In this document: positions 1 to 64,000 of the stretch, piece after piece | How the letters are laid out: the number at the start of each line of letters is the position of its first letter | How positions within the stretch are numbered: position 1 is the first letter of the stretch | DNA from: Paulownia fortunei | Lineage: Eukaryota; Streptophyta; Magnoliopsida; Lamiales; Paulowniaceae | Assembly: GCA_019321725.1 (NCBI GenBank) | Contig: CM033109.1 | Location: 19,747,993 to 19,811,992, forward strand | DNA: 64,000 bases | Reading direction: 5' to 3' | Program-made: the position numbers and the translations under genes | The notes under the pieces: model-generated | Told to the model about the DNA's origin: nothing | The model's input: the letters and a program-made list of their open reading frames with translations, nothing else | The model's database searches: none

Positions 1-2371
1 ATGGAGCATACTTGATCAAAACATATGCAGCAAAGATCTGTCTCACTCGCCTGCACAAGATAGTCTTAGTAAAATCCTGTCATCCCGTGGAAAAAAATCA
101 TAATAGCCATGATTGACATTTTTGTTCAAATTCTTTTCACAAATATAGCTTAGTCTTTTGAATGCTGAAACAAAAAAAAATAGCCCCAACATGTACAGTA
201 TGCTAGGCTTTGTAATCATATAAATCAAAAGTAAGAACAAATTCTCTCAATGTACTTCCATGTAGAGGCAACGTAGAAAGAAATGGCCTTAGTTTGAATA
301 GCACAATCCTAATCGACTAAGAAGAGGAATCCAAAGAAAGGACAGTAAATTACCTCAGATACATTATCAATCTCAAAGTCAGACCCTGATGGAGATGGCA
401 ATGAGTAAACTGTTCCCTTTAAGATGGCCTTTTCCCTCTCCCTGTTAGCCTCCATTAAGGCACGCTCTAAGAGAGCTTTTGCCTCATGATTAAGCTCGCT
501 TATGAACTTCAAAGGTGATGGCCAGACAAGAGGCTCTGCAGATGAAGGATTCAGCAAAGCTGCACATGCTCCATGGTGATTCTTTAAAGCTACTGTATAT
601 GGTATTCTCCTAAATCATGTCAGCAATATTAGACTACTATACATACACTTTCTGAAAATTGTCTATTCAATAACGAGATACTAGCATTAAAAAATAGCAG
701 TGCATACATGAGTGAGAAACAAATGGATTCTTCATGCATCAGAGTTATAACAAGGACACAAAACAGATGTTCGGGGATTAAAATACTTAACAACTACTTG
801 TTTTCAACTTCTTTTTCAACTATCATTTGCAGAAAAATCATATTCCATGAAGAAATCCATTATGAGGAAATGCACAGGTAAAATGACTCTGTATACCAAT
901 GAGCATGTGAAGGAAAATTCCCATGGGTGCTTTTCAAATTACTAACCTGCTCCAACTAAAAGCATATAATTGATTCAGAGTAGTAACATAAGTTTCAAAC
1001 CACGACATATCCATTCAGTATTTATTAAACTATTAGAAAGACAAGAAAATACCCTGATGCATCTCTTTGAAGTCGATCAGCACCCCAAGCCAGCAATTCT
1101 CTTATGCAATCAAGAGAACCACTTCTTGCAGCCAAATGAAGGGGAGTACTGCCTGGAAAGCTGTAGAATAGAAAATGTCAATCAGAACACCATTTCACAT
1201 ACTCCAAGGGCAAGACTAAGGACTTGCACTAAAAGATTACCCATATCGACCGGTTGAAGCACAGACAAGAGCTCCATTGTCCAACAACATATGAACACAT
1301 TCAGGGTGTCTTTGACGGGCAGCCAAGTGCAATGGTGTTGCTCCTTTACCATCTCTAATGTTCACAAAACGAGAATATCCCCTATAAATTTTGTTTCCAA
1401 AACATCAGATCATGGTTAAAAACTGGGTCGTATACTAGAAGATAAAATGGAAAATGGCTTTCCATCCTACATCACAAAGTCAATCTAAAAGAAGATCCTA
1501 CCAAGAAGCTGCCACCTGGGAGGTGCGGGCCGCAGAGAGAATGATTTGAAGGCAATCAGAGTGGCCATAGTAAGTGGCGTAGTGCAAACAGGTTCTTCCA
1601 TTAAGTGAATCAAACATTAAAATCTGACCCCAAAACTCAAGGTTAGCCATATACTGACATTCAGTTCATAATTTAATTCTGAATTATCAGATTATTGCCA
1701 AATTCCAGAATCAACATCCATGCACATATAAATGGGTAAATGAGGACACCTATAAATTAACAGATACAGAAAGAGACATTCATTCGCTATACATACATTG
1801 GCACCAGCTTCAATTAGCTTTGTCACACAGGAGATCTTGCCATGCATTGCAGCCAACATCAACGGAGTCTATACATATCACAATCACCAAAGATCAAAAT
1901 ATTAAATCATCAATGAAGGACTAGTCAAGATCAAACATTTTTCAGACAAATGAACTGAAAAATCCAAACTTTCAACACAAGCATCCACTACGTAAACATA
2001 AAAAAACAAACAAAAAGGAAGATAAAGGGACCTGCTTATGCCGATTTAATAAATCCGGCTTGACAGATCGGTCCAGAAGCAACGAAAGAACCTAAAACCC
2101 ACGAAAGGGAAATCGTAAACAAATTAAAGAGCCAGAGAAAAAGATTCGTACATCCAAAGAAAACTAAGAAATTGTATCCTAAGAATCCCACCTCGATCTG
2201 GCCATTGGCAGCAGCAATATGCAAAGCTGAGTTGCGATCATACACTGTGGAATGATGAATTAGAGTTGAATCCCTTTCTAAAACTGCCTCAACAGTCTCC
2301 AAATCCCCCAACTGAACTGCACTAAACAGTCCCTGCTGTTCACTAGTCCTGCAGCTTAGCCCCTGACCCAT
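1..2371 (-). CDS. XBAT31: XBAT31-like ankyrin-repeat RING E3 ubiquitin ligase, 3' end outside window
   Basis: Seen: eight exons on the minus strand: 2371-2192, 2091-2032, 1868-1797, 1623-1502, 1381-1241, 1160-1053, 609-354 and 50-1 (continuing). All internal junctions are GT/AG and keep frame, giving about 329 residues in the window. The N-terminus MGQGLSC carries a possible myristoylation glycine. Residues ~45-230 are ankyrin repeats (motifs such as TPLMLAAMHG, RTCLHYATYYGH, TPLHLAAR twice). Then comes the subfamily-specific block LLNPSSAEPLVWPSPLKF with a Glu/Lys-rich helix. The last exon opens the RING (CCICFDQVC) and is cut by the window edge. Known: XBAT/XBOS proteins are plant E3 ligases with N-terminal ankyrin repeats for substrate binding and a C-terminal RING for E2 binding; the sequence fits the XBAT31 branch rather than XBAT32/33/35. 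Start: first ATG, 45 bp after a TATA-like box. No lesion is visible, so I infer an intact gene. Confidence 0.93.
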
Positions 2372-2415
2372 TATTCTATTTTTTCAAGAAATTCTACTGT
2401 GCATATGATATTGTG

Positions 2416-2423
2416 TTTATATA
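2416..2423 (-). promoter_or_regulatory. Candidate TATA box of the XBAT31-like gene
   Basis: On the minus strand this reads TATATAAA, 45 bp before the ATG at 2371. Start sites usually lie ~30 bp downstream of a plant TATA box, which would leave a 5' UTR of only about 15-20 nt. The match is good but the leader is short, so the real promoter may lie further out. Confidence 0.4.
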
Positions 2424-2426
2424 GGT

Positions 2427-2460
2427 GGTGGTGCACCTGCCCCTCGAGACATGCACCACC
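2427..2460. repeat. Perfect 9-bp inverted repeat in GC-rich XBAT31 promoter
   Basis: GGTGGTGCA (2427-2435) and TGCACCACC (2452-2460) are exact inverted copies with a 16-bp spacer. They are followed by more GGT-type repeats (2469-2486). The block stands out from AT-rich surroundings immediately upstream of the TATA-like sequence. It could be a paired transcription-factor site or a hairpin; no factor can be named. Confidence 0.5.
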
Positions 2461-5400
2461 GTGGAAGAGGTGGTGGTGGGTGGTGGCTAAACGGGAAATT
2501 GCTTCACATATGTTTTTATGTATATACATCTATGCTGAGGCGGAATTTGGAGTTTGGGGCTGCCCGGGAAGGGGAAAGGGTGATGAGGGGATAGCTGACA
2601 ACGGGCAGCAGTCAGATATTTTGCGGGCAGTTAGATTCCCTAAATTATTTATACAAATTGATTGTTCAAACAAATGTGTAAGTCAATGAATTATCAAAAT
2701 AAAAAGTGAGATCCTCGTTTTGTGTTGAGTGATTGGTGTCTTGGTACTTGTCCAAATTCCAGTTTTCAACACCACACTTCGGAAAAGATAAGAATGCTCG
2801 ACTGAAGGCGTTTAAAGAGGAAAAGTTAATTGAGTGTGCCATGGGATTGGAATTTGAAGCGAAGGATTACTGAAAAGAAATTAAAATAATTTTATATTAG
2901 GTGAATTTATATTCATCAGAATTGATTGGACTCCAAAAGAATTTGACTACCCTGAAACGGATCTGGATTGTGTAGTATGCTCCAAGTAGCTTTAAGGAAC
3001 CCGACTCCTGATCATGCAAATATAAAGAGTGGTAAGGTTTGGGTGGATGATCCGAATTATAACGTTTTTGATACCTAAGTTAAAAATGATAAGAAAAATT
3101 ATTGAAAAGAAAGCTTAAAACTAGAAATAAAATGTGTATCTTAAGTATTACAGTCTTGACCATATTTATAATATTTTATTTTTACAGGTGAATTCAGGAT
3201 GATCAAGTATAGTGCGTACTTTATGTACACAAAAAATCGAGTTTTGAGTCGGATAATAGTTGAGTCGGACCTGACTTGCGGATAATTGAGTGTATCATGT
3301 TCTATATTGTGATTTTTTTTTTATATTTTGAGGATAATTTAGTATTTTTAAGTTATGTTTTTATTAACCACATCAATAGTGATTCAAAAATAATTGAAAT
3401 TTTTTAAAATTTAATGTAATGTTAAATTATTAAACAAATTCAATAAATTTAATATTATGAATTCTTTGAAATTCTCAATTATTAATTCAAACACAAATAA
3501 AAAAATAATTTAATAAATCAATTTGACAGCACGAATCAAATTATTAATTTAATAATTATTCAAGTGCAATTCTTTTTCTGTTCCAAGTTTATTATTGTTA
3601 TTTTTTTAGAATGACTCTATTTTTTAAATTAAAAATCTTATTCTTGAAAATCTTCTCATTTTAAAGTAATAATTTGACAACATTTATTATCAATCACTAT
3701 TATTAAAGATAGTAATTTAAAATTATACAAAATTTTATATTTGTAGGAGTAATAGTGTAAAAATAATTAGTACATGATTAAGTAAAGCACATATAATCAC
3801 GCCAAGTATGTTCATTGGTCCAAGTTTATGTTTGCTAATGAAATTGAAACAGAAAATTGTTGGTGGGGTCCTCTTTAATATTTACCTAATATAAATAATG
3901 GTGCACTGCTTTCTGAACAGGGGGGACAGCATTTTTGCCCCTGACCCCACCCCAAATAGTAAATGCTATATAGGTTCAATGTATGGGTGTCAATAAATTG
4001 GATTTTAATTCGCCAATAATGTTTTGATTTAATTCCAAAGTTGAAGTTTTAAGATTTTAAAATTTTAAGTTCGAATCTTATATATTTTTATATTAATAAT
4101 TTATTATTATAAATTAATTATTTACTAAAAATAAATAAATTGAATTTTATTTCGAATTGAGTTGAAACCTATTTCCAGGAGAAACCTAATCAACTATGTG
4201 GATAATTTCAAAATATGTGTCGGATAGTTATATAAGATATAATACTTCTGGACATTTTTTTACATACAAATCCAATTCAATACTTCAATGTTTTTTTTTT
4301 TAAAATAAAAGTAAATGCAACAATAGCTCAAATTCGTTACAGGCCCAAGTTAATTAGTTAAATGGGCCAAGGTAAACCGCAGGACCCAACAAATAAATAA
4401 GAAAATAGCAAAACTCGGCGAATGAGCATGCAGAGAGGAGGGTTTGGTTGGGCCTATGATGGACATCTGATTAAATGGCAGAACAATTATTTTGGGCCAT
4501 GGGCTAATACATTTTATGGGCTCAGGCCTCCAAAATTGAATTTGACTGAAAAGTGTTGACATATACGGTGCATGTGCACCTAGTTAATTAAATAAAAGAT
4601 GAAAAAAAAAATATTATAAAATATTGATTCCTTGGTCTGACGAGTTGGACAGTTTCATAAAAATCATTTGATTCGGATACAAAAATATTGTATATAGATA
4701 CACACACATATATATACACATATGTATACATTATTTGTTGGGAAGAGAAATACAGAGATTTAAAATAATATTCTTACAATTAGCAATGATTTTATAATTA
4801 GAATTCAAGATTACCAAGAAAATATAAGTAACATAGAAGAAAATAAAAGCAAAAAATCTAAATCAAATGAAGAGTAGGATGTAATGAAAATAATAACATA
4901 TACTTTCTTTTACAAAGTTATTTGTCTAAAACTAAGATATGATAATGGCTTGGCATTTTGAAAAATGAGCTCGAAGAATTTTACCATCACCAAGCCTCTT
5001 TTCACACTTCATCATATATCTTTAGTGGACTACAAAACATGCGAGAAACCTTAGTCCATGCTACAAAAATCTTAGTATTTTTTCCATAAAAAAAAAAAAT
5101 CCAAAATCTCATGTGCTTAGTATTTTCCAAGAAATAAAGTTATTCGGACCAATAAATTAGGTATGGAGAAAAGTTTTTGAAGTGAAGGAATCACAAGCGC
5201 AGTCGTCAAATATACATCACATTTCGTATACAACATTACATAATAATTTCAGGTACAATATTGTCAAATAACATAATAACATACATTTGTATATTTTGCC
5301 ATTTTAATTGATTTTGGAAGGCAAGTACTGGATGTGGAGCATTTATACAATTATCAATTGAAAATGGATATCACCTCAAGATTTTAGTATGTGAAGTAAT

Positions 5401-5620
5401 CATTATTTGCAAATTGATATTTGTCCCAACTGTTCATAATTTTTTCCTCATCTATTTTTTTGCTCTAGCAATATTTTTAACTTTCTCTCTTTAAATGTCT
5501 TTTTTCTATTTCTTTGTCAATCATATTATCTCCTTTAACTACCTAATTCTTATTTTTCATCTTACCGTAAATTAGAATAAGATATTATTTTTATTGACAA
5601 TACAAAATCCATGACACCAA
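2461..5620. other. AT-rich intergenic DNA
   Basis: About 3.2 kb between the divergent side of the XBAT31-like gene and the 3' side of the sugar transporter. It holds A/T homopolymer runs, a short TA/CA microsatellite near 4690-4732 and no convincing coding sequence. A 70-codon reading frame at 4350-4562 (minus) has no recognisable motif. Confidence 0.6.
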
Positions 5621-5629
5621 ATAAAAATA

Positions 5630-5860
5630 GGATAAATTATAAAAACTACTCTTAAAAAGTTGGCCTAATTATAAAAAAATCTAGCTAATTTTCAAAATTA
5701 TAAATACTCATAATATTTGTTTATATTTTATAAATTACACCTATTGAAAGAGATATTTGAAAAAACAAAGACACCTTAATGGGATATTTGTAATTTTGAG
5801 ACATAATAAGATTTTTTTAAAACTAAGCTAAATTTCAAGAATAATTTCTGTAATTCAGCC
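5630..5860. mobile_element. Mutator-like MITE, 231 bp, 9-bp TSD
   Basis: The element folds back on itself: the left end GGATAAATTATAAAAACTAC pairs with the right end, whose complement begins GGCTGAATTACAGAAATTAT, and similarity runs ~95 bp inward from each end. It is flanked by a perfect 9-bp direct repeat ATAAAAATA at 5621-5629 and 5861-5869. Long imperfect TIRs, no coding capacity and a 9-bp TSD are what is known for Mutator-superfamily MITEs. A second copy is at 49118-49335. Confidence 0.75.
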
Positions 5861-6034
5861 ATAAAAATATGTGCAAAATATGCATAGTTGTAGAGTGTGC
5901 AGTAACATAAAGAAAAATGGATGTCCATGAAAAAGTTCATAAAAATTCAGAAAATGAAAAATTGTCTAAAGTAAATAAATAAATCAAAATTAGGTTGTGT
6001 GTGGTAAACTTGGACTTGGACCTCTTCCCCAACA

Positions 6035-9000
6035 CTAAGCTTCCTCCTCAACATCAGACTTGAAGAACCTACGCCAAAACCAGTGTTTCTTCCAAACTTG
6101 TTCATTCATTTCATCAATGGGTACTCCCTTCGTCTCCGGCAGCAAGAACACAGCAAAGCTGCCCATTACAATGATCCAGACGGCGAAGAAGAAGAAGATG
6201 CCTGACCTCATGTGGCACAGCATTGTGAGAAAAGCTTGAGCAATGATGAAGGTGCATATCATGTTTGTGCTGACAGCAAAGAAAAATCCAGCTGTACGCG
6301 TCTCCAATGGGAATATCTCACTTGGAATCAACCAGCCTAAGGGACCCCATGACCACGCGAACCCCATAACGAATACACAGATAAGAAACACCACCAAGTA
6401 GGCATATGGCTTGGCTATGACGTTTGTTGTCTTCAAATGTTGTGCAAGAATTGCTCCTGCAAAAACCTAATTAACATAACAACCACAGACATCATATAAG
6501 GTCACCCGTCTTTTGTAATGATCGATAAAGGTTGATTCATGTATTAAATAATAATCTCTGTGTATATGCAGCCAAGATATAGAATTTGTTCATATGTGAA
6601 AAAGATTTAATAGTCTTGAATGAGATGGTGATACCTGAGAAATAAGCATTTGGACAGCAGCTTGAATAAGCAACTTCCTTCTTCCAAACTTATCGACCCC
6701 AAAGACAGCAACCAAGGTGGCAGCCGCGTTGATCGAGCCAGTGATGATAGCTGACATCAAAGATGCATCTCCCCCAAGCCCCATGGTTTGAAAAAGCACC
6801 GGAGCATAAAACATGATCACATTGATCCCTGTAAACTGTTGGAAAATTTGCAGTATTGTCCCACAAAACAGCTGAGGCCAACTCGATCGTTTCATCAGGT
6901 TTCTGAAAGGGTGCTTGATCTTCTTGGCGGTCTCGGTGGCACGGACGATTTCATCGTACTCTTTCTGCACATCTTCTACACCCCTGGTTTTCTTGAGAGC
7001 CTTGAGTCCTTCTTCTGTCTTGCCACGCTCTATCAGGCTGGTGGGCGTCTCGACGATGAGAAGGGAGCCCAAGCCAAGGAAAATGGCTGGAAATCCAGCG
7101 CCGACAAGAGAGATTCTCCAGCCATAAGTGTGTAGCTTGGAGGTGAAATAGTTCACCACATTTGCAATCAGAATCCCAACCGTGATCAGCATCTGAAAGC
7201 AAACATTGAGGCCTCCACGATACTTTGCCGGAGCGATTTCTGATATGAATAGTGGCACTGCCTGCAATAACGCAGAGTTTTTACACAATCAATAAACTCA
7301 TAAACTTTGCCAGTCCTAAACATATAATATGATGAAGGGATTAGCCTAATATGCACACTGATAGGTACAATTTGCCCTTTAATTTTAGTTTACAGTCTCT
7401 AATCTGATGCATAGATTGCAAGGAGAATTTCAATTATGATCTATTGTGACCTGTACACTTGTTAACATTAACTTTGACACTAACTTAGGGAGTGTTTGGA
7501 ACAGTTTCTTAAAAGTGTTTTCAAATCTCAACTTTTAATTACATTTCTGCTTAATTTAATTAGAATTTGAAAACAGGGTGTGGCGTGCTTTCCCTTCTCT
7601 AAAAGTGCTTATGGTAGAATTCTTTTTTTTTTATATATATTTTTACCCTAATTTTTTTTTGCTTTATCCAAAATGTGCTGCTGATATTTTTGCCATTCAA
7701 CTGTTCTTTTACCAAATACTCTAACTTCAACATATTTTTTTTCAGTTTTTCACTTCTTTTTTTCAAAGGCTAACCACTTTTTTTATTTCTTACCCACTTC
7801 TTGACAATCTTTATATTTAATCAGTTCCTTAAAAGTAGAAATTTTTACAAATACTTCCTTAATTAACTGAAAACATATGGCACCTACTTTGGTGAATGTG
7901 TTTTTAATTACCTAATTCAAGACCCCAATTATAACAAGAAGCAGACCCATGTAAATCCACAATCCAAATGCTTATTAAGAATCATTTCTATCTTGAGAAG
8001 ACAGATCATGGGCTACAATGAAATTACAATGGAAACAGACCCTAATATGGCTGAATATTATCGCTACAGACTGCAGTCACAATCAATAATAATAAGGTGG
8101 TTAATGAATCCAACATATTAATATAAGATTTTAAAGCCTACTTTATAGAATAAAATATAAGAACTTATCCAACGATAACGATCAGTAAATTTTAAAATTT
8201 TAAAATTATTTTTAAAGCTTATTATAAAATATTTTCTTTCCCACTAAGTCGAACCCCCCTGAAACTCTGTTGTTTCGATTTTGCTTTTCCCTCAGTAATT
8301 TACTCCATCATACAATTAAAAAAAACAATTTTTACTCTATAGAGTTATTAATGATGATGGAATATTTATAAAATTCCTATATTCCAAAACTATTATTTTA
8401 TTTTTTATGCTATATAATTAAATTACGGACAAATTCAGAAAATGGATATCAAGATTTATTTATTTTTTTAAAAAATAATAATAACAATTTTAAAAAATCT
8501 TGTGAAGTCGAGGGCGGCCCAACTCCGTCTCTGAATCAAATTATCTAATCTTTTAAATGAACTTATCATATTGGGTTTTCAAAATTTTAATATTACTAAA
8601 ATTCAATTTTTGAATATTTGCTATATCATTCAATATAATTCAATTAGATTAAAAAAAAGCGGATTAAATTAATATATGATGCCCTAAAAAATAGTCAAAT
8701 TAACTAATCAACCTACTTTTTAGAATGGAGGAAGTATACAAATTATTTTTAGCTAATTACAATAAGAATATGATCGAGATATACCTAAAAATAGTATAAT
8801 TATTTTTAGCCAATTATAAGAAGAATAAGATCCATATACGTAAATAGATTATAATTATTTTTAGCTAATTACAATAAGAATATGATCGAGATATACCTAA
8901 AAAGAGTATAATTATTCTTAGCCAATTATAAGAAGAATAAGATCCATATACGTAAATAGATTATAATTATTTTTAGCTAATTACAATAAGAATATGATCA

Positions 9001-10052
9001 AGATATACCTAAAAAGAGTATAATTATTTTTAGCCAATTATAAGAAGAATAAGATCCATATACGTAAATAGATTATAATTATTTTTAGCTAATTACAATA
9101 ATAATATGATCGACACATACCTAAAAAGAGTATAATTATTTTTAGCCAATTATAAGAAGAATAAGATCCATATACGTAAATAGATTATAATTATTTTTAA
9201 CTAATTACAATAAGAATATGATCGACACATACCTAAAAAGAGTATAATTATTTTTAGCCAATTATAAGAAGAATAAGATTCATATACGTAAATAGATTAT
9301 AATTATTTTTAGCTAATTACAATAAGAATATGATCGAGATATACCTAAAAAAAGTATAATTATTTTTAGCCAATTATAAGAAGAATAAGATCCATATATG
9401 TAAATAGATTATAATTATTTTTAGCTAATTACAATAAGAATATGATCGAAATACGTAAAAAGAGTATGCAGTCACAATTATCGGTACCTGGTTCCCGAAT
9501 CCGATGCCGGCACCCAAACAAATCCTTCCGGCAATGAGCATGTAAAGATCAACCGCCGCCGCATTGAGGACAACGCCGACCAAGAAGAAGGCCGCCGCCA
9601 TCTGCATGGTGCGCTTCCGCCCAAACTTCTTGCAACAAAACGATGCCGCCCAGCTGCAGACCACCGCCGCCAGGTACAGCGACGACGTGAACAGTTGGAG
9701 CAACTGGTTATCAAATTTGCAGTAGTTATTCTCTTTCGCTCTGTGCTTCTTCTCGTAAACACTTGGGAAGAACTTCAACAAGAAATCATCCATGGATGTC
9801 ACTCCTCCTGCATGCATCAAACAATACTGAATCAAATCAAAATTTGAACCAGAAAAAAGAAAAATAAACAAATAAAAATAAACAAGAGTTACACCATGTG
9901 TATGTATATGACGTACCTGATATGCCAACGTCGTAGCCAAACATGAGGCCACCAAAGGCTGCGATAAGGGAACAAAAGACGACCTGTTTGGTGAGCTTGG
10001 CCGGAAAATCGCATCCCCCGCCCTTTTCTGCCGCCACGATGTGGGGTGCCAT
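6035..10052 (-). CDS. Sugar transport protein STP6/STP8-like, proton/hexose symporter
   Basis: Seen: four exons, 10052-9917, 9807-9488, 7261-6635 and 6466-6035, joined by GT-AG introns of 109, 2226 and 168 bp, encode 504 residues, the normal STP length. Hallmarks in order: GGLMFGYDVGISGGVTSM in the first helix (the Asp is the proton-coupling residue in STP10), NNYCKFDNQ and MLCHMRSG (the two lid-domain cysteines), GRRKLL, ETPTSLIERG, QQFTGINVIMFYAPVLFQ (sugar-binding helix), AFAWSWGPLGWLIPSE and LPETKG. Known: STPs import hexoses across the plasma membrane with protons through 12 helices. FVMGFAWSWGP and the PHW/KHWFW tail favour the STP6/STP8 branch; that assignment is an inference. No stop or frameshift is seen. 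The third exon's acceptor is the AG at 6468-6467; the nearer AG would break the frame. Intron 2 contains a tandem array. Promoter GA and GGT repeats lie upstream. Confidence 0.94.
8741..9466. repeat. 112-bp tandem array (dimeric higher-order repeat) in STP intron 2
   Basis: The phrase TCCATATACG (variants included) recurs at 8831, 8943, 9055, 9167, 9279 and 9391, always exactly 112 bp apart, giving about 6.5 copies. Each unit is itself two diverged ~56-bp halves: one contains TTTTTAGCTAATTACAATAA, the other TTTTTAGCCAATTATAAGAA. The array ends ~20 bp from the 5' splice site of the intron in transcript sense, so it is the first thing transcribed after exon 2. Confidence 0.9.
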
Positions 10053-10065
10053 GGTATATTGCCTT

Positions 10066-10200
10066 GAGTTTTTTGAAGGAGGACGTGGTGGTGGTGGTAT
10101 ATATTCGGATTAGCTATGTAAACTGGTAGAGTTTTGAAGGAGGAGGAGGTGGTGGTGGTGGTGGTGGATATTCGGATTAGATATGTGAACTGGTAGAGGT
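10066..10200. repeat. Tandem duplication with GGT runs in STP promoter/leader
   Basis: Two ~67-bp copies in tandem (10066-10130 and 10131-10200), each TTTTGAAGGAGGA, then GGT repeats, then ATTCGGATTAG and AACTGGTAGAG. They begin 14 bp before the transporter's start codon, so they lie in its 5' UTR or core promoter; the minus (transcript) strand carries (ACC)n. Beyond it is a short TATA/GAGA microsatellite (10213-10252) whose minus strand could supply the TATA element. Confidence 0.75.
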
Positions 10201-10479
10201 AACAAACATGGGCATATATATAGATATATAGAGAGAGAGATAGAGAGAGAAGAAGTAAAGAGAATTAAGAGTTTGAGTTATGGCTTAACTGGGTAGTAGT
10301 AGGAGTAGTAGTTCAGACGAGGTTGGATTTCTGTTGCATCTGTAATCCTTTTGTAACCCAAGTACCTGATTGTCTCCTAGATTTACCTGAATTATTCTGT
10401 CAAGCGATTGGATTGTTTTTGCATTTTTCTTTATACCTGTGTACAAACAATTATTGTACCAAAAAAATAGGTATATAAC

Positions 10480-10760
10480 AACTGATTAATATTATTCATC
10501 ACAAATTTGACAAAATTATAAAAGTGGTCCTCTATATTGTTCTATATAATATTTTAGTTTTTTTAGTTTTGAAATCAACAATTTACATGCAGTAATTTTT
10601 AATAAAATTATAATTTTATTCTAATTTTGCCGAAACTTATTGAATTGGAAAAAAATTGGTCGGAACTTACTTAAGTGGGCTAAGATTTCAAGGTTTTTAT
10701 ATTTTGGACAAAAAGTTAATGATGTAACAATGAGTAAGAAAAAAAAGTGGGAAAATATAT
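10480..10760 (+). repeat. Dispersed repeat family, copy 1
   Basis: Non-coding unit that opens with AAAATTATAAAAGTGGTCCT, has TTTACATGCA about 90 bp in, and further on TTTTTATATTTTGGA. Related units occur at 15450-15560 (+, short), 16690-16940 (-), 17080-17320 (+) and 50988-51260 (+). The order of motifs is the same in each. No TIR or TSD could be fixed, so the class is unknown. Confidence 0.6.
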
Positions 10761-11028
10761 ACTTTAACTTGCCAAGTGAAAAATACAACTCACTTCATAA
10801 TTAACAAAATATAAAATAAATAAAAAATATTAAAAAATAAAAACAAAAAGCACTATCTTCTTCCCCTTTTGCCCAACACCAACACCAACACCAACACCAC
10901 CCTTCCCAACCCAAAACCCATTTTCTTCCTCTTTCTCGTCCTCCTCCCATCCCAACATCTTTCCCAATTCCAAAACCATTTGTTCCACAATGAACTCGCA
11001 TCCTCCACTGACTAGCACTCCTTCCCAT

Positions 11029-11827
11029 TGTAGACATGAAAATTTTGCATTTAATTATGCATTTACACGTGTAATAAATTTTAACTTATCAATTTTATAT
11101 TTTTATTTATTTTTGGAATTATCATTAAATTTCAAAAAATTAAATAAAATATTTTATTGATAAAATTAAATATTACCATGTGTCAAATTATGATATTTTG
11201 ACAATAAAGATTGTATATTGCAAATTATAGAAGTGAAAACGAATATTATGGTAATTCAAATCACATCTTGTGATTGAGACAGTAAATGTCTGTCAAATCA
11301 TGAAAAATCAATCAAATCCTTTCATATTATCAAGTAAAAAAGGCAAGAGCCCTCATTCTACAAGTATAAATAGAAGTCATATTCAATAAGTTAGACACAA
11401 GTTGAGAAGAAGAAAAAGTTCAATCAAGAAAGGTGTTGGAAGAAGTTCTCTCAACCCAAATCTATCAAATTCAAAGAGATATACGGTGTTTAAGGCAACC
11501 TAAATCTATCAAATTCAAGGAGATACACGGTGTTTAAGGCAAAAGCTAAGACATTCATCGTGGATCTCATCAAATCATGGTGTTTAATTCAAGATTAAGT
11601 TATTAAACTCTCGAATTAACATTATTAAAAATTAATTCAACCTTGGAGGAGATCGGAGATTCAATTCCATCAAGAAATTACCAAATTCATAAAGTCAACG
11701 TTCTTGAAAAAAAGAATCAGAAGATCAATAGAGATTATATCTATATATTTTTATTAAATTCAATAAAAATTTATTTATACTATTTTTCTTGTTTGTAATT
11801 TTTGCAGATAACAAAATTTGTGTTACA
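11029..11827 (+). repeat. 5' LTR of the gag-only element
   Basis: 799 bp, TG...CA. It aligns along its whole length with the LTR at 13975-14730. The excess length is partly an internal duplication of ~50 bp around CAAATTCAAGGAGATACACG (11465-11545), seen once in the 3' copy. TATAAATAGAAGTCAT at ~11365 is a likely TATA element. Confidence 0.88.
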
Positions 11828-11969
11828 AATTTCTGACACACCCGATGGGACCATCTCTACCGTTCATCTCTTCTTTTCAAATCAGGTTCAAAGTTTAAAT
11901 AAAGATGAAAGACAATCACTCCAACTTCACCAATGTAAAATTTCTTATGTCGAGATATGATGGGACAAA

Positions 11970-12290
11970 AGAAGATATTATGTCGAGTCTTGAAGCCACC
12001 ACTTCAAAACACAAATAAGAGGTTACAAAAAAAGATGATGTTTTGTCAAGTCATGAAGCAACCACTCCAAAACACAAACAAGAGGGGACAAAAAAAGATG
12101 ATGTTTTGCCAAGCTATGAAGCAACCACTCCAAAATACAAGCATAAAGGGGCAAGACAAAATGTGTTATCGAACCATGAAGCCACTACTCTAAAACACAA
12201 GTATGAGGGGGCAAAAGAAGATGGTGTTTTGTCGAACCATAAAATAACCACTCCAAAATACAAGCATGAGAGGTCAAGAGAATATGGTAC
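11970..12290 (+). repeat. ~60-bp tandem repeats in gag N-terminal region
   Basis: About five diverged copies of a unit containing CATGAAGCAACCACTCCAAAA and ending in AGAGGGGACAAAAAAAGATG (60-66 bp). They encode the repeated SxEATTPKxK peptide in the frame that is open; the first copy is in another frame. Confidence 0.75.
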
Positions 12291-13372
12291 TTTGACATTA
12301 CCAATCAAATTTCCACTAAAGTTGGGGGCAAAGCAAGAAATAAAAGTTGCCACGACGATGCTCGAATCTGCTATAAGCTCAAATTTTGAAATTGCAACAG
12401 TCATGGTGGTCCAAACTATTTCAACAGAAAAGCAAATTGCAAATTTGATGAAGGATGTTGAGGAACTCATGAAACATATTCAAGAACAAGACTCTCAAAT
12501 TAAGAAGTTGATAAACAAAGTGGATAATGTTGATACTAGTCGTGTAATGGGAAAACAAATTGAAGTTCATGACGAAACTGAAACGTCCATGAAACAACAA
12601 TCAAGTGAAAGAGATATGTTTTCTAAAGAGTTGCAAGTTTCATCTAATGGGTTGATTTCTATTGACCAATTGAAAAAGTTTATCATGAGGACTATTAATG
12701 ACAAATTTGATGGAAGCTCCAAATCATCTTTGACTTATGTCAAATCATATATTAAGAGAATTGATAATTTGAAGATGCCAGTTGGCTATCAACCCCCAAA
12801 ATTTTAGCAATTTGATGGCAAAGAAAACCCGAAGCAACATATAGCTCATTTTATTGAGACATGTAAAAATGCTAGAACATATGAAGACTGTTTGGTTAAG
12901 CAATTTATTCGCACATTGATGGAAAATTCATTTGATTGGTACACCAACCTGAAGGCAAACTCAATTGATAGTTGGGAGCAATTGGAACAAGAGTTTTTCA
13001 GTCGCTTTTATAGCACCCGTACTATTAGACAAAAGAAAGATGAGCTCGTTCTTGAATATGTCAATAATTGGAGAAATTTATCTTTGAATTATAAAGATAC
13101 TTTGTCAGAAACTTCTACAATTGAGATATGTATCCAAGGAATGCAATGGGTCTCTAATACATACTTCAAGGATTCAAACCAAAAACTTTTGGAGACTTGG
13201 CAACTCGTGCCCATGCCATTGAGTTAAGCATGAATTTTGACAAACAAGAATGCCCAAGTGATGTCAGTGATGATGAAGATGAAGAAAATGCGGTATCATA
13301 TGCAACAACTACTGACTTCAACTTCCCAATACTTCTAGATACGAGTATAAACTATCTAAAATTTTTAAATTG
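12019..13372 (+). pseudogene. gag: Retrotransposon gag, broken
   Basis: The frame is open from 12019 without a clear ATG. It begins with degenerate ~20-residue repeats (SHEATTPKHK-type), then a Glu/Gln-rich helix (~12430-12530), then a capsid-like domain around 12790-13200 with FDGKENPKQHIAHFIETC, WYTNLK and WEQLEQEFFSRFY, typical of the plant Retrotrans_gag family. Lesions: an in-frame TAG at 12805-12807 in the middle of the conserved block, and a frameshift near 13155-13165, after which another frame carries on with ATRAHAIELSMNF and an acidic DDEDEE stretch. Known role: forms the virus-like particle of the element. No zinc knuckle is seen. It is the only protein-coding content of the element. 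Confidence 0.8.
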
Positions 13373-13915
13373 AAGATTTCTCAAGTGCTCCTTGATAAGA
13401 GTATAATCTGTTAGTAAAGCTCCTTGATATGAGCATAAAAGGTCTACAAATCAAATCAAATGAAGCACTACTTGACAAGAGTATTAAAAGTTTATAAGTT
13501 AAATCTAGATAAAGACTTCTTGATATGAGTATAAACTATCTATAAATTCAAATTTCAATGAAATACTCCTTGACATGAGTATAAAAGGTCTACAAGTCAA
13601 ATCAAATGAAACACTCCTTGACATGAGTATAAAATATCTACAAGTCAAATTCAAATGAAGACTCCTTGATACGAGTATAAACTATCTATAAAATTTAAAT
13701 TCAAATGAAGATATCTTGATACGAGTATAAACTATCTAACAAATTTTAAATTCAAATTGAGACTCCTTGATACGAGTATAAACTATCTACAAATTTTAAA
13801 TTCAAATGAAAACTCCTTGATACGAGTATAAACTATCTATAAAATCAAATTAAGTCAAGAACTCCTTGATATGAGGATAAACTATCTATAAATTCAAATC
13901 AATTCAAAAGATTTT
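13325..13915 (+). repeat. ~50-60-bp tandem repeats upstream of 3' LTR
   Basis: Ten or so diverged units built on ACTCCTTGATACGAGTATAA followed by ACTATCTACAAATT and an A-rich tail. They occupy the internal region between gag and the 3' LTR of the gag-only element. Non-coding. Confidence 0.8.
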
Positions 13916-13974
13916 GAGACTTATTCATTTTTCACACCCACTGGATATACGTGAACAAGTCTCGAGAGGATATT

Positions 13975-14730
13975 TGTAGACATGAAAAATTTGCAGCCAA
14001 TTATGCATTGACATGTATAATAAATTTTAACTTATCAATTTTATATTTTTATTTATTTTTGGAATTATCAATAAATTTTAAAAAATTAAATAAAATATTT
14101 TATTGATAAAACTAAATATTATCATATGTCAAATTATGATATTTTGGCAATAAAGATCGTATATTGCAAATTATAGAAGTGAAAACCAATATTATTGTAA
14201 TTCAAATCACACCTTGTGATTAAGGCAATAAATGTCTATCAAATCATGAAAAATCAATCAAATCCTTCCATGTCATCAAGTAAAAAAGTCAAGAGCCCTT
14301 ATTCTACAAATATAAATAGGGGTCATATCCAATAAGTTAAATACAAGTTGAGAAAAAGAAAGAAGTCCAATCAAGAAAGGTATTGGAAGAAGTTCTCTGA
14401 ACCCAAGTTCATCAAATTCAAGGAGATCCACGGTGTTTAAGGCAAAAAGCAAGACATTCGTCACGGATCTCATCAAATCATGGTGTTTAATTTGAGATTA
14501 AGTTGTTAAAATCTTGAATTAATATTATTAAAAATCAAGTCAACCTTGGAGGAGATCGGAGGTTCAATTCCATCAAGAAGTTACCAAATTCATAAAGTCA
14601 ATATTCTTGAAAAGAAGAATAAGAGGATCAATGGAGATTGTATTTATATATTTTCATTAAATTCAATAAAATTTTATTTGTACTAATTTTCTTGTTTATA
14701 ATTTTTACAAACAATGAAATTTGTGTTACA
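13975..14730 (+). repeat. 3' LTR of the gag-only element
   Basis: 756 bp, TG...CA, matching 11029-11827; followed directly by the target-site copy CCCAT. Confidence 0.88.
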
Positions 14731-14735
14731 CCCAT

Positions 14736-17600
14736 ATCCAAAATCCATCATCTATATCTATATTTATACAGTTATCTATATATATGTATGTGTGTGTATG
14801 TGTATAATTTATAGAGATTTGGGGGTGGGATAGCGAGTAGCAAGGTGGAGGCAATCAGGGAGAGGGTAGAGGACGACGGCTAGTCGAGGACGATAGCTTG
14901 GGTTGGGGGAGGATAGTTCGTGGGGGGGGGGGGGGTTATTGGTTTGGGGATGGGCTTTTAGGGTTGGTGGGGGTGGGGTGGAGTGAGTGTTGAAGAAGAT
15001 GAAGGTAGGTTTGTTTGTTTATTTTATTATTTTCTAATTTGTTTTATATTTTTTCAATTATAAAAGATAATTTAGATACACACACAGACATATATATATA
15101 TATATATATCTATTTTTCTTAAATTATTTATTTAAATTTTAAATTAAATATATTTTTTAGTCTTTTAAATATAAAATTTCATTGATATTTAAATTTTTAA
15201 ACATGAAAATTTGTTAACATTATTTAGTTTTATGAGATATAATGAATAAACTTTAAGTCTTTACGTTTATATTAATATCAATTTTTTAAATTATTTATAT
15301 TTTTTAAATTAAGAAATTTATTTAAGTATATTATGCATACGACTTATATTTCATTTATTGTTGAATTTTACAATTTAGCCTCACAAGCTTCAACTCAATT
15401 TGATTATACCTTATGCTAATTATGCGAGCTACAGTAACATTATAGAAAAATAAGGCAAAATTATCAAATTCGTCTTCTATATTGATCTATATAGCATTAT
15501 AACTCTTTTGTTGAGATCACCAATTTACATGCACTAACTTTTAGAAATTATAATTTTAGTCTGATTTCTTCTTCCCCCACACACCCTAACACCCTTTCCA
15601 ACCTCAAAAACATCAGTACCACCTCGAACTGGCATTTCCCGCTGACTCACTTTTTTCCATCTCCAAAAGACATCATATATGTCTATATGTATACACTTAT
15701 CTATATGTATGTGTTACAGAGATTTGGGGGTGGGATGTCGGGCTGCAAGGTGGAGGCTATCGGAAAAAAGGGAGAGGATAGCGACTGGTCGAGAACGGTG
15801 GCTGAGGAAGGGGGAGGACGATTAAGGGGGATTACTGGTTTGACGACTCGCACCCTTTCCACTTGTTTATATGCTTGTTTTAATTTTTTAATTTGTTTTA
15901 TATTTTATCAATTATAAAAGATAATTTAGATATATGTATATATATATATATATCTATGTTTTTTAAAAAAATATTTATTTAAACTTTAAATTAAATAAAT
16001 ATTTTAGTCTTTTAAATATAAAGTTTTATTAATATTTAAATTTTAAATATGAAATTCTAGTAACATTATTTAGTTTTATGAGATATAATGAGCAAACTTT
16101 AAGTCTTTAAGTTTTTATTAACATCATTTATTTTATTTTTCATAAATTTTCTAAATTGTTTATACTTTTATAAATGAAAATATTTGTTTAAATATATTAT
16201 GTATAGTGCATATTTTTTATTTATTGTTGAACAAAATATTTTTTAAATTATTAAATATGAAATATTATTGACATCATTTTTTCATTAATTTTTATAAATT
16301 TTATAAATAATTGTTTTTGAAAAGATTTTTAATTTAAAATTTGTAACTATTTTAAATCTTGCCAATTAAGAAATAATTTGTAAATATCATTTAAACTATT
16401 TTTTCAATATTTTTATATTATATTTTGAATATAAATATGTTAGATTTTATAATCTAACTTATTCTTTAATTTTTATTTCATTAAATTTTGAATTTACTTA
16501 TATTTTTTAGTCTTCAAATATTAAATTTGTTAATATTTAAAAGTTTATCGAGTTTTTTGTTATAAGTAATTAGCATGTATTAGAATAATAGTTGTTTGAA
16601 ATATATTATCAAATATATTTACAATCTAATTAAATTGATTTTTTTTTTTTAATTTGAAGAATAAAAATGAAATGAATTATTACTCAAAATCTTTTTATGT
16701 CCACTTGGCATAAATGCCACATCACTGACTTTCCCTCCCTCCAAAATATAAAAATCCCAAATTTGAAGCCAGTAAGCAAGGTCCAGTGCCAAATCAACAA
16801 TTTTCAGAAAAAAATGATTTTTTCGGTCAAAACCAAACTAAAATTGCAATTATTTGAAAGTTAGTGCATGTAAATTGATAACCTAAAATATAAAATGACT
16901 AAAATGTTATATAAGCCAATATAGAGAACAACCCAAGTTATATTATAATCATGAAGAAAATCATGAAAATAGTTTAATGGTATGGAATAGAATTGTCAAT
17001 TGGGCTCAAACCCTCTTAAAAAAACTTACAAACTTGACATCATTATTTTGAATCCATAATAATTAAGGTAAAATTGTAAAATTAGTCATGTATAGTAGCC
17101 TAAATAGAGATTTCATTTGCCATTTTAAGAGGTCATCAATTTTCAGATAATAAGTTTTAAAATTTGGTAATTTTAGTCCTTTTTTTTTGTTGAAAAATCA
17201 AATTTCTTCCAAAAATTGCTGACTTGGCACCAGAACTTCCTTAGGTAGCTTAAATTTGGAAATTTTTATATTTTGGAGGAAAAATCAGTGAGGTAGCAAT
17301 TATGTGGACAAAAGGGGCAAAATATAATTAGTTTCAACAATAAAAAAATAAAAATAGCTTGTATAATACATACAAATAATTTCTTAATTCCCAAAAAAGT
17401 ATAAATAATTTAGAAAATTTACAATAAAAGAAAAAAATAATCATAAATTTTCATATTTACTAATTAGAAAATATATTAAAATTCAATAACAAACAAAATA
17501 GAAAATTAGTTACATAGTATATTTAAATAATTTATTACTTTTCAAAAATATAAAAAAATATAGAAAATGAAAGAAAAATGATGTTAATAAAATTCTTATT
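14736..17600. other. Duplicated AT-rich segment and repeats, no genes
   Basis: 14736-15375 continues the segment that was interrupted by the LTR element, and 15450-16235 is a second copy of it (shared GAGATTTGGGGGTGGGAT, GCAAGGTGGAGGC and TTATAAAAGATAATTTAGAT). A long G run is at ~14921-14936, with TA microsatellites at 15089-15110 and 15934-15955. Two dispersed-repeat copies in opposite orientation lie at 16690-16940 and 17080-17320. No credible coding sequence. Confidence 0.65.
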
Positions 17601-18880
17601 TAAATATTTAATTTTTCAAAAATAATTTTCAATAAGCCCTGTGACTCACCTAACCTCTGAGAGGAAGAACCCAAACTCTGCTTGCCTAACTTATTAGTTT
17701 TGCTAGACTCGGAAGAATAATATGAAGAATTCGCCTCACTATAACTAAACGACCTTAAAGGACAATCAAGTAAACCTAGAATAACTTCAATCACCTCGGG
17801 AGATTCTCCCTAGAGATAAGCCAATGACGCGGGACCTTTTACCGAGATTATGAAGATAAAGGGAAGAAAATCATCTTCCAGACTCAATCGCAAAAGGACC
17901 AAGTGGAACTTGATTTTAGTTTACAAGAACGGGGCTAGAGAAAACGAGGAAAAATTCCCCAAGACTGGATTAGGCAAAGCCTCACTAAGGTCGGGCAAGG
18001 ACAAGTTGGGTGTAGCTCGCCCAAGCGATGACGAATTGCCTCACCTAGGCGAGGACAGTCTGCATGCCTGGGCAAGAGAGAAGATTGCCTGGCCTTGCCC
18101 AGATAAGGAAGGGTCCGCCTAGGTAGGTGGCTACGAGCCATTCCTCCTCTCTCTACTCGAACCTCCTGACCAACATTCGTTCAATCGCTCCCCCTCACAC
18201 TCAATTTAAATCCAAAAATGAAAAATTCAACAACACGTGGGAAGATAAAATCTCTTAACGAGGAGAGAAAAATATTCAAACAACATAAAACTACTTGGGA
18301 GAGTAAGAAAATAATAATTTTATCTTTGGAGCCTATATCTTCTTAAATAGAGCATTTCAAAGAGAACCCTACAAGTCAATTAGTTGCATCCCAACAAATA
18401 AACCTTATATACCCTAGGCAACTATGGGTTGAATCCAAAGGCGCTCATGGAATTACTCTTAGCTAACTGAATCTTTTCCAAAAGTGGGGGCTATATGATG
18501 GGGTAAATAATTATCTAGGCCCAATTTTTTGTTTAAGGGCGTATTAACTAATTAGATACAATTATATAGATAAACTTAGTCAAATGGGCCTTGGACCTTG
18601 TGAGCACATGGTTTCTAACATACAAAATCACTATCAATAATTGAACATCTATAAATATCATTTGTCTATTCATTTTGAAGCACTTTATTTATTTTGGCAT
18701 TTTACAACATTCTATTCTTTGTTGTCATTTATCTTTGATTTAATTCTAATTTTATTATCGGAGAATTTTTATAGGGACAACCCTAACTTCCCGACCATTT
18801 ATTTTTACGCTGGCAAAAGCCCACTCCAGAGTTGATCCCTTGCGAGGAGTTTGGTGATTTGTTGTTCTATATTAATTATT
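17600..18880 (+). mobile_element. Remnant of a Ty3/gypsy (Tat-like) 3' end with LTR fragment
   Basis: A GC-rich island (17800-18160) in AT-rich DNA holds repeated GGGCAAG/CTCGCCCAAGCGA motifs. A purine tract AAAAGTGGGGG (18479-18489) is followed by TGATGGGGTAAATAATTAT, which reads like an LTR start. TATAAATATCATTT at ~18651 could be the LTR TATA box, and ACGCTGGCAAAAGCCC (18810) resembles the end region of Tat-type LTRs. No partner LTR and no pol lie in the window. The class call is from general resemblance only. Confidence 0.4.
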
Positions 18881-20968
18881 TAATTGAAATATAACTAAAA
18901 GAAAATAATTTTAATTTTTAACTTTGAGTTGCAACTTTAAATAAATTAAAATATGAGAAAACATAATTCAGATTACTAACTGGCCAACGCGACTATTTAA
19001 TAACTACTCCAACAACTCTAATTGCTCAGTATGAAACATGATTTTGCAATATTAATTTAGTCTTTTACCAATCCATGAATATTGATTCTAGTTGAAATGC
19101 CAAAAAAATCACTCAAAAACTATCATGTACACCTCTAGAAAGAATAATAGAAAGGGAAAGAAAAGAAAAAGAAAAAAGGATAGAAATAAAAATGGGGAAA
19201 GCGGAAAGAAAAAGAAAGGGGGAAAGAAATGGAGGAGAATGAATGAAGAAGAAAGATGGGTTTTTGGGCTAAAGGATTTGCTGCAGAGTGGAGTGCCCAT
19301 TTTCATTCGTTATTTGCTTGGTCTGTTAAGAAAATGGTGGAAGAATACTTGGGCTAAAGCAATGAATTTTCAGATTCTGTTTCCAGTAAATTGTTTCCTA
19401 ATTTCAGAAAATTGTTGGGATTTTTATTTTAAGGGTTCTGGTTTTGTACTGGTAGAATATGTCAATTGATAGCAAGAACTGATGGGCTTCCAATTAAATG
19501 ATGTCAATTGTGTTCATACTCTCATATCTTTCTCTACTTTAGTGTTTATATTTTTGGTTGCAAGTTTTGAGAAATAATGATATCGGTACACTATAGATAT
19601 CAAGAAATAAAATGTTTGAAGCATTCATGGATTCAACAGATTTAGTTGATTAATAATTGAATCAAACTAATTAGTATTCAGCTCAGTTATCTTGACAAGT
19701 TATTGAATTTAAAAGCTTAATTTGATAGAAAAGTTGGTTCAAAGAAGAAATAGTTAATTAATAGATACACCGTGACAAGTTCAATGACCACTATTTTCAC
19801 GCAGGAAGCAGAAATCTTCATAAGTTCTCACAATCCTTTTACCAAGATAATGAGTTCAACAATTGACAGAATAGGTACTAGAGAGCACCGTATATCATGA
19901 AAATAAAGATATATTACTCATTTTAGAACTATAGTGTATACAATCAATAAGAGCACTGACATTCAATTTTGATAAGTTTTGGCTATTTAAGTGCATCTGG
20001 TCTGTTTCAATTTTGCTAAATGTCTACAAGACACACCTTGTGAAATTTTAGCTCAATTTTTGAATCAAACTCCTTCAATCTTTCTCGACTTGTGGAGACC
20101 GAGAGGTTTGCTTGAGAACTTGAGAGACAGATGAAAACTTTAGAAGCAGTGAAAAGATTTGGTGGGTCATGTATTTTACCAAAAGAAAAAAAAAAATTGG
20201 CATGACACGTGTTGAAAATTGAAAGGATTAGGATTAATCATGATTTGTTGGGTTAATTTACAATTTACCCAAAAAATAAAATAAAAATTAAATCTTACTT
20301 AAACATATATCAAACTCTGAATGGCTTAGGTATTATCTTCTGCTAGTATCGAATTTGCCTTGAGTTTGATCAGTCGAATGCCGTTTGAAATTATTGATTG
20401 TGCTTGTAGATGTATGCTTACAATCTTTGTGGGACAATATTGTACTTGACTACTATATTACTTGTGCCATTGGTGCACTTGTCAGTACTAAATCATACGC
20501 ATCAATATTCTACATGAACTACCACTTGTAAAATTTGTTATAAGTAAATTTAGTCTCCCTCCTCCTCTCCTCCCCCTCCCTCTCGTGTGTGTGTGTGTGT
20601 GAGAGCAGGTATGTGGGTACATTTGTAGTTTACCTGTATCCAGTGCTAGCTAGAGATGTAAATGGAGAAAATGAAACTGAATTGATGACTGCAAATTTCT
20701 TCTGTAGTTGTAGCATAGCACGTGAAACAAATGAAGATTTACTTTCTCAATTGATCAATCCAACTGAAACTTAGAAGAATCCAGAGAGCCCAGAAAAGAA
20801 AACCAAAATCTGATTACAAAACTGGCATGACAATATAATACGTACACATCTTGCATGCGTATAAGGATGTATATTGAACTGTAGGGATGATAAACAATTA
20901 CTATTTAGGATCATAACTTAGGACAGTTAGAATACTTGGTTGATGGTAGGGATGATCAACATCACGAT
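18881..20968. other. Gene-free DNA
   Basis: A purine-rich stretch at 19140-19250 gives an artificial Lys-rich reading frame. There is an A run at ~20180 and a GT microsatellite at 20585-20602. At 20902-20928 there is a second copy of the last ~26 bp of the DUF247 pseudogene (CTATTTAGGATCATAACTTAG). No promoter or gene recognised. Confidence 0.55.
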
Positions 20969-22909
20969 CTATTTAGGATTATAACTTAGGACAGCGAAGA
21001 CGGTCTGAATGGTAGTGAGAGCAAAGAGGTAAATTGCAGCAATGACAGAGAGACTGGCCCATGGACTAGTGAAGTAGGGGTGTATGAGATTAGCTCTCCA
21101 CTTGTGTCATTTCTTCTGGCAATAATCACGGACCTGCTTATGCACTTCGAACAAGCTGCAATCGGGATCAAGGGTGATGTCCTTGGACAGGGAGTTGAAT
21201 AAGTTGGCCACGGCCTTGTCGCTGCCAAGTGCATTCCGTATGATCCCACACAGAGTGCAGAAGGCTCACGTCTCGGGCGTCGTCGATTATGTTGTCCATG
21301 AAAAAGATGTATGAAGTCATCTCATTGCCTGCCTCAAAATGGAACCTCTCAAATGCCATGAAGTTCAGGTACAGTGATTCTGATATGTCGTCTACGACGA
21401 TAAGCGGAAGCTTAAGCTCCCCACTAGTGTGGAATGTTATGTCTTTCAGGCTTCTTGTTTTGCTTTTCTTGATTCGGATTCCAGCTTCTCTGAGCTCTGT
21501 GGCAGAGCGGATGATCTGATCTTCTCTCCTTTCTTTTGCTGGGGAAGATGAACTTCGAAAAGCAGGCTCTTTCGATACACGTCTAATATGTGCAAGTAGC
21601 CCGACGGCGGCTTCATGTTCTTGTGTGTTTGAGAAAAAAATTTGAGAATGAGCTCAGTCACAGTCTCCTCGGCTTTCTGAATAACAATTGGACATTAGTG
21701 AAAATCCAATTCTTTGTTCGGAGAGGAACTTCAATTTTAAATCCTATTTCATTCTTTACGTTGCATTGTATTGATTATTCTTATCCTTATCACCGTAATT
21801 AGTGCAATGCAATAGGATTTGTAATATGAAGATCTTGTCCATTCTTTTCCTTTCTAAAAACATCTTTCCTTTTCTTACAATCTCCAATTTCTTGGCTTAC
21901 AGTTACTATCAATATTTGTCAGTTATTTTCATATCACATGCACATGTAGTACTTGACTACACATTCGCTCTGTTAAGAGAGCATTCTGGACCCTCTGTTG
22001 AAAAAGTTTACATCACCTGGCTTGTATTGGTGAAACCAAAGCGCGAGATGAAATACCATTTTTCAACACAAGAGTGGGAGCCAAGAAATGGCAAATAGAG
22101 ACAGTTAATTAAGGTGAAGGGAAAGGCGAGGGTCCTGACCTCAAGCGAAATGTCCTTTTCAACGGCAACGAAGTTTTTTAAGAACCATCATGGGAAGCTG
22201 ATTGATTCTCCAGCATCAGCATGTAGAGCTTGCCATGGTTGCTGAAGACTGGATCATTGCTTGCATAGCCCACATGATCCTTATTCGTCTGAGTAGCAGT
22301 GGTGGCCCGCAATAGTTCCAAAATGAAACACCCATCCAGAATCATCAGCACCACGAATCCCTCGCTGTCTTCCTCCCACTTGAGGTCTAATTGCTCGTAC
22401 GCATCCTTGAGATGCTGCACCACTTGAGCCAAGGCATTGACATAGCATTGGAGGGGCTTTTTCGATCTCCTGACGAAGCGACGGAGTGCCCGTTGCTTGT
22501 GCTCCTCCATTCCCTTCAACCAAGAATGGAGCTAGAAAATTCAGGGACCAGATTGAATTTTTTATGAAATTTAATAAATTTATATATAAAAGTTATATTA
22601 AAGTAAAAATTTTATGAAGTTAAGGGGCTCTTGCCAGCCCCAACTGACTCCGTCCTTACCTTCAACTGTTCCTCCCCGTGATGGTACGGTCCAATGCACA
22701 CCGTGTGTGGCTTGTAGGCTTTGGTGTTCAGTTGAGTCACGCTGGAAGGCACCCTGTACACAGATTGCCTTTTCCAGAGCTCCGACTCCCTTGAGCATCT
22801 GTCATCAGTTCACTGTTACTTTGCTAACCCATTCTTTAGCTAGCTCGGTTGAAGTATCCCCTATGTTGATTTCTTTGTTTATGCTGATTCGACATTCTTT
22901 TTCTGCCAT
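20969..22909 (-). pseudogene. DUF247 / UPF0481 protein pseudogene
   Basis: The minus strand covers a whole DUF247 protein, from ATG at 22909 to TAG at 20971-20969. Recognisable parts in order: VYRVPSSV, CIGPYHHGEEQLK, MEEHKQRALRRF, LMILDGCFILELLRA, NDPVFSNHGKLYMLMLENQ, HILDVYRKSLL, LREAGIRIKKSKTRSL, LPLIVVDDISESLYLNFMAFE, SYIFFMDNIIDDARDVSLL, and a C-terminal membrane helix PWASLSVIAAIYLFALT. Lesions: a 1-bp shift near 22806; a MITE at 22521-22658; a 4-bp duplication near 22213 and a 1-bp shift near 22171; a 1-bp shift near 21255; TGA in place of Trp near 21110. A GT-AG segment 22139-21677 is probably an ancestral intron, since both sides join in phase. Known: DUF247 genes are large plant families with one C-terminal TM helix, some linked to self-incompatibility. 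Not functional here. Confidence 0.9.
22521..22658. mobile_element. hAT-type MITE, 138 bp, 8-bp TSD
   Basis: It is inserted in the DUF247 coding sequence between CIGPYHHGEEQLK and MEEHKQRAL. A perfect 8-bp TSD, CCTTCAAC, is at 22513-22520 and 22659-22666. The ends CAAGAATGGAGCTA and (complement) TAAGGACGGAGTCA are imperfect TIRs of the YARGG-GGAG type seen in plant hAT elements. The interior is AT-rich and non-coding. Confidence 0.82.
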
Positions 22910-25440
22910 TGTGCTGATGATTCACTTAATGTACGAACACTTTCCCTGCCTGTTTTTCTGTTTTTTAATCGTCTTATATATACATACATGTATGTATTTA
23001 TATGACCAAAAATTAATCAAGCTCCCGTGAAACTCATCTTTTTCCTGTGTGGTGTGCCTTTTGTAAGGCAGAAGCAACCGAATTTATTTTATGGACAAAT
23101 TTTTCTATTATAAATTTTATTGTATTGTACGTTTACGAATAAATTTTTTACAAATTACGAATAATTGATTTATAAAAATGTAATAAAATATGTAGAAAAA
23201 ATTCTTATATGCTTCTCTTATTAAAGTAGTAATAACAGGATTGCATGGGAAATAATGCGATCGATTTTCTTGTTGCAATTTTGTATTTCATTCTGTATTG
23301 TGCTATACATTACAAGTATAAGTCAAAAGTGTAAAACGTTCAATGTGTAAAACGTTTCTTTGTTGCTTGCCCTGGTTCCACTTTCCTTTCTTACTGAGGA
23401 AATTTCTTTGTTGCCATCTTCTTTAGAATTTCACATTTGCTTTTGAAATGGATATATTGGATGCTTCTTTATAAGCTGGAAAGAAAATAAAGTTGGGAGA
23501 GTAGTTGACATCAACGAAGAAAGTTGCTGGTGTTATTCACGGGGAATAGTTTTTGGATTATACTAAATGCTGTTTTTCAGCTCCCAAATCGGTCATAAAT
23601 CATCACATCATGTCTTTGAAATTGTTTTTGGTACCCTACCGCGGAGGCGACAGCATTAATATGATAAGACACGTGGAGTACGTTACTTTCTTTACGACCA
23701 TAGAATCTATGTAACTCGGGTTAGACACGATTTGTGTGCGTGCGTGCGTATATTAAAAAAATATATGTATAAGCATATTTTCAATTCTTTCTTTTTTCAT
23801 ATTATATTTTAATATCAAATTCCCTTCATATTCGTTCAACAAGTATTTTTCATTTTGATCTAATTCTTATAATTCTTTAAAAAAATATTTTTTTTGGAAA
23901 AAAAAAACTGACCTCTCGTTTATAAAGAGGGACTAACCCCTCTACCCACATGTTTCTTCAATGTGAATAAATTTCTCCCAATAATCCTTATTTAGAAAAC
24001 ATAAAAATTTTAACAGATTATGAAAAATATGGAGATGGAATAAAGTTGAAAATTTGACCAAAAAGAAAGGCGTGATGTTGTGCGAAGTAATCACTTTTCT
24101 GAACAGTACACAGAAAGCAAGTACTTCATATATACGACCTAGGTCAAGAGTGGAGAATTTTGTCAAACATCAGTCAGGAAAATTCTTATTTATATTGGAT
24201 AATTTGAATTTTTATTTTAACATGATATTTCATTTTGCAGTGCACAATATATATGCTACATGTATAGTATTTTTTTTAAATATATATTTGGCATTATGCT
24301 CAAGACATGAAAATATCATAAAAAATATAAAATGCAATATTATATTCATTGGAATAAAGGATCCGAAATGTATATTTGGAGCTTTTAAACCACATAATGA
24401 GGATTATACTATGTCACCAACTTTATCTTGACATGATATGTTTCTCACCGTTTGATATAAATAGTTGAATATACACAAATGTTTTTCCATATTAGGTTAC
24501 TAAGAAGAAATAAGGCCACAACCATTAGTAGGAAGTCAGAAACTACTCATTTGGCTATCAACTTAAAAAATTACAGAAATGATCAAATTAATTTATTAAA
24601 TTAATATTCTGCCCTCAAGTGCCTTGGTAATGTTTATATATACGGAAAGGGGTGTATTTATAATGTTTTTGAAGTTGAGGGGGTATTTATCAACTTGTTT
24701 CCTTCATTTTCTATAATTATAAATATCTCCATTCTAAGCTTGCTCTATTAAAAACGCAAACAGAAGTCTAAATTAACCATTTTGCCCTCAAATTATTAAT
24801 TTAATTGAATAACCATTCGGCCATCTAGTGTTTTGGTAATATTCATATATTTGGAAAAGGATGTACCTGTAATGTTTTCATAGTTAAAGTGGTGTTTTTG
24901 TAATATATCCATACTTCAATTTTATTCCTAGGGGTGTATTGTAATCTTTCTGTAGTTGAAGTGGTGTTTTTGTAATATATCAATAATTAAATTTTATTAC
25001 CCTTAAAATTCAAAATATCTTAAATTCAAATGTTATTTTTGGCCGTGTTTGGATTTTAGAATAAACTCTTAAAATATATCCAATCTCAGTTTTTTTTTTT
25101 TTTTTTTTTTTTTTTGACTGAATTTATAGAGTCATAATCCTATGAAATCCTAAATCAACCCTTCTCCTCCCCCATCCACCTACTTTCCTCTATCTATCTT
25201 TCCCTCTCACCTAAGTCTCTCTCTCTCTCTCCCCCCCTTGCACCACTGTCATTTCCTCCTCCTCTCTTCCTTACCAACGCTATCCATCCGCCCTCTATGC
25301 CCTTTGTGTTTCGTAAATATAGTCGTAGCCTGCTCTTTCCCTTGTAGCCAATCTTTCCTTCCCACGTTCCTTCCCCGGTACTCTGTGCCATCCCAGCATT
25401 TTTATCCCTACTTGTTTATACCTGTCATTCTCTTAAAATT
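22910..25440. other. AT-rich intergenic DNA with short repeats
   Basis: No gene seen. 24560-24740 and 24775-24990 are diverged copies of one unit (TTTGCCCTCAA..., TTTGGTAAT.TTCATATAT.., GTGGTGTTTTTGTAATATAT). A T run is at 25090-25115 and a CT-rich stretch at 25180-25270. The latter yields random reading frames. Confidence 0.55.
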
Positions 25441-25445
25441 TTATA

Positions 25446-25873
25446 GGGCAAACCCCACCCCTCCCCAAATTTATTTATGGTTGCCCTAAACGTAACATGT
25501 ACCCCTAAATTTACAACTGTAATATTTACCCCTAAATTAAATATTTGAACAAAATTATCCTAAATTCAATGAATTTAGTTTTGAGTATATTTTAAGTATT
25601 TTTCACCCCAATTTCAATTTGAAATTCTTTTTTAATTACAAAAAATAATTTAAATGATAATATTTTATAAAGGTATTTAGTAACTTAAGTAATTCAAATT
25701 TAAAAAAAACTTAATGAATAACATAGTATAATAAATACACAAAAAATATTAAACATGAAAAATTTATTTTGATTATTTTAATATAAAATAAAGTATTAAC
25801 TATTTAATCTAAATGAATTTTAAACTCTTTTGGATAAAGATGAATAAGTATATTTTTGCAAACTCAATTTATA

Positions 25874-25904
<31 letters not shown>

Positions 25905-26499
25905 GCATAAGTTGAATAAAAATCATTTTTGCATCTTAATTTAAAAAGGTCCAAAAATTATTCAAATATATTTTTGTTCAATTTTATGTCTATAAAGATA
26001 TTTTTAAGTATCAATGAGATATATTTATTTATTTTTCTCCAAAAGAGTTCATAATTCATTTAGATTAAATAGTTTTATTTTGAATTCAAATAATCAAAAT
26101 TATTTTTCATGTTTAATATTTTCTTGTGTATTTATTACTATTTTATTAATTTATTTTTTAAAAATATTTAATTACTTAAATTATTAATTACTTTTTCTAA
26201 GAAAATATGTATAATTTAATTTATTTTTTAAAATTAAAAAGAATTTAAAACTAAATTTAGGGTGAAATATACTTAAAATATACTTAAAATTATATAAATT
26301 CATTGTGTTGATATCAATTTTGTCCAAACATTTAATTTAGGGGGTAAATGTTACATTTGTAAGTTAATGGCTATTTGCAACCATAGGTGAAATTCAAAAG
26401 GGTTTATGTAATTTATCTAAATGGGTAAATATTATAATTATAAGTTCATGAGTGGTGTTTATGATTATATGTGAAGTTCGGGATTATGTATTTTGCCGT
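25446..26499. mobile_element. Foldback element with ~400-bp terminal inverted repeats
   Basis: The left arm 25446-25875 and right arm ~26015-26499 are inverted copies; for example TAATAAATACACAA, AATATTAAACATGAAAAAT and ACTATTTAATCTAAATGAAT occur in the left arm and as complements in the right arm in mirrored order. The ~140-bp loop contains a TA microsatellite. An 8-bp repeat ATTTTATA at 25438-25445 and 26500-26507 may be the TSD, but it is AT-only and could be chance. Non-coding. Long TIRs suggest a Mutator-like or foldback type. Confidence 0.65.
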
Positions 26500-26507
26500 A
26501 TTTTATA

Positions 26508-29500
26508 TTATATAAAAATTAAGTCTAATTAATTTTTAAAGTCACCTTGATTTTTTATATTACAATCCTACAACTTTAGAAGAAGTATTTAAACAACTCA
26601 TTTTTCTCTAACCAAATGTAAAAATGACTATCACATATTTTGGAGGGCCAAAAAGTAGCCACCAATTGCTAATTTTTTGGCCTCATTATACTATTTTTTT
26701 TTCGTCCAATGCTTATGTTATTGGAACAATGTTTTACATTTTCCCCTTTTGATGTATATAATTATTACATTTATACTCCATCTAAGTATCAAATTTTACC
26801 AAGGGTATTTTGGACATCATAATAAGGATAGTTAAGTTATGGGCAAAATAGAAAGCTCACTAATTTTTTTTGGCTGACATCATCATTTTCCTTTGAAAAC
26901 CTGACGGCAAGGGAAGTTTGATAAATGTGGTCAACTTATAGGGGAGATTTTGTAATTATAAAAGAGGGAGGAAAATAGTTGGTAATTTAGTTATTTTGAA
27001 AGGAAAGTAAGTACAATTAACATTTAAAATAAGCATGAGATTGTAATTTTGTGCCATAAGAATGTGTGCAATTTGGACTTTTACTTTAACTAATAAGAAG
27101 GACGGACGTTTGTTGCATGTAATTCATATAATTTATTAAATAATTATATTATTCACTAAAATATTAGAATGTATTTTTATAAATAAAAAATATTAATTAA
27201 TACTGAATTTATTAAAATAAAAATATGCCAAGGTACTTCGAAATATTTTATTTTAGTATAGAATAATATGAATGATTAAATAAAAATATTTAAAAAATAA
27301 AATTCAATGATAATTTAAAAACTGATAACAATAAAACTGAATAGATTCTTACATAAATTTGGATCACTTTAATCATCCTTTTATTTAATTTTGTTGGCTG
27401 AAAAAGTCTTCATTTTACTTGATTTTACAAATCTTCTTTGTAATGCATTATATGCAATCAAATCGTAATTTCACATGCTAAAAATTGATAAATATTTTTT
27501 TTAACTATTTGCAATAAAATTTAATTTTTTAATTAATGCAATATTCATAGTTAATCAAGAGAAAATACAAAAAAATAAATACAAAGTGTCACATCTAATT
27601 AAAAACTTTCAAATAAACTAAATTATTTTTTTCCCAAAGTCAAATACAATATATTTATATTATTCATTATTATTAATTAATTCAAAAAATATATAAACTT
27701 AATTTTATCCATATGCTTACTTAGTGCTCTTGCTTACTTCAGTTTCTTTCTCTCACTCATTTCAATAAAGAACATAACTAAAAACAAAAATTGCAAATAT
27801 AGAAGATTTATAAAAAGTTTTCTTTTATTTTTTTCATTTCGTGAACAACCACATAGATATTATCATAAAACTTAAAATTATGGATATTTGAATCCACATC
27901 TCCTAAGGTCTAAATTAGCAATTGTTTTAAGGAATACCCAAGTAATATAAAATTGATACGTATTAAATAAAGTTCTTCTAATTTTTTTTTATAACGACTT
28001 ATATATATTTTTAGATTCTATCCAATTTTAACTATTTTTTCAATCTTTCATATTAGATTTTCTTTATTACTTAAGTTTTGCTGTAAATATCATATTGATG
28101 TCTGCATTTTATAATTTTTAAAGTGTAATTTTTAATGGGGCTGACTTTCGCCGTAAATATTAAATACATAGTAAATAAAATTCTTTTAGATTTTCTTCTA
28201 TTTTCTTTTTTACAAATACATGTATACCTATTTTAATTCTATTTGTTTTTAATTATTCTTTTTTTATTTAGTTCATTAAATAAATTTTATTTATTATTAA
28301 CACTAATTTAAGATTATCTAAATATACCTCCATATAAGTAAGAAATAAAAAGACTACAATGAAACAAAGAGATTGAAATAATAATACAATTTTGAAACTA
28401 AAATTTATGAGGTACAACATAAAATATGATTCGTGAAAGTCATAATAAATTCTTATTTAGAGTTTCAATCTATTTTCTTTTAATTTTGTTGGACTTTTCA
28501 CCTCCTTGATTAGACCAAATTAAAATAAAGAATGAGGAGAAAATACAACAAAAATAAAACAATCATTTCTTTTATTCTATATATATATATATATATATAT
28601 ATTTTAAACCATGATATTTTAAAATTAAATTCAAAATCTCTTTTAAGATTTTATTCACAATCACATGAATATTACACCATAACACTTGAACTTAAGGTTA
28701 TTTGAATCCACATCTCCTGCTATTTATAATTTTACTGAAACATCTCAAAAATTCCAAAAAAAAAAAAATTATATTTACAAAAAAAGTATATAACCTAACA
28801 TGTATGAAAATAATCCCAACTTTTTCTTTAAAAGTCATGTTTTAAAAACAAATATAAAAAAATAATAAGCTTTGAAACTCTACAAAATATAATATTTATT
28901 TAAGAAAAAATGCATTTGAAAGTAACTCTTCATTTTTTCATGAAAGTGTATGATATATTATACTATTAAATAATGCATTTGCAATTGAATTTGAGTATTC
29001 CTTTTATTATGAAAGTTATGCAATTGTGAATTTGAATCATGTACAATTATAAAAATCATAATTATTCTTTATATATGAAATTAATCTCTACTTCTTGTAT
29101 AGAGACTATAAAATTTAAAATTTGACCTCATTCATTTCTTTTCTTTATTAAATTATTTATTATAAATTATAACTACCAATTTGTTTTATTTTTTTTCCAA
29201 AAATAAATGGATATGGTTCTTTGATCTTGAAATAAATTCTATAAGAATTTTTTATCAAATAAGAGGATGTAGTTGCTAAAGATGTAAACCTCAATGTGCA
29301 AATAACCACTTATATTTACTATGCATGATTTAACGAAGTAAAATATATATAATTGTAAGAATAATAAGTGAGGGTCGTCTTCTAAAATGCATAATCATAA
29401 AAAGAATGTTAGACCAAATTCTAAATCATAAGATTTAGAAATATTACATAATTTGTATTAATATTTATCTATAAAAAAATGCATCTAAAAATAACTCATT

Positions 29501-30804
29501 TAGATTTTCTTTTCTAAAATTTCACAATATATTATTCCATTAAAGATGTCATTTGCAATTAAACTTGAGTTTTTTATTTCCTTATAAAAATTGCGCTGTT
29601 ATAAATATATGAACCTTATAAAATTAAAAAATTCTAATTATTCTTTATATATAAAAATTAATATATACTCTTTATGTTGTTGGAGACACTTTAAAATTCA
29701 AAATTTGATCTTATTCATTTATTTTTTTATAGAATTATTTACAATATAAGATAACTACGAATTAGTTTTTCAAAATTTACTCCATTTAAAAAAACAAGGA
29801 TATGATACTTTGATCTTTAAATAAATTTCTTTTAATTTTTTTTATCAAAGGCTAATGTAGGATTTAATACAGTAAAGTTTAAGGCTAAATTTGTTAAATG
29901 AATTTTACCATGAATGACATATTGATACATGAATTAACATATAGTTTAAAAAATACCTAAATTTTACCGTAAATGGCAAATTATTATATACTAAATGAAA
30001 TTCTTTTAGTTTTTCTTACAATGGCACATGTACACTTTTAGACTTTATCCAATTTTAATTCTTGTTTTTATTTTTTATATTATATTATATCTTATTAAAT
30101 TAGATTATTTTGTTACCAAGATTTTATCATAAATATCAATTGATACCTTAGTTTTTATAATTTGTAAGCGTGCAAGTTTTAAGTGACACATAATGATTAT
30201 TGTAAATATTGAATTGATATATATTTAACAAAATATTTTAGTTCTTCTGCTAAATTTCTTACAATGACATTTGTACCCTTTTTAATCTACTTTTTTTGTT
30301 TTTTTTTATATTATATTTCATTAGGTTAAATCAAATTTTATCTATTAATAACATAAATTTAAGATTTTCTAACAATATGCGTCCATACAAATAAGAATAA
30401 AACGTTTATAATAGAATATAAGAGATTGATATCATAATATGTTTTAAAAAAGAATACTAATTTTGTAACTAAAATTTATGAGGTGAGACATAAAATAAGA
30501 TTTGTAAATAACCTATTAACTCTTTATTAAGAGTTTAAAGTAATATTTCTTCTTTTGAACTTTTTTGGACTTTTCATCTTATTGACAAGGTCTAAGTATT
30601 ACAAAATATTCGAAAATACAATAAAAATATAGTAAGTATTTTTCTTATACTCTCTACTCTTTTTCTTAAACTTTTATATTAAAAATTAGTTTCCATATCT
30701 CATCTTCTTAATTAAAAAAATATAGCTCTCATTAAGGTCAGTTTTAATTTTTAATTTTTTATTTGAGTACAAGCTATTAATTTTTTAGTATGTTTGTTAT
30801 TATT
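26508..30804. repeat. AT-rich, gene-free DNA with old diverged direct repeats
   Basis: No reading frame of note. Diverged copies: 27900-28530 and 29880-30600 (shared AAATTTATGAGGT, AAAATTCTTTTAG and TGGACTTTTCA); 28870-29250 and 29450-29830 (shared TTTGCAATTRAA, ATTATTCTTTATATAT and TTTGATCTT); and 27848-27905 with 28650-28715 (TTTGAATCCACATCTCCT). They look like very old duplicated non-coding sequence, perhaps decayed transposons. Confidence 0.6.
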
Positions 30805-32615
30805 TGATAACTGCATATATTTGACATATTTTTGTATCAAAGTTTTTATTTTTTTTCTTTGTTCTTATTAATATTATAATTTTATTAATATTTTGTATTA
30901 TGGAATCAATGAACAAAAAGAGATAAAAAAGAGTCAAAATAAAACTAAAAAAAACAACACGTTTCGTGAGTAAGTTAGGAGATAATATTTTATTGGATCA
31001 AACAAATATCATAATTAAAAGAAAATAATTATTTTTGCCTATGTCCATTATGTGTAGATCAAAATATATACAACAAATCATTTGAACTTTGCAAATAATT
31101 ATTGGGCTTGCAATAAATTCAAAATAAACATGTTTTTAAACTTGTGCAGTTTTCGTATCTTGGGCATAACTTTATATTCAAAAGCCCTATGTACTTGAAT
31201 CTTACTTCATTTGAAAGCCAATAAATAGAACTACAATTTTGTTATTGGAAGTTCGACCCAATTCAGCCTTGATTAAAATAGAAAATTTATCCAAATGTGT
31301 GTATTGGAAGGAATTTATCTATATTAACACTTCTTCTTAAATCAAGCATGATTTGTCTCTAATGGTTAGAATTAGGTGATTCAAGTTAAAAAATGAAACT
31401 AACAGAAAATACACAGCCTTCATATTGATCATTTTTTAAAATTAACTGATTTCATAGAGAAAAATGTATGACACATTTTAAATTTGAAATAGACATATGA
31501 ATTTATAACATATTTGAAGTAAATTTGGAGTACAATGGAATGAATTTGGAGATGTTAATTTAAACACTATTCTACTATAAATAGGGGTTCTTGGATATCA
31601 TTCAAGACAGATAAAAACCCTTCAAGGGGAAATAAAGTTTTATTATTGTCTTTTTTATGCTACGTTTTCTACTAGTAGAAATGTATTCTTTAGTTTCTCT
31701 TTTATTTTTAGTATTTTCTACTTTTATTATGTTTTTCTAAATTTTATTTAGTTTAGGAGAAAGGTTGAACCTCTTGATGGAGGAAGAGAAATAGTTATAA
31801 AGATGCATAATGTTCAATTGTGTTGTATTATTATTTTAATTTTTTATTAAAAACTCATTGTTTTGTAGTGATTCTTGATTTATTTATCACCAATGACAAC
31901 AAATACTTGAGTTCATTTAACTTATTGTATGGTTCTACTATACCAACTGCTAACGTAAAATCTTGATTTGTTGTAGACACATGTGTGTATAAGTAGTTGA
32001 TCTCTAATCAATATAAAATTTGTAGATAAATCTGTTAGCTTCAGTTTTCAACTTAAATAAACTAATTCGAACCACCATGGACAAATTTATGCTCGATTTA
32101 AGGAGATGTGTTAGCATAGATAGATTCCTTATAATACACACACTTGGATGAATTTTTTGCTTTAATCAAAACTGAATTGGGCCGAGCTTCCAATAGCAGA
32201 ATTGTAGTTTTATTTCTTGACTTTCAAATAAAGTAAGATTTAAGTTCATATGGCTTTTGAAGATAGAGTTAAGCCTAAAACACGAAAACTGCACAAGTCT
32301 AAAAACATGTTTATTTTGAATTTAATACAAACCCAATAATTACTTGCAAATTTCAAGTAATTTTTCACATATATTTTGATCTACAAATGATGGACTTAGG
32401 CTAAAATTACCCTTTTCTTCTAATTGTGATGCTTCTTTAATCTAATGAAATATTATCTCCCAACATAATCAGGAAACGTATTGTCCTCTTTAATTTTATT
32501 TTGACTCTTTTTGATCTCTTTTTATTCTTATTAATAAAACCATAAGACTAACAAGATAAAGCAAGAAAAATATAAAGAATTTGATACTAAAATATGTCAA
32601 AATATGCACTTATCA
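30805..32615. mobile_element. LTR-like sequence followed by an inverted copy of its first ~550 bp
   Basis: From 30805 (TGATAACTGCATATATTTG) to ~32070 the plus strand matches the LTR family at 51345-52920 (shared TTTCATTTGAAAG, CTTGATGGAGGAAGA, TTTTTCTAAATTTTATTT). From 32615 down to ~32070 the minus strand repeats its first part (TGATAAGTGCATATTTTGAC, CTTGTGCAGTTTTCGT, CCCAATTCAG). The second copy has no purine tract next to it, so both are probably solo or truncated LTRs. Confidence 0.7.
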
Positions 32616-34741
32616 CTGGCCATCGATTCTCGATTAAACCGACCGATCCAATTCTGAAAATAGTAATCTCTGTATTGAAAGTTAGTAATATTATATCATT
32701 GATTTGAGTGAGAGATGAGTGTATTTTTTTAAGAAAAATAAAGTTTTGTTTATATGACATGGAGCCTTATTTTGTAACATTTCAAAAAAGGAAAATAAGG
32801 ATCATACATTTGGAATAGAGGGAATATTAATTTGGGCAGCACGATCACATTCCATAAGTATATATAATCTAGAGGTTCCATCAAAATATAAAGCTAAGGT
32901 AAGAAGAAATAAATAATAATATTTAATAAGAGTATAAATGTCGTTAATCCAATTAATTTGTTGGGCACTTTTCTAATCAAATATACCTTCTAACAACCTT
33001 CTTCGACTCCAAAAATCAACTGCACAACATTTTTTTTGGTAATATTTAGTTGTATTTAGCTTCATAATTTTTCATTAATTGCTACAACATCAATTGGTCC
33101 ACGTGAACTATGCATGTTATAGATGATGATAGTAAAATAATGCTTGAGATTTTAAATTATTTCAAACCATACAATTATTGAAATTAGACATCATGATTTA
33201 GATAAACTTGCCCATATAATGCATATTCAATTGGGAGGATGTCATATTTTATTAGTATCGATATGGAGATATTAGTGTATGTATGTAGGTACATGTTGAA
33301 AAATAAGTTTACCGAACAACCCATAATAAACTACTAATTGAAAATTACCCAAATAACAAATAAGAAATTTTTGTTTGACGATAGTGCAAGATCAATCATT
33401 CGATTTAAGGCACTATGATAACTTTGTGTATAGATAGTTGTATTTCGATCTATACTCTGATTTTTTTTAAAATCATAAGGAGTTTATTTTAGATATAATT
33501 AGATCACAAGTGGAGATTTGTGAGTGTCAACAAAATATTCCTCACCCATGGGATAATTGGGTGAATGTTCTATGTTGTCCATGGTCTATGATTTAGGAAA
33601 TTCTTGGCTAAGGCAGGATGATAATTAAGAAAGAGTTTTATAATTTCATCATTAATTAATAAAATAGGATTTTTTAAAATAAAAACCACCTATATTTAGG
33701 TGAGGGGTTTGACAGACCTCTACATATTTATTAATCACAAGAATAAAAAAAGTTTTACAAGATCAAAAGAGAATCTCAAAGCAACGTAAGACCATAGTAC
33801 TATTCTTTTCAATGATTTAAACAGAAATCTAGGCAAAGCTAACATATCTAAATTGATGTAATAGATATTGAGCTAATAGGAGGCCGAATATAATTCCATA
33901 CTCAAAGCCTAATCAGGACATTAAATGATAAAATTAAAAAAGATATTAGCTGATTCCTCAACTCCATTTTAATTGACTAGAACCCATGACCAATTCTTCA
34001 TAGCATGTTGCCATATGTCAACCATGATTTTGGGTATTTTGGAATTAATGGGGTTAAGTATAAGATGATTAATTAAAAGGACTTCAATTAATCATGGTAC
34101 CACTTAAATCACAAGTGTTAGTAGGCCTACTACTAACTTATTAGTAAACCTAAGAAGTCACACACTAAGTCAAATAAGTCCGTTTCAATGAATCTAAAAG
34201 ATCACAAACTAAGTCAAATAAATCCATTTCAATTTAAGAGAAATAAATCCAACAACTGGATTCGTAAATTAGTTGATTGAATTAATTAATTCAGTGAATT
34301 TTAATTAATTCAAGAGTTGAATTAATCAATTAATTGATGAGATCAATTAATTAGACCTAGTTAATTAGGCCAAGTCCAATTGGAGATTGAATTAATTAAT
34401 AAGATCAATTAATAAATTAGGCCTAAATTTAATTTAATTAGTAAATTAAATATATAAATTAATTAATTTATTAAGTAAATTAATTCAATAGTTGGATTAA
34501 TTTATTAATTGATTTGATTGAATAATTAGACTTTTTTAATTAGGACAAGTCCAAGAATTAATCGATTGAGTGGATCACTCAATTAGGTTTAATTTAAATA
34601 AGCTTGAGTCTACAAAATGGATGTAGAATATACAATCCCATGTAGGAGAATGAGAAAAAAAGGAAAGTCTTTTTACATAAGGTATGAGATACGTAAATTT
34701 AAAAAAAAGTCTCATGTATAAGATTTGAGATATCAATGTGA
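32616..34741. other. AT-rich DNA, possible decayed copia-type LTR
   Basis: No coding sequence. 34100-34600 is dominated by AATTAATT motifs and contains direct repeats such as ACTAAGTCAAATAARTCC (34158 and 34212), which recalls some plant copia LTRs, but no paired copy or termini were found. Confidence 0.4.
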
Positions 34742-36129
34742 TGTGGGAAAATACTTCTTACTCTGAGGCATATAAATATTCCTAGTGTTGAGGTGAACTC
34801 TTCCTTAAGAATGGATTTCTTGAGAGCAGCTCTTTTTTCCGGGATTTGTGCCTGTAATACGAACAAGTTGTTGATGCCCTTTGAAGTGTTCTGGGTAACC
34901 CCTTTGATACTTAAGTCAATAAGTGCTCGAGAAAATAAAACTGAACTTAAAGCTTAAATTAAACAAATGAATTATGTACCTAATAAATGATAATGAGAGA
35001 GTAGCTATATAAGTGGGGCATGAAATGAGCAAATGAATTGCACACCTATCTAAGTGGGACATGGCCCACATGGGCCTTTGATGGGACTTGGGTTTTGTAG
35101 GTTTGTATGCCTTGTTAGGCTAATATTGATATCTCTAGACCGTATGGGCCTCTTATATGACTTGGGCCTCTTGAACTTGAATGCCTCATTGGAATGTAGT
35201 TGGAGGGCTTGATTTGAAATATGTTCATCATATAACCCCCAACTTCCAAGCGAGCAACGAAGTACAGTCCTACTAGGAGTTAATCACTAAATAATTCCAG
35301 CTTTATTTGCAATTCCTAGGAAGGCCATATGTGTAGAAGTGTAAGGCCTTGAGTGCTTCAAGCTTACTTTCACAACTTTTATATTTAAAAACATGTCACT
35401 AATGTTCTATTTCCAGAACTTTACTTCTTGAATTTCCTTTCTTCTTTGAATGAGTCATGCTTGGGAGAGTTGAGTGATAGAATGTTAAACACGGAGTCGT
35501 TGTGTAAAGGGTGCAATGGAGGATATGACAAGGATGTTGAACCTGATCAAGGCTTACTGGCCTTAGTTGATCAAGATCTGGTAGTCGAGGCAACCACGTC
35601 TTAATTGTTGGGGAATGCCTCAACTACTAGGTCTATGTTCTGCAACCTTACCTGGCTAGGGTTCTTTGTCTGCATAGGCAAGTGTTTTGCGTGATCTTGA
35701 GGTTCTGAGTCTATTTTCATCAAGTTTTGTCAAACCAACTTAGGTTATTTGCAATCTCTTTTTGTTGGTGAGTTAGATGGGGGATTGATATTTCATAAAT
35801 TGTGGGAGGCTTTGGGAGCATGCAAAAGTGTTGTACATTAGAACCTTCGCATTATGTGGAGATTAAGTTTTCATGGAATACATTAGGTTTACTTGGGATT
35901 CAAGATAGTAGTGAGTTTGATACACCTAATCCAAGCTTAATTTCTGAGTTAGGAGTGTTGCTCCCATTTGGGGTTCAACTTCTACTAGATATAAGGTGAT
36001 GAACATTGAGGTGTTGAGGAATGCGGTATCTGATAATGAGTTGAGACTATGTCGAAGGAGAGTAGGTTTGCCTTTGTTTAAAGTTTTTTCTCTCTCCCCA
36101 AAATAAAGGATTAAGAGCCCTCCTAATAA

Positions 36130-36450
36130 ATGTTTTATGGTCCACTTGTCATACTTCTCAAGTAGATTCTCCATTCCTCTTGGCCCCTTCAATCAGAAGT
36201 CGTTCAGTCTTAAGGGATTTAAATATTTTTTGGAAGAGCTTAGTCTCTTTATTAAGTTGCATAATTTCAAGTCACTCTTTTCACATCAGAGAGTGCTCAG
36301 GCATATTTTCATTTCTTTCCACATATGGAATATAAGTTCTGGGTGGGCAAACCTTCTTCTCGGGGTACATGGAAGAATAAATCTTTTTATATGAGAGATG
36401 AGGGATAGAGATTCTCTCGAAAGTGGAGTCTCTGACTATGTACCCTTCTT
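36130..36450 (+). pseudogene. Fragment resembling 'putative gypsy type transposon' protein
   Basis: With stops and frame changes the plus strand reads FFPHMEYKFWVGKPSSRGTW followed by KNKSFYMRDEG, which recalls the Trp-rich block of the plant 'putative gypsy type transposon' family (PF04195-like). This protein is found in Tat-lineage retroelements and its function is unknown. The call rests on a short resemblance. Confidence 0.35.
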
Positions 36451-36763
36451 ATCGAGCTTATTGAGAATTTAAGAAGCCTTGTGCTTCTGTTAGGTTGTTT
36501 AATGAGACTTTTGATATTAATTGCCTATTTTCATGTGGTAGTATAGGTTTTTACACTTATACTTCATGTATACTTGTTATGATTATCATCTTGCTTTCTT
36601 ATACTTGTTTTTTATTCTTTCAGGAAAAAGGGTAGATATTGTAGTGTTGATGCGGAATAACACGCACATGTCTAGCCACCAGAGTGCACGTCTTTCTTTC
36701 GGTAGGGCTGATAGAGATAAGGATAGGTGTTTGCCTTCTAGGCAAACTTAAGATGAGCAGATA

Positions 36764-37117
36764 TTGTACTTTCAAGGTGGCAAAATGAGAGCTGACGACC
36801 ACACTGATGCCCATGGCCAATGTATTGGTTTGACTGATGCTCCTTCTTTGGTTGTAGGCAAGGGAAAGAGGCTTAGGGAGAGCTTAGATAGATTTTCTCC
36901 GCGGCATAATTTTAGAGATAACATATTTACTTTTGGCATTAATGAGTTGGAGGGTACTCATTTTTATTGGGATGCTAAAGATGCTACTTTAGGTTTGTTC
37001 AAAATTATGATTGTAGTTAACGAGGAGGATGTCACTCGCTTCTGTCAGATGCCAGCAACCACCTTAGAGGTCTTGGCAGCCAGTGATCGCTTGGTAAGCC
37101 TCCCAGACATCACTTAG
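36764..37117 (+). pseudogene. Retroelement-derived reading frame, unrecognised
   Basis: 118 codons, charged, ending at TAG 37115-37117, 60 bp before the next frame. It contains GLTDAPSLVVGKGKRLRESL and ITFGINELEGTHFYWDAKD-like stretches. It lies inside the degraded LTR element and precedes a coiled-coil reading frame in the same orientation, so it is probably the middle of that element's protein. No family could be named. Confidence 0.4.
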
Positions 37118-37177
37118 TGAGATTAATTTACTCTTCTTATTCCAATGAATTTGTTGGATTTCTGGTAGACTATCATT

Positions 37178-37684
37178 TTGATGGCGACAACAAGCTACCA
37201 GTCTGCATTCTCTAGCCACATAGAAAAATGCCACACACTTGCTGAGAAAAAAAACACGAGTGAGATCATGCATTTGGAGGAGAAGGTGGAGAAGATGACT
37301 AAGGAGTATAAGATCCTAGTTGAGAGATTTGATCGCAAGATAGCGACCAATGAGTTGTTCCTCAAGACTAGGGTCGAAGAGGGCTTTACAGCCCAGACTA
37401 GCATTGCTGGTATTAGTATCTTTAAGGTGTTTGACGAGTTTGATGTGGCTGTGATGGAGAGAGTTGAGGCCATCTATAACCAAACTATCCATATATGTCG
37501 GCGTACCTTGAGGGACTCGAGCCATGTCAGCAAAGAGATAGTCATGTTGCTAGATACGAGAGTGCTAGACACTGAGGAGAGTGCCATAATGGATGATGGA
37601 GCGTCAAGAATAGCTAGCAATGGAGCTATTGAGACAACTAGGAATGGAGCTACGGGAGGAGTCCTCGAGGATGTAGCTACTTAG
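37178..37684 (+). pseudogene. Retroelement coiled-coil protein fragment
   Basis: 168 codons, from ATG at 37178 to TAG at 37682-37684. An N-terminal heptad-like helix (residues 15-60; MHLEEKVEKMTKEYKILVER) is followed by a mixed domain with FDEFDVAVMERVEAIYNQTI and a Gly/Ala/Thr-rich tail. It has no enzyme motif. Position and style match the C-terminal half of gypsy-type (Tat-lineage) element proteins of unknown role. Codon content is normal and the frame is open, but it sits in a decayed element, so I call it a fragment. Confidence 0.45.
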
Positions 37685-38069
37685 ATAGGATACTAATAAG
37701 ATCTCTACTGCAGAATTAGAGATTTTTCTGCCCATTATTTCTTGGGCTTATCATATTATATCTTTTGGATGATGTCAAACACCTGTTTAGTTAAAAAAAA
37801 ATTCTTTCCGCATATGTGTTTATGAGATTTTTAACTCATTTTTGGTATTGTTGAACCATTGCCCATGTTGGATAGCCTGCTTATGAGACTTTTGATACTT
37901 GTGAATGCACTTGTATATGATGGCATTCCTTCATGCTGCGTTTCGTGTCCCTCTGCAAGTTTTACATCTGATTACAGATTTTTACCTTGGGCCATGGGGC
38001 ACAGTCTCTTGCAGGCCTGAATGCATTTATTGTGGGCTACGTGTAGCAATCTTTTATAGGCCTTAGAGA

Positions 38070-38440
38070 TTTATCAGGGATGGTGAATAGCTACTATTTA
38101 AAGAACTTAGTAGTTAACCAGCATGGCGTGGGGTCACCACTTACAAGATTTGGAGATTTACTTAGGATGGCGCGAATAAACTACTTATAGGACTTGGAGA
38201 TTGGTCATGGATTGCATCAAGCCATCCTACAAACTTGGAGAGTTGTCATAGATTATATAGAGCAACCTTTTACTGACTTGGAGCATCATGATGGCTTGCG
38301 TAGTGTAATCTCTTACAGACATAGAGAATCGTCATGGGTTACGTGGAGCAACCTCTTTAGATTTAGAGAGTCATCATGGATTGCATGGAGCAATCTCTTA
38401 CAAAGAGTTTTGTTTGAGGACTCATGCCATAGATTGCATT
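38070..38440 (+). repeat. ~52-bp tandem repeats
   Basis: About seven diverged units on the theme ACTTGGAGATTGGTCATGGATTGCATCAAGCNATC; the motif GGAGA/GAGAG..GTCATGGATT..GCAATCTCTTACA recurs every 50-55 bp. They lie downstream of the coiled-coil reading frame, the place where Tat-type elements often carry tandem repeats. Confidence 0.65.
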
Positions 38441-39414
38441 CTGCAGCCCCTTACAAACTATTGTAATATCTTGTAGAGCAATGTACCCTATAAGAGCATA
38501 TTATAAGTGGTAGGTGATTCTAGTAATGGATTTTTTATATTTCTCCTATCTCAAGTTCTATTGAAGTATGTCAACAAGGAGTTCATAGTTGATGTGAGGT
38601 ACTTCTTGTTGATGGAGAATTAGTACATGAAGTACTTCATTAATTATACCAACTCGATAATGGATCCGGCGAGCAACTAGTTAAACCAGATCAATTGCAT
38701 TGGATGAGAGTCGTGTGAAGATCTTGCAGTAGATTGTATTAGTCAAGTCATATGGTTAGATTTAGCCTATAGTGCTCATGCAGATCACTAGTACCATCAT
38801 ACTCTGTGATAAGTGTATGTTTTTATATTTATTTGTATCAATTCTTCTATATCTTCTTTACTTTGTTCTTGTTAATAATAGATTTTTATTAATGTTTTGT
38901 GTGTGATAGGAGTTTGAGAATGAAAAGAACGAAAATAAGCCAAAATGAAGTTGAAAGAAGCATTCTTGGGCCAAATTGACACGGTTCCACTATGGTAGTA
39001 TTTGTATTTTGGGCATAAAAGTCTGATACAAAGGTCAATTGACATGATTCTTATCTTATTGGAAAGATAAGAGATGTATCTATAACTTTGATGTTTGCAA
39101 GGTTTTTCAATTCAATTGATTTCAAATAGTAAAATTTGGTTAAAGAGTCAAACATGTACTGAAACTTTCAGATATGGCAGTCTTTGTATATCTGTTATAC
39201 CTCTATTCAAAAATGTGATATTGATCTGATTCAAATGGTTAAAGATAGCTAACAGATAGGGATACAATTTTTATGAAGACACCAAAGTCCAATTCAGCCT
39301 ATAAAGAGGTTAAAAATCAGTTGAAAGGGATACACAGTGTCAGATAGCCATTTTGGAGAAGAAGAAAACAGTAGCATCAGCGCCTAAGCGCCGTGCTTAC
39401 TGTCCTCTTCGAGA

Positions 39415-39438
39415 AATATGGCGCCTAGGCGCCATATT
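39415..39438. repeat. Perfect 24-bp GC-core palindrome in LTR U3
   Basis: Centred on GGCGCCTAGGCGCC with AATAT/ATATT ends. The same GCGCCTAGGYGC core occurs again at 39442-39453 and, imperfectly, at 39380-39393 (GCGCCTAAGCGCC). In a low-GC LTR this is a striking cluster, ~280 bp before the TATA element. Confidence 0.8.
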
Positions 39439-39539
39439 ATAGCGCCTAGGTGCTATCCATGTGACAAAACTGATGCTTTTGGTTGGAATGGTGGCAAGTG
39501 GCAATCCTTTACACCTTTTGGCACATGTTTGTGATATGT

Positions 39540-39703
39540 ATACACTAAATACATATATCATACCACACACATTACTCACTTTATACCAAATGCACAACAC
39601 ACATTTCACACTTTACATCAAATACACAACACACCTTCCTCACTTTACACAAAATACACAATACATCTTACACACTTTACACCAAATCACATCACCATCT
39701 CAC
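39540..39703 (+). repeat. ~33-bp tandem repeats before LTR TATA box
   Basis: Four to five units of the type CACACTTTACACCAAATACACAA in tandem, ending directly at the TATA element. Non-coding; possibly upstream activating repeats of the LTR promoter. Confidence 0.65.
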
Positions 39704-39707
39704 ACTT

Positions 39708-39715
39708 TATAAAAG
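39708..39715 (+). promoter_or_regulatory. TATA box of nested LTR
   Basis: TATAAAAG within CACTTTATAAAAGGGCAC, preceded by tandem repeats and followed by a C/A-rich leader. It predicts an LTR transcription start near 39740. Confidence 0.6.
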
Positions 39716-41842
39716 GGCACTATCATTTCAATACAAACATGAATCAATTTTCAGATTCACTAACTCTCTACATTCATTCACATTTTGAAAGCACACTTGG
39801 AGTTTTTGGAGCTTTAAGGAAGAAAAAGTGGAAGAGGCTTGGAGGAGGAGACATCAATAATCTACCATCAATCTCAACTATCTTCTTCAACCAATAAGTT
39901 TCTTTGATTTCCAGTGTTGCTAATTTTTATTCTCTTATTATTTCTTATCATGTTAGGCTAAACTTCCTTATTGGTTGAGGTTGATTTCAAAACCCTAGAC
40001 ATGAGTTTTTGTAATTGAATATTTGATATTATTGATCAATTTCCCAATTGAGGTTGTTTATGTTTTTCTATACTTAATATCTTATGGGTATTTTCTTGCT
40101 TTGTTTGGGTGCACAACCAAATCGAGTTTGAGAATTCTCTACAACTAGATTAGAGATTTTAGATCCGTAATTGTCTTGAATTTCTAATCATGTGTAGTAA
40201 ATTGTGATTAATGATCATGGGATATTTTTGTTAATTGCAATGAAAAACATAACCTAAATTAAATGATCCGAGCTTGTGTGGTTGTTGCTTAGATCAATCT
40301 ATCTTTCTTATTTTAATGCATCCATTGGATTAAATCTAGAGAGTTTGTTCTAGATTGTTTGGTGGGTAAAGAATTAGATAGAGAGCTTGTTCTATCTAAT
40401 GAGAAACTAAGGAAAGATTGGGGTAGTAGAGCTTGTTATTACCTACGGTTGATAATTTCATTAGCAAATTATTCATAATATTGATATAAAATTAGAACTC
40501 ATTGTCTAGTGGTGGCGAATGAAACCTCAACCTATTTTAATCAATTGTTGATTGTTGTTTTGATTTTGATTGATTTATATTTTAATTAGTTTTAATTTCT
40601 GTGATTTAGTTAATCAACTCAATCACCCCTAAATATTTGTTGTTTATTTCTAGAATTTGCTTATTGAAGTCTTAGTTTTAAGTTAAAATTCTTAGTTAGT
40701 TGAGTCGATAGTAAATCAATTAGCCTTGATTCTCGTGGAATCGACTCTTACTCGCTTTATACTTGTTAAACATTTATTGAAGATTAAGGTTTAAATTTGG
40801 TAGGCCTACGACAACCGATCATTCTGGCAGGTTGGGCTCTGCTAATCTAGTGGAGAAAAATCGACTTCGTCTTCAAGGCAATACCATGAGGGACAGGTAC
40901 TCGCCCAATTGCTCTCTGGCCATTGGTGGGATCAATAGAGGATTGTCCTTCTCAGCAACTGTTGGCTTCATTCCTTAACCTCTCTACTGGTTACTCCTTC
41001 TGATGCTTTCTCTTGGTATTTTTCTTAAGATCATCTATGTTGGATTTTGTGTTTTTCAGCAGTCGTTTTAAATCTCAGTTCCCACGAGAAGAGGGAGGGT
41101 GATGCACTGTTTGCTACACCTCCAAGCATTGTGACATCTCTTGTTGCAACTTAAGTTGAAGCATGGTCTAGCAAGGTTTGGAGAGCTTATTGTGTCCAAT
41201 TAGAGTGTTGCAACTCCAATTGAAAATTCTCCTACTCCAAAAGTCAGTGGGTGCAGAATTACCAAGGTTGTTAATCTGCTGATTCAGCTTAGTCCTCCAT
41301 TTTGGGTGGACGTTAGGTAGACTAGCTCCTCTCATCCTTGAGCGGTATGCATTCTCAGTGTTGCAGTAAGCATTTTCCACAGATGTCATCGGAATGTTGC
41401 AGGCAAATACTCCTTACCCTGAGATGGATGAATGTTTCTTGTGCTGAGGTGAACTCCTCTCTAGTAATAGATCTCCTACAAGCAACTCCTTTCTCAAGGG
41501 GTCTCTACTTGCAACATGAATAAACTGTTATGGATCTCCAGAAAAACTCCTCCGATACTTAAGTCAACAAGTGTTCAAGAGAACAAATTGAACTTAAAGT
41601 TGGAAATGAGCAAATGAATTATGTATATGATAAATGAGAAGGAGATGGGATATTTATACCTATCTAAGTGGGACATGAGCCGCATAAGCCTTTGCTGTGA
41701 TTTAGACCTCGTGGGCCTATATGCTTTGTTAGGATAATATTTGATGGCTTTGAACCGTATGGACCTTTTTACATGACTTGGGCTTGAATACCTCGTTGGG
41801 TTGAAATTGGATATTTGAACTTAATTTGATATATGCTCATCA

Positions 41843-44800
41843 AAATGCAAGAAGGAAAGTGTCTGAAGGCAAGAAGTATTTTATAGTTTGGCAACCCTAT
41901 AGCATGTCCTAAAGGGTACATATAACCCCCTTCAGACGAAATTTGAGCCCTCTTGTGCATACTCTTAAATTCTCTCTATGTTCAAAAGTTGGTAAAATTC
42001 ACAAGTATTTTCCTACGTTCTCCAGTCCGAAAATACACAAAGTAAGTTTTGTGATGTTCCCCATAAACATTTAAAAGTGTGTTGAGTGTTCTCTTAGAAT
42101 TAAATCATCGAATTCAACCTATTAGCATAGTACGAAGAATCTTGTGTGGGTGTTCGAGTTGTGGATTAACTTCAAAGGAGGTGCGCTTGGAAGTTTAAGT
42201 GAATTAAGTCCAATTTTAAGAGTTTGATCAAGGTACTGAACCTCTTGAAAAGCGAATTGATTCATGTCCTACCCATGTCACCATCTAGAAGCAATAGAGG
42301 TAATTTTTTGCTTCCTCTAAATCAAATTAATGTATGCATGACCTTCTTTGCGAAACAACAGGATACAAGGTTTTTTTTTTTTTTTTTCATACGATGCAAA
42401 GAAATGTTAAAGTTAAAATTTTAATCCCGCAACCCAAAACCCACATTCCGCCTGTTATACAAACCCAACATATTCATGACCAAGTATTTAATTTCACAAA
42501 TTCGATATTTTATATATATTGTATTTGTATTGATAGATTTGAATTTATAATAATAAATTATTTGAGTTTGTTTGGATGATCTCACAATACAATTGAATTT
42601 TAAATCTTTTAACTCCTATTTTAAGTTATTTTTTAAATTATTGTGGTGGATTTTAAATCCATCTTTTATGAAGTTATTTGAAATCCTTCCCCCAAATTCT
42701 CTCATCAAATTCAAATCCTCCAATTCAAATACAACCTTAGAAATTTTAGATGTTTTGTACCCTTGAATTTTCTAGTTTATTTGAATTTTTGCGCTTTTGC
42801 TAAGATTTTAAATAATGTATATATATTGATTGATATTTAAGGTTTTTGTTTCGTCACCATATATTGTTACAACATGCTCTTATCACATCTAAATTTTAGG
42901 ACGTGACACGTACACATTCAAGATTGAACGAAAATATTTGTACTTTAAAGTTGAATCATATATTATACATATTATGCATATTGAGTATTATACTCAACAA
43001 TTAACACTCCATATTATTTTTTTATTTAATTCAATTTTTTAAATTAAAAATATTTGAGTGGGAATTATTTTTAGTTATAAATATGGATTATAATAATCAA
43101 TATGATAGTATTTGTTATCTTATGATTATATCAAGGGTCTGTCAAAGCAATAAATGAATTATGTAGTGACATAATTTTATCGTGATAAAGACTGTACATG
43201 GATAAGTTGCGATGGTTTATTTTCCCAATTATGTAAATGTATTTTGTTTGGATTTATTATATGGAATAACATGATTGAAGAAAAAAATTGAGAGTAAACT
43301 TAGAGGGGAGAGAGAGGAGAATAATATAGTTGGAGAAAAAATGAAGAGAGAAAAAGCTTAACACACTGGGGAGACCAGAGGAGAAAAGACGACAAAAACT
43401 ATCTTGAGATTTAACGTTTTGGATTTTAAATTTTTTTATTTAATTTTATATTATATTTTGTATTATATATTATATATTATATATTATAAATATATGCCAT
43501 GTGTATAAAATATTTTTTTAAATATACGCTTGAATTAATCATAAACACGTAACATGCATATATGATATAATACAAGATATAAAATAAAATTAAAATAAAA
43601 TATCCAAAGTATTTCTATATGATATTAATTTGGTAATTACATTAAAAGACATACTACGATAGTTATTCTAGCACTCTCACTTTTAAAAAATAGGATAGAT
43701 TTGTCAAAACAAAAACTAAATTGCATTATTACTAAAAATTAAAATAAAATTTAAAAAGAATACCGTATGATTCCATTATTAAAGAAAGGGGTAATAACAT
43801 TTTTCCATCCAAACTCCTAATATTTGGTGGAAATTTCATAACTTGCTCAACACATATTAACGTTGTAGCACTTTGTAAACTAAATTTTATAAGATTTCTC
43901 ACTTTGCTATCTCAATTTAATAAATTTATAATTTTTTATATATATATACTTGTACTTTATCTCTTTTTTATTACTCATTCATAAATATTAAAATTTAATT
44001 AAACTCAAGTATAATTTAAAAAATAAAAGTATTATAATTTTATTACAATTAATTATTTTTATATTTAGATTTTTATTAGTGCTCCATATCTGTATAGGAT
44101 TTTGCTAATTTATAATTTTATTTAATCTCAGTTTAAAAATTGATAAATTAAATTAAAGAATAAAATTTATACAATAAGAAAACTGAATAGAAAAAAATAA
44201 AAATTAATTTACTAGCAATATATTTCTTATTAAAATAAGTAGTAATTAAATTCAATTTTTGTAAATGAGTAATACAAAAAAAAAAAGATAAGATATAGAT
44301 ATATACACAAATATTTTTTTTTAATTTTTTAAAATGAAGTAGCAAAGTGAAAAATATTGTAAAATTTAACAGAAAATATGCAGCAACTTTAACAAGTATC
44401 ACTGCATGACAGAATCTTGATAGAATATTATAGTTTTCGATGGTAAAGTGCCAAATCCTTTTAGTCGGAATGATTTGATATTTTTTTCCTTAAAAAAAAA
44501 TACTCATATTTTGAAAGATTTGGTGGTGGAAGTCAAACTAGGTGAGTCTAGGTGGACATTCAAGAGCATAAATTAGTGTTAAAATCCTGTTCTTGCTACA
44601 TTAATTATATTCTACAGTAAACATATTCGATCAAATTTTCCCACTCTTATAAAGTTTGCGGCGTAACATTCTTAATATTGGTGTCGTTTTTATCATGGTA
44701 ATGTCCTTTCATTCTTTAATTAATGACTAATTACGCCATTATCATCGGTGGTAGTAGCACATGTTCTTCAACTTGCATGCGTTGCGGCGTAGAATTCTGT

Positions 44801-47800
44801 CATTATTTATGATTAACTGAAGAGATATGTACAGTATTTTAGATGAGAGTTAAAAAAAATAAAAATAAAAAAATTATTTTTATATTATTATTTTTAAATA
44901 ATGATTGAAAATGAATAATAAACAATATTACTTTAAACGAGATAATGTTATACAAAAAATAAATAAATAAAGAAATTAAATTTTATTTTGGACATTTTAA
45001 CTAGTCTCTTCACTTGAAGACGTCACGTGACAATATACATTTAATGCATTATTTTAGTTAAATATATAAAAAAAATCTTTCTTTGATCTTATGTCCACAA
45101 ACTTCTTCTTTGATTTTATGTCAATGAACTCCTTAATATGCTCACATAATAAATATGCTTCACATATCATACTTAATGCAAAACTATTTTGACATTCTTT
45201 TAGTTTTCTATTTTCTTAATTACTTTTGTAGTTTTTTTTCGTTACCATGAGCTTCTGTGTAGCTTTTATTTAGTCCAAATTAATTTTAGTTACAACCAAG
45301 AGAACATGTTGTAATGTTGTTTTTAAATTCAATTAAACACCAATGCAAATATAAGACCAAATCAAATGTTTATGAAATTTTTTTAGTATATTAAATTACA
45401 ATAGGTAATTTTCACTCAATTTTTGAACATCACCTAAATATTTAGTACTTAAGGCTTTTTTTTTTTCATTTTTTTATCTGATAGAGAATTTGAAAAGGTA
45501 GGTTCTTCCTCATTTGGTTCCCTTACTTTAGGTACTCATAATTTCCTTATGTCATCAACCCTTGTCAGTTCTGGATATGATTGGAATCATGAACCCCCAC
45601 CACTTTTGGCAACTCTCCCACACTATGAAATGTAGAAATATCCATGTCCCCCCTCCCCCTCCCCCACCCCACCCCTCCCCAAACAAATTCAAAGTGGGAA
45701 TATATAGGACGCGTTTGGTTTTATTCTTGTTTTTTATTTTTATTGTTAATATTTAAGGTGTTGAGATTTTTTTCCTGCATTTTTGTTTGAAGACGAGAAT
45801 ATATTTGAATTAGTGGTGTTGGCTCATTTAATTTATAGGGTTTGAAATAAGAATGTACTTATTTAATTATAATACCTCCCTAATAATAAAGTACACATGA
45901 TCTTGATAATGTACTTCAATGTACTAATATGTTCTTTTGATCGCATAGAAAACGAAATAAATTAAACCACATACGATGAGTCATGTAAACCAAGACTATT
46001 CAATATATCCTGTAAGAATATTACATGGGTTTTGAAATGCAGCATAATATTGCTAGAAATGAGGCCAACTAGGGTTTTAGCTCCGACTGATATTTTCAAA
46101 AGAAAATTGCACAAACCTAGTCGTGTTTTTACTACTTCAGACAGTAAAAAACACAAAAATAGGATTTGAAAATGAAACCAAACAACGTCTTTAAGTACAT
46201 AAAACCCTGGTTGGAAATAATGCATGTTGGCACTCCAGAAAACAATACAACATAAACATTGCATGCTTTTCATTGGTGTGGGGCATGTGATAAGGCAGAT
46301 GATGATCAAATGCCCAGCCACAGTAGACAATCTCATGTGCATACAGATGGGATATCTGCTGGAATATTGTTTAGACATTAGTATTAGGAGTGCATTATTG
46401 GAGTGGTGGGGAGATATCAGTGATGGTGGGGTACTCTACTCAATTGATTGGGTGGCAACTAATCCATTTTGTTTTGGGAAACTAACTTATTATGTTGACA
46501 AAATGACCTAATTAAATTAAGGTGTTGGCTCATCCCAATTCACCATTTCATACAAAATTATTGTTTGTATTGTTGGTTAAGATAAGGCATCAATTGTAGT
46601 ATTTCAACATTGGCATTAATGTTGGCACATTTAAAGAGTATCCTATGTTTCTTGCTTAATTCATGGATCTTATCAAATTTTACACCTTTCAGCTCTGAGT
46701 TATCAATTTGGCAAATTTGTTGGTTGCGATTATGAGTTTTTTTTTTTTTTTTTTTACTTGAGGAATGATAAGATAGGCATGTCTGAGGTTTGGCAAGTTA
46801 CTGTTAGCAAATAATTATCAATATGCAGTTGGGGGTGAAATTTATTTTTCTAAAAAGTAGTAGATAAAGTGATATTTTAAATTTTTTTAGGAAATTTTAA
46901 AATTTTATATTATTTCAAAAAAAATATGAAGTTGAGGGAGGGCGACCACTGTCACCGGTCCCCCTAGCTCCGCATCTTACAATGTGGATCGGGTATTACT
47001 ATATACGCCACAGAATCGTCAATTTATGAATTTCGAATCAAGCTTGTCTACAAGCCCGTTTTTGAATGAACATATGAATATGTCTTTCTCTTTGGTGAGT
47101 TTTAAGGTGATGCTCCAAAGAAAGACTAAAAAAGAAGCTAAAATTTTAGAGAGAGTGTTTTAGAAGAATATATATTTATTCACATTTTTCATAATGATTG
47201 AAATTTAATATATATGCAATATCTCTCTTCCTACATAAGGAATAATCTATATGTATCTATTCCTATACAATGAAAAATCACAATTCAATTAGGAAACTTA
47301 ATCCCATTCAAATTGTAGAATTAAAATTCATATCAAATATAAAAAGTCTCAATTTAATTAAAATACTTAATCCCATTCAAATTGTAAAATTAAAGTTCTT
47401 TTCAAATATAAATATTAGGTCAAGATACTAAATTCAATCCAATTTCCGACAGTTACTACCCCACCCCCCACCCCTAGCCCACCCGACTCTTCCGTACTTA
47501 TGTTGTGTTTTATTAAAAAATTTCTATTTTTCGACCCAAATTAGATAATGTAGAGAAAAAATACGTTGGTTTTTTTATAAAACTACCCTATAATATTTAG
47601 AACTTTGATTTTGACCAAATTTTGCGGACAAAAAATTCCTTCCCCTGCGTTGCATGATATTGCATTTGGAAGAGTATATATATCGTTGAATATGCTTTGA
47701 GTTATTTTTCATTTTTTTTAAAAGTTTTTCTGCCTAATAAATACCTGCCGAGTTCGTTTGAAATGAAATAAATTATTTCTAGCTCTCAATTCCATAGTAT

Positions 47801-49108
47801 CTAATATACTTGCCTAAATTGTTTCCTTATTCTTTGGAAATATGCGAATCTAAATGTACTTCCATGAATTCTACAAACTCTCTTCACCAATTGTCATATA
47901 AATCTCATGAAAAAGAGAGTCCCTATCCCCACCCAAAATATATATATAGTGTTATTTGATTCAACATAAATTTTAAATGAAAATTGAAAAGTTTAATTTT
48001 GTGTATTTTTATAATATTATTTTTAAAATAATAATAAATAATTAATGTTGTTATATCATTACTTTAATTAAAAATTAATTGAGATGATAATTTTTAAAAA
48101 ATAAAATTTTATTTTAGAACCTTATAAAAAGGAATAAAAATAATAAAGTTTAAAACAAAAGTTGTATGTTGTTGACTTGTTGTCGCTTAATAGATAAAAA
48201 ACTTAATTAACTCGATATTTTATTTATATCTACTTGAAAATTAGAAAAGAAAAAAGCAAAAACAGAAATAGCAATAAAGACTTATTAATCAATACATGCA
48301 AAGAAACAAAAATAGGGCAAACCGAAAGAGTTTTCCCAATAACAAGTCAAAAAGCGAAGGTAAACTACAGGAATCACAAATTATAAAGCGATTAACTTCA
48401 CTTTTTCTAATCCTCAGACTGAAATCTAGAAGAGGGTTTGTTTGCATTGGATTCCTCGCCAAAAGGGGAATGTATTAATTTAATTGAAAAAGTTGAAAAC
48501 AATATTGGAAAAGCTGAATTTCAGCAAAAAGTCAACTAAAATAATCAAAGAGATATAGAGGTGATCATTACATTCTTGAATACACTTGTTCTTGTTATCA
48601 TCTCTGTATTTTAAATTTATTGTTTTCAAATTTTTTAGTATGTTCAAAATATTTTAAAAAAAAAATATTTTTTAAAATACCATCTCATTTAAATAAATAA
48701 TATGATATCATTAATTCTCAACTATGTAATATTCAAAATTTTCACTTTATTAATGAAAACTCATTGCAAGAATAAATAATATTAGTGACAAATTGTTAAA
48801 AGTGACAATGACAAGGTTATACTAACGATAGACATGTATTAAGTGATAATAATTTTTATTTTGTTACAATAATAATTTTACAAAAAATTTAATTAATAAA
48901 ATAATTTTTAAGTTATCATTATTAATAATTAGTGACAATACAGTGATAATATAAATATTATTTATTATTATTGTGACAATCTTTGTGGTCACAAAGAATC
49001 AACAGTAACAACTTATACAAATTTCTTTTATAGTTTGTATAATTATTGGCAATATTAAATTCATGAAATTCATTATAAACAAAAATTCTTAAATCTGTAT
49101 AATCATTA
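41843..49108. other. Long gene-free AT-rich region
   Basis: No coding sequence recognised in over 7 kb. Contents: T runs at 42369-42387 and 46738-46756; a C-rich tract at 45648-45682; a moderately complex, less AT-rich stretch at 45960-46510 with no clear reading frame; 46850-46985, whose end CCCCCTAGCTCCGCATCTTA resembles the end of the hAT MITE at 22521; and a ~70-bp tandem duplication at 47283-47415 (CTTAATCCCATTCAAATTGT twice). Confidence 0.5.
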
Positions 49109-49117
49109 TAATTTTAA

Positions 49118-49335
49118 CGGTAAATTATTAAAATTACTCTCAAAGTTTAGCCTAATTACAAAATAACCCACTTATATTTTGAAATTCTAAATATTTATTT
49201 GAAAGTTGTCTTTATTTTTACAAATAGTCCTCAATTAATGCAATTTATAAAATAAAAATAAATTTCAATTGTATATTAATAATTTATAAATTTTAATAAT
49301 TTTTTTATAAATAACCCAAATATGTTAATTCATCC
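49118..49335. mobile_element. Mutator-like MITE, 218 bp, 9-bp TSD
   Basis: It is related to 5630-5860: it starts CGGTAAATTATTAAAATTAC and ends so that the complement begins GGATGAATTAACATAT. A perfect 9-bp TSD, TAATTTTAA, is at 49109-49117 and 49336-49344. It lies ~165 bp upstream of the TATA box of the SMR gene, so it is part of that gene's promoter region. Confidence 0.7.
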
Positions 49336-49501
49336 TAATTTTAATATAGTCAACTTTGCGTCTTAGCTTTTTTCTTGTAGTAATTCTCGAGTCAAATGAG
49401 GGAAAGAGCATGAACCACCCATATTTTCCAATCTTAGCCGCCACAACTTTTTGCTATTTATTCTTCATCTTCTTCTGTTTCTTTCTGCTGTCTGTTTCTT
49501 C

Positions 49502-49509
49502 TATAAAAG
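49502..49509 (+). promoter_or_regulatory. TATA box of the SMR gene
   Basis: TATAAAAG, 77 bp before the ATG at 49579, which is the first ATG after the expected start site (~49533). This supports the chosen start and predicts a ~45-nt leader. Confidence 0.7.
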
Positions 49510-49578
49510 AGTATAATCCTATAACAAAAATTTACTCCAAAAACTCTCATTTTCCAACATATTCATCCTTCAATCTTC

Positions 49579-50004
49579 ATGTACACGGATTTGAACCCTA
49601 TTTCCTTGATGGGTTTGCCCAGTAAAACCACTTCCGCCACCTTCCTGTCTGAGAAAGGTTTCCATGCAATTCTGAAACGCGACTTCTTTGAAGAGCTCCA
49701 CAAAGAAGGACCAACCACAGAAGGGAAAAGCGTTGTTTCAGTTTCTCTCCTGAAGACCAAACTGCCACCTCCAGGAGCTGTCCATGAAGAACAAGCAGAT
49801 GGGTGCAGAACACCAACTGCACTGGATCACAACAGGAAGAAGAAGAACACAGCTGCAGTGAAATGTCCACCAGCTCCAAGAAAACCCAAAGCACTTCCAT
49901 CCACAAAGCGCAGAAAGGAAGGAGTTTTATTACTTGATCTCTCCAGTGAAATTGAATCCTTTTCCCTCCACTTCTGCTCAAAGATTTTCTCAGTGGAAAG
50001 ATAA
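49579..50004 (+). CDS. SIAMESE-related (SMR) cyclin-dependent kinase inhibitor
   Basis: Single exon, 141 residues, ATG at 49579 to TAA. The C-terminal half has the SMR signature in order: DGCRTPTALDH (~74-84), a basic linker, CPPAPRKPKALPSTKRR (~95-111), then an acidic/hydrophobic tail LLLDLSSEIESF. The N-terminal half is poorly conserved, as is usual for the family. Known: SIM/SMR proteins are small plant-specific nuclear proteins that bind CDK-cyclin complexes and stop mitosis, often starting endoreduplication; many respond to stress or hormones. The linker HNRKKKN replaces the HKIP often seen after the first motif, so the member cannot be assigned. The frame is intact with a TATA box, and a MITE lies just upstream. 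The reading frame on the other strand is a shadow. Confidence 0.85.
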   Translation: MYTDLNPISLMGLPSKTTSATFLSEKGFHAILKRDFFEELHKEGPTTEGKSVVSVSLLKTKLPPPGAVHEEQADGCRTPTALDHNRKKKNTAAVKCPPAPRKPKALPSTKRRKEGVLLLDLSSEIESFSLHFCSKIFSVER

Positions 50005-50987
50005 AGAAACTTAAGAAAGAAAGTGGCTTCACCTGAAATTATGCGGTTTTTCTTTATTTTTTTGTCTTCAAAATTTTTTGCTACTTAGTGAAATTCTTGT
50101 GGATGTTTGAACAATATATCAGTAGATTCTTCTATGAGGAAAAGGTGTAGTATATTCTTATACGAGCTTTCATTTCCCACTTAGGATTTTTTGTTCAGTT
50201 CTAATTTAGTATTTCGTTAGTTCTATTTACATGCCAATTGTATATGATTTATACCAAATATATATTTATAAAAATATTTTATAAACTTGACTTGCATTTA
50301 TAGAATGAAATTCAAGATAAAACACTAAATTATAACAAATGATTTACTTAAGGTGAAGCAATTTAGTAGGAGTGAGAATATTCAGTTGGTGTTAAATATG
50401 AATAGAGAGAGTATTATTGCTTCACTCTTATGTAAATTTCAAATTAAATCACAGAACCCAAAATAAAATTCTTACAATATGATACAAATAGCCAAAACAA
50501 CATTCCAATATGTATAGACAATTTAAGTAAATATTGTAGAAAGGCATTTGTCCTTTTCAGTAGTTTAAAGGGCCCAATATTTTGTTAGTCCATATAATTT
50601 TAAGGTCAGTTTTCAATATGAACTGAACATAGATTGGTGTGTGAGTGTGTTGTATTTTGTATGTGCATGCAAAAGTTTTCTTGACTATTGCAATGGGCCG
50701 CCATCCACATACTGCCGGGAAACTTTAAGGCGAAACGGATGCATTCTATCTAGACGCGGAATAAAGTTCGCGAGGTATTATTCACTTGAATTATTAATAT
50801 ACAAGTAGAATAGTGAGTCGATACATTACATCCAATGATATTATTATCTTACCCTATAATATTATCACATATATATACTCAACTGTTCATGAACTCAATT
50901 AAATAATATAAAATTTCTCGTGCAAAAGAACGAAACATATGGTCAAGAATTGGGGTAACAATAAAAAAGGCATATTCTATTTCGGGG
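50005..50987. other. 3' flank of SMR gene, no gene
   Basis: AT-rich with a T-rich stretch at 50047-50075. A GT-rich segment lies at 50636-50665 and a short, more balanced stretch at 50690-50775. No feature recognised. Confidence 0.5.
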
Positions 50988-51260
50988 AAAATTGTATTTT
51001 TTGTCCTCTAACTTGGCTTATATAAAGATTTGATTTTGTAATTTAGTATATTACCAATTTGCATGCACTAATTTTCAATTATTTTTACACATTTGGTCTT
51101 TTTTCTGCCGCTAAGTTGGCAAAAATTATTGTTGGAAATTGATGACATGAAGTGAAATTTGAAGATTTTGTTGATGTGGTCATTATGTTTAATATTTTGA
51201 ACCAAAAAAAAAATCCAAATCAATTGCCACTTAGACAAAAAACTGGAGGGAAAATTGTGT
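50988..51260 (+). repeat. Dispersed repeat family, copy 5
   Basis: It shares GGGAAAATTGTATTTTTTGTCCTC, TTTGCATGCACTAA and a later AAATCCAAATC..GCCAC block with the copies at 10480, 15450, 16690 and 17080. Non-coding. Confidence 0.55.
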
Positions 51261-51344
51261 TAATATTCCTTCTTAAATCACCTCTTCTGTCCTATTCTAT
51301 CCTAATCCTTCTAAACTCCCAATTATTTCAAATCCTCTAAGGAC

Positions 51345-52920
51345 ATATTTTGATATACTTTTGTATCAAATTATTTATACTTTTTTTTATTCTTATTAAT
51401 ATTATTATTTTATTAATATTTTGTGTTATGGAATCAATGAATATAAAAATATCAAAAGAAACATATTTATGGACTTGCGTAGTTTTTGAATTTTGAGCAT
51501 AACTTCATGATCAAAAGTCCTATGGACCTGAAACTTATTTCATTTGAAAGTCTAGAAATAGAAGCACAACTTTTATGTTGGAAACTCAACTCAATTCAAT
51601 CTTGATTATAGTAGAAAATTTATCAAATTGATTGCACAAAATGGATCACCAAAATTCGGATCAGAGTTCAACCCAATATTGACTTATTTGACCAATTAGG
51701 TCATATCTCTTAAACCCAAATTTATTTTGGGCTAAAATTTGGATATGTTATATATAAAAGGAAATAAACAAATTTGCTAAAGACAAGATGGTAAGAAAAT
51801 GTATTAAAATGGTAAAAACATAAGCTGCAAGTTGCTGTTACTGTTAAAAAATGGCTCTTGGATATGATTTGATAATTTGACCATATCTCCTTCACCCGAT
51901 TGCCAAATTTGACAAATGATATATTAAAATATATCAATACGGAAAGATCTACAATTTTAGTTCTTTATGCATTTTCAAAATCTGGCTACATTTGACCGAA
52001 AAATACAATTTAATTCGGTAGGTGAGGACTTGGTGTAACAACTTACCAACTTTTGGCAACTAGCATACCACTTGATTAACCCTCCATTATTTGTTTGACC
52101 TCTAGCTTACTCCAAATACTATAAATAGGTCATGTATTAAGCTTTTAAAAAGGGGGGGGGGGGATAAAGAGTTTCTTTATGCTAAGTTTTCTAATCTGTA
52201 TATTTTCTAGTAATGTAAGTTTTCTAATAGTAATAGAAATACATTCTCTAGTTTCTCTTATATTTTTAGTTTTTGCTACTTTTATTATGTCTTTCTAAAT
52301 TTTATTTTGGTGAGGAAAAATGGTGAATCTCTTGATGGAGGAAGATGAATGGTTATAAGGGTTGAAAATATTTAAGAATGTTGTATTATTATTTTAAATT
52401 TTGATCTAAACCCTGTTTATTTTGTGTTATATATCTCCAATGGCACAACAAATATTTGGGTTCATTTATCTTATTATACAGTTTTACTCAATTGACTGCT
52501 AATGTGAAACCTTGATTTATTGTTGACGAAGGTGTGCATAAATGCTTGATTCTATAAATAAGTGTTGGCGTTAAGAGATAATTTTTAATAGTAAGACAAT
52601 ATCATGATTACCTTATTACATGAGTTATTTGATAATATATTCTCATTAGAACCTTCGTTATGTATGGATTCCAATTGTGGTAATTAAAAGAGGTAAAAAT
52701 AATAAATAACTGTTTCTCTATCTAAACTCAAGAGTGGATCCCTAATACTTAATACTTTTATTACTTTGGTTTTTCTTTAGTTACAACATGCACTAAATTT
52801 TTCATATATTTTGAATCACATAAACTCCATCTTTTTAGAAATATAAACTTGAATTCTTCAAACAACTTCCCTGTAGATTGACCTCGGACTTACGAGAAAT
52901 TTATTACTTAATACAAAAAC
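51345..52920 (+). mobile_element. LTR copy in plus orientation (left arm of large inverted repeat)
   Basis: It matches the complement of 52950-54557 over its full length by eye at roughly 85-90%: CAAATTTATTTTGGGCT, TGGCTCTTGGA, TCGGTAGGTGAGGACTTGGTG, TCTTGATGGAGGAAGATGAA and AAACTCCATCTTTTTAGAAA all recur. The first few bases (TGATAAGT) are degraded. An 11-G run is at 52153-52163. It is not joined to an internal region of its own, so it is a solo LTR or one arm of an inverted duplication. Confidence 0.75.
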
Positions 52921-52949
52921 TTAACAAAAACTTCCTACAACTTTAAGGT

Positions 52950-54557
52950 TGCAAACCCAAGTGCAGGTTGTGTTAAGTAATGATTTTTTCGTGTGTTCAA
53001 GGTCGATCCATAAGGAAGTTGTTTGAAAAATTCAAGTTTATATTTCTAAAAAGATGGAGTTTATGTGATTTAAAACATATGAAAATTTTAATGTATGAAA
53101 GAAAAACCAAAATAATAAAAGTATTGAGAATTAAGATCCACTCTTGAGTTTTGGATAGAAAAATAATTATTTATTCTTTTTACCTTTGTTAATTACCACA
53201 ATTGAAATCCATACATAATGAAAGTTCCAATGGAAATATATTATCAAATAACTCATGCAATAAGGTAATCATGATATTGTCTTACTATTGCAAATTATCT
53301 CTTAACGCCAACACTTATTTAGGAGATCAATCATTTATGCATACCTTCGTCAACAACAAATTAAAGTTTCACATTAGTAGTCGATGGGGTAAAATCGTAC
53401 AATAAACTAAATGAACTTAAGTATTTATTGTGCCATTAGAGATACGTAAATAAATAATCACCACAAAACATGCAGGGTTTAGATCAAAACTTAAATAATA
53501 ATACAATATACTTAAATATTTTCTACCCTTATAACTATTCATCTTCCTCCATCAAGAGGTTCACTCTTTTTTCTTAGCAAAATAAAATTTAGAAAGACAT
53601 AATAAAAGTAGCAAAAACTAAAAATATAAGAGAAACTAGAGAATACATTTCTATTACTATTAGAAAACTTACATTACTAGAAAACATACAAACTAGAAAA
53701 CTTAGCCTAAAGAAACCCTCTACACCCCCCCTTTCCTCTTAAAAGTTTAATGCATGACCTATTCATAGTACTTGTAGTAAGCTAGATGTCAAACAAATAA
53801 TGGAGGGATTAATCAAGTGGTATGCTAATTGACAAGAGTTGGTAAGTTGTTACACCAAGTCCTCACCTACCGAATTAAATTGTATTTTTCAGTCAGATGC
53901 AACTCAATTTTGAATATACATAAAGAACCAAAATTGTAGATCTTTCGATACTGATATATTTTCATATATCATTTATCAAATTTACAGTCGGCTGAAGGAG
54001 ATACGGTCAAATTACCGAATCATGTCCAAGAGCCATCCTTTAACCGTAACAATAAATTACAGCCTATGTGTTTACCATTTTGGCACATTTTCTTACCCTC
54101 TTGTCTTCAGCAAACTTGTTTATTTATCTCTTATGTATAACATATCCAAATTTCAATCCAAAATAAATTTGGGCTTAAGAGATATGATCCAATTGGTCAA
54201 ATAAGTCAATATTTTTCTGAACTCTGATCCGAATTTTGGTGATCCATTTTGTGCAACCATTTAGATGAATTTTCTGTTATAATCAAAGTCGAATTGGGCC
54301 GAGCTTCCAACAGAAATATTGTACTTCTATCTCTTGGCTTTCAAATGAAATAAGCTTTAGGTGTATAGGGTTTTTGATCATGAAGTTATACTCAAAATAC
54401 AAAAACTGCATAAGTCTAGAAACATGCTTCTTTTGATCTTTTTATATTCATTGATTCCCTAACATAAAATATTAATAAAATAATAATATTAATAAGAATA
54501 AAATAAGAAAAATATAAAGGATTTGATATAAAAATATGTCAAAATATGTACTTATCA
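52950..54557 (-). repeat. 3' LTR of the Athila-like element
   Basis: On the minus strand it starts TGATAAGTACATATTTTGAC at 54557, directly after the purine tract, and can be followed to TTTGCA at 52950, giving a 1608-bp TG...CA unit. It contains ATGGATCGACCTTGAACAC near its end, typical of this LTR type. Confidence 0.75.
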
Positions 54558-54570
54558 AATTCCCCCACAC
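54558..54570 (-). other. Polypurine tract
   Basis: The minus strand reads GTGTGGGGGAATT immediately before the LTR's TGATAAG. Such a tract primes plus-strand DNA synthesis in LTR elements. It fixes the orientation of the element and the LTR boundary. Confidence 0.75.
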
Positions 54571-55129
54571 TTAACCCTTGCTTGTCCGAGCAAGCCTAAA
54601 ACAAACCTAAACTAATCCACTTTCATAGGAAATCACAATTGCATTTAACATATGCAACAAGCCTTTAAACCCCTAGGTGGCCCATAGAGGACGAGTTATA
54701 GTCTCGTGAAGGTTTTCAGCAGTGATACCCACAAATACCTATAATAACTATCTTCCAACTATTATTATCAGGAAGCAACAAAGTAATATAGAAATAAAAT
54801 CAAACAAGTGTTGAGTTTAACTGTTAGTCATTCAAAAGTCACTACATTTCCACAGTAAGCATACTCAAGTGTGTGTGTGGATAGTTAATGTCAATAGTGA
54901 TGAGACTATGTATTCTTCAAATAAGTAAATTCTCACAAAACCTTACAAAAATCATCACCCAATTTCTAATAGAAAAGTTAAACATCATAGGTTCTTTCTT
55001 TGGTGCAAATCTCCACTACACTGAAGGCATCACACGAAATCAAAAGATCTTCAATAAAGGTTGTAATGGGACCAAAGGGTAGTGATATAGCTAATAAATA
55101 AAAGGATATGATGCAAAAAAATTTCTAAA

Positions 55130-55690
55130 AACTTCATGGAATTAGAGACATAGAGTTTATCGATAAATAATTCTCAAACTCCACAAATTTCAACACTAAA
55201 AATCTCGCAGACGGTGAAATAATTTTTTTTTCACAGTATGATCTACAAAAGATAGCAAACTATCATAAAAACCATTAACATTAAGAGTACCTATAGGTTT
55301 TTGGTGAATGTTGAATAATTCCTCCAGTGTACCAAAACCATTAGGTAGAATGATGAATACATCAGCATTGTTTAACATGTTAGGCATTCTATCATGAATA
55401 TGTGACACTTTTAGCTCATCTCTAATGATCATACCTGGGATATTCTGTACTGCTAAAATTTTTGGGATAAATCCCATAACTTTGACTCTTCATACATAAG
55501 CAGAAATAATAACACTCCCCATTAATCCCAAACTACATCTCCGTATACTAAATGAATTTTTCTTTTTGCTAAAGTTCTACCAAGGTTATTGGCTGCCCTT
55601 ATAAACTTACCATTTTTTTCCTATATTGGATCCACAAAAAATACAAATGCAATTGAATTTGTGAGTTGAAGAAACTTCTATTTTTTATTT
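55130..55690 (-). pseudogene. LOG-family cytokinin phosphoribohydrolase pseudogene inside retroelement
   Basis: Minus-strand pieces in order: CICIFCGSNIGKK (the N-terminal CxFCGS motif), KFIRAANNLGRTLAKRKIHL followed by VYG, LGLMGSV, KVMGFIPKIL, HDRMPNMLNNADVFIILPNG followed by FGTLEELF, then HQKPIGTLNVNGFYDSLLSF and SPSAR. Known: LOG enzymes release active cytokinin bases from nucleoside monophosphates; the PGGxGTxxE motif carries catalytic residues. Here it reads PNGFGTLEE, and about ten residues after LEEL (usually EVITWAQLGI-like) are absent. Lesions: frameshifts after CGSNIGKK, after VYGD and in the A run at ~55225, and a TGA near 55490. There are no introns although plant LOG genes have several. 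It lies between integrase and 3' LTR in the element's orientation, the slot where Athila elements carry an env-like frame. Two ~280-nt blocks stay open. I infer capture of a host mRNA copy. Confidence 0.82.
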
Positions 55691-55829
55691 TATTTTTGTA
55701 TTTTTTTATTTTTGGAAAAAAAGTTGTGCAAAAATAGAGTGAATATGGTGATATTTATTGAGGTGTGAACAGGGAATGCATTTATTGCATGTCTTTTTTT
55801 GTCAAAAAGGTTGAAAATAAGGCTGCAAA

Positions 55830-56535
55830 ATTTAAAAATTACCTACTTACACGTGAATGTACATGTAGTTGTGATTGTGGCTCATATTTTTCTTTGATTT
55901 TACATCTAGTAACGACTTAAACGCCCTCTATGGGTTAAGGATATGCTTCACATCCAGTTTTCTTATAAACTGGTAAACATGATCTTTTAATATCAAATTC
56001 CCAAGACTATAAAGCTCATATTCATTTCGAAAATAATTTTATAAATCAAGAATTGCACGTTGTACCAATCCACATGAATGCATCTCAAGAGTCAATATAA
56101 TGTGATCTAAAGACTACTTACTCAATCTATCTATAATGAACTTAAGTTTATCTTCTCGATTTTTAGAGACCATTTCTAAAGAACGATACTTTGTGTTGCA
56201 AGTACATCTAGCACAATTATAACAAAACTTTTATTTTTTGGCTCTTCGTTTTTTTGAGTATGTGCTTTTACCAAAACCAGGTATGTATCTAGTAGCAAAT
56301 CTAGAAACTCATGTGAAAACTCACCTGCTATTACCTTTGCTTCAATTATCCATCGTATGTCCTCCGAGATGATCTTTTGCATAAGCATCCTCAATCTTTC
56401 AATTATAATTTTATAAATTTTCAAAATTATATTTTTAGGAAGAAAAAGAAATCGTTTCTTGAGAGATAGAAAAATATCACCCATTTTGAAAAGAACAAGA
56501 AAAGAGAATAAGAAAAGTAGAGAAAATTTGTACAA
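55830..56535 (-). pseudogene. Unassigned reading frame between integrase and LOG-like gene
   Basis: The first 119 codons are open (56535-56176). They include MGDIFLSLKKRFLFLPKN and IIEAKVIAGEFSHEFLDLLL. Further conserved-looking text follows in other frames: SLEMVSKNREDKLKFIIDRL, HSCGLVQRAILDL and KLDVKHILNP. It is basic, Leu/Ile-rich and helix-like; the N-terminus is hydrophobic (LLFLFSFLVLF) but may not be the true start. I do not recognise the family. Same orientation as pol and the LOG-like gene. It could be the element's env-position protein or a second captured host gene. Confidence 0.5.
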
Positions 56536-56763
56536 ATATTTCAGTTGTTTGGGAAACTGACAAGTCTGACTTTAATAGCCAGGGAGACCGTTATCCACCA
56601 CTTAAACAGGAAAAGAAAAAAATAAAAGAAAAAAAAACTTTCAAAATAAATAAAATTAGAGAAAATGAGTATATACAACACTAATCATAACAAGGGTTAA
56701 AAAGAAAAAGAATTTCCTCTTGTGAAAATTGATTTTCTAGAAATGGTTTAACTCTTTGTCCAT

Positions 56764-59700
56764 TTACTTTGAATATGTTACCATTTCTAGGATTTTCAAT
56801 GTCAATCGCCTTATAAGGATATACTTTTTTACAACAAAAGAACCACTCCACCTTGATCTCAATTTTTCAGGAAAAAAATGCAATCGAGAATTATAAAGCA
56901 AAATCTTTTGACCAACCTCAAATATTTTTCTTGAAATTTTATTATCATGAAAATCTTTGATTCTTGCTTTATAAATTTTAGAATTCTCATATGCATCATT
57001 TCTCAGTTCTTGAAGTTCATTGATTTGCAATTTGCGCAATTTTGAAACTTTATCAAGGTTAAAGTTAAACATTTTGATTGTTCAATAAGCTTTATGTTCA
57101 AGTTCAACAGGTAAATGACAAGGTTTTCAATAAACTATCATGTAAGGAGACATGTCTAATGATGTTTTGAAAGCAGTTCTATATGCCCAAAGTGTATCGG
57201 TAAGTCTAAGAGACCAATCTTTACAGTTTGGGTTAACTATTTTTTACAAAATTTATTTTATCTCCCTATTTGTAAGTTCAACTTGTCCATTTGTCTGATG
57301 GTGATAAGGGGTTGAAACTCTATGTATGATTCCATATTTCTTCATTAAAGTTCCAAAAACTTTATTACAAAAATATTTTTCCCCATCACTGATAATAGAT
57401 CTAGGAATTCTAAATTGACTTAAAATATTTTCTTTTAAAAAATTTATCACTATTTTGTGATCATTGTTTCGATAAAGAATTGTCTCGATCCATTTTGAAA
57501 CATAATCTATGGTAACCAAATGTAAAGAAAATCAAATAATACTGGAAATGGCCTCATAAAATCAATACCCCAATAGTCAAAGATTTCAATCACTAGGATA
57601 GGGTGTAGGGGCATCATATTTTTCTTTGAAAGATACCCTAACTTTTGACAATTTTCACAACTTTTTCAGAAAGTGTAAGTGTCTTTGAAAAGAGTTGGCC
57701 AATAAAATCCACATTACAAGAATTTCGTAGTAGTTTTCTTTGCTGAAAAGTGACCACCACATGTTTGTGAATGACAAAATTTGACAATATTACCTATCTA
57801 ATTGCCAGGCACACACATCTTCGAAAGATTTGATCCTGATAGTATTTGAATAGATATGGATCATCCCATTAAAAAAATTTCACCTCAGCCAAAAACTTCT
57901 TTTTGTCTTGAGAGTTCCAATGCAATGATATCTTTCCTGTCACAAAAAAATTAACAATGTCAGCAAACCAAGGTAAAATAGAAATATTAAATAGTTGTTC
58001 ATAAGAGAAAGTGTCATTAATTGGTGTGGTTTGAAACGAGTCATCACAAATGAGTCTCGACAAATGATCAGCCATCATATTCTCTACTCTCTTCTTATCG
58101 CAAATCGTAATATTAAATTCCTAGAGTAAGATAATCCACCTAATCAGTCTTAGTTTGGCATTTTTTTTACAAAAAATATTTTAAAGCTGCATGATCACTG
58201 AAAACAACAACTAGTGAGCCAACAAGATAACATCAAAAATTGTCCAATGCAAAAACTACAACAAGTAATTCTTTTTCAGTTGTTGTATAATTTAATTGAG
58301 CATTATTTAAAGTTTTACTTACATAGTAAATAACATATGGTTTCTTATCTTTTCTTTGTCCCAAGACAACTCCAACAACATAATCACTAGCATCACACAT
58401 TATTTCAAAAGGTAAAGTCCAATCTAGAGGCTGCATGATTGGAGCAGATGTAAAAATATTTTTGATCTTAACAAAAGCATTTTGATAATTTTCAATCCAT
58501 TCAAAATTAGTGTCTTTGTTAGAAGATTACACAAAGGCTTAGATTTTATACTAAATTTTTTGATAAATCTTCTATATAAACCAACATGTTCTAAAAATGA
58601 TCTAACCTCCTTCACAGTCTTTGGTGTTGGTAAATTGGTGATTAACTTAATTTTAGATTTGTCAACCTCAATACCTTTTAATGAAATAATGTGTCCAAGA
58701 ATAATACCAGTTGTTACCATGAAATGACATTTCTCCCAATTGAGCACAAGGTTCTTTTCTTCATAGCTAATCAAAACTTTTTCTAAATTAGATAGGCAAT
58801 CGTCAAATGAATTACCAAAAATAGAAAAATTATCCATGAAGACTTCAAGAAAACATCCAACCATGTCACTAAAAATATTAAGCATGCATCATTGGAATGT
58901 AGATGGTGCATTATATAATTCAAAAGGTATCATTCGATATGCAAAAGTACTAAAATGACATGTAAAAGTTGTTAATACTTGATCTTCAAGTGCAATTGCA
59001 ATTTGATTATACATAGAATATGAAAAATGAAAGGTAATGTCCCGCAACTCTTTCTAAAATTTAATTTATGAAAGGTAATGGAAAATGAATTTTTCTAGTA
59101 ATAAGTTGAGTTTCTTATAGTCAATGCATATTCGTCAACCAGTAATAGTTCTAGTTTGAATTAATTCATTATTCTCATTCTTGACTACAGTAACTCAGAT
59201 TTCTTAGGTATAACTTGAGTAGGACTTACCCATTTGCTATCAAAAATAGGATAAATGATTCAATTATCTAAGAGTTTAATGACCTCATTTCTCACTACCT
59301 TTTTTCATATTAGGATTTAGCCTTCGTTGCATTTCTCTAAAAAGTTTAGCATTTTCTTTTAGATAGATGTTATGTGTGTAAATGAAAGGATTTATACCTT
59401 TAATATCAGCAATGGTCCATCCTAAAGCATTCTTATGCATTTTTAGAGTTTCAATCAATTTACCTTCTTGAGATGCATCGAGTTTGGAACAAATTATTAT
59501 TGAAAAAGTCTCATTCTCACCCAAGAAAGAGTATTTCAAATCAATTGGTAAAAGTTTTAAATCAACCACGGGATATTAATCTTGACTAGTTTAAAAATTT
59601 CAAAAATTTCAGCATTTGAGTTCAATTTCTGAGTTGCTTGCAATCTTTGAAGAAAGTGTGCTAGAGGTAAATGTTTTTCTTTTTCATCATTTTCACACTT

Positions 59701-59934
59701 ACCTTTTTCAAATTTACTTTCATCGTCAACACTATTTCCATTCTTCATTTCTGGAGGTGAATTAGAAACTTTCTCCTTGGGATGAATAATCTTATCAATA
59801 ACTTTTTCATTCCAAAGAGTTGTGACTGAATTAGCCTCCTTAACTGAATTTTCACATGAAGAAGAAACATGACACTGAGTGGAAGGATTAGGTTGAGGTT
59901 GAGTAGAAAATTTACCTTTTTCATGAGTACGCAA
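56764..59934 (-). pseudogene. pol: Athila-like pol (RT, RNase H, integrase), protease deleted
   Basis: Order on the minus strand: gag-pro linker (NAEIFEIFKLVKINIP, ~59590); RT entry GENETFSIIICSKLDASQEG and GWTIADIKGI (59285-59569); RT palm and YxDD box at 58424-59270, where the box reads FMDN, so the second catalytic Asp is Asn; RNase H with DASDYVVGVVLGQ and TTTEKELL (58233-58436); linker MADHLSRL (58060); integrase HHCC finger (57640-57790); DDE core with ISDGEKYFCNKVFG and NGQVELTNREIK (57253-57600); and C-terminal [12 protein letters not shown] (56764-57072). The protease between the linker and RT is missing; the deletion joins the two near 59572. Many stops. Known roles: polyprotein that copies and inserts the element. 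Confidence 0.85.
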
Positions 59935-60466
59935 AGAAGCAGTCAGTGTTGAAAGTGTCTTCTGATCTCATTGATAACTTGTGAAGTGTGATTATTGATG
60001 TTTATTTGTTCATGCATAAATGCTTGCAAAGTCTCCTTAAGGGATTTTGTATGTGGAGTTGGATAAGAATGAAAGTTTGGTGGTTTTTGTGAATTCAGCG
60101 GTTAGATATGGTTATCATCTCACCAACTGAAATTGGGATGATTTCTCCATTGTGGATTGCAAGTTTCAAAATATGGAGAATGGAAAGGTTTTTTTTAATA
60201 TGTTCATGAAATTTTCTTGTATTGGAATGTTTGGATATTCATTGGTGGAGTGCCCCAAAAGTTTACAATTGCTACAAACTTCTTCATCTTGCACATTTTT
60301 TATTTCCTTTATTTTCTTAAGTTCCATCGCTTCAATTTTTCTTGTTAAACTAGCAAGTCTAGCATTTAGATAATCTTCTTGGCTACTATTAGCAAGATTA
60401 GATTTAATAGAACATTCGGAAGAATTAACACTATGACATGATTGAGAATTTGACCCAATTTGTTTT
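59935..60466 (-). pseudogene. gag: gag C-terminal fragment of the Athila-like element
   Basis: Minus-strand reading ARLASLTRKIEAMELKKIKE, then VCSNCKLLGHSTNEYP, a zinc knuckle of the CxxCxxxGHxxxxC type whose last Cys is Tyr, then NPQWRNHPNFSW, a phrase characteristic of Athila-like gag. Stops follow. It begins abruptly at 60466, where the GRF-type gene starts on the other strand, so the N-terminal half of gag is lost. Confidence 0.75.
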
Positions 60467-60467
60467 T

Positions 60468-60910
60468 ATGGAACGAAAAAGACAAAAGAAAAAAGAGAAA
60501 GGATGTCACCAACCTGACAAGAAGATATCTTCCATTTTTGGTGTTGGAATGTTGTATGGCTACTGTGGTAAACGGGCTCAACTGCGCACCTCTTGGATAG
60601 GTAAAAGGTTCAATGGATGCCGCCAAGATTGGAAGATAATTTTTTATTCTATTTTTATGGAAAATGAATTTTTTTATTTATATTAGAACTATTCCAAAAA
60701 CAATTTCTTCCATTTTTATAGAGAGATGGTTGTGACTATTTTACTTGAGATGATCCACCTATGTGCTCGAGGGCAATGACCATGATTCTTGGATTAAGGC
60801 GCAAGGTAGTCAGGTTGGAGGATGAAGTCACAAACTCATAATGAAGAACAAAAATATGAAATTCATTTTTCTAGTGTCATGGTTACTTTTATTGGTGACT
60901 TGGTTAGTTT
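60468..60910 (+). pseudogene. GRF-type zinc-finger protein (At4g04775-like) pseudogene
   Basis: Exon 1, 60468-60635 (56 codons), has MLYGYCGKRAQLRTSWIGKR followed by FNGC, the first half of a GRF zinc finger. Exon 2 from 60722 has RDGCDYFT-DDPPMC and the helix LRRKVVRLEDEV, then in another frame KFIFLVSWLLLLVTWLV, a C-terminal membrane helix. Known: small plant GRF-finger proteins of this layout are abundant and often transposon-linked; their role is unclear. Lesions: the donor after TGGAAG reads AT instead of GT, the conserved Trp after YFT is TGA, the first finger Cys position reads GYCG, and there is a frameshift before the membrane helix. It sits back-to-back with the retroelement break and faces the MULE. 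Confidence 0.72.
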
Positions 60911-61499
60911 AGGAAGACAATATGTTTATGAGTCTTTGGGTTTGTTTAAGAAGACAATATGTTTGTCTCTTTGGTTGGAAGTCTACTATATTTATGTATC
61001 TTCAGTTGTAGTCGTGTAGAAAATTAGGTAGTACTAGCATGTTGTTCTTTTTAAGTTAAGTTTTGTTAGGTAGGAAGTGATTTTTTTCTCCCTATGTATT
61101 GTTTATTTCCCTCGGCAATAAATGGAATTAACTAATTTATAAAACATAGTGTTGTTCATTAGTAACGGAACTTGCATGTTGCATTAGATTACAAATAAAA
61201 CTTGACAAGTAGACTGATAAAATGAACTTAGAAATTTTCCTTTTCAAAAGGTACTTGACAATTTCTTTAAATATACACCTAGATAGGATGCACTTGCAAA
61301 AACAACATCACTTTGTCATTGCAAAACATAAAAAATCTGTAAACAATACATAATCATTATCTTCAAAATACATAATTTCAAAAGATCTCAAGAACTTCCT
61401 ACAAAAACTATCCACTAAAGTCTAACAGTCAATCCACTTAAACATATGTCCAAAAATCAATAATATCATTCACTTAAACATCCACTTAAACTAATGGAA
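60911..61499. other. Spacer between GRF pseudogene and MULE region
   Basis: It holds a short internal repeat (AGGAAGACAATATGTTT / AAGAAGACAATATGTTT at 60912 and 60949) and an AATAAA at 61119-61124 that could be the old GRF poly(A) signal. Nothing else recognised. Confidence 0.45.
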
Positions 61500-62374
61500 T
61501 ATTACACAGGTTTCTTTCCTTTGTTCTTCCTTATATTTGCAGTGGCATCCTTCATTTGAAAGAGAGCAGAAATGAGGTTGGAGATGGTCACATACTTCTT
61601 TCCTCATGTAGTTATGACTGACTTGGAACTTGTATATGGTTTTGTGATAATAATTTTCGATACTTGGGATGAATTGTCTTCCAATAAATGGAGTTGGTAC
61701 CCTAGGATGGAGCTATTGATATAAAGAACCATGAATTGGAGCTATCACTGTAGGAATTGGAGATGGCAGTGCAGGAATTACAGCAGGAATTTGTTGTCCA
61801 GAATCTGGTTTTACATTGAATGCATCATCATGAGTGACTGTTAAATGATCTTTGTTTCCTACTATACTTGTGGGGTTGGAAACCTTGCTCTGTTCAATAC
61901 TCAAACTAATACATATTAAATGGAACTTGTCCCAATTGTAAGTAAAAGAAATAAATAACTATAGAACTTACAATTCTTGTATTTTCAAAAGTTATTGCTT
62001 TGTATTTTAGATTTTGAGAGGGTACCTTAAATGAATTTTTCTTCTCTTTGACCTTGTGCTATTCAATAAACAAAGAACCAATTAAGGTTCGCATAAATAG
62101 AAATGAAGTGAACTAAAGTTAAACCCAATTAACTTATAATTATTTTCTTTCTAAATGAAGTGCCAGCTAAGTATACACTTTAAGCCTGACTGTGTTAATC
62201 CTGTGTGACTTTTCTCCTCACAAAACACACACGTTATATATGAATTAAAATATATGTAGTAGCTAAACATTAAATAAATAAAAGGTTTATACTTGTAATT
62301 TTTTGGGACCTTTCTCTAGGACACAACTGCTCACTTATTGTCCCCAATTCAGTGGTCACCTGACTAAATGCCCC
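61500..62374 (-). other. Possible 3' exons of the MULE gene
   Basis: A 63-codon Pro/Ile/Val-rich frame at 61713-61904 (IPAVIPALPSPIPTVIAPI) and a basic stretch near 61500-61560 are like the low-complexity C-terminal tails that follow the zinc knuckle in plant MULE transposases. The exon borders could not be fixed; the remainder looks like introns. Confidence 0.35.
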
Positions 62375-64000
62375 AAGTTGTGTTGTAATTTTTGGTCACA
62401 CGGCAAACCCTTTTGTTGTGTACCTCAACTCCACAATTACTGCATCTGAGTATTTTTTGTTGCCTTTTGAGCTATTGTACATTTTCCATAACCTTTAGCT
62501 TGTCTCTTGATCTCTTCTTTTTCTTCTCTTCATTCTCATCAGCTTCCATTTTTCTTACTTTTGTTGGCCTACTAGCAGGCATACCAAAATTTGGGGGTAG
62601 GGGAGGAATAAATTCTGATGATTTCCACTCATTTCTTCCGTTTACGGGCATAATGGTTGGGGCATACCTCTCCTTTCAAGTGTCACATGGTAATACTTGT
62701 GAGTATAATTTTATATATTCCAACTCTGGTAATGTATAGCACCGATAGCATGCTTGCATTGGATTCCACTCAAATCCCATTCATGCACCCATATGTTCCA
62801 TTCTTCAAGTCAACAATGTATATTGCCCTATCAGAGCATAAAATAGTGATAGTCATCTGTGATGGAAATACAATCCCCCAACTTCTCAACATTATTGTCA
62901 ATCAACTTCTTGATTTTAGTACACAATGTTCCTATCAATTTCTTTTGGGCTTTGTCCTTATATTCATGCATCATTTTCATCAAATATTCCGTTATCCACT
63001 CAAGAATTGGCATAATAGGCTTCTCCCTTACATCCAAAATATACAATTGAAATATTCACACCCATTGTTCAACATGTCAAACCTAAGGTAGACATTGAAA
63101 TATGACCTACTCCTTTGTTAACATAGCTTTTCATTAAACCACGCAGTTGCCATCTCATCTAAATTAGTCTTTCCATTCATCCTTCTCCTAAATTCAGTAA
63201 CTATTGTGGCCTTAGCAGCCTTTTACAAAGCACTCTTAAATGCAGGACCTCTAAATCCAATATTTTAAAATTATTGTGCATGTGCTTAACACAAAACCTG
63301 TGATCAGCATTTGGGAACACCTCCTGAAAATCTTGGATTAGACCCTTTTGTTTATCAAACATGGAACTATACTCATAATCATTTTCAATGTTCAAATCTA
63401 TTTTCAAGAGGGGCAAAAACCAATCCCAAGTGTCTCGACACTTCTTATTAACCACAACATAGGTAATATGGTAGATATTATTGTTGGGGTTAATCCCTAC
63501 AACTGTTATTAACACTCCCCTATCAGGCCCTTCAAATGACACTCATCTACCCTAATAAAAAGCCTACAGCCAGCAAAAGATCCTATTTTCACAACATGCA
63601 AACAGAGATAAAACCTGACAAACCTGTTCTCAGCACTAAACTGATATGATCCTATGATTATAATACTACCAGGATTTGTTCTTTTTATTTCATCTCCATA
63701 ATCCCACAACAATGAATACTGCTCATCTGGAATCCCTTCAATCATTTCAAGAGCGCTCATTTTCATCATATAAGCTTGATTGTTTGAGATGTGGCATCTA
63801 ATATCCTCCATGACATCAATTCTAAATTTGTTCATATTTCTTTTAGAGTCACACTGAATTTATGCAAATATTTTCCAGACAACGAGTTGGATTTCATATT
63901 TCTTACATGAAAAGTTATCCCATAAGTGTGAGTAGGGTTATAATGCATTATTTGAAATGTGCATTCATTTGTAACTTTAAGTCCATGAAGCTTCCACCCA
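62375..64000 (-). pseudogene. MULE (MuDR-type) transposase, broken and cut by window end
   Basis: Minus-strand domains in order: N-terminal zinc-ribbon-like part (TFQIMHYNPTHTYGI, ~63930); ALEMIEGIPDEQYSLLWDYG and IKRTNPGS (~63700); MULE catalytic domain with VDECHLKG (first Asp), GINPNNNIYHITYVVV, DTWDWFL, DKQKGLI (second Asp) and FPNADHRFCVKHMHNNF (63200-63600); the block ILEWITEYLMKMM (~63000); a SWIM finger remnant DLSGIQCKHAIGA (~62780); and a CCHC knuckle CSNCGVEVHNKRVC (~62420). Lesions: a frameshift near 63525 within the first catalytic block, another near 63835, and stops around 62700. Known: cuts and pastes Mutator-like DNA elements. The gene runs off the right edge; no TIR was found. 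Confidence 0.85.

What the first reader, a model, noticed from the sequence alone, without database searches (positions are those of the whole stretch)
54558..56760. A LOG-type cytokinin-activating gene carried inside an LTR retrotransposon
Between integrase and the 3' LTR, in the element's orientation, lies an intron-less LOG-family gene with the CxFCGS motif, a near-intact PGGxGTxxE motif and an IHQKPxGxLNVN block. The host family is intron-rich, so this looks like a captured mRNA copy. If active copies exist elsewhere, the element could spread cytokinin-releasing enzymes. I recall short LOG-like proteins with IHQKPIG annotated in many copies in plant genomes; this position would explain their number.
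Basis: partly seen in the sequence, partly recalled or inferred. Interest (0 to 1): 0.85.

Follow-up and report, generated by a model that had tools for sequence, protein, structure and literature searches.

The report
Dead cytokinin-enzyme gene inside a retrotransposon
A jumping element in this plant DNA carries a worn-out copy of a gene related to plant hormone-activating enzymes; relatives of the gene occur in hundreds of copies in another plant, and a few such elements had been reported before.

Summary
On the minus strand a decayed Ty3/gypsy element reads gag remnant, RT/RNase H, integrase, an orphan ORF (ORF-X), a LOG block, then polypurine tract and LTR start at 54558/54557. The LOG block (55681-55208) aligns without introns to an intact 217-aa Paulownia protein (65% over 159 aa). 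This copy is dead. A Paulownia gene model fuses an ORF-X piece to LOG. LOGs of this type are multicopy: 111 of the 120 listed rows (333 sequences, 20 chromosomes) are from Reevesia. The 30 sampled rows form one clade apart from Arabidopsis LOG3 and LOG8 (100/99). The idea is not new: PMC9289625 reports the LONELY GUY (YgdH) domain in Citrus and poplar gypsy elements. Not met in my searches: the Paulownia and Reevesia members, loss of the lysine after the active-site arginine (134 of 134), and a KRKLNLTLSL-type tail. No assay, no dN/dS; the own genome could not be searched (14 requests, all answered busy). Whether the Reevesia copies sit in LTR elements is untested.

The parts
60166..60465 (-). 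gag remnant with a zinc-knuckle-like CSNCKLLGHSTNEYP stretch
   Evidence: read from ORF list; no Pfam family above cut-off; assignment is inference
58233..59575 (-). reverse transcriptase and RNase H pieces, frame-broken
   Evidence: 58888-58424: PF00078 E 1.3e-5, below its cut-off; 58526-58233: PF17919 E 1.9e-26 and PF17917 E 6.9e-18; 59575-59285 has no Pfam hit and is assigned by eye
57253..57531 (-). integrase core
   Evidence: PF00665 E 1.9e-9
56764..57081 (-). probable integrase C-terminal part
   Evidence: no Pfam hit; assigned by eye from position and a recalled motif (KLRSRWSG)
56176..56571 (-). ORF-X, extra ORF of unknown function between integrase and LOG
   Evidence: one relative in the search, Paulownia P0039, 86% over 71% of the query; no Pfam family; fold model of low confidence, pLDDT 51
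55208..55681 (-). LOG pseudogene, intron-less, broken
   Evidence: tblastn of P0121 residues 2-160 at 55678-55226, 65% identity, and of P0040 to 55208; ORF 55489-55196 is PF03641
54558..54570 (-). polypurine tract GTGTGGGGGAATT
   Evidence: sequence
52968..54557 (-). 3' LTR (start marked by polypurine tract and TG; end at about 52968 inferred)
51338..52917 (+). inverted copy of the LTR, tail to tail with the 3' LTR
   Evidence: 88% identical over 1562 columns without gaps; relation to the element unknown

Best explanation
The block is a dead member of a Ty3/gypsy (probably Athila-type) retrotransposon family that took up a spliced LOG-family coding sequence long ago and kept it as an accessory ORF between integrase and the 3' LTR. 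It belongs to the LOG family by homology; that its relatives are LOG enzymes is not shown. Shown: position, strand, absence of introns, decay of this copy, ORF-X plus LOG pairing also in a Paulownia gene model, one clade of the sampled relatives. Inferred: capture by template switching onto a host LOG mRNA during reverse transcription; amplification with the element; intact copies make a LOG-fold protein that was useful to the element, either by releasing cytokinin bases from nucleotides and so favouring dividing cells, or in a changed role.
For: Domain order and strand. Colinear intron-less match to an intact Paulownia LOG, while peanut LOG genes mostly have 7 exons and 6 introns (PMC13257298, passages). 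Paulownia P0001 starts with 22 residues matching ORF-X (16 of 22 to the window, 17 of 22 to P0039) and continues as LOG. Multicopy: 111 of 120 listed rows are Reevesia, 333 member sequences, 20 chromosomes (tally). Eight Paulownia-type proteins (four named Paulownia, four unnamed ENA) are 94.9-99.5% identical pairwise, which suggests recent amplification. One clade of 30 rows against AtLOG3, AtLOG8 and two bacterial LOGs, support 100/99. The fold of P0121 matches 2a33 best, E 3.3e-18. PMC9289625 section 12 reports the same domain in Citrus and poplar gypsy elements.
Against: Direct linkage to gypsy genes is shown at one locus only (this window); for Paulownia it rests on ORF-X in one gene model, for Reevesia on copy number alone. 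The host comparison has only two plant LOGs, so a host LOG subclade with the same traits is not excluded. No 5' LTR was seen. Athila membership rests on recalled motifs and on position. Protein databases list mainly open gene models, so intactness is biased.
Confidence: 0.82

Rival explanations
1. A processed LOG pseudogene inserted by a LINE into an old gypsy element at this locus only.
For: Intron-less and broken.
Against: No A-run of 7 or more in 160 nt downstream and no exact flanking repeat beyond chance; ORF-X plus LOG pairing in a Paulownia gene model; same orientation as the element.
Confidence: 0.05
2. A host LOG subfamily that expanded by other means (tandem duplication or DNA-transposon capture), with the gypsy element only a neighbour.
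For: For Reevesia only protein names and chromosomes are known, not context; Reevesia pubescens is described as hexaploid (PMC12343791, passages), which raises copy number somewhat.
Against: The window places LOG between integrase and polypurine tract; copies on 20 chromosomes, with eight 90% clusters of 12-30 members among 111 rows, exceed what sixfold ploidy gives.
Confidence: 0.1
3. The LOG ORF is a neutral passenger that the element drags along.
For: No expression or activity data; window copy dead; active-site arginine lost in 28 of 134 relatives.
Against: 217-aa frames shared by Paulownia and Reevesia at about 63-64% identity; a neutral simulation to that distance left no stop in 6 of 300 runs, indels ignored; PGGFGTLEE residues are kept in 123-139 of 141 and the LxLxL tail in 46 of 77. 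Database bias towards open frames weakens this.
Confidence: 0.2

Closest known systems
Gypsy elements with a YgdH (LONELY GUY) domain in Citrus sinensis, Citrus clementina and, without the authors' filter, Populus trichocarpa (PMC9289625, section 12 read; it cites Steinbauerova et al. 2011)
   Same: LOG-family domain carried in Ty3/gypsy elements of eudicots.
   Different: Other plants; no sequence of those elements was available here, so common origin is untested.
Athila-like elements with a LOGL4-like extra ORF (Steinbauerova et al. 2011, Genetica; paper not held, abstract recalled)
   Same: Extra ORF in the 3' region, similar to a LOG gene (recalled).
   Different: Species and sequences not seen by me, so whether they also hold ORF-X is unknown.
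Phalaenopsis gypsy elements with an AlkB m6A demethylase ORF (PMC9289625, abstract, passages and section 12)
   Same: Host-type enzyme fixed as an accessory ORF of a gypsy family.
   Different: Different enzyme; activity shown in vitro there, none shown here.
Arabidopsis At2g37210 (2a33) and At5g11950 (1ydh); the names LOG3 and LOG8 are recalled
   Same: Fold and PGGxGTxEE motif; P0121 is 48.7% and 45.4% identical.
   Different: Lysine of the RK pair replaced in the relatives; basic plus LxLxL tail, which I do not recall in the Arabidopsis proteins; no introns in the window copy.

Membership tests
LOG / PF03641 | significant match to the family profile | tested here: met
   E 9.2e-20 for the window ORF
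LOG / PF03641 | PGGxGTxxE motif | tested here: not met
   PNGFGTLEE in the window copy, one residue off; in 141 relatives the single residues are kept in 123-139
LOG / PF03641 | active-site arginine followed by lysine (a trait of the four PDB LOGs compared) | tested here: not met
   R in 106 of 134 relatives with a residue, K in 0 of 134; K in 4 of 4 PDB LOGs. Its role in AMP binding is recalled
LOG / PF03641 | phosphoribohydrolase activity | not testable with these tools
   needs an enzyme assay
Ty3/gypsy LTR retrotransposon | RT-RNase H before integrase, one strand | tested here: met
   (RVT_1 itself is below its cut-off)
Ty3/gypsy LTR retrotransposon | polypurine tract and TG start of the 3' LTR | tested here: met
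Ty3/gypsy LTR retrotransposon | paired direct LTRs with target-site duplication | tested here: inconclusive
   no 5' LTR in the window; the element may be truncated or run beyond the window
Athila lineage | RT phylogeny within Athila, no additional RNase H | not tested
   no reference RT set at hand; lineage is inferred from recalled motifs

The most novel reading that the evidence does not exclude
Element-borne LOG is a remodelled, nucleus-directed protein: it lost the canonical lysine next to the active-site arginine and gained a conserved basic plus LxLxL (EAR-like) tail, so it may act with TOPLESS-type co-repressors or on nuclear nucleotides to dampen host control of the element, rather than simply making cytokinin.
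Probability: 0.15. Interest if true: 0.75.

Novelty: new member of a known kind. Interest (0 to 1): 0.42.

Why it matters
It offers a mobile-element explanation for a large multicopy LOG expansion (333 Reevesia sequences among the 120 listed rows) and warns that LOG gene counts in plant genomes can be inflated by element copies. The shared residue and tail changes give a testable hypothesis on why a retrotransposon would keep a hormone-enzyme fold.

Tried and rejected
Own-genome copy count: the genome search was asked 14 times, each time answered busy, so there is no genomic context of other copies. Viral contigs: one scan gave one relative at 43% identity, on an IMG/VR contig that I did not examine. 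ORF-X fold: low confidence, not used. TSD and poly-A around LOG: none found. Dating by LTR divergence was rejected because the two LTR copies at 51338-54557 are inverted and not shown to belong to one element (K2P 0.131). The reading that the whole 3.2-kb palindrome is a single LTR was considered; I prefer two tail-to-tail LTRs because the homology ends at TTACTTAAYACA on both sides, but a second unit at 30802-32615 with inverted ends keeps the question open. Papers: searches found none; one search listed 23, of which I opened PMC9289625; one search gave that paper again; one search listed three, not opened; some searches concerned other points.

Full report
What is there. The window is AT-rich (30.5% GC). 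Two of its ORFs were searched against the large protein collection, and both found plant proteins first; ORF-X is 86% identical to a Paulownia fortunei protein, so the source is probably Paulownia or a relative (inference). On the minus strand a broken Ty3/gypsy element reads gag remnant, RT, RNase H, integrase, ORF-X, LOG, polypurine tract, LTR start. Beyond the gag remnant lies a MULE transposase piece (PF10551, E 6.6e-12), and no 5' LTR was found in the window.

The LOG block. ORF 55489-55196 matches PF03641 at E 9.2e-20 and 2a33 (At2g37210) at E 6.6e-18. Against the intact Paulownia protein P0121 the match runs from residue 2 to 160 in one frame, 65% over 159 aa, without an intron-sized gap. 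The copy is dead: four stops in that frame, a stretch that reads only in another frame (RKIHLVYGD), PNG for PGG, and a gap of eight residues (QIVSWAQL in P0121). No match to the C-terminal 50 or so residues was returned. Peanut LOG genes mostly have 7 exons and 6 introns (PMC13257298, passages), so an mRNA source fits.

Is it part of the element? Same strand, and a place between integrase and polypurine tract; no poly-A run or exact flanking repeat beyond chance. Paulownia P0001 begins with 22 residues of ORF-X and goes on as LOG, so the pairing is not unique to this window.

Relatives. The 97-aa query gave 38 proteins: 36 Reevesia pubescens, 1 Paulownia, 1 unnamed ENA. The profile search scored 8000 candidates and listed the best 120 of 7998 hits: 111 Reevesia rows (333 member sequences, 20 chromosomes; 60 rows with 194 members have a representative of 195 aa or more), 4 Paulownia rows (5 members), 5 ENA rows (8 members). 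The 7998 hits are not a count of element copies; ordinary LOGs are expected among them. The genomic context of Reevesia copies was not seen. Eight Paulownia-type proteins (four named, four unnamed ENA) differ by 0.5-5.1%.

Tree. I chose 29 of the 141 fetched relatives (16 Reevesia and 8 Paulownia-type, plus P0001 from Paulownia, P0026 and P0037 from Reevesia, and P0030 and P0132 from ENA) and the window piece. These 30 rows form one clade against AtLOG3, AtLOG8 and two bacterial LOGs, support 100/99. The window row groups with P0001 (87/78, not strong) inside the Paulownia set (100/98); it fills 41% of the columns. Only two plant host LOGs were available, so this does not prove a single capture, and vertical and horizontal descent cannot be told apart.

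Sequence traits. Among 141 relatives (134 with a residue there) the lysine after the active-site arginine is I (73), M (56), V (2), T (2) or L (1); the arginine is kept in 106, and is C in 15 and H in 10, as expected of decay at CpG. The relatives were picked by similarity to the query, so the sample is not independent. Four of four PDB LOGs have K. Of 77 proteins that reach the C-terminus by my pattern, 46 have LxLxL in the last 12 residues (shuffled rate 1.2%) and 29 end exactly KRKLNLTLSL; Paulownia-type tails read KRKLKLTLSL or KRKLNLTLSL with single changes. 31 of 77 lack it, some as near variants and some as other tails. The EAR reading of LxLxL is recalled knowledge. The predicted fold of P0121 (pLDDT 69.5, residues 198-217 below 50) matches 2a33 at E 3.3e-18.

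Selection. A neutral simulation to 64% identity left no stop in 6 of 300 runs, and to 76% in 25 of 300. This suggests constraint, but indels were ignored, the database shows open frames preferentially, and no dN/dS was possible.

Prior knowledge. PMC9289625 (abstract, passages and section 12 read) screened 121 angiosperm genomes and reports YgdH, the LONELY GUY domain, in gypsy consensus sequences of two Citrus species and, without its filter, Populus trichocarpa, in line with Steinbauerova et al. 2011. I recall that abstract as naming two Athila-like elements similar to LOGL4; the paper is not held. PMC7264820 and PMC6317226 were seen as passages: extra ORFs between pol and 3' LTR are the most frequent kind according to the first, and the terms log and cytokinin do not occur in either main text.

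Verdict. A real, element-borne, dead LOG copy; a new member of a reported kind, with new detail on spread and on two shared protein changes whose meaning is open.

Noticed in passing
51338-54557: A 3.2-kb inverted repeat (arms 88% identical without gap columns, about 50-bp centre) made of two LTR copies tail to tail next to the element's polypurine tract; or a single palindromic LTR.
   Followed up: partly
30802-32615: A second unit with the same LTR ends in inverted arrangement (arms about 600 bp, 80%), single core block, no target-site duplication seen by eye; a further LTR fragment at 38807-39137.
   Followed up: partly
63201-63542: MULE transposase domain (PF10551) on the minus strand beyond the gag remnant.
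   Followed up: no
56176-56571: ORF-X, an orphan ORF with a hydrophobic stretch near its N-terminus, matched in the search by one Paulownia protein, with a piece fused to LOG in another.
   Followed up: partly
8741-9467: Direct repeats at about 112-bp steps, about 96% identical.
   Followed up: no
25500-26373 and 43881-44368: Two further palindromes (76% and 69% identity); their ends do not look like the LTR ends.
   Followed up: no
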